A program made the position numbers and the translations under genes. A stretch of 64,000 bases of DNA from Cubamyces lactineus (Eukaryota; Basidiomycota; Agaricomycetes; Polyporales; Polyporaceae): positions 1,116,001 to 1,180,000 of the forward strand of contig JACDTU010000006.1 in NCBI GenBank assembly GCA_022376465.1, given 5' to 3'. The notes beneath the pieces were generated by a model that saw nothing but the letters and a program-made list of their open reading frames with translations, had not been told where the DNA came from and ran no database searches. Of the stretch, positions 1 to 64,000 are shown in pieces (positions within the stretch are counted from its first letter, which is position 1; every line of letters begins with the position of its first letter).

Positions 1-974
1 GGGCACGACGGCATCCGTCATCCTCAATCTGTTCAGCGACGCGCTGCTTGTACGTTCGCGTGCCCATGTGTTCGTCTGCGCGAGGCGAAAACGCTGATCG
101 CACATTGGTGGCAGATATACCGGATGTACGTCGTCTGGACGAGCTATTATGTGATCATGTTCCCGTGCTTCCTGTACGTGGCCACCATCGGTAAGTCACT
201 CCGATCGTCCACCTGCGACCCCCGCATCACCTCGCTCACCCCATGTCTTCCCACCTCTCTTTCCCCGCCGTCCCTGACACATCGTGAATGCTACTGAAGC
301 GCTTGGCATCATCGAGCTGTACGCATCCGGGAAGCCCGACGCAGACTTCTTCGTCGGGACCGCGGCCCAGCTCGGGGTCGCGTACTACACCACGACCATC
401 TCGCTCAACGTGATCGCGACGGGCGTGATCTGCGGCCGCCTGGTCTACCTCGGGCGCGCGCTCGAGGCCGCACGCAACACGCAGGGCCGCGGGAAGGGCG
501 TCGTGCGCTACACGGGCACGCTTTCGATCGTCGTCGAGTCTGCGCTCCCGTACAGTATGGCGGGCTTTGCGTTCCTCGTCGCGTATGGCATCGAGAGCGA
601 CATCTCTATCCTCTTTGGCGCGCTCTACGGCATGTTCACGGTGAGTTTTCCCCCTCGCGACCACTCTCGACCACTCCCTTGGAACCGCTCGCTGCCGAGC
701 GGTGGAGTGGAGAGGAAACCTTGAATACCGGACTGGAGCTGATCTTCTTTGACTTCGCTAGTGCATTTCGCCGCAGCTTATCGTGCTGCGTGTGGTCACC
801 GGGCAAGGGTGGACGAAGGACCAGACGGCGCAGTCAGTCTCGGCGCTCGAGTTTGAGAACTTGGGCGCGTCGCGCTCCGCTGCCGCCACTACCGCCATCG
901 AGACGGCCGCCCAGTCTGAGGGCACCTCCACCATGGACCACAAGTCGATCGGTTCGGCACATGACATGGTATGA
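1..974 (+). CDS. Multi-TM fungal membrane protein, 5' end outside window
   Basis: This is the C-terminal part of a polytopic membrane protein. Exons read 1-49, 115-190, 300-640 and 762-974, joined in frame. They encode several hydrophobic helices, a YASGKPDADFFVG loop, the segment MFTCISPQLIVLRV and a polar Ser/Thr-rich tail ending at TGA 972-974. It is a clear paralogue of the complete gene at 38371-39680, which guided the splice choices. It differs by one extra intron (191-299) inside the first helix after the YVVW motif. I recognise a family typical of basidiomycetes with about seven predicted helices, but no assigned function. A receptor-like topology is possible and unproven. Confidence 0.75.
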
Positions 975-1242
975 GCGGGTGTCGCGAAAGAGCTCTACCT
1001 CTGCTTCCGATGACTTGGCTGTCTTAGGGAATGGTTTCGTCTTTCTCTAGGCTTCTCTCTTACTTACGGCTTCCTACGACTCCCGTACGACTTGTATGTG
1101 CTATCTATACTTCGCGCCTGTTGTAATTCACCCCGTGTTCTTCCATAATACCCTCGAACAGAGACAGTCCGTTGTGCTACATTTATCTCACATCGTCGAC
1201 CCGCTCCTCCCTTCGGAGACCCGGTAACGTACATCCTCCGTC

Positions 1243-2332
1243 CTACACAGTCTGATGCTGGACCAAGTTGACGCCTACCAGCAGCAGTCCCCGTCAGTTA
1301 AACCTTCCCTGTACCGTGTGCAAGTGGAGAAGCTCGCACGGCTCACCATACGTCGTGTTCTGGCTCGACCACACGTCCAGCATGCACTCCGTGCCCTGCG
1401 CACACGCCACCGCGAACGCGTGCAGCGAGCTCCACGCGCACGGGAAGCGGTGTATAAGCGTCTCGCCCCCCTCCACGCGCGGCGCCACCGCGTGCGCGAC
1501 GCGCCCGAGTACGGGCGGGCGCGTGCGGTGCGAGAGCGTCTTGACGTCGATGGGCTTCGGCGATTCGAGCCGGAAGACGTCGAAGCGCGAGGTGGGGTCC
1601 ATCGCGAACGACGCCCCGGCCTCGAGTGGGGCGTCCGGGGGCGGGAGGGTGAAGACGAGGTGGCAGTCTTCCATCCCGAAGTCGATTGCGCGGAATTGGA
1701 CGACGGTGTGGATCTGCTCGTGGCGCTTGCTCAGTACGCCCGGGGCCTTTCGATCGTAGATAGGTGCAGAGGGTAGTGAAGACGTACATCGGAAGTTACG
1801 TGCAGGTGTCGCTCGTTTGGAGACATCCTCCCGTACTGCTTGTGCCAGTAATCATGCTCGCCCCTCGGCGCGAGCCGGTCGGGCTCGTTCGCGAATACCT
1901 GCGCGGAGACGCGAGGGCGCACCGTGATCGGGTCGACCTCTGTCCTGTTCACCGCGCCGGACTCGTAGAGCTCCTTGAGGCCGATGTATGGGCTTGCGTA
2001 CTCGAGGTGCGACGCGAAGTCCTTGTCCTGGAAGACAGTGCGGGAGAGGTAGCCGACGTAGAGGAGAGCGATGAGGTCTGTGCATGCGATGACGAGGACG
2101 AGCGCTCCGATCCAGAGGAGGAGCGGGGATGCGGCTGAGCTTGCAGCCGTGGTACGTTCGCGCCGCCATGGTTTCTCATTGTTGGCCCCTAGGGAAGGTG
2201 TGAGTCCTCGACTTCAAGGGGAAGACAGCACAGGAGATGGGCCAACTAACCGGTGGTAGGCGACTGCTCGTCTGAGTCAAGCGAGTCGCGAGTCGGCAGG
2301 AGCTCCTCGTATTCAGCGTTATGGCGCGCCAT
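1243..2332 (-). CDS. Single-pass membrane protein with But2 C-terminal-like domain
   Basis: Four exons (2332-2251, 2188-1788, 1746-1347, 1274-1243) sum to 915 nt, or 304 aa. The N-terminus is short and polar (MARHNAEYEELLPTRDSL). One hydrophobic helix follows (LLLWIGALVLVIACTDLIA), then a luminal or extracellular domain. Its motifs, RHSPNERHLHVTS-like, FRAIDFGMEDCHLVF, HRFPCAWSSLHAFAVACAQGTEC and the terminal QHQTV, are those of an abundant basidiomycete family that I associate with the But2 C-terminal domain; the domain name is from memory. Splicing the last intron restores the usual QHQTV ending, which supports the model. The third intron is only 41 bp. Function is unknown; a type II membrane protein of the secretory pathway is the simplest topology. 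Confidence 0.65.
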
Positions 2333-3661
2333 AGCAACTCGTCCCAGAGCCCGTCTCACGCGGTCAACGTACGGCACAGTATAAGTGGGCTATTTGTTAG
2401 ATCGAATGCAAAGCGGCCCGAACTGAGGTCGACCTCAACAGCAGCGGACTCCTACGAGCACAGGAAACTTGGGCCTTTGATGATAGGGCCCTAGGTGATG
2501 TCCGCTCGCACGGGTGCGCCGTTCACACTGACGGTATGGTGGCAGGTGCTGGACGGGACGAGGGAGCACTCGACCCCCGCGCTGCCTCAGTGATTGGACA
2601 TCAGCCGCGCGCATCGCGCAGAAGACTGCGGCCGCACACATGCACAGTGTACATTTGTGGTGCGATGCCCTGGCGGGGAATAGGTCTTCTTGCTTCTGAT
2701 ACCTCTTGCTTCTGGGGCTTCTGGCTCGGGCGCGAGAGGCTCAGCCATCATTGCAGCAGGCAGAAGGCTTGAACAGCCTCAGAGGCGTATACAATCAGCC
2801 TCCGGAGCCTGGGAATTCGTGTGAGTTCGGAACGGAGAGAAGTCGGGGGTGAAGGTCCTCCCCTTACTAGGTTGGGTAGTGGCATACCTTCGCAGTTTGA
2901 CAAGGTCTGGCATGTAACGTACGGGCATGCCAAGATGTCAACACATGTCTCGTATGTTATTGCTAGGAGATGTTTCGGTGCAACATGGGAACGACGCCTG
3001 CTACTCACCGGGGACATACGTGAGCGGGCGCAGTCGAGCCTAGTCCCGAAGTCACGCATCTCCGTAAGTTTTCTTTTTGCTTACGGCGACTCGGACCTCA
3101 AGGAACGCTTTCTCGTCAATAATACGTCCGCGATGCCTGCGTTCACGCAAGGCTGCTTCTTTGATTGATGCTCGTCTGCTTGATGAGTAGGGCGCTTCGA
3201 CGGGTAGACCGGACCTTGACTTGTGGTAGGCGCGAGAGTATGCACTCGATATCGGCACGATAGCTAATAGCTGTAGTGCATCAAATTGCAGCTTCGTGGC
3301 GTGTGCATCAATACGCTGCGAGCAGAGTTGATGAGGTGCCAACGCTGCAGCACCTTGCTTGGCCTAAGTGTTAGTGCCACTAGTACTTTTCAGGCTTCTG
3401 ATCCTACATTCCGTTCTGAAAGTGAGAGATTGGTCGAAGTTGACCGCAGGGGACATTTACGCACTTGATCATGAGATACCGCATTCACCGCCTTCTGAGC
3501 CTGGAATGATTAGCTAGCGATATCAATGCTGGCCCTTGAATGGCATTGCATGCAGTCAGTCTTGTGCCAAGGCCAAGCCCAGGAACGAGTCGTTCGTGTG
3601 TGTACATTCCCATGATACGATATAGTAGGACAATCGAATGCCCACCCGCAGTGCTCGGGAG
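2333..3661. other. Intergenic, no gene seen
   Basis: Only short uninterpretable open frames are present on either strand. I see no RNA gene or repeat. Confidence 0.5.
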
Positions 3662-4741
3662 TCACGCCTCTCCCATCTGCACCTCTTTCGCGAAGAACCA
3701 GACTTGCCAGTCCGCCCAAGGCGAAGGCATCACTCTGTGTCCGTGAAGCGTGAACCCGAGCTTCTCGTAAATCGGGACCTGAGTGAAGGAGAACAATGAT
3801 AGGAATGGGACATCCGCAAAGAAAGCAAACAACTCACGTTGCGAGCAGTGGTGGTAGTCAGCGCCATCTTCGCCTTCCTCTTCGCCGCCTTTGAATCGGG
3901 GATGATGTCTATAATGTATACAACGCGTGAGCCATACCACGAGACATACCGCTGTGGTGGCTAGGTTGAATAAAGCCTTCACAATGCCCTTGCCCTGAGA
4001 GTCGGCACGGACCATCGCAAAGTGGCACCAATAGGTATTGCGTTCGGCGTCTTGAATACCAAACGCTTCATCGTTCGCTTTCGGCATCTCCTTCGCCATC
4101 TACGCTCGACGATGCATGTCAGAAGGCTTCTTGCCTCAAAGTACACTTTGGAATATCAAATTAGTCAGGAAGGGATGGAACTGACCACCTCAGAGTAGTA
4201 CTTCCGTCCGTCTGGCGAAAGCTTGGCCATAAAGTCAGACATGCGCCCTACGTCCTGCTGTTCGGGGCTGTTTCGCGTCAGGACATGGATCTGACTGTTG
4301 CACGAAGGTGAACACCGACGTTGAGAGCACGAGCTGCCCAGGCAACGAAAACAGCGTAAACGCCACAAGTGCGCCTTCGGCATCCCTAGCGGTGAACGTA
4401 TCACCTACGCCCGGCACCAATAACAGCGCGCGGATGATCATGCTGGCTAGCGATGGGACGAGACCGAGGTCGCCCCCAACGAGCGCCGCGGCGGCAGGAC
4501 CTGACATTAGAGAAGATACGTGCAACATTAGTAACGCTGCTATAGTCGTGATATCGGTGTGCAGCCTTCACCTCCTGACATGAGGCTCACGAAGAGCTGC
4601 GTAGCCTCGTCCGCGAGGGCCTCTAGGATCCCCGCAGTGGTCGTTATCACGATCATGTACATAGTTGTAAGCAAGGTGTACAAGACTCGACTCACCAGAT
4701 GGTTGGCCGACGTGCTCGAAGACGATATCGACAGGAGGCAT
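3662..4741 (-). CDS. GNAT-family N-acetyltransferase (copy A)
   Basis: This is a multi-exon gene starting at MPPVDIVFEHVGQPS (first exon 4741-4696, second from 4622) and ending in SPWADWQVWFFAKEVQMGEA. Readable core segments in order are an EALADEATQLF helix, a GVGDTFTARDAEGALVAFTLFSLPGQ beta region, an SPEQQ..FMAKLSPDGRKYY helix, the acetyl-CoA binding motif RADSQGKGIVKALF, and the closing VPIYEKLGFTLHGH segment. These are the usual GNAT elements (Q/R-x-x-G-x-G/A loop, then NxxxxxxYEKLGF). It forms a tandem pair with the gene at 5114-6187 and is paralogous to the pair at 42544-45458. The acceptor substrate cannot be read from sequence. The start is chosen because all four copies begin M-x-P at the same place. 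Confidence 0.8.
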
Positions 4742-5113
4742 GGTTTCTGTTGAGACGTATGCACAGACGAAAGGTAGAAAACACGAGCTGTCGAGCCCTC
4801 GAAAGGTATTAGACACCCAGAGAGCTTCTCATCAGGTCATCGACACTCGTAATCCGATCCTCGCACGGTGAACGAAGTCGATGGAGGAACAATAGAAGAC
4901 GGCCTTCACGTTCGAACACCGTAGTCTCCATATTGAAGACAGGAGACTGGCTGGTAGCAACGCCCGTTATACCAATAGCTCTGTATGGAGCGTATTTTGA
5001 GGCTTAACACAGCTTGCATGCTGCCAGTCGAATACACGTATGAGATTCTGCGCTTGTCAACCGCCTTAACCCTCAATAATACAACTGAGATGCGTCAAGA
5101 ACCCGTTGAGAGA

Positions 5114-6187
5114 TCACGCCGCCTCCAACTGCGTTTCTTTCGCAAAGAACCAGAGAGGCCAGTCAACCCAGGGCGAGGGCATTACTTTGTGTCCGTAGAG
5201 CTTAAACCCGAGTTTCTCGTAGATTGGGACCTGAAGAAGTGATATGAATCAGTGACGTACTCCCATCGACGCGGGGTGCGAAGAGAGACTGCGAAGATGT
5301 GTGAGCATATGGGTGGATCGCGCGAACTCACGTTGCGAATATTAGTGGTAGTCAACGCGATCTTCGTGCCAGTCTTCGCAGCCTGCGGGCATCGGGGTCA
5401 ATCGGGCCACCGACTACATGGTATGGACACATACCTCTTTGGTGGCGAGATCAAAGAGAGCCTTCGCGACGCCCTTGCCTTGGTAGTCCGCGCGGACCAT
5501 CGCGAAGTTGCACCAGTAAGTATTACGCTCCGCTTCTTGAATTCCGAACGCTTCGTCGTTCGCCTTCGGGACCTCTTTCGCCATCTGCCATAACCGGGAC
5601 CCGTGAGTGAGCGTCCAGGAACAACGAACGTCGTTCGCAAGAAGTGGAAGCAGGAACTGACAACTTCGGGGTAGTACTTCTGTCCTTCGGGCGAGAGCTT
5701 TCCCATGAACTCAAACATGCCGTGTTTCTGCTGCTCTGGGCTGCGCGGTCTCAGCATCAGGCGATCTCAAAGAACTACGAGAACCCACGGACGTTGAGAG
5801 TATGAGCTGTCCAGGCAACGAGAACAGCGTGAACCCGACGAGGGCGCCGCTCTCGTCCCTCGCAGTAAACATCTCCCCTACACCCGGGGACAGAAGGAGA
5901 GCCCGGATCATCAAGCTACCCAACGATGGGAGGAGGCTCATGTCGCCTGCGACGAGCGCTATGGCGGCGGGATCTGGCAGAACGTACGATGATGAGTACA
6001 GACTGTGGCACGATTGCGAGGTGCAACTACCTTCAACCATGAGATCTGCGAAAACTTTGGTAGCTTCGTCCGCCAAGGCCTCTAGATTTGTGCGCCTTGT
6101 TACCACGATGTGGCAAACTAGCATAGTTTAAGGTGTGCACTTACCCGTCGGCTGATCGACGCGCTCAAAGGCGAGGTTCGGTGCCAT
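5114..6187 (-). CDS. GNAT-family N-acetyltransferase (copy B)
   Basis: The first exon encodes MAPNLAFERVDQPT. Later exons encode EALADEATKVFADLMVE, the domain GVGEMFTARDESGALVGFTLFSLPGQ, MAKEVPKANDEAFGIQEAERNTYWCNFAMVR, the CoA-binding RADYQGKGVAKALF, the ALTTTNIRN strand and the end VPIYEKLGFKLYGHKVMPSP...FFAKETQLEAA. Exon order and intron phases match copy A, so the two are tandem duplicates. They are closer to each other than to copies C and D on the plus strand. Gene length is about 1.07 kb including introns. Function is predicted as acetyl transfer from acetyl-CoA to an unknown amine; probably cytosolic, since no signal peptide or TM segment is seen. Confidence 0.8.
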
Positions 6188-7016
6188 AACGCTCACGAGC
6201 TCGAGTAGAGGGCAAGAGAGCAGGGGACAGGAGATATCGAGCCTTGTATAAGACGAGTTATACACCCAGCCATGTTCTCATCAGGCCTTCAGGTCCCCAG
6301 ACAAGATGCCATCAAGAAGCAGATAGACTGGTAGGCAGCAACATACATGTCATCGTGGTGGCGTAAGGACGCAGCGTAGATGACAAACACAATTCTCAGC
6401 AGATATCAGTCCGTCTGAGCGATATACGTGGCAAGAATATCCTAGCAAGCGTGGCCAGTCCATAGCTAGATAGCAGAATAGCATGACTCGCAGGGAGGAG
6501 ATCTAGGTGGAGAGCACCAGTTCTCACCAGTTTCAATAGTCACAGATGCGCTGCAGGGGGTTCCACTCCTTGTTACTTATAACTAGCCGTATCTTATCAG
6601 CCTCGAGGGAAAGCCCAGCTGGATAGAGAGCCAGAGTGTATATGTGCATACGTTGGATGGAAGACAGTGAGGGGGGCCCGGGTGTAAGAAACAAACCTCC
6701 GGCGCGACGCAGTGCAGGCCAAGCGCCCGGGCGCTCGAGTCGGGCGCCAAACTGCTCCATGAGCGTTTGCACCCTCCTCCTCAAGCCTCTCTCTATGGTA
6801 CGTAAACCCGAGGATTATGAACTCAGGGCTGACAAGGTCAGGAGACTCTATGATCGTGTAAGTGCTCAGAGCGATACAAGAGGCCCCTGTCGACTACGCC
6901 AATTCTGCTAACCAGTCCCACCGCTTCGACCATCGGGCCACTGTGTCCAGGTTGAATTTGGCAGAACTCCCAAGTAAGTCCTCATCCACCTAGGAATCTG
7001 CAAAAGGTACGCACAA
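6188..7016. other. Intergenic, no gene seen
   Basis: No convincing coding, RNA or repeat signal is found between the GNAT and MGQGGY genes. Confidence 0.45.
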
Positions 7017-7472
7017 TCACCCAGTAATGATGTACTGAAACTGCAGCTCGCTCCTGGCAGCGAGGACGAAGACGACGCTGTCGTTGTGACGCCAGCCAAG
7101 GTCAATCTCGAAGCGTGGAGCACCGACTGAGCCGGGAGCAGCCGTCTTTGGGCTGATAGCGGCGTTGACCAACTTGACTCCAGGCTCGTTATCCAAGAGG
7201 CGCATGAGCAGGTTACGGAACGTGACAGCAAACTGGAACTTCATCGTCATCGGCGGAAAGGCTTCGCGAACGATCTCGTAGTTGGCTTCGCCAGCATCAT
7301 CGAAGGGGTCCTTGGTGATGTCTTCGTCGAACTCGACGTACACGCTGGCGGATGTGTACGCAGGGATCACAGCCGGGAAGTCCCAGGCATTCATCTGGTA
7401 CGAGTGCTGGTATGTCCTTTTCCAATCGTACTGAGTCGCGTTGCAAAGAACAAGGTATCCGCCTTGGCCCAT
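7017..7472 (-). CDS. Small uncharacterised MGQGGY-type protein (copy 1)
   Basis: This intronless frame of 151 aa begins MGQGGYLVLCNATQYDWKRT. It continues with QHSYQMNAWDFPAVIPAYTS, a SVYVEFDEDI strand, a GEANYEI segment, FQFAVTFRNLL, and a C-terminal FEIDLGWRHNDSVVFVL followed by a short tail. It looks like an all-beta, soluble cytosolic protein with no signal peptide. Two paralogues lie in the window: 34249-34653, intact, and 23152-33066, disrupted. An in-frame upstream ATG (7523) exists, but the same stretch is out of frame in the 34.2-kb copy, so the conserved MGQGGY start is preferred. I know related proteins as common and unnamed in Agaricomycetes; no function is claimed. Confidence 0.75.
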   Translation of the reverse strand: MGQGGYLVLCNATQYDWKRTYQHSYQMNAWDFPAVIPAYTSASVYVEFDEDITKDPFDDAGEANYEIVREAFPPMTMKFQFAVTFRNLLMRLLDNEPGVKLVNAAISPKTAAPGSVGAPRFEIDLGWRHNDSVVFVLAARSELQFQYIITG

Positions 7473-8097
7473 GATGCTGTGGGACGCGTCAGCAAAAGCG
7501 CTCCATGGTGGCGATTGTCTCATGCTTGCCTTGGAGTGTGTTAGTTGCTATATGAAAGTAGCTTGAGGTGAGAGCTGTAGAAGTCGACTTGCATTGTTCA
7601 TATTTATACTCAACGGTTCGAGCCCTTAGCAATGGTCAACAACCGCGACAACATCTTGGACGTATTGCAATTCGTCGCAATTCGGCAATTTCGCAACAAA
7701 CGTCGCACATATCGCTGCCTCCGAGGTCCTCCCCGACCGTCGCTGACTGAGGATTGTGCTACACAATCTTGCCACCACTGTAAGTCGACCCCAAGTGGCC
7801 TACGCCAAGGCTCGAGGATCACGAAATATTCGGCATTAGACTGTTAGCGCCCGCCGGTCCTACCTATCGGAATCGGAACTGCATGGGTAGAGTACCTCTT
7901 AGCTCCGGCATCAAGGCTCCCTGTGGGTGTTGTAGCTGTGTCCCGGAACAACATGCGACGATATGTAGACGTTGTATGTTTGGGATTCTTGACGCGCCCT
8001 CGTGAAGGCCGCGTTGAGAGTACCGACTGAAGGGGTAATGCGTCGATTTGCTGCTTGGCATGCGCGCAACGGCACAACTTGGCACCTATGCCGATCG
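7473..8097 (-). promoter_or_regulatory. Duplicated upstream region of MGQGGY copy 1, with TATA box
   Basis: Read on the minus strand, this stretch is clearly homologous by eye to 33630-34248 in front of the intact 34.2-kb copy. Shared blocks include a GGTACTCTACCCAT-like block, CGTGATCCTCGAGCCTTGGCG and GTCGCGGTTGTTGACCATTGC. Both copies have TATAAATA at an equivalent place (7608-7601 here). Conservation of some 600 bp of non-coding DNA shows that the duplication carried the promoter along. Confidence 0.65.
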
Positions 8098-8446
8098 GCT
8101 GTATCATGAGTGTGGCTCGGATGATATAGCCTGTACTCGACGAGTGAGTGCTCTGATTCCGACCCAGCGATTACTCACAATTCGACGCCTCGGAGGGTGT
8201 GTACGGCCAGCTACAGCCATTCGAGAGTGTATGAAGGGGATCTCAATTTGTAAAACACTGAGGCCTGGACACATGGAATCGCACTACTGCTGGCACTATA
8301 CGCACACAATAATAGGTCTTGAACTTACATCTATGGCCAAACCTCTAGTGCGGACTCGGGCGTCTGGTGGATCCGACGACTTCAAGTATCGCGCGCAATC
8401 TCAGTGTGTGATTGCATGTGATGCACAGAATAGAAAGAACTTCCGA

Positions 8447-8518
8447 TCCGATATGGTGTAACGGCTAACATTACCGCCTTTCACGCGGTAGCTCGGGGTT
8501 CGATTCCCCGTATCGGAG
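8447..8518 (+). tRNA. tRNA-Glu (UUC)
   Basis: This is a 72-nt cloverleaf. The acceptor stem TCCGATA pairs with TATCGGA. The anticodon stem ACCGC/GCGGT encloses loop CTTTCAC with anticodon TTC at 8480-8482. The T arm contains GGTTCGATTCC. No intron is seen. Confidence 0.93.
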
Positions 8519-8825
8519 CGTACTTTTTCTCCAGTTTGGTGAGCCCGTCATACTGCTTGGTTTTGACCAACTTACATCGATTCGGATTCGAGTGTATCCG
8601 TGAAATTTTGTTGAATGGGATGCAGCCCACTACTATTGCCACTCTCCCCAAAGCCGACACATGTAACGGTACACTTGTTAACACGACTACCCAGGACTAA
8701 GACGTGATATCATTATCGGGTCCACGAAAACTGGTCATGGATGGCTATACTCGTATCAGTAATATCCTACCACTCTCCACTTCCGGAACTGACCTCTCAT
8801 GTGACAGGTAGCAGTCAAAGGGCTA
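8519..8825. other. Intergenic, no gene seen
   Basis: A short AT-richer stretch lies between the tRNA and the first peptide gene, with nothing recognisable. Confidence 0.4.
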
Positions 8826-9067
8826 TCAAAGCCAGCAATTCTCGACATGATCTTCTCGCCTCCCTGGTGATATTGCACAGGAGCAAATTCAGGTTCCATA
8901 TGCCGCGTACGCTCTGGCTAGGGTATCATCGTCTACTCACCGACGTCGTTACTGGGAGGGTCGCCACAGTCAATGTCGGTACCGGGCGCAGGCGCGGCAG
9001 CTACGAAGCCAACGCTGAGCGATGCGAGGACGATCGTGAGAACGAAGGCTCGAAGTTGGACAAGCAT
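8826..9067 (-). CDS. Small secreted Kex2-type peptide precursor 1 (ends RR-EDHVENCWL)
   Basis: Exons 9067-8941 and 8863-8826 (165 nt) encode 54 aa. Residues 1-25 form a signal peptide (MLVQLRAFVLTIVLASLSVG...AA) followed by an AAPAPG stretch and a short pro-region with one Cys (TDIDCGDPPSNDV). The phase-1 intron (77 bp, GTGAGT..CCAG) is followed by an exon reading GRREDHVENCWL and stop. The RR dipeptide is a classical Kex2-type cleavage site and would release EDHVENCWL. Two neighbours (9593-9846 and 10938-11194) have the same exon layout, intron phase and terminal peptide, which supports both the splice and the reading. No known family is recognised. The window alone does not show expression. 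Confidence 0.7.
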
Positions 9068-9592
9068 TGTCGTGCCACGTCTTGGAAAACTTCAGCGTAT
9101 GGGTACAGTGCGACCGGGAAGTCGGAAGGTGTCTTTTCCCTGGCACGCACAAACCCACTTTATAGTTTTGGCGATAGCACTCGGGCCAAATAGCCTCACG
9201 GCATGAACGGAATATGCTCGATCCAGCCCCAAGATGTCGCGTTCCTTTGGATATCCTCCTGTCGTATGGGATCTATCCATAGATGGCGCGCAGTCGCGGG
9301 CGCGAACGCTCACATACCGCCTGCGAGCCACTGACAACCACCAACCTTGAATATAGCCAGATCTCTCGTTGTAAGCGGTGATTTCATCGCCACGAATGCT
9401 GAAATCTCTAAGAGGTAGCTGCTGAACCCGAACAATGCTTCAATTTCCATACAAATGCTCCGTCTACGGCCCTGCCTCATGCTAATCTTTCGTACCCAGT
9501 AAGCGACCCATCCTTGGAGATAATATGGCATGAGGCTTCTGCGTAGCGGGTTACAACAAACATGACTACCTTCGCAGACTATCCATCAGCCT
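9068..9592. other. Spacer between peptide genes
   Basis: This presumably holds the promoter of precursor 1 and the 3' end of precursor 2. No other gene is seen. Confidence 0.4.
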
Positions 9593-9846
9593 TCAGAGCC
9601 AGCACGACTCGACGTGTGACTCGCTTCGTTTCTCTATTGCAGAAGGTGAGCGGACGTCTACAGTCGTAAGATCTCGCACACTGACGGATACGCACGTTGG
9701 ATCACGCAGTCCGAAGCGTCCGTAGTAGGGGGCGGCACTGGGGCGGCTCCCACCGAGATAGCAAGGCCGGCGAGCGCGAAGATGACCAAAGCCATTTTGA
9801 AGAAGGATAACGTCGAATAGAGTTCGCGTTGACGCTGTTGTTGCAT
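9593..9846 (-). CDS. Small secreted Kex2-type peptide precursor 2 (ends KR-SESHVESCWL)
   Basis: Exons 9846-9696 and 9633-9593 (192 nt) encode 63 aa from the ATG at 9846. An in-frame ATG at 9795 would give a shorter signal peptide starting MALVIFALAGLAISVGAA. The hydrophobic core is followed by APVPPPTTDASDCVIQ with one Cys, then a phase-1 intron of 62 bp. The last exon reads QKRSESHVESCWL and stop. KR is a Kex2 site and the released peptide would be SESHVESCWL. Reading through the intron instead gives an unrelated tail ending EILRL. The spliced form is preferred because it recreates the terminal motif of the two sister genes. Confidence 0.7.
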
Positions 9847-10937
9847 GGTTCGCCGCTGACGGGTCTGATAGAGGGTGGTTCGCGCTCTTGTCGAGCCCGC
9901 GAGAACGCCAGGAAGAGAAGGATCGATGCTCCCAGAGTGTCTCACTGAACTATTCTTATATCTCCAGTCTTGTTCGCTCTCGCGTCAATCGGCCAGGTGA
10001 GCCCTTCGGTACAACGCCTCCGCGAGAGTGTCGCTCTGAGGAAGGTCATGGTGCCTCGAGAGGGGCACTATCGCCTTTGTCTGTAATTGAAAACGGACAG
10101 TTGACAGCAATGAACGGGCATTTCTCCTCGTCTTCTGAGCTTCGCAGCTTCGTGATGCATTTCCTCAGTATGTCCGTATCCCTTCCAGGACAGAGCCTTC
10201 GCAGAACCCCTTGTCTGTTCAGGAGTGGTCACGACCATATGTCATTGCAATGCAGACAGATACCGCGCGGACATGTGCGCAATCCTAGGATGACCGCCAC
10301 CAAGTCGCCGCTTGGCACGTCAATGGGTGACAAGCGTGAGCAAGGGTTACTTGCGAGATTGGTCAGAGGGCTTTGGACTGCGTCTGGGTCATTACTGCGG
10401 CCTCCCGATAATCCGACGACGGATAGGTATGGATGCCAAAGCCGTACTTTGGCGGCAATGGGCCTGACTTGTAGTATGTACCGCTCAAGTGAGTCACTCG
10501 GGAGTGTAATCCGATAAGGCCAGATTCTGACTGATGTTTCAACGAAGGTGGTCCCGTGTATATCTGAACCAGTATGGGCCTCGGGCACTATCACCTCGGG
10601 CATAATGCTTAATGAATCGGTACGACCCATAAGCGGATCGACTAGACGTGCTCTACTGCTCTACTTCTCACAGTGAGCGGACTCAACGGTCACCCAAATC
10701 CTTCAGTAGGTTCACTCTCGCGTTCACGTCAAGACACAATGTACATATATACAATCAGCTTCAATAATATACATGCTAGAGCGCTAAAGTCTCAACAATG
10801 CCCTCCGGCGCCCTCTAACATTGGCATATTCCTAAGTGCGGGTGTTCAATCTGTAGTCTCAGAGAGGTTACGCTAACTCTCACCTTGGCGCATGGAGACA
10901 GACACCGAGAAGCCCTACTGGCACCGACGTTCGACGT
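9847..10937. other. Spacer between peptide genes 2 and 3, no gene seen
   Basis: Open frames here overlap on both strands without recognisable domains, signal peptides or conserved splice patterns. Confidence 0.4.
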
Positions 10938-11194
10938 TCAGAGCCAACAGTTCTCGATGTGTTCGCTACGCTTTGCCGCTGCCGGAGCAATCGAACGTCA
11001 GTACGATCGAATTGCACAACGTCCGGCCCAGCCAGCTGATCGCTGCCATATGTATGGTGGCTCCAGCTGACTGTAAGACACTCACGGTCGGCGGCAGCTT
11101 CGCAGGGCTGCGGCGCCGGTGCGGCGCCCACCGCGGAGGCCCCGGCGAGCGCGAGGATGACGAAAGACAGAATGGACACGGGTGAGAAGCGCAT
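10938..11194 (-). CDS. Small secreted Kex2-type peptide precursor 3 (ends KR-SEHIENCWL)
   Basis: Exons 11194-11086 and 10978-10938 (150 nt) encode 49 aa. The signal peptide is MRFSPVSILSFVILALAGAS..GAA, then APAPQPCEAAAD with one Cys, a phase-1 intron of 107 bp (GTGAGT..GGCAG), and a last exon reading PAKRSEHIENCWL and stop. KR marks the predicted Kex2 cut before SEHIENCWL. As in the sister genes there are exactly two Cys, one before and one after the dibasic site. The AP repeats after the signal peptide resemble targets of X-Ala/X-Pro dipeptidyl peptidases. A promoter lies beyond 11194, with a purine/pyrimidine-skewed leader. Function is unknown. Confidence 0.72.
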
Positions 11195-13351
11195 CGTGTG
11201 CTGCTGTGTGTCTTTGGGGAGGCTTCTCTGTCGAGTGTGTGCTATGTGTGTCGAAGGGGAAGTCGACAGAAGGAGAAGCACCGAGGGAGGGCCTGAGGGA
11301 AGCTGGCGGGCTTCTGAGGCTTGCCTGCACTCGCTCGCCGTTGGAGGCCTCCTCATATATCCTCCCTGCTTCCCGCTCTCCGTGGATTTGTCTTTGTCTG
11401 TTGAGTGCCGGATGACCGCAGTCGGCCGCTGCACCTCGCTACAGAGAGCACGAGACGTGCGCTGACCAGACTTTCCACGCTCAATAGCAAAGCGTAAGCA
11501 CACTGAGGACGAATGCGGCGGAGAGGCACTATCGGGCGTGGGCGGTGTGATAGCATCAGCGCAGAGGGCGTGCTTCCTCTGCCTTCTCGACTTCTTGATG
11601 ATGGTGGGTTCCGCTCAGGGACTTTGTACCTATGCACGATGTGCACGAATTCTGTTAACGAGCAGCGTGCAGATGAATTGTCGCCGTACTACATGTGATG
11701 TGCTCGAACCCCTCTCATGCCATGAACAGAGAGCCTTCATTTTAAGGAGGTTTCGACGTAATAGTGGGCGCTAAAAGGTGATGCGACTCGGACGATATGC
11801 AGTAGCCTGTACGAATGAAGTTGTATGTCGCCACAAGGACGGTGTATAGCCCCCCGGAGTCTAGAAAGGTATGACATTAGCTTGGCCCGGCGGCATGTCT
11901 GATGGCTCACACGATTGCCTCCGTGGTGAAGGAGGTATATGACTCGACTATGGCGACATGGTTACAATTGGCCCAAGTCAGGTTCACTAGTGGTGGATCT
12001 TCAAAGATGGGGTACGCTGAGCATGGGATCCAGGCGCGGTCACATCTCAGTGCGCAGATGGAATTTCTTTTTTCACATTCTGTTATGCCTTGGAAGTGCC
12101 TTACAGGCGGCGGGTGTTAGACTTGGTGCCAAGGCCCCGCCTGCAGCTAAGGGGAGGCAATGGCGGGCCAGTCAGTGGATGTACCGTCAGATGTAGCGGA
12201 TCATACTCACAAAGAGATCAATCAGTACAGGGCAGCGAGCGGTGGGTCTTCATATTCAGCGAATCCCATATTCCTTGAAGTCTCACCCTTGTAAGTACCT
12301 GGCGAAACTGAATGGCGCGCTCAAGCGGATGAACAAATGGTCGCTGCCCATACGAGCGAATTCAATATGCGGGTGTCTAATCGCAGACGCATACGCCCCC
12401 AGGCACACAGTCAGGCCAGCCAGGAGAGGGCCAGGTTGGCGACCATAGGTGAGAATCTCGCAATTCTGGGAGATCCTAGCCTGGGTCGTTTGGCTACCAC
12501 GATCAGAAATATCCTCGACGTCCGGTGATCCCTGTGTCCTTCGCCATAGCCTCAACGCAGATCGCAACTGAGTTGGGACCTGCGTTCCACGGGCCTTGGG
12601 GCAGCGGTCAGTGCGCACGGCGTTTGGTCTACTGCGAATGTTCTCACATTGGATGTTCCGTACATGCCTTCTGCTGCTGCTGCTACGCCGTTCCGTGTGG
12701 TCCTGCGCAGCGACGGGCACGCGTCAATGAAAGATCGCCTTGATTCTGGAGAAAAAAGACCCGGTTGAACGCCAGTACCCAGCAGCGTTTACTAATTCAG
12801 CATGACTGGTGAGTAGCCCCGTCCGCACTATCCTTGACGCTAATGCCTTACATACCTATTATGATGCCAGTGATTGAAGATGTGCATGAACAGTACCGCT
12901 CTCAAAGGCTGCTGCCACAAATATCGTTGCGATCTGTTTGGGCGGTGCGCATATAGTCACAACAGTACTTGAGCCACCCCAGTCACAGCGTTCGCTCAAG
13001 CCTCGTATCGAGTCTGTATTACGAGAACATACGAGCTTTGCGCATCATGGATTCTTCCAAGAGCTGGGTGGATGAAGTCAAGACTCAAGAGCCAAGAGCC
13101 AAGGTCGCCGTCATCGCTCGCGCGCTCGTCATTGGCGCCTACGTGGGCGATGGCGGGGAGAGTGACCTCATCTCTCTCCTCGTCGCCACACTCGATCGTC
13201 CACTCACCGATGATGTCAACCCTCGACCTCCCGCCTCGCGAGCCTATAAAGACCACGTCGTCGACCATGGCCAGCGGCGAACAACGTTGACGACTTCCAT
13301 CGCCCATCCAACTCCTATACCACACACTCATCTCGCAAGCACGACTTGAAT
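11195..13351. other. Intergenic, no gene seen
   Basis: About 2.1 kb separate the last peptide gene from the first lectin gene. No coding or RNA signal is supported. The start of the lectin transcript probably lies near 12990-13340. Confidence 0.45.
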
Positions 13352-13950
13352 ATGTCTCTCGAGGGCGGAAAGACCTACAAGATCACGAACGCCAAGGGCG
13401 GAACTGTCCTTGACCTCTCTGGTGGCCAGGAGCACTCACCAATCACCGGCTACGCGTGGCACGGCGGTGCGAACCAGAGGGTATGCGTCTCTCGCACGTC
13501 CGTATGCCACGAACTCGCTGACTTGGAACTCATAGTGGACACTTGAGCAACATGGTGACGCATACCGTTTCAAGAACGCCGCAACGGGCCTCTTCATCGA
13601 CGTTGACGGCGAGCCCAAGAACTTCGCGCCCATCATAGCGTCCACAAAGTGGTCGGACTGGGAGATCAGGCCGGACCACCAGGATCCCTCGACGTTTAGG
13701 TACGTGCATGCGTCAAGCCCGCCGGCACGCGCACCTTCTGACCTTGGCACGATAGAGTATTCCTCAAAGGCACAGAATACTGCCTGGACCTGAGTGATCA
13801 CGGGAACCCGAACCCTGGTACGCCCGTGACGCTCTGGAAGAAGTGGGAAGGCGGAACGAACCAGACCTGGAGGTTCGAAGAGGGTGAGTGGTTCGCGCCC
13901 GCTACTTCTCTTGGCAACTTCGCGCTCACTCTCACTCGTCAGCTGCGTAA
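13352..13950 (+). CDS. Ricin-B-like (beta-trefoil) lectin 1
   Basis: Exons 13352-13480, 13536-13699, 13756-13883 and 13943-13950 sum to 429 nt, or 142 aa. This is the size of single-domain fungal ricin-B lectins such as CNL of Clitocybe nebularis. The three trefoil repeats are readable: GGKTYKITNAKGGTVLDLSGG with GGANQRWTLEQ, then YRFKNAATGLFIDVDGEPK with WEIRP, then FLKGTEYCLDLSDHG..TPVTLWKKWEGGTNQTWRFEE. QxW motifs are present in repeats 1 and 3. There is no signal peptide, as usual for these cytosolic lectins, which bind glycans and are often linked to defence against fungivores. Sugar specificity cannot be read. The tiny last exon (AA-stop) is supported by the same arrangement in lectin 2. 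Confidence 0.87.
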
Positions 13951-16900
13951 TGGCACAGTAATCTCGGACACCACATCACGCATACATTGTATCATGTACA
14001 AGAAGCCCTGTATCACATAGCAATCGACGTCCTTCACACCCCAGAATTTCTCTCGAATTGTATGCGTACAGGATCCAGCGCGTCATGCACCCAACACGCG
14101 CGTCGGAGCCCACAGGCGGTCGATCCGGCTACTCCGGTCAATACTTGTGGTCCCATTGGCCCCGGGCCCTTTCCGGCGAGCTCGCCTGGCCTTGCACGCT
14201 AGGGCCCGCACGACCTTAAATGCATATCGTGCATCACCCGTCATGATCTGCGTTAGATTGCTTCAAGGCAAATCGTGAGCGTATAGGCAGTCGACGATCC
14301 TGCAGATAATGATTGAGATCCCTGCCCCCTCAGTGCCCTCTAGAGAAGTCGGACCGGGACCGAGCGGAAGGCATCATATGCTCGGAGGAATCAGCCCTTC
14401 CTTCTCCCGGGAGAGTGTGTATAGAAGGTGAACGTGCCGAAGGTCAGGATGCAGGATGGATCCATACGCATCGTGGTTGCTTCTTGACCTCGACGTTAAC
14501 CCGTTCAATAGAGCCTGGGCCTCCTCTTGTAGGTCTTGAGATGCGTTGTATTAATTAGCCTAGGCCTGAGAGGTGCGGATGACTGCAACAAGACAAGCAG
14601 CTGATCTACTGCTTGCAGCGCGGCACTCCAGCAGGCTAGATCATTTGACGGCTCTATGCGCCTTCTCTACTCTTGAGGGACTGTCTAGACCGCCGGCGGG
14701 AGTTGCGCCATGACAAGCACCGACACAGTGAGATGAAAATGCATCCAAGAGTCCAGGTGCACTAGCACAAGGTAGCCAGTCAGCCACAGGATTCGAGAGA
14801 TTGATCGGTATGTACACCCGGATGCCCTACTCCACTTCTTCCTTTGGACATCCCATTCATTCGCTCTCTCTCGCCCACCGCCGTACCCTAGATCTGAGCG
14901 AGCCAATCGCTAACATCGATGCTCCTGCTTCTGCGGCTACCAGGTGCCTACAATATATTGCTGAGCTCAAAACGTGAAAGCGCAAACCGCGCAATGGCAC
15001 ACGTAGCGTGCCAGTGCCGCGGGACGTGAAGCCTAAATGTCGGAGGTGCTGGGCGTGGGGCGTGTAGCTTCTTGGCCTACTGACCCAGGCGCGTGGAAGG
15101 CTTCGGGTCGCCTTCGACACTTCGACACTTCGACCAACTGACTGCTTGCGACTGTGGATTCACCTCCGGTGCGACTTCTCTTCTAAGGCTACATCGAAGG
15201 GACTATGCTCAAGACATGACATGTAAGAAGTACCTGGGCTCAGGGAGCTCAACAATCCCCTATGAGCCAGGCCTTGACAGTATTCATACGTACTGACCGA
15301 CTTGTGATGGAGGCATGCGAGGGCGGACGCGTCCCGACAATGTCCTGCGTACATCCCTACCAAGACTCTGCGCGATGATCATGATATACACTCCTACATG
15401 ATGGCTTGACATCATTGCGGGGATCCACAGCCCGTCTGTAGCTATAGTCCCGTTGGCTGTAGCACAGGTGAGTGAACGAATCCTACTGCATCGGGCCGAC
15501 CGCCGTATATCGTTGACAGTTCGTTTCCCCAGGACAGGAAGCGTCCCTGCCCATGATACGAATGCAACGCACCAGCCCCATGCTCCCAGGACTAGAGCTG
15601 CGCCTTGCTATAGCATAGACTCACAAAACTTTCACATTTGTCCGCGGAGTAGAGCTTAATGCACGCCACTGAACCGAACCTAGACCGCGCGCAGAGCTCA
15701 GAGACATGAAATGACATGCAATAGCGAAAACATCTTTCCAGCGCAGCGCACTGGCAGGACCTGGGCAAGACTCGCCCTCAGCAACTACGAATGAATCCGT
15801 ACGCACTGGACAGGGCGGAGGGTCGCAGTCGCTGCAGAGGGCATGGGACGTGCCTTTCCTGGTAGCGATACCGGAGCTTGAGTGTCACCTGGCTCTGGCT
15901 CTCTGTGCTTCTGAGATTCGTACCCGCGATCGTCCTTCTCATCCTCATCCTGGCGCTCATGATGGTTCGTGCTTGGGTTTATTGAATGGAGGCGGCAGGG
16001 AGAAGGTCAGTCGGCACCGGGGCGCTCGTCCCTTTGCCTGGATATGTGCACTCGCTAACTTACGCTTCTCATTTCTCGCTTCTACGGTCGCAGGCACATC
16101 GCACACATGTGCGGGTACGCACGAGCGAGAAGCCGAGTTCTGGTTCGACGTTTGGGCCTCAAGCCTCAAGCCTTAGGCCGCATAGGTTGAATGTGCGATA
16201 TTGTACGTTGTGTGTCTCCTGGAGTCAGCGGGATGCTAAATGGAGCTAAACGCGTACGAGCCCAGCCTGTGTATGACTCGCTATGGTGGACGAACGTGGA
16301 TCTAGACGCCTCTCAATATCACGTCACAAACAAAACTGTGCGCAGGTGGGGTGCCGCGTTGCAGCCTGGCACTGAGGTTGTCGACGGAGTGGCCATGGAA
16401 GGCTGGTTCGAGAGGCATCTAGAGGGAGGCCTGTGAACATGTGAGGGGCCACTTGGAGGACTCGAAGTCGAGCAGCGCACGTACCGATCGTTCTGAGCGT
16501 TTGCTTGGAGAAGATAGCGCTGCTGTACGTGAACTCCGTGGCCACATCAAGAGGTAAAAGGACGGGCGCCCCGAGAGCTTGGGAGTTAGTATGATTCAGA
16601 TAGCACGCCTAGGAGTCGCGCAGTAGCGTTCGCACCACCACGATGGCGTGTTCGTGCTCTACCGAGACTGCACGGTCTTGGCTTCCTTCATAGCGTATCG
16701 CCTGGGCCACAGATGAACGAGACTTGGAGCTGGAGGATCGAGACCTGTGCGAGCATGGACGCGAATAGTGGTGGTATCTGCAGTACGAATACCGTGCAGG
16801 CGTGAGTACGATTACTTTCGCGGGAATATTCATACACGTGTGCAGCCACCTTGCAAATACTCACCACAAGACGACTAGCATGAGCACGAGCACGGGCACG

Positions 16901-18603
16901 GGTCTTGGACGATCGCCATCGCCCCTCCATCGTATCTCGCCGCATCTCATCTCACTGCTCCTTGCAGCGAGGTGTATGCATCACGCATCGATGCTTCGCG
17001 GGCCACCCGCCCGCACTTCCGAACGGGGGTCCCAAAGCCAACGGTGCACGCCTTAGCAAGCCGCTTCCGCTTCCGCGACCACGTTGACGATCGCCTTTCC
17101 CTTTGCGCGCTAGCACTAGGTCTTCAGCCAGCTGCAGGACATCGACGCCGACCACGCAGCGGCGTAACACAAGGGCATTGGGCAACTTTGCCAGCTGCCC
17201 TTTCGGAAGCTGCTCCCGCACCCTTATTTCGCAGCCTCGCGTCGAGTCCTGGGCGTCTGCTGCGCAATGTCAATGGACCTTGAGGGCTGAAGCTTGAATG
17301 AAGCTCTCGTGCTGCCGTTCAGGCTGTGCAGTGTCAGCCCGAGCGTAGGCGCCACTTTTCCTCTCCGCCGCCCCTGTACTGGGGGCATGGCATTGCCGTC
17401 CCGAGATGCGTTATCTGCACCCTGACCTGCGGTGAGTCGTCTCTGCACCCTCGTTCCTGCAGACGGGTTGCGGTCCTAGGCAGAGAGGGAGTACTAGTGG
17501 CGCCGAGGGCAAGAGCCCTGGATCTGATACCTGGATGGGTTTGGGATCCAGATCAGCGAAAGTGCTGGCGTGCACGCTGCAGAGCTCGCGCGCCGGTGCT
17601 AATACCCATTTCCATAGGCTCAATGCTCGCGGTAGCACGCTCGTGATGCAGGAGGCCGGAGCCTCCCAGCGAATCGGCGCATAGACGGGACGCGCGCGAT
17701 CGCAATCGAGAGAGGCAGTCGTGGCGCTCGCTTAGGCGACCCCAGCCGGGGGAGGGAAGTCTCGAAGCCTCGAAGCTTAGGCCTCAGGACGCAGCGCCGA
17801 TGATGCACACATTTTGCTTTCATGCAAAAAGGCTAGAAGCTTGTCGATTGGGGCCGCAAGTGGGGAAACGCAGCGCGCTCGCACGGGAAACAGACAGGTC
17901 TCGGACTCCAGCATGCCTGCGCGACCAGCTTCTCTGCCTCTTTCGTTTTGCTCTCCGTCGCCAGATGAAGCAAGATATGAGCCCGGTACGACGGCGCGAG
18001 GGTCTTGTTGTACGTACGAGGGTAGAGATGACACGGTGCGAGACTGCGAGTGAAGTCTGGGCCCTTGGAGGACCGGCGGACAGGTTGGGGCAGGGTAATC
18101 TCAGGGAAGACTGTAAGATTGAGTGGAACTAGCGTCTTCAGATGGTTTTGACCTAGGCGTCCAGTGCATCAGGAGGCGGTGCACCGTGCCGCGCGGGCGG
18201 AGAGGCGAGGAGAGCGGTCAAGGGTGAAGGCGTGAAGACGTGGAGGTGATGTCAACGGATCACGTTCGAACGAGTCTGGCCAGCGAAGCGGAAACGCGTC
18301 GACGAAAGAGGTAAACGCATGAGTCCAGATGAAGGGCTAGCTTCTTCATGCAGGAGCATCGTTGGTGCACAAGATGGAAAGCCCTCGGAGCGGAGTCGAG
18401 GACACAGATATAAGGACACCGAGCCGTTCGAGACCCATCCCGTTCCAGCAGCATCAACTTGCACAGCACCCCGAGATCTGCCAGCCCAGTAGTAGGACCA
18501 CAGCTCCAAGGACAGCACCTATCCCGCCCTAGTCCAGCTCATAAGCATCAGTAGTCTCTATCCAATCAAGCTCAGTTACCACCGCCGCCCATACTAGAGC
18601 ATC
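13951..18603. other. Long intergenic stretch, no gene seen
   Basis: In 4.6 kb I find no frame with a recognisable domain or consistent splicing. A short frame around 16250-16436 (LDASQYHVTNKTVRRWGAAL) looks protein-like but stands alone. It may be a relic. Confidence 0.4.
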
Positions 18604-19242
18604 ATGTACTCGAACGGACACTCCGCTGGAATCATCGAGTCCGGCCACACCTACAAGCTCACGTACGGGCGGACGCGCACCGTGCTCGACCTGTCGGCGA
18701 AGGACTGGCAGTCCATCAAGAGCGCGGCCTGGGAAGCAAGCGACTACCAGAAGGTGAGCCACCGCCCGAGTTGGCCTCCGCGGCTGCCTCATGTCCGCCG
18801 GTGGCATACATGACTGACCGGGATGACGCGTTCGCAGTGGGTAGCCGAGGAGGCTGGATCGGGAGGCAGATGGACGTTCCGCAATGTCGCGACGGGGCTC
18901 TATCTAGGCGTGGACGGAGCGTCTCGTCCAAACGCGCTCGTCATTGCGACGCGGACTGAGACATCATGGGACATCCAGCCCGGAAGGGAGCCATCTTCGC
19001 TTGTGTAAGTGCACTGATGATGCCTTGCCGGAAGGCCTATCGCAGGGAAGCCGACCGCTGACGGCGATGGAACTTGCCACAGGTTGATTGCTGCTGGTAC
19101 GAGGTTGTGTGCACAGCCGGGAGAGGGCTCGCGTGTGAAGTTGGGAGAGATTGGCAGCGGCGAGTGGCGGGTGGAGCACGGTGAGCACTGGAGCGTCGCG
19201 AGCTAGCATCCCAGACTGACTCGCTGTGGGCCCACAGCATGA
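18604..19242 (+). CDS. Ricin-B-like lectin 2 (divergent)
   Basis: Exons 18604-18753, 18838-19004, 19083-19180 and 19238-19242 sum to 420 nt, or 139 aa. Intron positions and phases are the same as in lectin 1. Readable repeats are ESGHTYKLTYGRTRTVLDLSAK..SAAWEASDYQKWVAEE, then GRWTFRNVATGLYLGVDGASRPN..TSWDIQP, then LIAAGTRLCAQPGEGSRVKLGEIGSGEWRVEH. The GGxNQxW element of repeat 1 is degraded to ASDYQKW, so glycan binding at that site may be lost. If the last intron is not removed, the protein ends seven residues later at TAG 19204-19206; both options keep the frame. It lies 0.6 kb before lectin 3. Confidence 0.78.
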
Positions 19243-19860
19243 ATCGATGCACGCACGTCGCCGTCGTCAAGACATTCGGCGAACGCGAGGCAGAGCTGTC
19301 GACCTAGATCGGCGAGGAGGTGGGAGCCTGTTCGCCAGAGAGTTTCGTCAGTCGGGTCTGATAGGCGGGGAAGGCAGAGCATACTTCGGTTCCAAGGACT
19401 TTCTGCTTTTTGTGTGCGGACTTCGGGCGTATCATACATTGTTTCTACTCGGGCCTGTATATACGCGATTATGACTACAGGGTCATGCGAAATCATTCGA
19501 CCTAATGCTCCGCAGGATAAATGAGTATATCTTCGGCATTGCTTCGAAACAATGCAGAAAGCCAATACAACAGCCGACTCACAACCGACGCCACTCAAAT
19601 AATGTTCGCACTCTAGTGCGGCCTCGCTTGATGGCTGACGGCTAAGTGCGTTATATAGACGTGACGATATTGAACCACGTCAAAGTGTATTGCAATATAA
19701 CCGAGACAAGTTAAGAGACGCGCTCCTGGAAGGTGAGTGTGAGGTATAAGAGCGTGAATCCGAGTTACTGGAGCTCACAGATGACACATTCTGCAGGCGT
19801 GTCCTGATCGTCTCCCGCTCGCACTTCTGTATCAGCCTGAAATCACGATCAGTCTCCGCG
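19243..19860. other. Spacer between lectins 2 and 3
   Basis: No gene is seen. It holds the presumed promoter of lectin 3. Confidence 0.4.
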
Positions 19861-20555
19861 ATGCCCCTCGCAAGCGACATCCAGATTGGGGCCCCCATCG
19901 TGCTCGAAGACGGAGCCGTGTATGCCCTGCGGCACGCACAGAGCGGAAACGTGCTCTGCGTATCTGCCTGTTGTACGCCCATGAAGGATGCTGCCAGAAG
20001 TGGGGTTGCCAGAGAAGCCCAGACTCAGAAGGTGCGTATGCCGGCAGGGCCGTGACCAACGTGCGTCGACAGAATTTTTGCTGAACGTTCCGCTTAACGT
20101 GCCGCAGTGGTGTGCCTCGAGCATAGGTGCGGAGTGGACGTTCCAAGACGTGGAGACAGGGAAATTCCTTGGCGTTCAGAAGAGAGAGGTTGGCGCCAGG
20201 GTGGTCACGAAGTACGATGCGACGGCGTGGTGCGTGGTAGGGGACGAGAAAGACAGCAAGATCTTCAGGTGCCGCAAGCGTTTCCAGCAGAGCTATAGGA
20301 GGTGCCTTCTGACCATGTCGTTGCAGATTAGTTCTCCCCACTGAAGGCTATCATCTCGGCTTGGGCGCGGGAGGCTACCCTGAGCTCGTAATCATCCAAA
20401 GCGAGGGCGGATCAAGTGACAGCAGTAGGAGTAATGGCAAAGAGCCCGTCTATTGGCGGTTTACCGAGTGCTCGACGAAGCCTGTGGGAAGCTATGTTGC
20501 TAACGCTGGCACCACCGGGTGGGTGAGCAGTCTCTTGTCTTTGCCATCAGCTTGA
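19861..20555 (+). CDS. Ricin-B-like lectin 3 (most divergent)
   Basis: Exons 19861-20031, 20108-20268 and 20327-20555 sum to 561 nt, or 186 aa. The first two introns have the same phases as in lectins 1 and 2. Segments are GAVYALRHAQSGNVLCVSACC, TQKWCASSIGAEWTFQDVETGKFLGVQKREVGARVV..WCVVGDEKDSKIF, and LVLPTEGYHLGLGAGGYPELVIIQSEGG..EPVYWRFTEC. The third repeat carries an insert of Ser/Gly residues, and the protein has a C-terminal extension absent from lectins 1 and 2. The LDLSG-type motif of repeat 1 is replaced by LCVSA. It is probably a diverged family member; a decaying gene is possible, though the frame is intact. Confidence 0.68.
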
Positions 20556-20980
20556 AGCACCGACGGTGTTAGCTTTTTTGATCATCTCTGCCATGAACGG
20601 ATTAGTTACTTGTATGTAGCATATAGCGAAGGTTACGGCGCACGTACTCTACCAACTTCGCCTTTTTTGGGTTTGTGAACATGATAGTCAAGAGTCGAGA
20701 GTCAGCGTCCAACCACTACGGAATGGAAAGGGAAAACCGCAGGCTGGCTGCTGGCGCCTGGTTTCTACGCCAGCGCCTAATATGCGCGCCAACGGGAAAC
20801 ATGTACGCTCAATCAGGCAAATCTTTAGGTTGTGTATCCTCCGTTCGTTCTTGTTTTTCCAAGTTGCTCATCTCCTTCGAACCGAAAGTCAATCCTGCCT
20901 CAAACATGGAGGAGGAATTAATTAACACAGTACGACCTGCGCCAGCTGAGAACGCTTCGTCTCTGTGTGGTGCGGGAGCG
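20556..20980. other. Intergenic, no gene seen
   Basis: Nothing is recognised before the SINE-like repeat. Confidence 0.4.
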
Positions 20981-21252
20981 ACTTCAGTACTTGGGTTGCA
21001 ACCCTCCCGTCTATTAGACGGCGAGGAGTTGCGACCGGATGCAAGTCCGGCGTCAAAGAGGACCCTGCCGCGAGCACGCCCATGTCCGACGGAGTGGGTT
21101 GCGACCATGGTTGCAAGTACCCTGCCGACGGTTGCATGCTCGGATACTGCGAACGCAAGTCAGTACATTTTCGACAAAACGGCTCCGCTCAGGATTGAAC
21201 CCCGAGCATAGTACATGCGAGGTGGCCAGCGATACCGCTGTACCACCTTGGC
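20981..21252 (-). repeat. tRNA-derived SINE-like repeat, copy 1
   Basis: Read on the minus strand, it starts with a tRNA-like head (GCCAAGGTGGTACAGCGG as the A-box region and GGTTCAATCC as the B box). A body follows with CGTGCTCGCGGCAGGGTCC and GCAACTCCTCGCCGTCTAAT, and then GTTGCAACCC near the end. The second copy at 22210-22550 has the same head, body and tail in the opposite direction. This copy lacks about 70 bp of the middle. The head does not fold as a complete tRNA. Confidence 0.6.
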
Positions 21253-22209
21253 TTTTCTGTAAGCTCGCCTTTGACCAAAGTTATGGAAAATGTAATAGGC
21301 GTTGATTATGATCGGCTTTGTCTGGATCCCAAACTTGGACGGCGCGGTGTTCGTTTTCAAACGGGTTAGCGGGAGGGGCGAAGGAGATATTCAGCAACTC
21401 TGAATTCCCCGTCCGGCAGCCTTCGAGGGATGGTGGGGGTACGAGTATACTTCGTAAGTGAAAGCCCTTCAGCATCTATTGGACGTTATCTAACTAATGT
21501 ATAGGACCGCTCAAATGCTCAAGGATCGCTCCAATATTGAAGACGCCGATTTTATCGAGCTGCTGGAAGCCGGTCGTTCACCGGCTACACTGACGTTCGA
21601 ACGGGTAAAAGAACAAGCACCGAAACTGCGTCGTTGATCAGTGTAGAACGATCATACATGTTTTATAGACTATACCTGCGTCGTTGATCAGCGTAGAACG
21701 ATGAGCAGGATGACGCAAGGTTCGCGGAACCAAATCCAACTGAGCGGCAATATGTCCAAACAAGAACCACTAATGCTAAACGCTCCGCAAGGGCGTAGGC
21801 GCTCGCGTCGCTCGCGTATGGGTGAGTTGTAGTAAGCCGTCGGGCTTACAGCTGCCAGACAACATTCCGATCGAAGGGCAAGGCTTTTGCATTGGGGAGT
21901 ATTAGCGTGAGTGTCGAAGAATGTGTAGACGGCGGTGATGCAATTTCTTGATGTCGTAGTGCAGCTTTTGCATACTGTTAGTAGCGTAGTCAATACGAAC
22001 GTTGGCGTTTGCATTGCGTGGCGAGATCCCACATGATGCTCAGGTAATAAGAGTGTCAAGCAAACTGCCGAAACAACCCCATGTCGAGTAGTCGATGCAA
22101 TTGTACCAGCAGGGTTTTGATTACCGGTAAGTCTTGCTCTGACCCATCATCCGAGCAATGAAAACACATGTACAGTATTATGGCTACGTCAAAACACTAC
22201 AAGAAGTAA
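21253..22209. other. Intergenic between SINE-like copies; short direct repeat
   Basis: A 27-bp unit occurs at 21626-21652 and again at 21676-21702 with one T/C difference. A 40-codon frame, 21515-21637, ends inside the first unit (IEDADFIELLEAGRSPATL). It reads like real protein but I cannot place it. Confidence 0.4.
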
Positions 22210-22550
22210 GCAATGGTGGTGCAGCGGTATTGCTGGCCACCTCGAATGTACTATGCTCGGGGTTCGACCCTGAGCGTAGCCGTTTTGTCCGCCATATACT
22301 GACTTCCCTCGCAAGCCAGCCGAGGCATACGTCCACGGGGGACATGCAACCCGTGGTTGCAACCCCATATTGGTTGGTCGTAGGTGTCTTCGCGGAGGAT
22401 TCATCTGTGGGCAGGGGACTTGCAACCGCGGTTGCAAACCCCCCGCCGGACATGGGCGTGCTCGCGGCAGGTCCCCTTTGACGCCAGACATGCATCCGGT
22501 CGCAACTCCTCGCCGTCTAATAGACGGGGGGGTTGCAACCCCACTACTGA
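22210..22550 (+). repeat. tRNA-derived SINE-like repeat, copy 2
   Basis: The head GCAATGGTGGTGCAGCGG matches a pol III A box and resembles tRNA-Gly. GGTTCGACCC at 22261-22270 matches a B box. The body has several GGTTGCAA-type words and ends near CCACTACTGAAATAG. It is the inverted homologue of 20981-21252, with an extra internal segment around 22340-22420. No target site duplication was resolved. Confidence 0.62.
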
Positions 22551-23151
22551 AATAGTTGGGTGCGGGCGGTGCTAGGCTACATGCAACTGCGAGGAGTCCG
22601 CGTCAATAGGGTGGCCGTGAGGCGTACGATCCGAAGGGGGATCGTCGCTACACAGTGTTGACACAAGGCCGGCTTTTTGCATTTTTACTCACACGTCTGT
22701 CCAGAACAGAGCCACAGATGCTGTAGTAAGTGCTGATACTAAGGCAACAAGAGAACGCACCTGCGTAAGTCCGCCCCCGGTGAGTAGGGCCGATGGGTAC
22801 TGACAGTCAAACACCGCAAATTATGTGATTGAGAACTTGTGGTCAGGTCACCTGTACATCCACTGGAGCAACAAAATGGACGTTCATTTCATTTCATATT
22901 TGAACGACGACCGGCGTGAGTACCGCGGGAGCAAGGTGTCGACGTTTGCGGGGAATACACCTTACAGCGATATTCCGTGCTACCATGTCATCTAGAGCAG
23001 GTATAAGAAGGAGAAATACGCGACAAGTTCTACAGCACCCATTGAGAGCTCCAGAAGAACGACGAGGCGACCTCAAGGTGGGTGCCATTGAACGACTCCT
23101 CACAGCGATCAACTTACACCGAGTCCTCCACACAGAACAACAAGCGCCATC
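22551..23151. other. Intergenic and promoter of disrupted MGQGGY copy 2
   Basis: A GTATAAGAA TATA-like box near 23005 and a CT/AC-rich leader precede the ATG at 23152. This promoter is not visibly related to those of copies 1 and 3. Confidence 0.4.
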
Positions 23152-23456
23152 ATGGGCCAAGGCGGATACCTCACCATCTACAACGCGACGCAGTACAACT
23201 GGCGCAAGACGTACCAGCACTCCTACCAGATGAACGACTGGAACTTCCCCGCTACCATCGCCGCGTTCTCCTCCGCGAGCATATACGTCGAGTTCGACGA
23301 GAGCATTGGCAAGGACACCGGCGACGATGCGGGCGAGGCCACGTTCGAGATCGTCGGTGCGCCCGCCGGACAGGCCCAATTCCAGTTCGCGGTCAAGTTC
23401 CGCGACCTGTTCACGCGCCTCCTCGAGTTTCCTGCGGTTGCCGCCGGTTCTAACGT

Positions 23457-25056
23457 CATCTGGAAAACCCTCCCCCGCGGAATCTTGAGGAATCCACGGA
23501 ATCCACTGGAATCCATCGGATTCCGACATTCCAGATATTGGCCACTGCAGAATCCCGTACATTACGCCAAATTCTGGTAGAATATAGCTGCTCTGTGAAA
23601 CATATTCAGGGCGTACCAGAGTGGCAGACGCAAACTGAGCTCCTGTATGTCTCAATTTGATCGCGTGCTGAGCAGTGTCAGTAAGATACCTTTACAGAGC
23701 CTTTACGGCCGGGTGTGCATGCCCGTGATTCAGAAGCAGATGACGTTGATAGTGTTCCGCTCACTATACTGTATGATTGGCTACTGAACAAGGGCTCTTT
23801 TGGTCTTAGAGGACGCCATCGACGAAACCACAGGTTAGCGGTTGAACTATAAATATGAATACGCCCAGGCGTGGGCAGAAACAGTCACTGATGTCGAGTA
23901 GTAGCCACGAGGGTACCTGTTGTCGAGACACCAAGTCGAAAGCCGCCTGCCCTGAACATGGGCGCCTGTTTGCGCTGACGCGCTGGCAGCCCTTGCGCGT
24001 GTTGCAGCTTGCTCTCATCCTCCGTGACGAACCTTGCTCCGGAAACTTGGTAGGCTCCCTCTTCTGCTGCTGTGCCCTACGTTGGCTATGATGAAGTTTC
24101 TATGCCAGCTTTCAAGCCGATATGAAGCTAAGCTGCGTGTAGGCTCAGTGACGTCGAGTCTCAATGCAGGTGAGTAATGCATCTTTTGGCGGAGTATCAT
24201 CACAGATCCCAATCAGTGAGTCCTTGTTGCATACTGTGAACGTCAGCGTATGCAGTCCTATCTCCACTTTGCCCCCGACGTCGTCTTGTACCGTTCCGGC
24301 AAACGTCTCAGAAGTATGAGAATACTCTCAGACACCCAGCCCTGTGCGCGTCAGTCTCATGGAATGATATCTTGCCATCTTTTGCTCATATGCCCCAAGG
24401 ATGCCTCAGCCACAGCTCGCTGGGGCCCATGGCTCCCCACCAGGGCTTGACAGGTAACGGCACTGAGCCCTCTACTCAAATGTGGTATTCAGTTGCTGGG
24501 ATAGGTGAGTCTGATCACCGAGTTCAGCGGTGATCCACGTTCTGCCCAGGGTAGTGCCCTCATGATATAAGCTCCCGTATATTGTTTTATATGCCTGGAT
24601 CAGCGTAAGTCTTGCGGTCACCTGTAATATATCCTCATCGCTATTGATTACTTTCTCCCGTTGCAGATGTTGTGCACAAGACTACAGCACCCGCTTGTCT
24701 CAACACTAAGTGCTACGGTGGGAGTGCGTGGGGGTGTGATTGAACGGCTAGTATTGCAGTAGCTAGTGTAATTAGTAATAGTAGTGACATAGTAGTGTCC
24801 CGTGTCTTCTGTATATGTATATGTAGATCGACTCATCATATATATTTTTCATCACCGTGAACTTATCGAGTGGATTTGAGAGCGAGGAATCCACCTAAGC
24901 AGCATAGAATCCACAGGTTTGTGATGGATTCCGGTGGATTCTAGCTCTGTTTCAGCGGAGGCTACTGTTTCTGGGATATTCCACCGTCCGTGTTGGAATC
25001 CATGGAATTCAGTGGATTCCGGTGGATTCCTCAAGATTCTGCGGGGGTGGGTTTTC
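23457..25056. mobile_element. Non-autonomous TIR DNA element (last 6 bp at 32953-32958)
   Basis: The left end, from 23457, and the reverse complement of the right end (25056 leftward, continued after the LTR insertion by 32953-32958) share about 60 bp. The shared stretch is CATCTGGAAAACCC, a C-rich block, then GAATCTTGAGGAATCCA and further GGAATCC words. Total length is about 1.6 kb with no transposase frame. It is flanked by a 2-bp direct repeat (GT or AT, not resolvable because the TIR end is palindromic). Multiple subterminal GGAATCC/GGATTCC words resemble transposase-binding repeats. It is the oldest insertion in the stack. Confidence 0.7.
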
Positions 25057-25302
25057 TGTGAAATTCGAGGGTGAGACGGGCGAGCGCACGGGAAAGAAGC
25101 GAATAACGGCGCATTTGCGCGTGTATTAAAGAGCAACAGGAAGTGGGGGGGAGGTGGTGGTGCAAACGCGTAAGGCGTCAAGGTACATCGAGGCGAGGTA
25201 TATACGGGGCGCGCGCGCCACTATCAAGCATCTGGTCAGGATGCGCCGCGATAGCGCACGCGTCGGTCGCGCGAGCTCGACCGACGAGCGTCAAATACAA
25301 CA
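25057..25302 (-). repeat. LTR (intact, 3' LTR in element orientation)
   Basis: This 246-bp LTR runs from TGTGAAATTC to CAAATACAACA. It is directly repeated, in pieces, at 26369-26490, 28512-28594 and 32907-32947. Confidence 0.82.
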
Positions 25303-25400
25303 CAACCCCTCGAGCGAAGCGCGACAAGTGAGAAATGGGATGTAGAAACAAGAAAACATACAAAAAACTTCTTTGTCAACACAGCATGCAACCCCTCGAC

Positions 25401-26192
25401 TTAGAACGCGTACTCCTCCATATCTGCAAGAGCGGCCGTGCCAGCAGGCGCGATGGGTGCGACGGGTGCGATGGGTGCGACGGGTGCGAGCGGACAATTG
25501 GCCTGGTAATGCCCCTTCTGGGCGCAACGGTAGCATGTGATCATGGACAGCGGGACGCGCGGGCGAGCAGCAGCAGTGACAAGTGCGGGTTCATTTCCGG
25601 CAAGCGTAGGCGACATGATCGGATTCTGGCGAGATTCTTCGTTCAGGAGGCGGTTGACAACGTAGTCGAATGTGAGGGATTCATCAGGGGTGGAGTCCAG
25701 GGTTATGACACATTGTTCATATGACGACGGCAGACTGCCCGTCAGTACAACAATGCAGTCTTCGTCAGTGAGGTTGACGCCAATTTTGGTGAGTTGGAAG
25801 GCGGCGCGACGGACGTCTCCCACCCATGTCGACATCGACTGGTCAGGGCGCATCGCCATCTGGAAGAACGCACGGCGACGGGAGAGGCGCGTACCAAAGC
25901 CACGAGCTTGGTGCAACATTTTGAGATCCTCCCAGACATTAGGGGCGTCCATGCTCTTGATGTGTGGGAGCTGCGACGGCTCAACATTGAGGATTATCTC
26001 CGCACGGGCTTCATCGGACTTCCGTTTCCATGGTTTGACAGTCTTCGCATTCGGTGAGCCAAGTGGCTTAGTGTCCGCGCTGGAGGCAACGTCCCAGAGG
26101 CCCTTCCTTACCAGGACGGCCTCCATGAGCATCGACCATTTGGCATAGTTCGTTTCGTTCAGCTTCAAGATCGACGGTGACATCTTCGACAA
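25401..26192 (-). CDS. Copia-type Gag polyprotein (UBN2-like) with zinc knuckle
   Basis: The frame is 263 aa. It opens with LNETNYAKWSMLMEAVL, the typical Copia Gag beginning (substrate-like LxxxNYxxW motif). A helical UBN2/retrotran_gag-type core follows (WKRKSDEARAEIILNVEPSQ, the AMRPDQSMSTWVGDVRRAAF helix, LTGSLPSSYEQCVITL). Near the C-terminus is a CCHC knuckle, CYRCAQKGHYQANC (C-x2-C-x4-H-x4-C). A PVAPIAP repeat follows and the frame stops at AF*. No protease, integrase or reverse transcriptase follows before the LTR, so the element depends on another element for mobility. The frame is uninterrupted. Confidence 0.9.
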   Translation of the reverse strand: MSKMSPSILKLNETNYAKWSMLMEAVLVRKGLWDVASSADTKPLGSPNAKTVKPWKRKSDEARAEIILNVEPSQLPHIKSMDAPNVWEDLKMLHQARGFGTRLSRRRAFFQMAMRPDQSMSTWVGDVRRAAFQLTKIGVNLTDEDCIVVLTGSLPSSYEQCVITLDSTPDESLTFDYVVNRLLNEESRQNPIMSPTLAGNEPALVTAAARPRVPLSMITCYRCAQKGHYQANCPLAPVAPIAPVAPIAPAGTAALADMEEYAF

Positions 26193-26368
26193 GATTCGAT
26201 CGGGTGGGCGTCAATGGGGTAGGGTTTGACAGCGAGCCAGCAAGGTCAATCGGTGTGTCGCGGCAAGGGTAGGGGGGGTTCAATCGAGTCGACGCGGCCA
26301 GACGAGGTCAATCAACGTGTCGTCGAGGCGGGTGCTCCGAATGCCCTCGGAGCGGGGTCACGTGTTTG

Positions 26369-26490
26369 TGTGAAATTTGAGGGTGAGACGGGCGAGCACG
26401 CGGGAAAGAAGCGAATAACGGCGCGTTTGTGCGTGTATTAAAGAGCGACAGGAAGTGGGGGGGAGGTGGTGGTGCAAACACGTAAGGCGT
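26369..26490 (-). repeat. LTR piece 1 of 3 (split right LTR)
   Basis: It corresponds to the first 122 bp of the intact LTR. It ends in GCGT (26487-26490), the target duplicated by the 2.0-kb element inserted next to it. It differs from the intact LTR at several positions, so the LTR element is not recent. Confidence 0.8.
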
Positions 26491-28507
26491 TGATGCGCGT
26501 GTTGCCTGCCTAGGCTCAGAAGAACAAACTCGCACCTTCGCTAACTGCGCCCTCCAGCTGCCTCTTGTGCTAGTGGCCTTTGCGCGAAGGCTCTCCCTCT
26601 AATGTACTGTCTGGCGAAGCCCCTGCTCCCTCCCATGCGACTCTGCAACTCCCTTCAGTGACTTTCCCTTTGCATCTCTCTTCCATCCTGGTCTGGCGCA
26701 TCGCGCAAACACATCCTGTTCCCTTGCGAGCACACTACTCCTCCCGCAAAGACACTGCTTCTCCTGCGAAGACACCACCTCTCCCGCGAGCACTCTGCAT
26801 CACTTGCGAGCTGCCTACCCTCCTCGACAGGCTATAGCAAGCCAGCGAAAGTCAGCGAAGATGGTGCTACATCATTTGCGAGCCACCCTCAAGCCAACAG
26901 GGATGTGCTAGAGCGTGGCACACTTGCTAGCCTCGCGGTGCACTTAGTGCACTCACACAGTGATGCGCATGGTGCCGGTCCAGAGTCAGAGCAGAGGGCT
27001 ATCGCTGCGGTGTCTCCCCTCCTTTCCGCGGCGGTCTCGTCTACACCTTTGCCAGTCGCAACCTCGCGCGACTCTTCGCACGTCCGCGGGACCCTTTGTG
27101 CAAACCTGGAGCATTCGCGCCTGCACGCTCGGACTCCTGTGGATCTCTGCCCCACTCCCCTTGCCCTCGCGGACGTGTTGTGCCCAGCTACGGACCGTAT
27201 CGGCCGACGGAAACAATGCGGAATGGCGCCATATGGCGCGAGAGGTAGAGCAGAGCCTATAGGAGGCTGCGGAGAGGTCGCGCGGCGAGCTGGCCCCGCG
27301 ATGAGGCCAGGCGGCCTCGCCAAGACTTGATGGACTGTAGCACAGCATCCCCCCCCCTCCAGAGTCGAGTACCATACGCTCCTCCCTCCGGGAGCTGGCC
27401 GACAGAGAACTTGGCCCCCTTCCCCCACCATACCACACATCCCCACTTCCCTTCACTACTGCTAGAGTCTTTCAGCTGCAATCCTTCTTCTGTACACACG
27501 TCCTCTGCTAATCTATAACTTGATACCTTACGAATCTTTTGCCTGCGACTGCGAGCCCTGCGACTGCGAACCCTGCAACAGCGAACCCTGCGACTGCGAA
27601 CTGCGAAGACAGCAAACCCTGCGACTGCGAACTGCAAAGACAGCAAACCCCCAAAGCCTGCGAAACCTGCGAAACCCTGCGAGTTCAGAGTGCAAAGTTG
27701 CGAGTGCTACGTCTGCAGGATTGTGGGAGTTTGTGTAAAAGCTAGCTGCGTTCCCCTCCTTTCCTTCATATACTCTGCGACTGCTGCGAACCTGCCAACC
27801 ACGAACCTGCGAAGCTTGCAACTGCGAAGTCTGCGAAGACGCGAAGACGCGAAGACGTGAAGCCTGTGGATTGCAAGGCTAGCAGTGCTCCCCTCCTTCC
27901 CTTTCCATCCAGCGAACCTGCGACATCCTCTCCCATCCTCTCCCATCTCTGTACCCTTTGCGAGGTTGGACAATACAGATTCCCTTCCCCCCATACCCTT
28001 AGGGTCTCTCATTTGTGACATTTACGACCTTGCGAAATCTGCGAACTGCAAACTGCGAACTGCGAACTGCGAACTCTTGCGACGACCCTGCGAAGATCTG
28101 CGAAACCACTCTGCTGCGAAACGGCATGAAGCCACGAGGATAGACTCCGCGAAACGTTTGCGAAACCGCGTGTTGCGAAAATCTGCGAAACTCCGCGACA
28201 TTTGCGAAATCGACAGCCCGCGCTCCTCTCCCCTTGTCTCCTTCCCCCCTTCCTCCTCCCCAGTGTATCCGCGAACCCTTTCCCTGCGCTCTCACCGGTG
28301 TCGCATCCTTCGCAAAAGCCAGCCAACCCTCTCTACCCACTCCCTTTGGTCCTAGGCTTCGCTACGGTTCGCGCCAGACACAGGGCACCCAACTCCGACC
28401 TCCCCTCTCCTTCGCGTCCTTTCCCCTCCCCCTGCCAGCAGGCCTCGACCTACAAAGGCTCTCGGCCTGAGTAGTATCCTTCCCTTACGGGTGGGTTAGA
28501 CGCTTCA
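26491..28507. mobile_element. 2.0-kb TG..CA element, copy L (left arm of palindrome)
   Basis: The ends are TGATGCGCG and GCTTCA, flanked by the 4-bp duplication GCGT (26487-26490 and 28508-28511). Its reverse complement recurs at 28723-30740 almost without change. I saw one length difference in a C/G homopolymer near 27350 and two substitutions near 26577. The sequence is non-coding in appearance and has a long tract (about 27540-28210) dominated by the word TGCGAA and its variants. TG..CA ends plus a short duplication suggest a solo LTR or a TRIM-like element; identity is not established. Confidence 0.72.
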
Positions 28508-28594
28508 GCGTCAAGGTACATCGAGGCGAGGTATATACGGGGTGCGCGCGCCACTATTAAGCATCTGGTCGGGATGCGCCGCGATAGCGCACGC
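28508..28594 (-). repeat. LTR piece 2 of 3
   Basis: This starts with the duplicated GCGT and continues the LTR (CAAGGTACATCGAGG...GATAGCGCACGC), matching 25179-25262 of the intact LTR. ACGC (28591-28594) is the target duplicated by the next element. Confidence 0.8.
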
Positions 28595-28722
28595 TGTCAT
28601 GCACCAATTTGGATTGGTACCTGGACATGGCAGGGAAGCAGACGCAGGTCAGTGGGAAGATATTACCTAAAAGTCACGTGCGGACCTTGAGTAAGTGGAT
28701 GACTGAGCAACGATGTGACCGC

Positions 28723-30740
28723 TGAAGCGTCTAACCCACCCGTAAGGGAAGGATACTACTCAGGCCGAGAGCCTTTGTAGGTCGAGGCCTGCTGGCAGGG
28801 GGAGGGGAAAGGACGCGAAGGAGAGGGGAGGTCGGAGTTGGGTGCCCTGTGTCTGGCGCGAACCGTAGCGAAGCCTAGGACCAAAGGGAGTGGGTAGAGA
28901 GGGTTGGCTGGCTTTTGCGAAGGATGCGACACCGGTGAGAGCGCAGGGAAAGGGTTCGCGGATACACTGGGGAGGAGGAAGGGGGGAAGGAGACAAGGGG
29001 AGAGGAGCGCGGGCTGTCGATTTCGCAAATGTCGCGGAGTTTCGCAGATTTTCGCAACACGCGGTTTCGCAAACGTTTCGCGGAGTCTATCCTCGTGGCT
29101 TCATGCCGTTTCGCAGCAGAGTGGTTTCGCAGATCTTCGCAGGGTCGTCGCAAGAGTTCGCAGTTCGCAGTTCGCAGTTTGCAGTTCGCAGATTTCGCAA
29201 GGTCGTAAATGTCACAAATGAGAGACCCTAAGGGTATGGGGGGAAGGGAATCTGTATTGTCCAACCTCGCAAAGGGTACAGAGATGGGAGAGGATGGGAG
29301 AGGATGTCGCAGGTTCGCTGGATGGAAAGGGAAGGAGGGGAGCACTGCTAGCCTTGCAATCCACAGGCTTCACGTCTTCGCGTCTTCGCGTCTTCGCAGA
29401 CTTCGCAGTTGCAAGCTTCGCAGGTTCGTGGTTGGCAGGTTCGCAGCAGTCGCAGAGTATATGAAGGAAAGGAGGGGAACGCAGCTAGCTTTTACACAAA
29501 CTCCCACAATCCTGCAGACGTAGCACTCGCAACTTTGCACTCTGAACTCGCAGGGTTTCGCAGGTTTCGCAGGCTTTGGGGGTTTGCTGTCTTTGCAGTT
29601 CGCAGTCGCAGGGTTTGCTGTCTTCGCAGTTCGCAGTCGCAGGGTTCGCTGTTGCAGGGTTCGCAGTCGCAGGGCTCGCAGTCGCAGGCAAAAGATTCGT
29701 AAGGTATCAAGTTATAGATTAGCAGAGGACGTGTGTACAGAAGAAGGATTGCAGCTGAAAGACTCTAGCAGTAGTGAAGGGAAGTGGGGATGTGTGGTAT
29801 GGTGGGGGAAGGGGGCCAAGTTCTCTGTCGGCCAGCTCCCGGAGGGAGGAGCGTATGGTACTCGACTCTGGAGGGGGGGGGGATGCTGTGCTACAGTCCA
29901 TCAAGTCTTGGCGAGGCCGCCTGGCCTCATCGCGGGGCCAGCTCGCCGCGCGACCTCTCCGCAGCCTCCTATAGGCTCTGCTCTACCTCTCGCGCCATAT
30001 GGCGCCATTCCGCATTGTTTCCGTCGGCCGATACGGTCCGTAGCTGGGCACAACACGTCCGCGAGGGCAAGGGGAGTGGGGCAGAGATCCACAGGAGTCC
30101 GAGCGTGCAGGCGCGAATGCTCCAGGTTTGCACAAAGGGTCCCGCGGACGTGCGAAGAGTCGCGCGAGGTTGCGACTGGCAAAGGTGTAGACGAGACCGC
30201 CGCGGAAAGGAGGGGAGACACCGCAGCGATAGCCCTCTGCTCTGACTCTGGACCGGCACCATGCGCATCACTGTGTGAGTGCACTAAGTGCACCGCGAGG
30301 CTAGCAAGTGTGCCACGCTCTAGCACATCCCTGTTGGCTTGAGGGTGGCTCGCAAATGATGTAGCACCATCTTCGCTGACTTTCGCTGGCTTGCTATAGC
30401 CTGTCGAGGAGGGTAGGCAGCTCGCAAGTGATGCAGAGTGCTCGCGGGAGAGGTGGTGTCTTCGCAGGAGAAGCAGTGTCTTTGCGGGAGGAGTAGTGTG
30501 CTCGCAAGGGAACAGGATGTGTTTGCGCGATGCGCCAGACCAGGATGGAAGAGAGATGCAAAGGGAAAGTCACTGAAGGGAGTTGCAGAGTCGCATGGGA
30601 GGGAGCAGGGGCTTCGCCAGACAGTACATTAGAGGGAGAGCCTTCGCGCGAGGGCCACTAGCACAAGAGGCAGCTGGAGGGCGCAGTTAGCGAAGGTGCG
30701 AGTTTGTTCTTCTGAGCCTAGGCAGGCAACACGCGCATCA
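28723..30740. mobile_element. 2.0-kb TG..CA element, copy R (right arm of palindrome)
   Basis: This is an inverted copy of 26491-28507, with ends TGAAGCGTC and GCGCATCA. It is flanked by its own 4-bp duplication CCGC (28719-28722 and 30741-30744), which differs from that of copy L. This shows that the two arms arose by two insertions rather than by one inverted duplication. A 252-codon open frame inside is of very low complexity and is not taken as a gene. Confidence 0.72.
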
Positions 30741-30786
30741 CCGCAACGTAGGCGCTTGGTTTGACAGCTTCTCATCATCACCCATC

Positions 30787-31581
30787 ATGGTCGGCGTGTC
30801 ATTCGATCTTCCTGCGGCCGTGCAACACGCAATTCCCCAAAGTGTGCAGGCCGACCAAATACCCCGCTGCCCCGTGGTATCATACGGACCGGACCACCAC
30901 ATTCTCTTCCAGCCGGACGGACTCTTTCCGCATCGACTACGACCAGTCGCGCTAGGCGAGGAAGTCGGCGAGCAGGAAGTGTGGGTCAACGTCGAGCCTA
31001 CCGGCAAGGAGGTGCGCCCACGATGGTTTGTTCCCCGAGTGGGAAGCTACTGCCGACTGGTTCTCCCCGACCAACGACGTTTCATGGGGCGGATCAGTCG
31101 CGTGGTGGAATACCAACAGACGCGCGTCATCTTGTGGGTAGAACACCCGCACTCCCCTGCGAGCATCACGTTGGCAGTACCCTACCCATTCTTCGAAGGC
31201 ACGCGGTGGTGGTACATTCGGTTGAGGAGCTGGTTCGGATGTCTGCAACCCGACAACGACCGGCACAACTCAGGCGAGTTTCCTTTGACGTGCGCAGATA
31301 CAAGTACTCACCCACACCCGCAGAGGTTGGACAGTCCCCAAATGTCGACGAATGGGAGCTGGACAACTACATCCAGGGAGAGTTCCGGTATCTGTATGCA
31401 GGCTGAGGGAATGGGCAATGGACATGGACTCCTTAGACACTCGTTCAGACAGTCACTCTTTTGCAATCTCGAATGGCCACTCGTTGTCTTTCTCTGCGCA
31501 TCCACAGCACCCACCAAGGTATCTGAGGTAGCGGAGGTAGCAACAGAAGCAGTGCAAGGCTACGTTGATGGTATCCATTGA
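30787..31581 (+). CDS. Protein-like frame inside the 28.6-32.9 kb element, probably frameshifted
   Basis: The frame begins MVGVSFDLPAAVQHAIPQSVQ and reads smoothly to about WWYIRLRSWFGCLQPDNDRH. After about 31270 a second frame becomes the plausible one (RRVSFDVRRYKYSPTPAEV...NVDEWELDNYIQGEFRYLYAG and stop at 31406), which suggests a one-base shift. I see no reverse transcriptase, integrase or transposase motif. Its position inside a TG..CA element argues for a remnant of a transposon-encoded protein. Confidence 0.4.
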   Translation: MVGVSFDLPAAVQHAIPQSVQADQIPRCPVVSYGPDHHILFQPDGLFPHRLRPVALGEEVGEQEVWVNVEPTGKEVRPRWFVPRVGSYCRLVLPDQRRFMGRISRVVEYQQTRVILWVEHPHSPASITLAVPYPFFEGTRWWYIRLRSWFGCLQPDNDRHNSGEFPLTCADTSTHPHPQRLDSPQMSTNGSWTTTSRESSGICMQAEGMGNGHGLLRHSFRQSLFCNLEWPLVVFLCASTAPTKVSEVAEVATEAVQGYVDGIH

Positions 31582-32902
31582 GGCTACGCGAAGCTGTGTG
31601 CGTACAGCCTTGAAAGCCTTGAAGGAACAACCAACAGCGCAGCCATGCAACGTTCTGGAATGTTCTAGCAGGATCTAGGAGATGCCAGAAAACGCAAGAA
31701 GGTGCTGGAAGGTTCTCCAGGCAGTTCGCAGCCCGGGACATTCTGGAATCTTCAAGACAATAGACGAGGCAGTGAGTGCACAGCCGTGAGGCAGCGCGCA
31801 TAGCCGGATGGCAGGGAACTTACAGGGCCGGGTCAGCCCGGGTCCTTGTCAAGAATACCCTGGAGAGTTATGGAATGTGTTGGAAGGTTCAAGGACATTG
31901 TTAGTCAGCCAGTAGGTAGTGATTTGTAATGTAGATAGAATGCGCCGGAAGCTTTCTGGGAGAGTATATATACTCGACTGGCAAGGCCCCCCGGGGAGAG
32001 AACAACAACTCAGAAGGATTTTCTCACAAGCGAGTAAGATCTGAAGGCAAGTACCAGCAAGCACCAGCAAACCAGCAAGGCAGCAAGTTCAGTTCGATAG
32101 CCAGCAACCTCAGCAACCAACCGTCAAGTTCTCAGCAAGTTAGCAAGTGGATTTCTAGGTGAGTCGTCGTGGTGTTAATCGTTCGCTGATTTCTCTGTGT
32201 CAGAACAGGTTTGATTAAGCCTTACCGTCGCTCGGTAGGACTTCGTGCGTCGTAAGCCACTGCAGGTTGGACCTTAGCGGCAGAGTCCGGGGTTTAGCAG
32301 CCTGAGTGCAGACATTGTTGAAGGATAGGATTGGGAATAGGGATAAGGAGAACAGGATAGGAAGGTTCTCAGGTCGTTGACCATTGGACAGGACGTGCAG
32401 CCGAGCGGGTTAGCTAGGGGAAACTCTGCCAGCTCTATCGGTGCGTTCTAGGGTAGGTAGAGGAAGCTTCTGGGACTTGCCGGAAGATTTTCTCAAGGAG
32501 GATTCTGAGATCTACAGGGCCTAGGGAGAAGAGGTCAGATCTCACAAAGGTACAGTAGATTTTGTTTGTTTCGTGTTCCATAGGTTCATTTGCGTATCAC
32601 CGCCAAGTAAGGGCAGACCCCAAACTCGGCAGAGCCACTGTCTGGAAAGGAGGAAAACCGACAAGCTTTGCAGCAACGTGAGGTGTATTGGTTTGAGTTC
32701 TTTGAAAGACGCGTGACTAAGAGACGTATTTCTGAGTGCTCCTCATTTTCATTCACCTTCTTCGTAGGATCGTTGGCATTACCGCTTTTGGTCGAAGATT
32801 TTGATTGTTCTTGAGTAGGTAGTTTTCTCACACAACCCTCTTTTCACCCCTTTTCACTTTCACCCCACACAAACAACCACCACCCCGACCTCACTCACGA
32901 CA

Positions 32903-32947
32903 ACGCGTCGGTCGCGCAAGCTCGACCGACGAGCGTCAAATACAACA
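32903..32947 (-). repeat. LTR piece 3 of 3
   Basis: This is the last part of the split LTR (GTCGGTCGCGCAAGC...GCGTCAAATACAACA), preceded by the duplicated ACGC. It is followed by TTTTC and by the last 6 bp of the TIR element. Confidence 0.8.
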
Positions 32948-33066
32948 TTTTCCAGATGGTCCCTGTCGGTGGCACCATCGACCTTGGCTGGCGCCACAAC
33001 GGCGACACTGTGTTCATCCTCGGGGGGCAACCGGGCAACTGGCACGTCCTTGTGAACGCCAATTAG

Positions 33067-33629
33067 GCCGTTGGGATTTAGTTGAATGGTACGCACTCAT
33101 CATTGACACAGTAATATTGTTAGGCTGAGTCCAAGTCAGAAACTTAGAACAGAAACAGATGGACGAGGTTGGGGCCAGGAGTCGGACCGGCAGAGAGCAA
33201 TGAATGTATCTGAGCTTGTGTAACGATAGGTCTGTCTGGCGTTCTGACATGTGTAATGATATCACACGTCGCTGCGAATTGCCATACGGGAGGTTGTAAT
33301 TGCCTCTGGCCTCTAGGTGCATCTGAATCGACTCGTAGGGTTACTGCAACCAGTGCCGAATGGTATTGTGCCGCCTCGGGTCCGGAGTAGACATAGACAA
33401 ATCAGGCAGCATGGGCACGGCGTGGTCCTCGCTCAGACAATGTTGCAAAATATATCATGTTTAGTGAGCCCCGGCAGGTTCTGTATACGGTGAGTATCAA
33501 CCTTACGGAGGGCTTGATGACGGCAAGCGCACCTTCAACCCTGCATATCAAGTCTCAACGAATGATTCTCATTCATATACTGTGTGTAGAAAGTTAGTTC
33601 ACCACGCATAGTAAAACATCCGAGTGCCA
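33067..33629. other. Intergenic, no gene seen
   Basis: Presumed 3' flank of the disrupted gene. Nothing else is recognised. Confidence 0.4.
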
Positions 33630-34248
33630 TAGGAGCCAAGTTGTGCCGCCGTGCGCTTATCAAGCGGCTAATCGACGCATTCCCCCTTCAGCCGGGCGGC
33701 CTTCGCGAGTGGCGCGTCAAGGATTCCTGAACATACAACGTCCACATATTGTCGCACGCTGTTCCGGGACACACCTACAGCAGACACAGGGAGCCGTGAT
33801 GCCGGAGCTGAGAGGTACTCTACCCATCCAGCTCCGATCCCGATAGGTAGGGCCGGAGGGCGCTAACAGTCCAATGCCGACTATTTCGTGATCCTCGAGC
33901 CTTGGCGTAGGTCACTTGGGGTCGACTTAAAGCAGTGTCAAGGCCGTTCAGCACAATCGTCAGTCAGGCGATGGTCGGGGAGGACATCGGAGGCAGCGAT
34001 ATGTGCGACGTTTGTCGCGTAATCGCCGAATTGCGAGGGATTGCACTACGTCCAAAGTGGTGTCGCGGTTGTTGACCATTGCTGAGGGCGCAAACTATCG
34101 AGTATAAATATGAAGAACCCATGTTGACTTCTACAGTACCCACCTCAAGTTACTCTTACAGAATAACCAGCACACTCCAAGGCAAGCATCAGACAGTCGC
34201 CGCCATGGAGCACTTTTCCTGACACGTCCTATAGCACTACCAACTACC
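33630..34248 (+). promoter_or_regulatory. Duplicated upstream region of MGQGGY copy 3, with TATA box
   Basis: Homologous to the region upstream of copy 1 (7473-8097 read on minus). TATAAATA lies at 34103-34110, about 140 bp before the ATG. The conserved blocks are spread along the whole 600 bp, so common regulation of copies 1 and 3 is likely. Confidence 0.65.
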
Positions 34249-34653
34249 ATGGGCCAAGGCGGATATATTGTTGTCTGTAACGCGACTCCATACAACTGGC
34301 ACAGGACGTACCAGCACTCCTACCAGATGAACGCCTGGAACTTCCCCGACAACATCCCCGCGTACACCTCCGCGCGCGTGTACGTCGAGTTCGACGAAGG
34401 CGTCGGCAAGCACCCTGGCGACGACGCGGGCGACGCCCACTACGAGATCGTCCACGAGGCGCCGTTTAAGCAGTTCCGGTTCGCGGTCAAGTTCCGCGAC
34501 CTCCTCGTGCGTTTCCCCGACTTCCCCGTCGAGAGCCCCCCGGGGAAGATCATCCCTCGCGGGAGCGAAGTCGACCTCGGCTGGCGCCACGACAACAGCG
34601 TCGTCTTCGTCCTCTTTGGCGAGATAGACAAGCTGCGCCTCATCAGGTACTAG
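34249..34653 (+). CDS. Small uncharacterised MGQGGY-type protein (copy 3)
   Basis: This intronless frame of 134 aa reads MGQGGYIVVCNATPYNWHRT, YQHSYQMNAWNFPDNIPAYT, SARVYVEFDEGVGKHPGDDAG, HYEIVHEAPFKQFRFAVKFRDLL, and SEVDLGWRHDNSVVFVLFGE. It is predicted soluble and beta-rich with no signal peptide. It is the paralogue of 7017-7472, with about 600 bp of shared upstream DNA, and of the disrupted gene at 23152. It ends shortly after the LGWRHD..VVFVL strand. Function is unknown. Confidence 0.82.
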   Translation: MGQGGYIVVCNATPYNWHRTYQHSYQMNAWNFPDNIPAYTSARVYVEFDEGVGKHPGDDAGDAHYEIVHEAPFKQFRFAVKFRDLLVRFPDFPVESPPGKIIPRGSEVDLGWRHDNSVVFVLFGEIDKLRLIRY

Positions 34654-35309
34654 GTCGTCGGCGGTGGTCAGCGAAGGTGCGCGCTCCGAGTACTCAATGG
34701 CTATTCATGCGAATGCGTGAGGACTAACTCGGAGGACTCACCAGGCCCGAGCCGGTTCACTGATTGAAGCGATGGGACTAAGTAGCGGACATAGCGAGAT
34801 GCGGGAATCATGTGTACTTCCGAGTTTGTTGGAATGTCAATTTCTGAGAGTTCTAGTTTGTAAACTGCACTCAAATTACGTGGTATCTGGATATTTTCAC
34901 CAGCGGTGACTCAAGCTGCGATTGTCCGCAGGGGGAACACCGAGTATTCCTAGCATCATCATGACACTGGTGTCGCCCTTGTCTTCAAGTTCGCCGGCGA
35001 GATTCTGCATCTGTACACCATACATCAGAACCGTTTGTTCTTTGTAAATACGGGCCATATAAAGCAATAACGCGGCCGTAGCGTACCTTTGTAGTATGAG
35101 GTCCTCACAGTACATACGAGAGTGAGATATCGATCGGCGCCAAACTCCGAATTCCCTCCATTCAGCCACAGTGCCACAAGCGCGCGACGTTTGCGCCATA
35201 ACCGATAAGTCGAACGTCACAGGCTAGTAAGTAATGCGAGCAAGTAAAGCGGCATCGGCATCTTCCTCCCATCCACCATCCCGTGGACAGAAGCTCGAGG
35301 TTAGAGGGG
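34654..35309. other. Intergenic, no gene seen
   Basis: Includes the presumed promoter of the MFS transporter gene. Confidence 0.4.
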
Positions 35310-37554
35310 ATGAAATCGCCTGCCACTGCCAACGAGACGACGCCTTTGCTGGCGGACGCCGGCGAAAGCAGGAGACCTCTCCCGGTCCAAGATATCAACT
35401 CCACGGACGAGCTTGCCATCACCCAAGCTGCCACCGGTCCCGCTGCGAACCAAGACGGTAGCGAAGATGCCCTGCCGCATAAACAGCAAGTGTCCCTCGT
35501 CGCAGTAGTAAGCCATACTTCAATAGCACCTAAAGAGCCTGAGGGGCCGCATAGTACTATACTGACCATATCTCGATTCTCGTGTCGCAGATGGCCCCGA
35601 TGATCCTGGGCATATATCTGGTGGCGATGGACGTGACCATCGTCACCTCGACGTACGCGTCCATCGGGAGCCAATTCGAGCAGCTGCAGAACACGAGCTG
35701 GATAGCGACGGGGTACATGCTCTCCATGACCAGCTTCCAGTAGGTTTGCTAATCTCCGTGTATAGACGAGGTCTCTCACCTCTATTTCCTATTCCTACAG
35801 GCCATTGTACGGCAAGGTACGCTAGAGCCTTGTTGATAGCGGTTGCGTGCAATCTCTGACCGACGGGTCGCTCGCAGCTCAGCGACATCTTCGGCCGCAA
35901 ATCGTGCCTCATCTTCGCATACACCGTCTTCGCGCTCGGATGCCTATTCTGCGGCCTCGCGCGGAACATGACCGAGCTCATCGCAGCGCGCGCGCTCGCT
36001 GGTATCGGCGGGGGCGGGATGACGACGTAAGTCCCTGCGTCCGGTTTCGCGCAAGGTACTTACATATATGCACATGCTGACGATGACGATGACGTGGATG
36101 TACGCAGGATTGCCTCGATTGTCATGTCAGATATCGCTCCGCTGCGTAAGCGTGGTACGCTGCAAGGTTCGTAGGTTGCTGCAATCTATGTCATGGTGAG
36201 TAATCAAGCTGACGGTCGAGGATTTCAGGGTTTGGGAACATCGCGTTCGCGGCAGGCCAGGCTACAGGAGCTCCATTAGGCGGCTTCCTCGCAGACAGCA
36301 TAGGCTGGCGCTGGTACGAACCCACCCTCTGCCACACTCTACCACGAAAATGAAGACAGCTCACCTCCTCCCAGGGCATTCCTCATCCAAGTCCCGCTCA
36401 CCACCCTCGCCATCCTCTCCGTCGCGCTCGGACTCAAGCTCCAGCGCTCCCCAACAGGCGACCTCCGGAACAAACTCGCGCGCATCGACTTCCTCGGCGC
36501 CGGCACGCTCGTCCTCGCCGTCTTCACGCTCCTCCTCGGGCTCGACCGCGGCGGGAACGTCTCCTGGGCGGACCGCACCACCCTATGCTCCCTCGCCGCC
36601 GCCCTCCTCCTCCTCGCGCTCTTCGCCGCCATCGAGCTGCGCTGGGCGCGCGAGCCGTTCGCCCCGAAAAGGATCGTCGCGAGTGGGGCGCTGCGCGCCG
36701 CGTACTTGTGCAACCTGTTCGCGAGCGGGGCGGCGGTGACGCTCGTGTACCACATTTCGCTGTACCTGCAGGCGGTGCGCGGCGCGCGCGCGGCGGACGT
36801 GGGCCTGATTCTGCTCCCGACGATCTTTGGGGGCGTGACGGGGAGCTTGGTGACGGGCCTGGTGATGCAGGCGACGGGGAGGTATTATGTGTTGACGGTG
36901 TCGGTGTTTGTGCTCATGCTCGCGGGGAATGTTCTTGTGGCTCTTGTGACGGGAGTTGTGAAGTATTCCCTGTTGGGCTTGATCATTGGTGCGTACCAGA
37001 TTCTTGTGTCTGTGTAACGCCGCGATTCACCTGCCTCTCATTGGACAGGCTCCGCGTCGACCAACCTGGGATACGGTGAGTACCTCTGTATACCTCAGAG
37101 GCTCACGAACTGATGAGTGTCCAGGCTCCGGATTAACTAGCACCATCGTGTCGCTCATCGCCAACGCCGGTCCCGAAGACCAAGCCATCGCAACAGCAGT
37201 CTCGTACCTCTTCCGCTCACTGGGCTCCGTCATCGGCCTGTCGGTCGGTACGACCCTCACGCAAGACTTCCTCAGGCGGAGTCTCCACCGCAGACTGTCC
37301 GGTGGTAACGTAGACGAGGTGCGCGATGCTTCCACATAACATGCAAGCACGCCGCTAACCGGTTCGTCCCACAGATCGTGCAAAAAGTCCGCGAGTCGCT
37401 GGAGTACCTCGAGCAACTGGAGCCAGCGGTCCGAGAAAAGGTCATACACGCGTACCAAGATGGGCTGCAGGCCGCGTTCTGGTTCACGGTGGCACTGAGC
37501 GCGCTGACCGTTGTCGTCTCCTTTTACGTGAAGGAGAAGCCTCTGGCGGGGTGA
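35310..37554 (+). CDS. MFS transporter, DHA2-like (drug or basic amino acid:H+ antiporter type)
   Basis: Ten exons (35310-35507, 35591-35739, 35801-35816, 35878-36026, 36108-36166, 36229-36313, 36375-36988, 37049-37075, 37125-37318, 37375-37554) sum to 1671 nt, or 556 aa. A polar N-terminus with TTPLL precedes the first helix ILGIYLVAMDVTIVTSTYASIG, which carries the DHA2 motif D1-like signature. Motif A is PLYGKLSDIFGRKSCLIFAYTVF, and ARALAGIGGGG and GPLGG-like (GAPLGGFLAD) motifs follow. The later helices and the GSASTNLGYGSG loop fit 14-TM fungal transporters near Vba/Fnx1. The third exon is only 16 nt. Expected in vacuolar or plasma membrane; the substrate is not determinable. Confidence 0.9.
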
Positions 37555-38370
37555 ATCGTTACCTCAGGGGCGGGTGCTCGGCTGTCGGTGTACGATATAC
37601 GTTCGCAGGTGCGCTCGTGCATATATAGACTCTATTAGACCCACGGCCGTTGCTCTCCTTGAATATTTCAGGAGTGCTGGGTCGCGCTGCCCAGCCGCGT
37701 AGTCCGCGATCTGTCCGTCCCTGCAGCGAACAGTTTCGGTAGTAAGTCCTCCGGAAGGTCACACCGAGAGCGAGCGGCGTGTTCTTCTGCTCATGGAAGA
37801 CATCTGCCACTGCCAGTCATGCCATCACCCAGAGCAGTTGTGGCAGCCGCCTCGAGGTCAGCGGCGCTCCGTCTGATCGTGGCTCGCAAGCGGTAGGAAG
37901 AGGGTAGTCGATGTTCCATGTTACCACACGCTCTCGCACGCTGGTCGCCGCACATAATCCCGTAGCGGGGGTGTCTCATACTTACAGCGTCGCGCATTCA
38001 AAAAGCCTCACAGGCTGGGCGGCTGGTATGCGGGGAAACATGCGGAGGAGGGAGTGTGGGAACACGGTGTTACTCAACGTTGGCAGGAAAGCGCCTGCTG
38101 ATGGCGCTTGAGCCGTGCATCGTTGCTCGCCGCAACCCGCGTCCCCAGGATCCAGGATGACCATATCCGCCCAGACGCGGTGATCCCGTCGGCGTTTGTA
38201 GTAGATAAAGTCAGTGGTCGGCCAAACGCCCGTCCGAGAGCAGACCATCATCCCCTCCACTGAATCGCCACTGGTGCTAGTGCTAGTGCGCGCCTGGCGC
38301 TGGCCTCCCGCTAACGCTAACGGTACCGCCGCCCACCCCGCCCGTCCCCGCGCGCTGGCCTGGAGGCTCG
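37555..38370. other. Intergenic, no gene seen
   Basis: Spacer and promoter of the following gene. Confidence 0.4.
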
Positions 38371-39680
38371 ATGGCTGACCAGAATGCCGTCTTTCAAAAC
38401 TGCTTCTATGTAGGCAACAACTTCAATGCCATCCTCTACGGTGAGCCCGCAATCTCCGCGATCAGTCCTGCTATTGTGCGTTCTTCGACGCATCGGTCGT
38501 CGCTCGATCACGAAGTGCCGATCCACCACTCGCTGTGGTTCCAGGTTCCACCTTCTCGCTTCCTGCTGTTGTGCATCCAAAGTCAAGCCGCGCACGAGCA
38601 TCCTCTGATCACCCTCTTCTCGCCTCCGCAGGCATCGAGCTCTTTCTGTACTTCGAGAGCGTTAACACCATCCTCGCGAACAGAGACCGCACCGGCGGCC
38701 TCGACCGCCGCCTCTTCCTGCACTTCTCCACCGCCCTCCTCCTCCTCATCACCGTCTACGTCGCCGTCCAGGCCGTCTTCGGCCAGGAGATGTGGATCGT
38801 CCACGCCGACTACCCCGGCGGCTCCGCCCAGTACCTCGCCGACAACGCCGCAGTCTGGTACCAGACGCTCGGCAGCGCCGCCTCCATCGTCCTCAACCTC
38901 ATGAGCGACGGGCTCCTGGTGCGTCCCCCTCTCCTCTCTTCGATCTCGAAGCTCCGAACGAGGCACCGACGGGAGAGATCTGCGTCCGCAGCTGTACCGA
39001 TGCTACGTCGTCTGGGGCGACCTGCGCGTCGTCCTCCTCCCCAGCCTCCTCTACCTCGCGACCGCCGCGCTGGGCATCCTCACGTGCTACGTCTCGGGCA
39101 AGCCGAACGCGGACTTCTTCGTCGGCCGCGCGCAGCAGGTCGCGCTCGCGTACTCCACGGTCGTCATTGGCCTCAACGTGCTCGTCTCCGCGCTCATCTC
39201 CGGCCGCATCCTCTTCCTCGCGCGCCAGATGCAGGGCGCGCTGGGCGCGGAGACGGTGCAGGCGTACACGGGCGCGGCGGCGCTTATAATTGAGTCTGCG
39301 CTGCCGTATACGCTGTTTGGGATCGCGTATGTGGTGTCGCTGGGGCTCAATAGCCCGACGTCGATACTCTTCCTCTCGATCTACGTCATGTTCACCGTGC
39401 GTATTCCTCCAGCTCATGGTTTCTCGATCCCTACTAAACCCACTTCCAGTGCATATCCCCACAAATGATCGTCCTCCGCGTACTGCGGGGCCGCGCATGG
39501 TCCCGCGAGTCCGCGATGTCCCGCACGCGCACGGGTATGCAGTTCACGACGCCCGTCGGGGACCCCAGCATGCTCGAGTCCGGGTACACGAGCGGGGACG
39601 GGAGCACGACGGTCAACCTGCGGACGATCAGTCGGGCTGAGTCGGTGACGCCTGCGTTCGATGCGTTCGATAAGGTGTGA
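38371..39680 (+). CDS. Multi-TM fungal membrane protein (complete paralogue)
   Basis: Exons 38371-38440, 38632-38918, 38992-39396 and 39450-39680 sum to 993 nt, or 330 aa. The N-terminus MADQNAVFQNCFYVGNNFNAILYGIELFLYF leads into about seven hydrophobic helices. Landmarks are RRLFLHFSTALLLLITVYVAVQ, VLNLMSDGLLLYRCYVVWGD, SGKPNADFFVG, ALIIESALPYTLFGIAYVV and MFTCISPQMIVLRVLRGRAW. The C-terminal 60 residues are polar (SPMLESGYTSGDG-like). It is the paralogue of the gene at 1-974 and lacks one of its introns. The family is widespread in basidiomycetes and unassigned. Receptor or transporter roles are both open. Confidence 0.82.
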
Positions 39681-41723
39681 GAGTGTGCCGTCTCGCACCG
39701 CGCACCGCACACTTTGCACCTCGTACGCCCTTGTATGTATGTCCTCATGACCGCTTGCTCTGTAATGTTACATGATATACTGTACTTGCTGTTCGTGTAC
39801 TCTTAGAATACCTTTGCATACATACCATCATACCGCACTCACTTCAATGCTTGGGAGCGTCTGCTGATTTGTTGTTTGTCGTCCATCCTTCGGCAAACGG
39901 ATTAGGGCGACCGCGTCACTGCAGCTCGGAGTGGTACGCCAGTACAGGTGAGTCGCTGCTGTGCCTCACCTACAATATGCATACTTACCCATCGCTCGCA
40001 CATTCTAGTTGTCTGACCACACAGGCCCAGGATCGCCGTCACGGTCAAGTTGAAGATTCCCGTACGGCGTTCCGACGAGTAACCATACCGTCCGACGGCT
40101 GCGGGCATAGTCTCAGCGCAGCGCACGCCGCAATGGGTTCCCGCAACTTCCCAGTGTATCGTGCCCAGTGCGTGCGTAGGATGCGATCGCGCGACACCAA
40201 TCAGCGATTCTGTGCTTCCGAAATGCCCGCGGTCAGGACTCAGGAATCTGGACTCAGTACCCAGGAATCAGATTCGGTGCGATGTGTGGCCCGTGTAAGC
40301 AGCAGTATTTCCTAATGGGTCAAGTTCCTCTCAGCTCTTCGAACGCGGATCAGTGATTGTGCACTCACAGTAACCCAGCACCAGCACCAATTCTACTTCC
40401 TCCGGCACGCATACAATCGAAGGTCGGACGACTGCAAATCCGAGCCCATCTCCCAACTTCGCACTTCGCGCTTCGCACTTCGCGCTTCGCGCTCCCCACG
40501 ACACTCCCGGACGTCCACAAAGCATCGCCCAGCCCTGCAGCAGCCTCAAGTCGTTTCAGCGGAGCCGCGCTCCCTCCGACTCCGACGCCGTGCCATCATC
40601 CGTTCTCCGCAGAACCCGCACGGAAGCTTCTCTAGCACTTCTCCGTACCTGCGCACGCGCAACAAGCTGATGTGTGCCCATCCCTGGGCCGGCGGCGGCG
40701 GCGGCGGCCGTGCGCACCTGCCAGTGTGAGTTCCCCTTTCCCCTTCCTACAGGGGCCTATAGTATGCCAGTGATGCTTCCCATAATCCGATTGCAACAAT
40801 TCCGGGGAAGAGAGTGTCAGAGCCTTCTATCAGCGCAGATGCAAACGCGCATCCCTGATCCATCCACGGACTGACGGACTAACCCTATCACAGTATACAA
40901 TATCAGTTCTGACCTGCGTTCCCGCGTTCTGTTGCTGTTGAACGTCCGGGCCCGTCCCGGTCAGGCCCACATCCTGCTTCGTGATGCTGATGTTCCCTCA
41001 GGCTTCCTTGATGTCCGAGCTTGCGTAGCATACGGTTGTTCCCTCAGGCTTCCTTGATGTCCGAGCTTGCTTAGCATACGGAAACTCCGAACTGATCTCG
41101 TGCGTGCGTGTTCTCCGTGACACTGACAGCGTCAGCGTAAGCATGGCAGGCGAAACGCCACGAAGGCCTCTCTCTGAAACGGCATGCCAGTGATGATCGT
41201 GCACCACTCACTGGAACACCCGCGCCAGCTTGCAGCTCACAGAAGTCCGAGCAAGGATGTTGACTGGCTGCGCGCACCGGAATATCGCTTCGTGAGCGGT
41301 GACAGTAAAAAAGCAGTACTCTCTGGTCAGATGCCTCTCCGTACGTGAGAACATCACGGCAATGCCGTCCTCGAGCTTCTTCTGGCTGCGCAGGCCATCC
41401 ATTGCTTGCATGGCAATGGCAATGGCAATGGCAATGACAGAGAACCAAGTTGGGGCCGGCGCCGCGGCTGCGTCCGCCGCTTCTATCTCGCAGCAACTTG
41501 AGCGACTTCAATCTGAGCTTGCGACTTGCGATCCGAGCTCCACGAGGAGCTCAGGCATTTATATAGCGCAGAGCCGCACGGAATCTCGAGTCCACAGGCC
41601 CGACTTTGAGCTTCCCGCCTTCCTGCCTTCTCGTCTTCTCGAGGTCGCCTTCCGACGAACCGCTCGCCTTCGCACCCTCCACACTCCGTGTACACCACCC
41701 GCACTCCGTCCGCGGCCGCGACC
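39681..41723. other. Intergenic with short tandem repeats
   Basis: This contains a tandem CTTCGCACTTCGCG-type repeat near 40456-40495, a 46-bp tandem duplication (40991-41036 and 41037-41082), and an ATGGCA microsatellite near 41408-41436. No supported gene. Confidence 0.45.
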
Positions 41724-42027
41724 ATGCAGTTCTACACTCCGAGTCTGAGGGCCGTCCTTGTGTTCGCGCTCGGCTTGGCTGCCGTGCAAGCGCGGGCACT
41801 CCCCGAGCCGGCGGCCTCGCAGAGCAGCAGCGTAGCTGTGTCCCAATCGCAGAGCAGCAGCGCGGTGGCTTCAGTCACCTTCAGCAGCAGTGAGTGTCCC
41901 GGGTTCCGCGGCCGGTTCAACGGGCATCGCATCCGCGGGGCCTCAGTTAAGACGTTGCTGACCTCGACCCGACCTAATAGGTGTCAGTGCCAGCGCGCCG
42001 CCTCATTCTTCGGCCATCTGGCTGTAA
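41724..42027 (+). CDS. Small Ser-rich secreted protein
   Basis: Exons 41724-41889 and 41981-42027 (213 nt) encode 70 aa. The signal peptide is MQFYTPSLRAVLVFALGLAAVQA, followed by RALPEPAASQ and a Ser/Gln/Val-rich low-complexity part. After a phase-1 intron (GTGAGT..ATAG) the last exon encodes VSASAPPHSSAIWL and stop. There are no cysteines and no dibasic site. The exon plan and the terminal WL recall the peptide precursors at 8.8-11.2 kb, but the similarity is too weak to claim homology. It is likely a secreted small protein of unknown role. Confidence 0.55.
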
Positions 42028-42543
42028 AGATCTACGGGGAGGCATTGTATCGGTACCCGTGTAGATGTCTACGAGGTAAGCTTAGGGACTTGTTCAGCAG
42101 TCGGATCCAACTCACCGTAATCCTAGAGAATCTCGGCCTGTGCTGTTAGTCGTGTGCATGTTGTACTGAGTTATCGGTGATTCTGTATATTTATGAAGAG
42201 GATCGTTTCGTGAGTGCATGCCCCAGCGGATTCATGCGACCTCCGCCCTGTCGGCGGAAGCCTCAGGCTGGAAGACTGGAGTGTCCCCTCAGGCTGACTC
42301 TGCGCCGCGGACACTCGAGAGCATCATGCGCTGATAAGATGCGAAACCTGGCGGGTGGACACCGTGACTTCCCGCCATACGTATCTCATCATTGGTGCAT
42401 GACCAGCATGTGGACCACTGCGCGGCGCGCTGTTGATGGACTTGCCCGACTCGCTTATAAGCCTATCTCAGCCCCCAGTCGCGCAACGAATCCCCGAACC
42501 AGAGTCCGCACCACAGGCCCTACGCCAGTGGAGCTTAGAAGAG
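42028..42543. other. Intergenic, no gene seen
   Basis: An open frame at 42177-42596 overlaps the start of the next gene and has no recognisable content. Confidence 0.4.
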
Positions 42544-43667
42544 ATGGCACCTCCGGCGAACATAACATTCAAACACGAAGCCAATCCCGACGGTGAGTAG
42601 TATTCGCACGAGTTACCCGTAGGGGATATCAGTGGTCGACCCTGAACCTAGAGAACACGATCGTTGCCGCCGCCCGGCTCTACATCGACCTCTGCGAGAA
42701 CAGTCAGTACACAGCGTCGATATCTCACGCAGCGCTGGGGTGCTGAGGGCTCCGAACCCGTCGCATGTTGCAGGCACGTCCTTCATGGGTGCGACGTCTG
42801 GACGTGTAGATCTCGCCCTCCCCATGGCCATGGGGGTTCTCAAGCCCCTCGTCCTAGTCTCCGGGGAGCTGTACACGGCGAGGGATGAGGATGGTACCCT
42901 CATCGGGTTTACCGTGTGGGCGCCTCCCGGTCGCACTGCGTTCGATACGTAAGCCCATGCAAGATCGAACGAGGTGCAGAAGGCGCGAACGCTGACCACA
43001 ACGTGCATATTCCTCTAGGCCAGAGCAGCTCCATATGGGATTCACAGAGTTCCTAAGCCAGATCGACGAGGAAGGGAAGACGTTCCAGACGCATTTGGTG
43101 CGATTTTGCCACAAGCTTCGTATTGCTGTGGGGGAAACCGGCTAACCGAGTCGTCGTCGATAGTTTCAGGAAATTCTACCTGCATGGCTCACGCGGGATC
43201 TTGGGGTGGAAGATGTCAGTAGAAAACGTTTCGCAAATTGAGCAGGAGTGAATACGTCTAATTTTCCTTCCGAACAGGCCGAACGGGAGTATTACTGGTG
43301 CTGGTTCGCTATGGTCCGAGAAGATCATCAGCGTAAGGGCATCTGTCGTGCTCTGTTTGATATGACATACGAGAAGGTGAGTTCTCCTGCATTGTGCCAG
43401 CAGCCAGCTTTACTCATCAGCCCTGTTGATAGGCCAGAGTGACAGGTGCGACCATGGCGTTGATTACGGACAGTCGTGATAACGTGAGTGGGTGGCACTG
43501 ATCTATGGCGCACCTTGCGTAGTAGGTTCTCCCGCCCTGACCCCGCTCTCTGACAGGTCGCCAAGTACGAGAAGCTTGGCTTTACGGAACACGGAGAGCA
43601 GAAAGTTAGTTCGTCTTATGGAGAATGGACCTTGTGGTGCATGTCGAGGGAGACGAAGGCCAAGTGA
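42544..43667 (+). CDS. GNAT-family N-acetyltransferase (copy C)
   Basis: Eight exons (42544-42592, 42652-42702, 42774-42948, 43019-43097, 43170-43214, 43278-43376, 43433-43483, 43557-43667) sum to 660 nt, or 219 aa. The protein reads MAPPANITFKHEANPD, ENTIVAAARLYIDL, SGELYTARDEDGTLIGFTVWAPPG, AEREYYWCWFAMVREDHQRKGICRALF (acetyl-CoA binding loop), TGATMALITDSRDN and VAKYEKLGFTEHGE. Intron positions match the other three GNAT genes. It forms a tandem pair with 44358-45458. The substrate is unknown; no targeting signal is seen. Confidence 0.85.
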
Positions 43668-44357
43668 TTATCGCGGTATTCTTCCAAGAGTAATAACGTC
43701 CGTGGACTGTATTGTGAACCGGTGACCCTGCAGTAGATTGTTCAACTCACAATATACACGCATCTGCGTATTTTTGGTCCCAAAGCGCGTACTCTAGGCA
43801 ACCGCGCACAATACGACTGCAATATTGTTCTTGCTCGAACTGCTCTGAGGCGCTGCCGTGCAGCCGGGGCGCCAGCCCACCAGATCCTAAGTGACAGCAC
43901 TTTACAGCCCACCGGTGCATAGGTGAAACGCCCGAGAGCCCGGCCCAGTTTGTCTTCCTTGACGTTCCCGCCCCGAGGGGGAGAACAATCCCGCTATATT
44001 CATTTTGTCATCTGGCTTGTGTTCAGAATGGGTCACCTTATAGCCGTCTGGCCTTTTCGCCCCGCAAAACATAGACCGTGCGACCACCCTGTGAACGTTT
44101 ACGTGAGCGCTGCGAGCTGCGTAGCTTCTTACTATTTACTCGAGCGCAGCGCCGGGACGTTTCCGACTGTCGTCTACCGGTCTCGTGGGGGCATTCCTGT
44201 TGCTCATGATTGCTGAAAGTAGCCGGACCGGATATGTATGTGACAGCGTTTCTGCGAGCACGTAGTATATAGAGGCGTACTCACCTGTAAAGCGGGCGGA
44301 AGTACTCCTCTTTCGTAGTATTGCAGTACTGCACCCCGGTATAGCTGCGTCATCGTC
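43668..44357. other. Intergenic, no gene seen
   Basis: Spacer between tandem GNAT genes. Confidence 0.4.
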
Positions 44358-45458
44358 ATGGCCCCACCCGCGAACCTAGTCCTCCAGCACGAAACGAATC
44401 CGGATGGTGAGCAATGTCTTGTGTCTGCTGCGCTCTGAGCTGACAACGTAATTCCGGTGACATCAGAACATACCATCGAGGCAGCAGCCCGACTCTACGT
44501 TGAGCTCTTCAAAGACGGCATGCATACGTTCCCCACCTATACTGAAATACAAGCGCTGACGGGCGTATCTGCGGCTGATATCAGATCCCGATTACATGGG
44601 AGTAACCGGAGGGAGACCGGACCTTGGCATAGCAATGACAACAGGAGTGCTCAAACCACTCTCACTCATCTCGGGCGAGTTGTATACCGCAAAGGATGAG
44701 AATGGCGAACTGGTCGGCTTCGTTGCGTGGACGCCTCCAGGCCGAGAGACGTTCGATACGTGCGTGTCGCTCATCGAGGCGTGCCGGATCCTTACTCAGC
44801 GAGAGTTTCAGACCGGACCAACTAGAGATGGGATATATCGATTTTGTAAAGCAACTGGACGCAGAGTCCAGGAAATTCCAAAGTCGCCTGGTGGGTGGAT
44901 ATCCTTCTGGATCAATTTGGCGTAGAAAACTGAGGGCAGTACCATCACCTGTTAGTTCCGAGAAGAGCTGCCAACATTTGTGAACGAGTCACTTGGGATG
45001 GAGAACGTAAGCGACCAATCATACACCTGCTCGAGCAAACAGAAGCTCACCTCAGACGATCGCGACTGGATGGCAGGGCGAAAAAGACACTTATTGGTGC
45101 TGGTATGCCATGGTCCGGCCGGACTATCAGAGCAAAGGGATAGCCCGCGCTCTCTTCAACATGGTGTACGAGAAGGTGCGCCCTCCTGCATCGCATCGAC
45201 GTCCGTCTTGAGTCGATGTCCTTGTTCTGACAGGCAAAGACGACTGGCGCAACCATGGCACTCATCACAAACAGCCGCGAAAATGTGAGATCCGAGATCT
45301 TCTCCAGATTCCTCTTGGACGAGATATTGACAGATTGACCGCAGGTCGCGAAGTACGGTAAACTTGGGTTCAAGGAGCGCGGAGAGATCAACGTGAAGTC
45401 GCCTTGGGGAGAATGGCCATACTATTGCATGGCGAGGGAGACGAAGGATGAGTGTTAA
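44358..45458 (+). CDS. GNAT-family N-acetyltransferase (copy D)
   Basis: This is a multi-exon gene aligned exon by exon to copy C. It reads MAPPANLVLQHETNPD, EHTIEAAARLYVELFKD, YMGVTGGRPDLGIAMTTGVLKPLSLISGELYTAKDENGELVGFVAWTPPG, TPDQLEMGYIDFVKQLDAESRKFQSRL, FREELPTFVNESLGMEN, TYWCWYAMVRPDYQSKGIARALF, GATMALITNSREN, and VAKYGKLGFKERGE to DEC and stop. The intron after FKD (about 44515-44586) has no GT donor at the conserved place and would need a GC..AG intron. This is either a genuine rare donor or an early lesion. Otherwise all parts of the fold are present. Confidence 0.78.
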
Positions 45459-46280
45459 GCGTTGTATATGTAGATTCCCTGAGCTCACGGGCTTTATAAT
45501 GTTGGGAAGCTTGAAACGCGTTGCAAGGCGATGTTGTTAGATAGCTTGACTGAACGCATTGTATAATTTACTTTCTTCCTAGAGCAAGTTTGTGGCGAGA
45601 GGCAGCCGTCCAGCGTCACGGTCGTAATGGATTGGTATCGGTCCTGGTTTAAATTACAGCTGTTCTCGAGATCAATGCGTACTGCAGCGTAGGTTTCCCT
45701 CGGCAAGTACCGAGGATGTTTCTGTTTGGTCACGTGATCAGAGGACGCGTCGCGACCCCGGTAAGTTGAAGGAACTCCGCTGTATGTGGTACACATCCAC
45801 CGTCTGCCTAAGGGAGACAAGTAACTCTGATAACTCGAACTCGACTTGTACGTGTCATGGTTTAGTCCAGCTAGGAAGCTAGGAAAGCAGCCCGTCCAGA
45901 AAGCAAGAGCAAGGTGAGTTGACGCTAACATCGACGAACTTGCACTGGCATGGTCCGGCTTCCTTCGAGTTCCTTTTGCTCTAGCTCCCGCGCACAGTAG
46001 GTGTTTACGCAGGAGTTTATGCATAGTGCACTGACACAGACAGTCCTTCAACGACAATACCTCCGTCTCGAGGTATATTCACATTGCGAGAAGTTGATTG
46101 CGTAGAGTGTGAGGATCCACGAGACCAAGATGTACAGTTCTAGCGTTGCAAAGCAATCAAACATAGCTCCACTGAAGTCTTGACGAGGAATCCCCAAACT
46201 AAAGAAGTTCAAAGTGCGTACACGAACATCGTCATTGATTCAAGACTGCTGGCCAGTATCCATACCCGCCTGGCCACTCC
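45459..46280. other. Intergenic; long but unsupported frame
   Basis: A 187-codon minus-strand frame (46057-45494) has no domain, signal or splice support and is not called. Confidence 0.4.
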
Positions 46281-47133
46281 TCACTCGGGTTTCTTGATGA
46301 ATCGACCGGCCTGATGCCAGAACAGGTGCTCCTCGTTTTCATCCTCCGGGGTCCAAACGCTACCCTCCTCCCACGCGTCCAACTTCTTGACCCATTTGTG
46401 CGTCGGTCGATCGAGGCGGCAGCCATCGAACTCCAACTTCCATACGGGCGTCCAGAAGCGCTGCCACCGAGCGACGTCCGCGCGGTCGCTTAGGACGTGC
46501 TCGTAGAAGATGAACGTTCCCCCGGGCTTAAGTACTTCATCAACTAGCGCCGCGAGCGACCGCTCGGGCTCCGGAATGGAGCAGATGGTGAGGACGGAGA
46601 TCAGGGTGTCTACCTGGTGAGGTCCACTAAGGGCAGACGCGATGAGCGCCGTGTCCTCTGCGCCATACGGAAGAATCATGCAGTTCCCGGACGCCTCCGA
46701 GAAGCCTCTTGTGGCGGCGCGAGTACGGATCTCGGGATGCATCAACTGGTTCGGCTCCAAGGCGACGTATTTGGTGACCTTGGTAGGGTCGAGATACAAC
46801 AGCGTATGTCCGTGTCCTGGAAACGTGTGCTGCCTGATAAGTGAATGCACAGGCTCGAGCCAGCAGTATGTATCTACCCATACCTGCACCTATGTCAAGC
46901 ACGACACCATGAGCGTTCGGCGGTATGAGCAATTCCTTGACTGAACGTCCATTTGCGTCGAGACCGTCCCCAAAAGGCTTCCACACATGTGCCATAACGA
47001 TGCGCGATATCTCGCGGGGACGGAGGAGCAGCGAGGGCGACCTGCATATCGCCTTGAGTGTGGGGAGGAAGGCGATCCGCAGAGAGAACCACAATTGGCC
47101 TACGATAAGGTCGAAGTAGGCGAAGAAACGCAT
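46281..47133 (-). CDS. SAM-dependent methyltransferase, METTL7-like, membrane-anchored
   Basis: Exons 47133-46884 and 46816-46281 (786 nt) encode 261 aa. The N-terminal 30 residues are hydrophobic (YFDLIVGQLWFSLRIAFLPTL), like the membrane anchor of METTL7-type enzymes. The SAM-binding motif I is created across the intron as VVLDIGAGHGHTLLYLD, and YVALEPNQ supplies the acidic residue of motif II. Later motifs are GPHQVDTLISVLTICSIPEP and EVLKPGGTFIFYEHVLSDR, typical of Methyltransf_11. The C-terminus binds the fold with WTPVWKLEFDGCRLDRPTHKW. It is predicted to transfer a methyl group from SAM to a lipid or small molecule at ER or lipid-droplet membranes. The substrate is inferred only by family. 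Confidence 0.85.
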
Positions 47134-47764
47134 GGCTGCCCCTTCCCGATATTACGCTGGTCTTCGGGCGTGTTCGAGGGCGATTGGGAGCCAAAGCTGA
47201 CTCATGGAACGCTTGGGAGCAGGTCAATCCTACTACTTAGATGCGTGACAGTGGCACAGCTAAAGCTCAACTTAGGTCGTTACTACATCACAGTCCATGG
47301 GTAAGGCGCAAAGGCCGTCTGAGACCTTCAGCGCTGACCTGCCGCGTGGGAACGCCGACCTTGGGCAAAGAGGGTCCCCGTATAGAAGCTTGAGTTGCAC
47401 AGTGCAAAATCGTGCTGATTTTATATGACAACTTTCGAGTCCAAGTAGGATGCACTTCACGCATTATGAGGAAGACTCAACTTTCACGGATGGGTACGCG
47501 GGTTGGCATGTGAGGGTGCATGTATGCGGGGATCATAATCATGAGTGGATGTGAAGTACGGTAACACTGCAACGAATATTCACGTCCGTCATGGAAATCA
47601 AAAGTCGTAGTCCACGTGTCCGAGACAGAAAGAGCCTAGGCAACAAACATCAAGGATTGCCTGAGAAAGACAAAGGTAGTACGGATGGTATTAAGTAGTG
47701 CAGATACTATGTTGAGCGAGATGTTGTATTTATTATTGTCAATCTCCCGCCCATCAACCATGCT
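47134..47764. other. Intergenic, no gene seen
   Basis: Spacer between the methyltransferase start and the 3' end of the secreted protein gene. Confidence 0.4.
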
Positions 47765-48484
47765 TCACTGGAAGACAATCTGTAGCTTGACAGGGTAGCA
47801 AGAGTCAAAGTCGTATCCTTGATCTGGCGCCGCCTTGTAAATGACGACATTCTCCCATGCCATCTGGCAGAGCGAGAAGGAGTTTGTATCGCCGTAGACC
47901 GCGAGCAGGGGCAGGCCGGAGTCGGGTTGCTGAGAGGACTTCAAATGTTACTTCTGATAGATTCAATGGTATAGAAGTTCTGAGTACTGACCACAGCACA
48001 GTAGTCCTGGGCACCGGCCAACGGGTTCGCGGAATCACTCGCGGAAAATACCAGTGAGTCGCCTTCCTGGACGGCAACAGCTTGTGCCGGGAGCGCGTCG
48101 CCCGTGCCGCTCAGAATAAGTGTCCCGTTCGCCAACGAGACCGTCGGGTACACGAGGGCTTCCGGCCACGACGCCGCAGTCTGTAGACGAAAGGCCAATT
48201 GAGTCCGGGAGTACACGTGCACGGAATACGGGCAAAAGACGTACGATGAAGTGCCAGAACTGCGCTTTCACATACGCGCCGTCACTGCCCATCACGATGG
48301 GGGCGCCGGTGCTGTTCGCGTTCGGACCGGTCGTGTTGTACGCGGCGAGCGTGAAGCTCGATGAGGTGTCAAATGCGCCAGAACCAAGGCCATCGCACCA
48401 CGGGCCAGGGGTGGCACGCTTCGTTGGCGTCGCCATGGTCGAGACGGCGGAGAGGGCAATGACGAGTGGGGTGAGCGCAAACAT
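47765..48484 (-). CDS. Secreted protein of unknown function
   Basis: Exons 48484-48245, 48180-47992 and 47938-47765 sum to 603 nt, or 200 aa. It has a signal peptide, MFALTPLVIALSAVSTMATP, followed by TKR, a possible Kex2-type processing site. The mature part is rich in Ser, Thr, Asn and Gly with N-glycosylation sequons (YNTT, NST, NGT). It contains four Cys (PWCDGLG, DYCAVV, SLCQMAW, DSCYPV) in a pattern suggesting two disulfides. The ending PVKLQIVFQ is preceded by AVYGDTNSFSLC. It looks like a beta-rich extracellular protein. I have seen such proteins in wood-decay fungi without an assigned function. Confidence 0.75.
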
Positions 48485-49707
48485 AGTGAGAAGCGGCCGA
48501 AGGCAACGAATCGAAGGTGAAATTTCCCGAAAGGTAGAGGGCTAAAATGGAGACGAAGAGGAACTGACTCAACATCGAATCGCAATAGTGCTTATATACA
48601 ATTGGAGCGCACTAGGACATGCGCTCTGCAATCCCAGAATAGTTCACTGCGCGGGCATGATGTCGGTCTGAGAGAATGCGGCGATTAGTGACCCACCGCT
48701 GCGATGAGGGCGGAGCCGATGGCGCGCACTGGCGGCTATACACCCATGCGAGCGTTGAATATCTCGTCATGTCAACCATGTACAACTCCGGAAAAGCTGT
48801 GTAATGTCCGATAATGTGTAATAATGCTCGCATGAGGACCCGCGAACGTCCTTCATGTCAATTAGAGAGGGATACCGTGTCAGCTTCAGAATGTCAAACG
48901 GACGTATATGATCGGCGGCGAGAGGATGCTGGGAGCCTGAGGTCAAGTTAGGCCGTATGGACGGGTAAAGTGAACGCATGTTCGGGTTCAATGCAATAGT
49001 CTTACCGTCGCAGACCGCATCCCAAGCGTTTATACAGATGCCTTGTGCGGGGAATTTGATGGCCACTTACGCCAGGGGACAGGGCTATCGCCTGGACTAG
49101 CTGGCGGTGTGCAGCGCTGGCGGATGACCTATGAAGGACTCAGCTGTTGCTGAACACGCAGATGTGAATAGTTGGCTCATAGCCAACGGCACAAGGATAG
49201 GACGTCCGAGTTGATGATGATTACGAAAATCGTGACACATCGGTCTAGAAAAACCCGGGGCAGCACTAGCCTTTAGGTTGTTGAGGTACTACGGAAGTTC
49301 ACTTCAGTTGCCGGACTAGTCCTCGTAAGAAACATTAGCGCCAACATTAGGCACATCAACAAAGCCATTGAAACCCTCCAATAACAGTGTTAGTAGCTCG
49401 ACAACAACAGACGCCCGAATCCACGTCGCGATCCTTACCATGGTCAATACTCACCATCTGCAACCTGCATTCATCGCTATGGGCGTGCATCATTGAACGT
49501 CATGGCGTTCAACAATCCCTGGAGCCATTTTATGCAGATGTTTTGCTGACGAGATTAGTCTAGCAGCGCTTCTGCCCGGTGAGTCAGTATCGCAAAGGTG
49601 ACTGGTCAAATACCAACGAAGTCCAGCCAGAATTCCAATGGCATTCACCCCCAATCTGACCTATGACCCATCAATGATCAGGCATTGTCGACTCTACATA
49701 CGCATGG
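48485..49707. other. Intergenic, no gene seen
   Basis: A leader and promoter of the secreted gene lie near 48485-48600. The rest shows nothing. Confidence 0.4.
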
Positions 49708-51041
49708 CTAAACCCAGTGAATAGGAACAACGAAAGCTTCGCTCGTACGATCCGGAGTACCAAGTACCACTGGTATGGCGCCAAGTTCGGAAATTGGCTG
49801 GATCCTGGCGGGCTCCTTCTCCCGCCGTTTCCGTACTTTCTCGAGCAAGCGGTCTATCGCCGGTCGGTCGGCAGCTTCGTGCGCTCTCGTTTCTTTGCCG
49901 CGTTCACCTCCATAACTAGTATCACCAGAGTGGTAGAACAGACGGACTTCGCCCGTCCTCTTGCGATTGTCCAAGCCCCACCCCTCGCGGACGTGAAATT
50001 GCACGTCTACAAGGCCTTCCAGGTTTTCTGCGAATCTATCACAAACGTCGCACCACGACCAAAGCGGACCATCGTTATTGTTCGGCATATGCATCGGGCA
50101 TGAGTCGAGCACGAGCGTCGCCAGGGTCTTGCCGTGCCGCACGATGAAGTCTTCGATGCGTCGATGGTGGTCAAATGTGATCCCGCCTAGTTCGAGATGC
50201 CGGAGAACGGGGAAAAAGAGGCCGGAAAGGTCGATGCGCGGCACGCGGCCAACGGGCTGGTCGCTCATGAGTGTGAGCGATGTGAGTCGCATTTGGGTGG
50301 GACCAAGGAAATGGATAGGGACCACTTCATGCCACAACGAATTCCACATCTCCCGGCCGCGGGAACCCCGGACACTATCTTCCCCGTGGAAACTGATATG
50401 CAAGTGCTCCACGGAAGAGAGCAAGTCGGCAAACTCCCGGCTCTCGTAATGCGCGAATGGGAACGGCATGAGGTTGGCCATCGTGAGCGATTTGAGGCGC
50501 GGTAGACCGGCACCTCGCAGGAGCGCTTTGAGGACGGTGGACTCTACGAAGCTGGATTCTGAAGGGTATTCTTCCAGATGTCCGGTATCGCCTACCACGA
50601 GAGGGTCAGGCATCCCCGGAAACATGTTCAGTTCTACGTGCATGAGCCCCGGAAATCGATGAAGTTGCGCGAAGACGGCTATGAGAGCGACATACGTCGC
50701 TCGTTTGGTTGGTGCGTCTGTTTCGCAGGAACCTCAGTCAATACTTCGTCAAGCTGACCTTGCATTTAGGATATAGAATCACCTTCCATGTCGCCAGACG
50801 TATCGCCCCAACGAAATATGATGGTTTCCACCGTCTTCGCGAGTTCGTGACATTCCATCAAGGCTCTGAGGCCCTGTGCCGAGGGGAGACTGTTCGTCAC
50901 GTATGCACGACGGAACGCCAAAGGTGTCGCCAGCGCACAGAAGGTCTTGTCGACCGCGCGAAGGCTGCGTAGTCCCTGGTCGGTGGGGACGCGCTCGACG
51001 ATTAGAGCAAGAAGTTCGGCAGGGCAGGTGTTCATGGACAT
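49708..51041 (-). CDS. F-box-like / leucine-rich protein
   Basis: Exons 51041-50783 and 50732-49708 (1284 nt) encode 427 aa. Residues 5-45 (CPAELLALIVERVPTDQGLRSLRAVDKTFCALATPLAFR) form an F-box-like helix bundle, the Skp1-binding element of SCF ubiquitin ligases. Irregular leucine-rich segments follow (LPRLKSLTMANLMPF, LLSSVEHLHISFHGE, LTSLTLMSDQPVG, FPVLRHLELGGITFDHHRRIEDFIVRHGKTLATLVLDSC). The C-terminus is basic (RLLEKVRKRREKEPAR). Such proteins are greatly expanded in Agaricomycetes and probably select targets for ubiquitination; the target here is unknown. The splice was chosen because it joins the F-box exon in frame with VALIAVFAQLHRFPGLMHVELN. Confidence 0.8.
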
Positions 51042-52080
51042 CGTGCAGGCCGAGAGTTTCCAAGGTCTTGTCGCGCTACTCTGCCACTTCAGCAGAGTGG
51101 AGGCCTAAAGGGCGCCGTTGCTGTCAGTTGGTCACAGTATGTACATGAGATGCATTGTCATCGCGTTCTCTTATAGTCTTCCCGACCCGTCACGCACGAA
51201 TTGCTTATCTACACCGTTGCCAACCAGGATCATTCAATGATACTACTTCGACTGCCTGTCGTATAGAGAGCCAATCATATGTCGAGTTCTCATGTTGCGT
51301 GACTCAGACCAGGCAGGTAGTTCCCGTGTTATCTCACTCAAGACATACACATGTGAGTCGCTTACTACCCACGCGACGCACGAGGATGAGATTGTGTAAC
51401 ATTGAGTTTCAGCATGAACCCGACGCTGGCTAATTTGCATTATGATTTCCAAGAGCTCACCCAGCAATACACGTAGATGTGCAACCCTCAACGAGGAGAC
51501 ACCGTATTGTCCAATCTTCCACAGGACGATGGATCCAAGGACAGCTTCTCCATCCTCGGAGCGCCCGACGGAACGGAATATCGCCGTAACGCCGTTCGGA
51601 ACAAAACTTCGACCTATCATGCAGTTCCGGGGTACAAAATCGCCTCCCATGCTCACGCGGACAACAAAATGGTCGCGCAATTGCAAACTGTGGTCACTCG
51701 TTGATTGGATCAAAGGAACGTAGCCTCGTGCCAGTGCGTGTCATGTAGCGTTCAAAAGCGGGGGAGGGAAAGTTGGTTGTATGTGAATCCTTGTTGGTAT
51801 AGCATTCGTACAAGTAGAGCAGCAGCAGCATATGCAGAGCGCGCGTTCCGAGCCGTCAGAAAGAGGGACATGGTGGTCTAGCCCAGGGGTAACCGGCCTC
51901 GTTGACACTAGAAGTTGGGGGGCGAAGGGAAGGGTGGAACTCGAAAGCGCAAGTAAAGCCGAGGGTGTGGCGAGATGTAATACGATGCGATTAGTGGATG
52001 GAAAAAGCCGAAATGGAGAACCAGAGAACACACGAGCCAGAAATGAGAAAGAAATAAGCCCGAGCCAGTTGAAACGATTG
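51042..52080. other. Intergenic, no gene seen
   Basis: Overlapping short frames on both strands without supporting features. It includes the 3' flank of KIN1. Confidence 0.4.
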
Positions 52081-55000
52081 TCATAGCTTCAACTCAGTCA
52101 ATACTCGCCGTGCCAGCATGTGGTATTGCCAACCGTCTCCACTCAGTCTGCGGAATTGGATCCCATGAAGCGGAAGCCAAGGTACCTGCACGGAAGAACC
52201 ATTCGTTCAGCGTCCAGAATCAAAAGTGAACAATTGCTGGGGAGCGTACCTTCACAAGGTTAATCTCGAATCGTACCGCGAGCGAATTGGCGCCAATGAT
52301 CTCGAAGATGTCCGGTCCCACCTCCCCAGTCGGCAGCGGCGTGAGGAGTGTTGGCTGGGGACTGGCGGCAAAGTCGCGGGGTATAGGGGGCAGATTCTTG
52401 CCCTTTGTAGGCGACTGTGGGCGTGGAGCAGACTCGTCGGCAGTAGCCAAGTTCTCGAGCGTATCGGAGCGCGCGGGCTCGACCGTGGCCGTGTGCGTGT
52501 TGGAGGAGACATGGAAGAAGGACGACGAGGCGCTGCTAGCGGTCGTGCTCAGGATCGTGCCTCCCGAGGGCCGACTGGGAAGCTCCTTATCCTTCGCGTC
52601 GCGCTCGCGCTCCTTGTTCCGCATGCCGAACGAGCGCTTCGAGCTCTTCTTCGCGAGCGTTCGCTTGTCTTCATGGGAGCTCGTCGATGGCCGCTTCTGG
52701 TGGTTGGATGCGGCGGGAGGTTGGATGGAAGACACATCGATGGAAGGCATGTGGATACACTCGAAGCCGGTCTTCGTCTCACGGTATTGCACCTGCATGC
52801 GGTCGAGAACCCGCCTGATGTCGGCCTTGATGACCTGAGGCGGTTTTGTGGACGTCGTCGCGACACTGGGTCAAAGCGTCAGACCACCGAACCATGCTCA
52901 TAGCTCACCAAACAGGAAAGTACCTGAACAAGCCCTTGAGATACACTGGCTTGATCTCCTTGTCCTCACCCTGAGACTCCTCGCCCTTGGGCACGTCCTC
53001 AACGCCGTTCTCACCCTGAGCATCCTCGTCCTCAGCAGCCACATACTCGTCCTCCTCGTCCGTCCTGCCAAACAGCCGATCTTGGAAAGGCTTAGCATAG
53101 CCGTACGAGTTCCCTGTCGACGGCCTGCGATGGCGTCCGATGGTGCCCCCGACGCCAGACATGAGCGCTGCGCCAGTGCTGCTCCTCCGCTCATGGCGGG
53201 TCGACCGGCCCTGCGGGTCCAAAATAGTTGCCGCCCGCCGATGCACGGATCCCACAGGCTGGCTCTGGCTTTGCGAGATCGTGCCTGTGGGGGTAGGAGA
53301 GCCGCTTTTGCGCCCATCTCCCGCCGCCTTGTCCTCCCCAACCCCGTTCTGGTTGCCATTCCCGTTCCGCTCCGCCGCTGTCTGCGGGTCATCAGAGGGC
53401 GGCTCCGTTGATGCCCTGGGCTGCGGTGTCGTGAAGCTCGTCAAGATGCTCCCACGCTTGACAGGGGTGCCCGCCCTGCGCGAATCGTCGCCGCGTCCAC
53501 CGAGCAGACTGCCAAACTTGCGAACGAGCGTTGCCCCCGCAGAGAGCATGACGGGCGTACGCGGCTCGTCCTCGGTCGCCTTGTCGGGCTCTTCGCGAGG
53601 AGTCTCCATCTTCTCCGAGAAGGTGCCGAATTCTGGGCCAGCCGTGCGCGGAGGCTCTGGCATGTCCCTTCGAGGACGTACCGTGCCATGCTCAGTGACC
53701 TCGTCCCCGCCGCCGAAGCCGAACATGCCATGCCATGGACGTTGGCTGAGACTGTGGCTGCGGCGGTGCGCAGTGCTGGCAGGCTCCCGTGGCATAGACA
53801 TGGACATAGACATGCGTGCCGGAGTAGCAGCGACAGCCTTCGGGATAGGCCGTGGTTGAGCACCGTCCTCGCGCTTCGGAACAGCGAGGGCAGCATCGCG
53901 AGCGCGAGGCTGGGGGAAACTGGACGCAGTGGGCGATGGTGTGGCAGGAGTGATGTCATACGACATCCCAGAGTAATGAGATGTCTCGGGGGCAGGCAAA
54001 CGAGGAAGAGGCATGCTGTAATCCGGCTTTCCAGTGATGGGAGCATCCCGCTTGCGAACAGCGGGCGTAGACAGTTGTTTCGCGGACGTAGGCGGCTGCA
54101 CCGGAGCATCGACCGAGAGAGCATCCGGACGAGAGCTGGACTCCAATGAGAGCTGAGAGCTTGCGAAGTGCCCAGGGCCGTAGACCTTCTCCCTCTCCAT
54201 CTTCTCGCGAACCAAGAAGTAGATCGAGATGAGAGGGTGGAAGCCATACGTTGGATCAGGGGGCTCGCGCTGAGTCTCTAGGAGAGAGGTGTTCGAGAGG
54301 TGCGACTGCGAGCTAGGAGGAGAATGCGCCATGGGCGTGCTAGGAGGCGAAGAGGAGGGAGAGAACAGCTTGCGGCGGTAGAAGTCAAAGCCAGAGAACC
54401 GCTTCGCCTTCTTGGACGGTGACTGGTCCACCTTGGTGGTCGAGGTAGAGAAGCTGCCGTCGTGCGAGATAGCCAGAGAGGAGTTGGAAAAGGACTCGCC
54501 CCAACGAGAGTGCCCGTTGCGACCATTGGACATTCGCTTCCGCTCCCATTGCTGGACTGCCCGATAGTATGCGTCGGATTCGAGGACCTCGATGAGCTTG
54601 CGTTCAATCTCCTCCTCGGTACCGAACTCAAAACCCTTCATGCCCTTGATGACACTACGGTCCAGCTCATCTGCGCGTAGCGGCTCACGATGCACCAAGT
54701 GAGAATCCGGCGGGCCCCGGAATCCACGGACCATCCACGGGTGGCTCAGTACCTCCGAGAGTGGCGCACGGGCGGCAGGATTCGTAACGAGCATCCGCGT
54801 CAGTAGATGTTTGCATTCTGTCGCTTAGTCAGTAGGTATTTTCAGCATCAAGAGTAATCACGTACCCGCGCTCAGCCATACAGGATACTCCACCAACCCT
54901 CGTTTGATCTTCGCATGCAGTGCTGGCATGCTCTGATCATCAAAGGGGACTTTTCCGCAAACAAGCACATAAAGCACAACTCCGAAACTCCAGACGTCGA

Positions 55001-56085
55001 CCTCGGGTCCGGTGTAGACCTTGGCGTTGAGCAGCTCCGGAGCCGCGAAGTATAACGAGCCGCAGAATGTCGACAGATGGTCGGCAGGGTTGTAGAGATT
55101 GGAGAGACCGAAGTCGATGATCTTGATGTTCCCAGAGTGTGAGATGAGGATATTCTCGATCTTGAGGTCTGCACGTTCCCATGAGTACACCCAATCGAAA
55201 GCACTGGATGGTTACGACGCACCCCGATGAACAACGTTGTTCTTGTGACAGTAATCCAGAGCACTCCCTATCTGCCTCGCGAACTTGCGGGCCACCCGCT
55301 CCCGCAGCCGACCATGGCTGATGATGTAGTCGAGCATCTGGCCTCCGCTGACGTACTCGAAGACCATGTAGTAGTGGTGTTGGTGGATGATCATTTCACG
55401 CATGCCGCAGATGTACGGGTGGTGGAGGAGCATCGACAACGCCGCCTCACGGAGGGTGCGGATCTCCTTGGAGGCGTCTTTCGACGCCTGCTTCGCGGCG
55501 GCCTCGGAGGTGGGCGCAGTCCCGGAGCCGCTTGGCGACGCGCGAGGGAGGATTTTGACCGCGAGCTAGAGACATCAAGGTGTTACGGTCTACAGTCTAC
55601 ACGGGGGAGGATGGATGGGCACTGGCGTGCTCGCCGCTCACCTTCTCGCCCGTGATGTTGTGGTGGGCAAGCTTGACCTTGCCCATGCTCCCTGCGCCCA
55701 ACGTCTTGCTGAGCGTGTAGTCTCCAAGAATCCGGGTACCGCTCCGAGCCTTGCTCGACGAGGCGCCCTCCCCGCGACCGTGGCGACCATCGTCGTGCCT
55801 CTGATCGCGGTCCGTGCTCGTCGGCGGGGTGTACGCTTGAGGTGGCATGGACACCGGGCGCGGCCTCTGCGCTGCTGAAGACGACCTCGACGACTGGTAT
55901 CTCTCCGTCCTCTCTGTGCGGTCCATGGTGGGTGTCTGTCGGGCTCGGTCCGGGGTTTGGGCTGCTATAGGCTTCTGGGTAATGGGCACGTCGTATTCGG
56001 GGCCAGCGACCATGCCCCCGTGGGAGGGCGTGATAGTACCGTCTTGCGTTGCAGGCGAGGCAAGGCCGGTGGGATACGTCGACAT
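52081..56085 (-). CDS. KIN1: KIN1/KIN2-type serine/threonine protein kinase with KA1 domain
   Basis: Six exons (56085-55642, 55565-55223, 55168-54866, 54817-52924, 52865-52250, 52185-52081) sum to 3705 nt, or 1234 aa. The kinase domain starts [23 protein letters not shown] (glycine loop). It continues with AVKILPR (catalytic Lys), [10 protein letters not shown] (catalytic loop), [11 protein letters not shown] (DFG), [15 protein letters not shown] (activation segment and APE) and [18 protein letters not shown] long disordered Ser/Pro-rich linker of about 600 residues follows, then a C-terminal KA1 domain ([26 protein letters not shown] ... [34 protein letters not shown]). Family knowledge: Kin1 kinases act at the plasma membrane in polarity, septation and exocytosis, with KA1 binding acidic lipids. 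The HRD motif is split by an intron. Confidence 0.95.
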
Positions 56086-59000
56086 GAACCCGCAGCAGCG
56101 GCTGAGAAGAACGACGTGGACGACGTTGGCGGGTTCGGGGAGGGCGGTGGTGGAGGTTGATGGTGAGGAGTTGAGTGCCCGCTCAGCCCAATCGAGCGCC
56201 CTAACATTGTAACAATAATAATCCCGCGCCTTTGCATCCTAAACCATGATATATTATTGGTACAGCGAGACATTGACCTTCAATGTACTAACTAAACCAT
56301 AAACCAGTCCGACGAATTGTAGCTAGGTATACGAGGGCAGGGGGGGGGGGGCATCGTGATAAGTTACAACGCAAACCCTGCGCAGGAGGAGACGGCTGCG
56401 GACGGGATCCTTATAGGCTCCCGGGGCGGGCGTACGTGGCGAGCGAGGATCTATCGAATTCAATGCGATCCCACGACATGCACCAGCGGGGCTGAGGCGG
56501 CCATGAGTGCACGACTGAACCCCTTCAACGTTCCCATCCTGCAAAGGCAAACTCTCCTGAAGGCAGCTCAAGTCGGAATCATGCGCGCCCTATGTCAAAC
56601 GGGCGTGAGAGCTGCGGTCGCCCTAAGCAACACGGAAGAGACCTACAGGCAGTGAATCCGGTGGAGAGGCTAGCTCATTCAGCCTTGACTCCCTTCGCTG
56701 GTAACCACTTGACTGGATGGCGATTGTACATCGGCCAGGGGGGTATCACAGCCTAGATATGAGGAACCGTGAGTGATGTCATGCGATACGGAATGCAGAG
56801 CGGAAGGAGGAAGCGCAGAACGCGTCTCGACCATCGTGCGAAAACGTGCAGCCACTATAACGCGTTGAAGACACACGTTCTGTCCCCATACGATCCGTAA
56901 TTAACTGGGATCGAAGGATGGGGATGGCTGAGCGAGACGGAGCGTCCCGGCACACGCTTGCATTCCGGCAGTCCGCCTATGGGCCCGAGGGCAATGCAAA
57001 TCTGACTTACAATGCTGAGGAGCACAACGAATAGCGCGAATAGGCCGAATGTTACTCGCAGGGATTGAAGCGCGAATCCTGCAATGAAGGACACGAGCTA
57101 GCGACACATCGAGGTCACCACGGAATGTATGCATACAGCGACTAGCACTCACAGTTGCTACAATCAGGGTATCCCTCGCAATCTTCTCTACGAGCTTTTG
57201 TCCCTCAAAGTCCTATAACAGACGACCAGACGCATGTTGGATGACTGGACACTGAACAGGAAGCAGACGTCTAGCAGGCTCACGATCTTGCCCTCCAAGA
57301 ACTTCTGGATCATGTTGCTCATATTGCTGTCTTCCCGGTGTATTTCTATGGATGTAGCGTGTAGAAATGTGCAGAGAATCAGCCCAGAGCAGCCAGATAA
57401 CTGGGACTGTATGTTGTGGTTAATAGGCCTCCGGAATGAGCGTTCAGTAACAAGTCCACGTCGTGGAACCAAGCCAAGGGCGCTAGTGGGCACAAGCGGG
57501 CGCTCAGGTACGCCTGCTCATCGGTCATTGCCGAAGATGCACGTGGAACCACGTGGTTGAAAACCTCACCCGGCGATCTCGGCTGAGTGCTCTTCGCGAG
57601 ATTGGCCTCGGTGAGCAATGCACTGTCAATGCGCAACAACTTCCTCTTATTCCACAGCCTCCCCTTTTGCAATCGGATGGAGTCCGTGCAAGGTAAGAAT
57701 GCTCCTCAATAGTCTAGACTATCAAAGCCTGGAGTTGATCATGACTGGATGAGGTACGCACAGTCTTGACTGAGAACTTATTTTCCCCGTAGTGGGATGC
57801 AGGACAGGCAGGTATGTTGAACCAGGCCAACCAAATCAAGAACGTCCTCACCGCGTTTCAAGATCTATATACTGCCAAGTAAGGCTAGTAAAGGTTCAAT
57901 ATGAAGCTGAACTGCGGGATCGTATCAGTCCACGTACGAAGCCTGTAGCCTACGTGGGCTGTGCACGCCCAACGCCCGGAGGCTGTGAGCACTATCGGCA
58001 CCGTCCCTCATGCATACGAGTCAAAGTACGTTTCGCTCGATCACATGCAGTACACTGATAATCCAAATGCTATATCTGATGCTGGCCTGTAGAATCGCTA
58101 GATGCTCCAAGCTGAAGCTCACTGCGACCGGTAGCATTCACGGCTGTGCCACCGCCGGTGCTCGCAATTGTCAATATCAGAGCATGCGCTCGTGCAACGA
58201 CGTAGCCCCTCCCTATCATCTCCCATGGCATAACTCTATTCCCCACACCTTACCTCCGCATCCCCGATCTGCTCTGTGCAGTACTCCTTCAGCGCACACT
58301 GGACTCGGGGTTACCGGACTCGACGCCTACACGTGGGTCGGTCGAGTTCTTCTTCCGCGATGCCCTTGTCTCGAGAATTCGGAGCATGTCCTTTCCAAAC
58401 CTCAAAGTATGTGCGCCTCCCCCCGCTAGCACTGCATTCACCTGTTCGGTTCTCGCGGACTGTCCGTCCCTCGCAAGGAAGGTCATGGCACTGCCCTGTC
58501 TGGTTGCTAGGCTGCTCGGATGCTCACGCCGTCGCAGGTCCTTCGTCATTCACTGGTCATTGTCAGCGTGGCAGAAGCTGTGTCTAGTTCGCATGCAATA
58601 CTCGTCGCGGTGTGCTTCGGGTTCTAGGAATCTTCCTACCACCGACTGAGGACTGGTCAGATATGCACCTTCCTGCCCCACCGCAACGGTATGTCTTGCT
58701 TCGCTGGGTTGGTGTCTGTTGCGTCGTGTTCGCGTTAATCACCGAGCTTGCGTTTCACCCGCTTGGAGGATGGCTCGGCAGCTCTGCCATCAGTGCTTCG
58801 AGGAATCAACTCCCCGGCGACACGACGTCACCGGAAGCGCTTAGCGCTAATACTCGGCCACGGTGCATATACTTACGACTTTCCCGCACAGTTTCGCTCG
58901 CCAATTCCGCGTCATTTTGTCGACGGTGGCTCACGTCCGAGGCTCTATCAGCCGATCCAGTATTCTTCGGGGCAGCCAATCAATCCCGCTTCCAGGCACA

Positions 59001-61004
59001 GCAGATGGCGGTCTTGCAAGGTGTCCCGTCCCTGCAGACAGGTACCGTGTCCTTCGCGCGTTCGCAGTCATTTTACATCCGCATCATTCGGGCTACTCAC
59101 GTCTGGCATGTGCACGATGTGCGCGAAGGTTCAAACTTCATCTCGAACATCTCCCGGGCGCGGTCGTCGTGGTTACTCGAGCTGCACGCCCATCGTGCAT
59201 CGTCCGCGGTGCGCACTCGTATTTGTCGTGCTCACACGAATAGGGTCCAGAGCACATGCTTACTATGATTGCGGGTGCCATCCGCCGGCGTCGAGTGGCG
59301 TTCGGACGGGCATGAGACAAACCTAGGGAGGCTAGAAGGTGAGGGTCTGTGGTTACATTGCTCCTACGTCAGAGCGGCGGAGTGATCTCGCACGCTTGAT
59401 GCTTGATGCTTGGAGGAGGCCGCTACGGGATGCTTGGAGGACCATATGGACCCCGTTCAGAAGAGATTACATATTGTCGTAAGGGCGCTGAGCTGCGACT
59501 CATAACAAAAGATAAATTCGACGGTTGTGGACGCAATGAAGGCGGAAGCAGCGCCCATATTCATTCGTGTTAGAACCACTGCGTACTCTAGTTCTGACAC
59601 CTGGAAGCCAAAGCTCTCTTGTCTCTTCCACAGTGACAGAGTCGGTGGCATTCGCGGTGCTAATATTGCAAGTGGCCGGAGCTTATACCCCCGCATTCCT
59701 AAGCCTATATGCAATGAATCGCAGAAAATGTCCCCGTAAACACGCCGCCGGCACAAAGGTGCCAAGCTGTTACCCCGCATTTGCACGCGCGGGAGAAGGC
59801 CTTTCCTTATACCGACTGCCATCGATGGGAGGCACCGCGGCCGGGTGCATGTCAGGCTCTAAGTACATACAAGAGCACGATAATTAAACGTGCCGGAAAT
59901 ACGGTCGCGACTCGCTACAATGTTGAGTGATCGGAAGAGCCGCGATCGGGTCCAGCCTGCGGGTTTGGGCTAGCTTGAACGTTGAACGTCAACCACCATC
60001 TCCTCCTCCTCGCCCGCACCAGCGTAAGTGGTCATCGATTCATCCCGCGGCACCACGCATATACGATCGCGAGACTGAAGCACTCGGATCAGGATTAAGT
60101 AGCGTCGGGTATTTATGGCGCAAGCGGGCGCCCGCCGCCAACAAATATAAGTCGCCGCTGCCGCCCAACGACGTGGACGGTGAATATCATCCTGCATACT
60201 TACTCAACTCCATCACGACCCGTCAGGCCCGCCGTAGATCCGCCAGAGCCCGTGCGTCCGTGTGCTTCGTTGCGTTCCTCAAGACGTGCTTTCTCATTCG
60301 CGGTGTGCGTGCACGCGTCAGGAGTCTCAAGGTTTCTCGGCGCGTACCGACCCCCGCCGGGCGCGCTCCGACCACATCGTCCTATCTCGTAGTAGACGCC
60401 CTCGCTCGCGCAGGTTGCGGCTCTCCTCCATCCACCCCACCCCGCTTGCTCCTCCTGTGCAAGGATATACGTCGGCCCACAGGGCGTCCAGCAGGAACGT
60501 CCCTTCCGTGCACAGCCAAAGGTTTCGTCCGTGAACGGCTACACCGCCACGGCGGACGAGGACATCGATTATCTGTCGCGTTCCCCCTGACCTGACCTGG
60601 ACGCGCTAGCCCTGCTGGTGGCGTCTTCGTATTAAACCTCGTGTACGGCTTGACAGCTCCATGTCCACATCCCAACGGGCGAGTCGGTCCCCCGGCGGTC
60701 CTCCATCCTGCTCTCAGGGCGATCCCGGTACGTTACTCTTACACGATACAGCCTTCCCTCCTCTCTAGGCGCTTGCTGCGACGGCCTTCTGATGCATCAT
60801 TGTTCTGCATTCCAAGCTCCATACAAGCATCCCGGTCCTCCTCTCGTGAATCTTCCCACCTCAGGTGCGCACACCTCTCCTTGCTCCTCGCCTTCTCTCC
60901 GTCCCACTCGCTCGTCTGTGCATCCGTCACCGACGCCCCTCTTTCTCGCTCCCTCCTCTTCTCTAGGTATCCCTCGGCAGAGCGCGTCGCCCTCGTCGAG
61001 CTCG
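56086..61004. other. Long intergenic region between KIN1 and priB
   Basis: Nearly 5 kb hold no well-supported gene. The KIN1 leader lies next to 56086. The upstream region of priB, with CT-rich stretches and a small AAATATAAG box near 60143, occupies the right part. A possible gene relic is listed separately at 56990-57672. Long frames at 58612-59326 and 59927-60595 have no domain or splice support. Confidence 0.45.
56990..57672 (-). pseudogene. Possible relic of a membrane-protein gene
   Basis: Read on minus, several protein-like pieces follow each other: AHSGGLLTTTYSPSYLAAL, then SNMIQKFLEGKIVSLLDVCFLF, then FEGQKLVEKIARDTLIVAT. After a plausible intron comes GFALQSLRVTFGLFALFVVLLSI, a strong TM helix. 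No continuous start-to-stop model can be built. It may be a decayed multi-TM gene or chance. Confidence 0.25.
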
Positions 61005-64000
61005 ATGATCGGCCAGATCCCGTCACTGTTCGACCCCAGCATGGCCATCCCACCGGACTCCGGGCTCGACTACCAGCAATGGGTGGAGAACTACGCGAAC
61101 GGACAGTACGCATACGCCCAGCAGGCCCCCATGCCCGGTAACGTCTCCCAAGTTCCTTACCAGCAGCAGCCTCCGCCCCAATCGCAGCTCCATCACGTCC
61201 AAACATCCCCCACCGCCGCTGTCCCTGCCCCTGCCCAAAACCGTTACAACTTCGTGCAAGAGTTCGCCCCGGGCGAGCAGGCCGCTTCCACCTACGATAC
61301 GCACACCTTCGTCCGTCCCTCCACAGAGAGGCCCACAAGGGGTATGCCCCGTATCTCTCGCCAGGGTGGCGCTTCTGCCAACGTGGGCTACCCTGTCGCG
61401 CCTAACCTGAGGATTCCGGAGCCGCCGAGGGGAGCTTACCAGCAGCCCCAGGTATCTCCGCATCACCAGCAGCAGGCGACGTTCGCCGTCCCTGGGACAG
61501 CGCAGGGGACCGACTCGTACTTCTACGGCACGACATCTGTCACTGCGGACGTCATCCCCGGCTCTGCCGATCAACAGCAGCAGCAGCGCCATCATTCAAA
61601 CTACCATTTCGTTCAACAGCAGTACCCTGCAGAACCGTACTCGGCGAACTCGTACACACCGAACTCCGACTTCACGAATTTGCCTTCGTCGGTGTCCACG
61701 CCCTCCGTAGGAGGCACGGATGATTCGCAGCACGCGTTCTCGTCGGCATCTTCGCATCTCTCCCAGCAGGCGGCGCCTCAGCAGCAGCCGCAAGCGTCGT
61801 CCTCCCGGCAGACCACAGGGTCTGCTGGTCGTGGCCGCGGTCGGGGCGGCGCCGGCGGGCGACAACAAAAGCGGCAGCGACACAACGACCCCGATGACGA
61901 CGGGGATAGCGATACGCAGTCCGATGACGAGCAGCCGCCGACGATGGCCGGACTGAACATGACAGTGAGTGTGCCGCCACCGCAGGGCCAAAATTCGCTT
62001 CCGGCTAGACTGTAAGTTTTCTCCCGGAACCCGGTCTGAGAGCGCACGACTGATCATGTCTGGATCCCTCCACATGGTCACCCTTTTCTTCTCGTCCTGT
62101 CGTCGACGCCGCTGGACGTATTGCATTCCGGTATTTACGCCGTACCGCGCGCGTATATGCTGACCCCTCTACGGCGTTATCGCATCTCCGGCGTCTAATC
62201 GGGACTTCTGTGCTCCTCATGCGCGCGCGCTCTCGACGGTGGTCTCGCGCCTGTCGGGTTGACGCTGCCGCTGCAGGCCGGGCGCGTGCAAGCATTGTAA
62301 GAAGCTCAAGGTGCGTTGCTCACGTCTGTTGGATGCAATAGTGCGGCCGAGGTACCTGCCTGCCGCTTGCGCGTGGGTGCGGGGTGGAGCAAGCTGCACC
62401 CTTGTGCGCCCACGAAGGGCACGGACCAAGGCCGCTGTCGTACGGAGGCTGATCGAGGGCGATGGCGGTGCGACAGATGAGGTGCGAGTTCCCGCCAGAC
62501 AACAACACGTGCAAACGCTGCAAGTCAAGCGGACATCAGTGCATCGTCGAGGGCAGAAAGCCCCGGAATGCGCCAAAGTAAGTCTCATGTCTCCTTGCTG
62601 TCTTCCCTCATTTTTTTGCCTGTTTCTTTTTCTTCCCTCCTGCGATCTCCCCATCCCCGCGTCGGGCTGCGTTTTCTTTTCGCGTGTTCTGTTCCCCATT
62701 CCGGCGGCTGTGGCGGAGCGGGCCTGGCGAGCCGTGGGTAGCCCATAAGTACCGGGCGCGGCGTGCAGTGGCGGGGCTTCCTGCCTGCTGACCTGCGTAC
62801 GCTCCCCGGTGTCATATCTGTTGTCCATAGTTTCTTTTACCCACGCACACCCCCACACACGCGATGACGTCTTCCGACTCTGACTGGTCGTCGTTGTCGC
62901 TGTCGTCGCTATCGGACGAGTTTGACGAGTTCGTGGATGCCGACGAAGGATACTCATTCGTGGTTTCTCATCGCAGCAAACGCGAGTACCTCCTTGCGCA
63001 GATCCGCCAGAAGAATGCGATCATCGAGTCTCTCCTCAAGCAGGTGCGTCTCTCCCCTCTTACTGCTAACGGCGTTCGGTCCGGCACTTCCGACACTACA
63101 TGGTGCCACTGACCACGCCGCCCTCCGTTCAGGTTCACTCACGCCATGTTCACTCTACAGATCCACAATCCATATCTGGCCACCCCAATGTCGATCGCGT
63201 CGTACCGAATGGCGACGTCACCGACGGACCAGAACAACCAGAACGTGATCGCGTTCCTCGATCGCCTCCAGGCGAGCGTGCAGACCGCGGGCACGAACAC
63301 GGGCGCGAACGCGTTCAAGATGGACACCCGCGCGGACGACAAAAGGGACGATTCGGACGACGAGGGCGACGAGGGCGGCGCGAACGAGCTCACCGAGCGA
63401 GGGAGCACGGCCCCGGTCAACGACGACGACGACGAGCCGCTGAAGGATGCGGAGGACAAGCCGCACGCGTTGCCCGACCAGACCGTCCCGATTGGCTTGT
63501 TGGCGAAGATGGCGCTGGACAATAAGAGGAAGCCGAGGAAGTCGGGCGCGAAGCCGAAGGAGAACGAGTCGTCGGACGATGATGTCGTACGTAGAGCTAC
63601 AGCGAGCTATGCGGCTTTGGTAGGGTTGCTGACGAGGCTAATTAGGGTGTTGCGAACGAGACGTTCTTCGAGCCTGGTCAGTCTGCATGCATAGACTGGA
63701 GCAAAGGCTTTGTGAGCTGACGGCCCTGTATGCTGGATAGGTCCTGCCTACAATCTCGGGCTTCGTGCGACGATGATCGAGAGCGTGAGCCCACCCGAGA
63801 TCTTGGTCCACGGCCTCGTGACTCCGGACGACGTGGACAAGCTCTTCAACATGTGAGTGTCGCTTGGGGCATGCAGTGTAGCCTCTCATGCTGATCGGCG
63901 TGGCGGGGCAGCTTCTTCGAGCGGATCAACGTGCACTGCGACGTCCTCGACCCCACCCTGCACACGCCCGCGACGACATTCAACCGGTGCCCGTTCCTGT
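61005..64000 (+). CDS. priB: PriB-type Zn2Cys6 transcription factor, 3' end outside window
   Basis: Exons 61005-62011, 62277-62310, 62477-62577, 62977-63043, 63161-63586, 63646-63676, 63741-63852 and 63912 onward are joined in consistent phases. Residues 1-330 are Gln/Pro/Ser-rich and disordered, ending in a basic RGRGRGGAGG and an acidic tract. The binuclear zinc cluster is split by an intron: ACKHCKKLK then MRCEFPPDNNTCKRCKSSGHQC (C-x2-C-x6-C-x8-C-x2-C-x6-C). A coiled-coil-like KREYLLAQIRQKNAIIESLLKQ follows, then an acidic segment and the beginning of the regulatory domain (LGLRATMIESVSPPEILVHGLVTPDDVDKLF). Lentinula edodes PriB is the named relative, a DNA-binding factor linked to fruiting. 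An in-frame ATG at 60792 could extend the N-terminus. Confidence 0.88.

What the first reader, a model, noticed from the sequence alone, without database searches (positions are those of the whole stretch)
8826..11194. Three clustered genes for Kex2-type secreted peptides with a shared xxH[VI]E[NS]CWL terminus
After splicing, the three adjacent minus-strand genes give precursors of 54, 63 and 49 aa. Each has a signal peptide, an AP-rich start, a short variable pro-region, a phase-1 intron, a dibasic site (RR, KR, KR) and the terminal peptides EDHVENCWL, SESHVESCWL and SEHIENCWL. The pro-regions differ almost completely while the last seven residues are nearly invariant. That is the pattern expected if the C-terminal peptide is the functional product. 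I know of no named fungal peptide family with this signature.
Basis: partly seen in the sequence, partly recalled or inferred. Interest (0 to 1): 0.88.

Follow-up and report, generated by a model that had tools for sequence, protein, structure and literature searches.

The report
Three fungal secreted-peptide precursors near UstY
A bracket-fungus genome carries three side-by-side genes that each appear to release one nearly identical nine- or ten-residue secreted peptide, conserved in sister species and lying close to two genes of a copper-oxidase family that cross-links fungal peptides, so it may be an overlooked type of mushroom peptide natural product.

Summary
Three minus-strand, two-exon genes (9067-8826, 9846-9593, 11194-10938) encode signal peptide + short pro-region + KR/RR + EDHVENCWL, SESHVESCWL or SEHIENCWL; the motif has exact matches at these three places only in the 36.3-Mb assembly. 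Between paralogues, introns and flanks are unrelated DNA while exon 2 stays alike: an old, selected core. No Pfam family matches; the STE3 pheromone receptors found are on another contig. New: two DUF3328/UstYa genes lie about 10.5 and 15 kb away, on contigs of the same length as the peptide genes in Cubamyces, and the enzyme pair shares a contig in 12 polypore species. Best reading: single-core, dikaritin-like RiPP precursors; cleavage rests on the motif, modification is inferred. Against it: peptides were found only in Cubamyces though the enzymes are widespread, the core has no Tyr, and one enzyme lacks half of the copper motif. Published surveys demanded repeats and would miss such precursors.

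The parts
8826..9067 (-). gene A (54 aa): exon 1 9067-8941, intron 8940-8864, exon 2 8863-8826; signal peptide, pro-region with one Cys, RR, core
   Evidence: homologues P0001, P0002
8829..8855 (-). core peptide of A: EDHVENCWL, then stop
9593..9846 (-). gene B (63 aa): exon 1 9846-9696, intron 9695-9634, exon 2 9633-9593; signal peptide, pro-region with one Cys, KR, core
   Evidence: homologue P0004
9596..9625 (-). core peptide of B: SESHVESCWL, then stop
10938..11194 (-). gene C (49 aa): exon 1 11194-11086, intron 11085-10979, exon 2 10978-10938; signal peptide, pro-region with one Cys, KR, core
   Evidence: homologues P0003, P0005
10941..10967 (-). core peptide of C: SEHIENCWL, then stop
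1..950 (+). coding stretches of a hydrophobic, by eye multi-pass membrane protein that begins about C40:1115555, before the window, next to UstYa-2; possible cluster member, role unknown, no full gene model made
   Evidence: no Pfam match

Best explanation
Three old paralogues each encode a single-core secreted precursor. The signal peptide takes the precursor into the ER; a Kex2-type protease in the Golgi cuts after KR/RR and frees a C-terminal nonapeptide or decapeptide x-x-(x)-H-[VI]-E-[NS]-C-W-L. The most likely next step is oxidative modification of the core (a side-chain cross-link or hydroxylation at Trp, His or Cys) by the two DUF3328/UstYa-family membrane proteins encoded about 10.5 and 15 kb away on the same contig, i.e. 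a dikaritin-like RiPP pathway with three single-core precursors in place of one multi-core precursor. Shown by sequence: gene structure, family, conservation, neighbourhood. Inferred: Kex2 cleavage, enzyme-substrate link, chemistry, biological role.
For: Conserved precursors in two other species; a core kept while the rest drifts. PF11807 UstYa: 9 exon matches listed in the assembly (a lower bound), which I group into 6 loci; two genes at C40:1109491-1110155 and 1113599-1114281, gene A at C40:1124826-1125067. With 6 loci in 36.3 Mb, about 0.5% of random positions lie within 15 kb of one (own estimate, post hoc, the second of two families tried). Contig lengths of UstYa relatives equal those of the peptide genes: 82,492 in Cubamyces sp. 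(both enzymes, three peptides), 964,506 in C. menziesii (one enzyme, two peptides). My scan for signal peptide + intron + KR/RR + short tail finds, under its strict rule, A, B and C and nothing else in the 22.5 kb that hold enzymes and peptides, and 1 model in 201.5 kb elsewhere (rule set with A, B and C in view); no multi-core precursor seen there in single open frames or as tandem repeats. UstYa-2 keeps both HxxHC motifs, the binuclear copper site of DUF3328 (PMC12435403, abstract and passages). DUF3328 within 15 genes of the precursor is a published criterion (PMC7329392, passages).
Against: Both enzyme types share a contig length in 13 cases from 12 species, yet the peptides turned up only in Cubamyces, so the pair may have another substrate. 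Synteny in close relatives is weak evidence of function. UstYa-1 lacks the canonical motifs (0 of 59 proteins of its type have HQxHC or HxEHC). The core has no Tyr, the usual cross-linked residue. No other tailoring enzyme was recognised close by. Several genes lie between, whereas published DUF3328 genes average 3.09 genes from the precursor (PMC7329392). The precursors have no repeats, a feature of the known ones.
Confidence: 0.42

Rival explanations
1. Plain linear secreted peptides (signal or defence) freed by Kex2, without modification; the UstYa genes nearby act on something else.
For: The enzyme pair is found far more widely than the peptides; the core lacks Tyr; Umemura found DUF3328 genes near only 103 of 1680 Basidiomycota repeat precursors (PMC7329392, passages).
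Against: Two of my six UstYa loci (three of nine exon matches) lie within 35 kb of the peptides, and no other precursor was seen beside the pair.
Confidence: 0.38
2. Copper-binding peptides: after cleavage at KR/RR the free N-terminus x-x-His (EDH, SEH, SDH) is an ATCUN Cu(II)/Ni(II) site, with Cys nearby; they would sequester copper or generate radicals outside the cell.
For: 7 of 8 precursors (three here, five from Cubamyces; P0006 has no core and is left out) have His exactly at position 3 after the dibasic site; His is invariant in all 8. ATCUN as a property of an antimicrobial peptide: PMC7232333 (start of abstract in the listing).
Against: B of this genome has SESH, with His at position 4. 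Shared descent alone would keep the His in place. Nothing here measures metal binding. Compatible with the other readings.
Confidence: 0.12
3. Small secreted proteins that act whole; the dibasic site is not used.
For: Each of the 8 precursors has one Cys in the pro part and one in the core, which could pair.
Against: Pro parts differ in length and sequence between paralogues while the core hardly does.
Confidence: 0.07
4. Basidiomycete mating pheromone precursors (farnesylated CaaX peptides).
For: Short precursors, clustered, Cys near the C-terminus.
Against: Cys is third from the end, not fourth; they have signal peptides (CaaX precursors lack them: recalled); the 15 STE3 exon matches listed are all on contig C14 at 394-427 kb.
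Confidence: 0.01

Closest known systems
Dikaritin RiPPs (ustiloxin, phomopsin, asperipin-2a) with DUF3328/UstYa cyclases
   Same: signal peptide, dibasic Kex2 sites, short core, DUF3328/UstYa genes in the neighbourhood (one to five in the known pathways, PMC7329392)
   Different: single core per precursor and three precursor genes; core without Tyr, with invariant His, Glu, Cys, Trp, Leu; a basidiomycete; no tyrosinase or P450 recognised near
KEPs, Kex2-processed repeat proteins (PMC6339444, PMC7329392)
   Same: signal peptide and Kex2 sites freeing short peptides
   Different: no repeats within a precursor, so these genes fail the published KEP definition (3 or more repeats of 8 or more residues)
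Ascomycete alpha-pheromone precursors
   Same: secreted, Kex2 route, short terminal peptide
   Different: no XA/XP Ste13 spacer after the dibasic site; STE2 was not searched for; [quoted passage not shown]
Amatoxin/phallotoxin family (named only)
   Same: basidiomycete single-core RiPPs with invariant ends (recalled)
   Different: those lack a signal peptide and Kex2 site and have the core inside the precursor (recalled)

Membership tests
Dikaritin-type RiPP pathway | precursor with ER signal peptide | tested here: met
   hydrophobic signal sequence with an A-x-A type site in all three by a simple hydropathy rule of my own; no SignalP available
Dikaritin-type RiPP pathway | core set off by dibasic Kex2 site | tested here: met
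   RR, KR, KR; kept in 5 of 5 full-length Cubamyces homologues
Dikaritin-type RiPP pathway | tandem-repeated core | tested here: not met
   one core per precursor; no tandem repeats or repeated Kex2 peptides seen at the locus
Dikaritin-type RiPP pathway | DUF3328/UstYa genes within about 15 genes | tested here: met
   two genes about 10.5 and 15 kb from gene A; genes between were not fully modelled
Dikaritin-type RiPP pathway | cyclised, oxidised product | not testable with these tools
   needs mass spectrometry
DUF3328/UstYa enzyme | HxxHC(x)nHxxHC copper motif | tested here: inconclusive
   UstYa-2: both motifs, HQQHC and HAEHC; UstYa-1: HQLRC and PTRHC, so two of four His missing
KEP (Kex2-processed repeat protein) | 3 or more repeats of 8 or more residues between Kex2 sites | tested here: not met
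   definition from PMC7329392
Basidiomycete CaaX pheromone | C-terminal CaaX, no signal peptide, linked STE3 | tested here: not met
   CWL end and signal peptide; STE3 matches on another contig

The most novel reading that the evidence does not exclude
A basidiomycete DUF3328 RiPP family built on single-core precursors whose core H-[VI]-E-[NS]-C-W-L is cross-linked at Trp, His or Cys by a conserved pair of one canonical (binuclear copper) and one degenerate UstYa protein acting as a heterodimer; across polypores the same enzyme pair serves fast-changing single-core precursors that repeat-based genome mining cannot see.
Probability: 0.25. Interest if true: 0.8.

Novelty: new variant of a known kind. 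Interest (0 to 1): 0.6.

Why it matters
Surveys of Kex2-processed fungal peptides required repeats; one of them noted that DUF3328 genes accompany few Basidiomycota precursors and suggested that cyclisation might hardly occur there (PMC7329392, passages). A lichen study met DUF3328 clusters without a repeat precursor and named a single core as one possible reason (PMC12048977, passages). A conserved single-core precursor family near a conserved UstYa pair in wood-decay fungi gives a concrete, testable case: what do the UstYa proteins of mushrooms act on? The Trp/Cys/His core would also widen the chemistry expected of these copper enzymes.

Tried and rejected
Mating pheromones: rejected on C-terminus, signal peptide and STE3 location. 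Known Pfam family: none over cut-off for A, B, C, P0001 or P0005; the weak rows (E 0.054-0.29) look like chance. More copies in the genome: none found; one ESCWF-stop hit (L003) has no dibasic site, and a weak match on C3 (E 0.26) was not followed. Similar precursors beside four other UstYa regions (4 x 30 kb): none convincing; the one strict-rule model (C23) looks like chance, and a secreted Cys-rich gene at C1:888565 is unrelated. Multi-core precursors at the locus: none seen. Solved relatives of UstYa-2: none at E up to 1. AlphaFold2 models of both UstYa types were too poor for a fold search (mean pLDDT 48.9 and 56.1, from 13 and 18 sequences), so none was run. A random-region control for the precursor scan could not be fetched; regions already held served instead, and they are not random. 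dN/dS was not possible: only proteins of Cubamyces were at hand. Precursors in other polypore genomes could not be searched for at DNA level: of the collections that I could use, none that I know of holds fungal genomes other than this one.

Full report
What is there. On the minus strand, 8826-11194, three genes of the same build: A (9067-8826), B (9846-9593), C (11194-10938). Each has an exon with a signal sequence and a variable pro-region, one phase-1 GT-AG intron (77, 62, 107 nt), and a short second exon that gives RR or KR, then EDHVENCWL, SESHVESCWL or SEHIENCWL and TGA. A scan for TATA[AT]A in the 300 bases upstream finds one, at -97 of A; by eye B and C have TATAAG- and ATATAT-like stretches further up, which I did not test.

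More than chance. The degenerate pattern for H[VI]E-x-CWL-stop has three exact matches in 36.3 Mb, all here; 19 more with two mismatches, no more than the reversed control (23). Outside this fungus, the profile of A, B and C finds six proteins in a database of 5.8 billion (35 candidates scored): three of Cubamyces sp. BRFM 1775 (P0001, P0004, P0005), two of C. menziesii (P0002, P0003) and one partial, unspliced-looking relative of B (P0006). A second search with eight sequences scored 1329 candidates and found the same six. Both searches see annotated or predicted proteins only and need shared 5-residue words. The window thus seems to come from a close relative of Cubamyces/Trametes; UstYa-2 is 92% identical to the Cubamyces sp. 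protein.

What is conserved. In six sequence pairs (not independent), the part from the dibasic site on has 0, 0, 1, 1, 1 and 2 differing columns of 11-12, the pro part 1-10 of 14-19, the signal part 0-8 of 24-34. The B pair runs against the trend (1 in the pro part, 1, an inserted Ser, in the core). C against P0005 may not be a strict orthologous pair. Between A, B and C the upstream DNA, introns and downstream DNA score no better than shuffles; exon 2 scores above all 100 shuffles in all three comparisons and exon 1 only for B against C. So the duplications are old, recent gene conversion is not needed, and the core is what selection keeps. All eight full-length precursors have one Cys in the pro part and one in the core.

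The neighbourhood. The window is C40:1116001-1180000. The STE3 matches listed are all on C14 (15 exon matches). UstYa (PF11807) has nine listed exon matches: C23 at 283k and 324k, C1 at 893k (two), C40 at 505k and 508k, and C40 at 1090k, 1110k and 1114k. The last two are about 15 and 10.5 kb from gene A. I read both as two-exon genes with an N-terminal hydrophobic helix: UstYa-2 (205 aa, C40:1114281-1113599) with HQQHC and HAEHC, UstYa-1 (195 aa, C40:1109491-1110155) with HQLRC and PTRHC. Between and beside them lie two related hydrophobic, probably multi-pass proteins, a family with six exon matches in the genome, five of them on C40 within 135 kb. At E up to 0.001 Pfam finds only UstYa among the open frames of at least 90 aa in C40:1106001-1116000 (38 of 38 frames), and among 94 of 102 such frames in window 1-25000 (eight in or beside the peptide genes were left out) only ricin-type lectin and a marginal GNAT acetyltransferase match (E 0.00094). 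Right of 25 kb, 70 frames of at least 140 aa gave a copia gag and one Methyltransf_11 match (E 0.00037) whose frame I did not locate. Left of the pair, C40:1086001-1106000 holds WD40, TFIIS, mitochondrial-carrier, CaaX-protease, Piwi, short-chain dehydrogenase and the third UstYa frames. Because of introns, small exons can be missed.

Is the link to UstYa real? For: about six UstYa loci in the genome and one is here; enzymes and peptides are on contigs of equal length in Cubamyces sp. (82,492; model numbers 1329842 and 1329844 for peptides, 1329856 and 1329860 for enzymes; peptide B is 1374483) and C. menziesii (964,506). Equal length is a stand-in for the same contig, whose name I could not see. 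The strict precursor rule (signal score of at least 2.5, one intron with GTNNGT donor, tail of at most 14, at most 80 aa) finds A, B, C and nothing else in 22.5 kb, and one model in 201.5 kb of other DNA; the rule was set with A, B and C in view. The loose rule gives 15 stops in the 22.5 kb and 39 in the 201.5 kb. Against: of 101 UstYa hits, my best-match rule (identity of at least 45%) makes 59 type 1, 29 type 2 and 13 unassigned; I entered contig lengths for 35 of the 101, and 13 lengths from 12 species hold both types, among them Cubamyces sp., Trametes versicolor, T. sanguinea (locus tags 008189 and 008191), T. cingulata, T. gibbosa, T. polyzona, T. punicea and Ganoderma sinense (GSI_03248, GSI_03250). 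No peptide of this family was found in any but Cubamyces. Either the core changes fast while the enzymes stay, as in known RiPPs (recalled), or short genes were not annotated, or the pair has another substrate. I cannot decide this without those genomes.

A side result. None of the 59 type-1 proteins has HQxHC or HxEHC (36 have MHQLRC, 55 [RK]HC[LM]NY; fragments are included), while 29 of 29 type-2 have HxEHC and 22 of 29 HQxHC. CctR, a DUF3328 enzyme, loses activity when the conserved His and Cys of its HxxHC motifs are changed, and works as a homodimer with two copper ions per monomer (PMC12435403, abstract and passages). A conserved pair of one canonical and one degenerate member suggests a heterodimer, or a second function for type 1. 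This is inference.

Copper-site reading. If Kex2 cuts after the dibasic site, seven of eight peptides begin x-x-His, the ATCUN pattern; B of this genome (SESH) does not. This is a cheap test rather than a claim.

Known or new. No paper in the library holds HVENCWL. The search for HIENCWL, HVESCWL, ENCWL or VENCW gave 25 papers; in the 20 listed the first two occur 0 times and the titles have nothing to do with fungi; five were not listed. A search joining Trametes, Cubamyces, RiPP, DUF3328, UstY and peptide pheromone lists seven papers, of which only PMC7329392 names Trametes. DUF3328 with Trametes gives two papers; I read passages of PMC7329392 and only the listing of the other. PMC6339444, PMC9233826 and PMC12048977 were read in passages; the review lists dikaritins under ascomycetes. 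PMC8893723 (passages) notes 16 UstYa-like genes in Pleurotus, six developmentally expressed. Supplementary files were not opened, and most subscription papers are not in the library.

None of this changes the odds.

Noticed in passing
G000:C40:1109491-1110155 (+) and 1113599-1114281 (-), left of the window: Conserved pair of DUF3328/UstYa genes, one canonical and one of a type that lacks half of the copper motif.
   Followed up: yes
window 1-950 and 38637-38936 (+); C40:1111983-1112997: Small family of hydrophobic, probably multi-pass proteins without Pfam match; 5 of 6 exon matches in the genome lie on C40 within 135 kb, two flanking UstYa-2.
   Followed up: partly
window 7029-7490 (-) and 23146-23478 (+): Two related frames (IMGQGGYL...YQHSYQMN...) on either side of the peptide cluster, no Pfam match.
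   Followed up: no
window 13250-13543 (+): Weak ricin-type beta-trefoil lectin match, E 0.00021, below the Pfam cut-off.
   Followed up: no
window 25404-26210 (-): Copia-type gag polyprotein frame with zinc knuckle.
   Followed up: no
window, right of 25000, frame not located: One frame of 70 matches Methyltransf_11 at E 0.00037.
   Followed up: no
G000:C1:888565: Small secreted Cys-rich gene (spliced end VGPIADCTCSGKSCACSDPACKS) about 4.4 kb from two UstYa matches.
   Followed up: partly
window 8447-8519 (+): tRNA-Glu (TTC) just left of the peptide genes.
   Followed up: no
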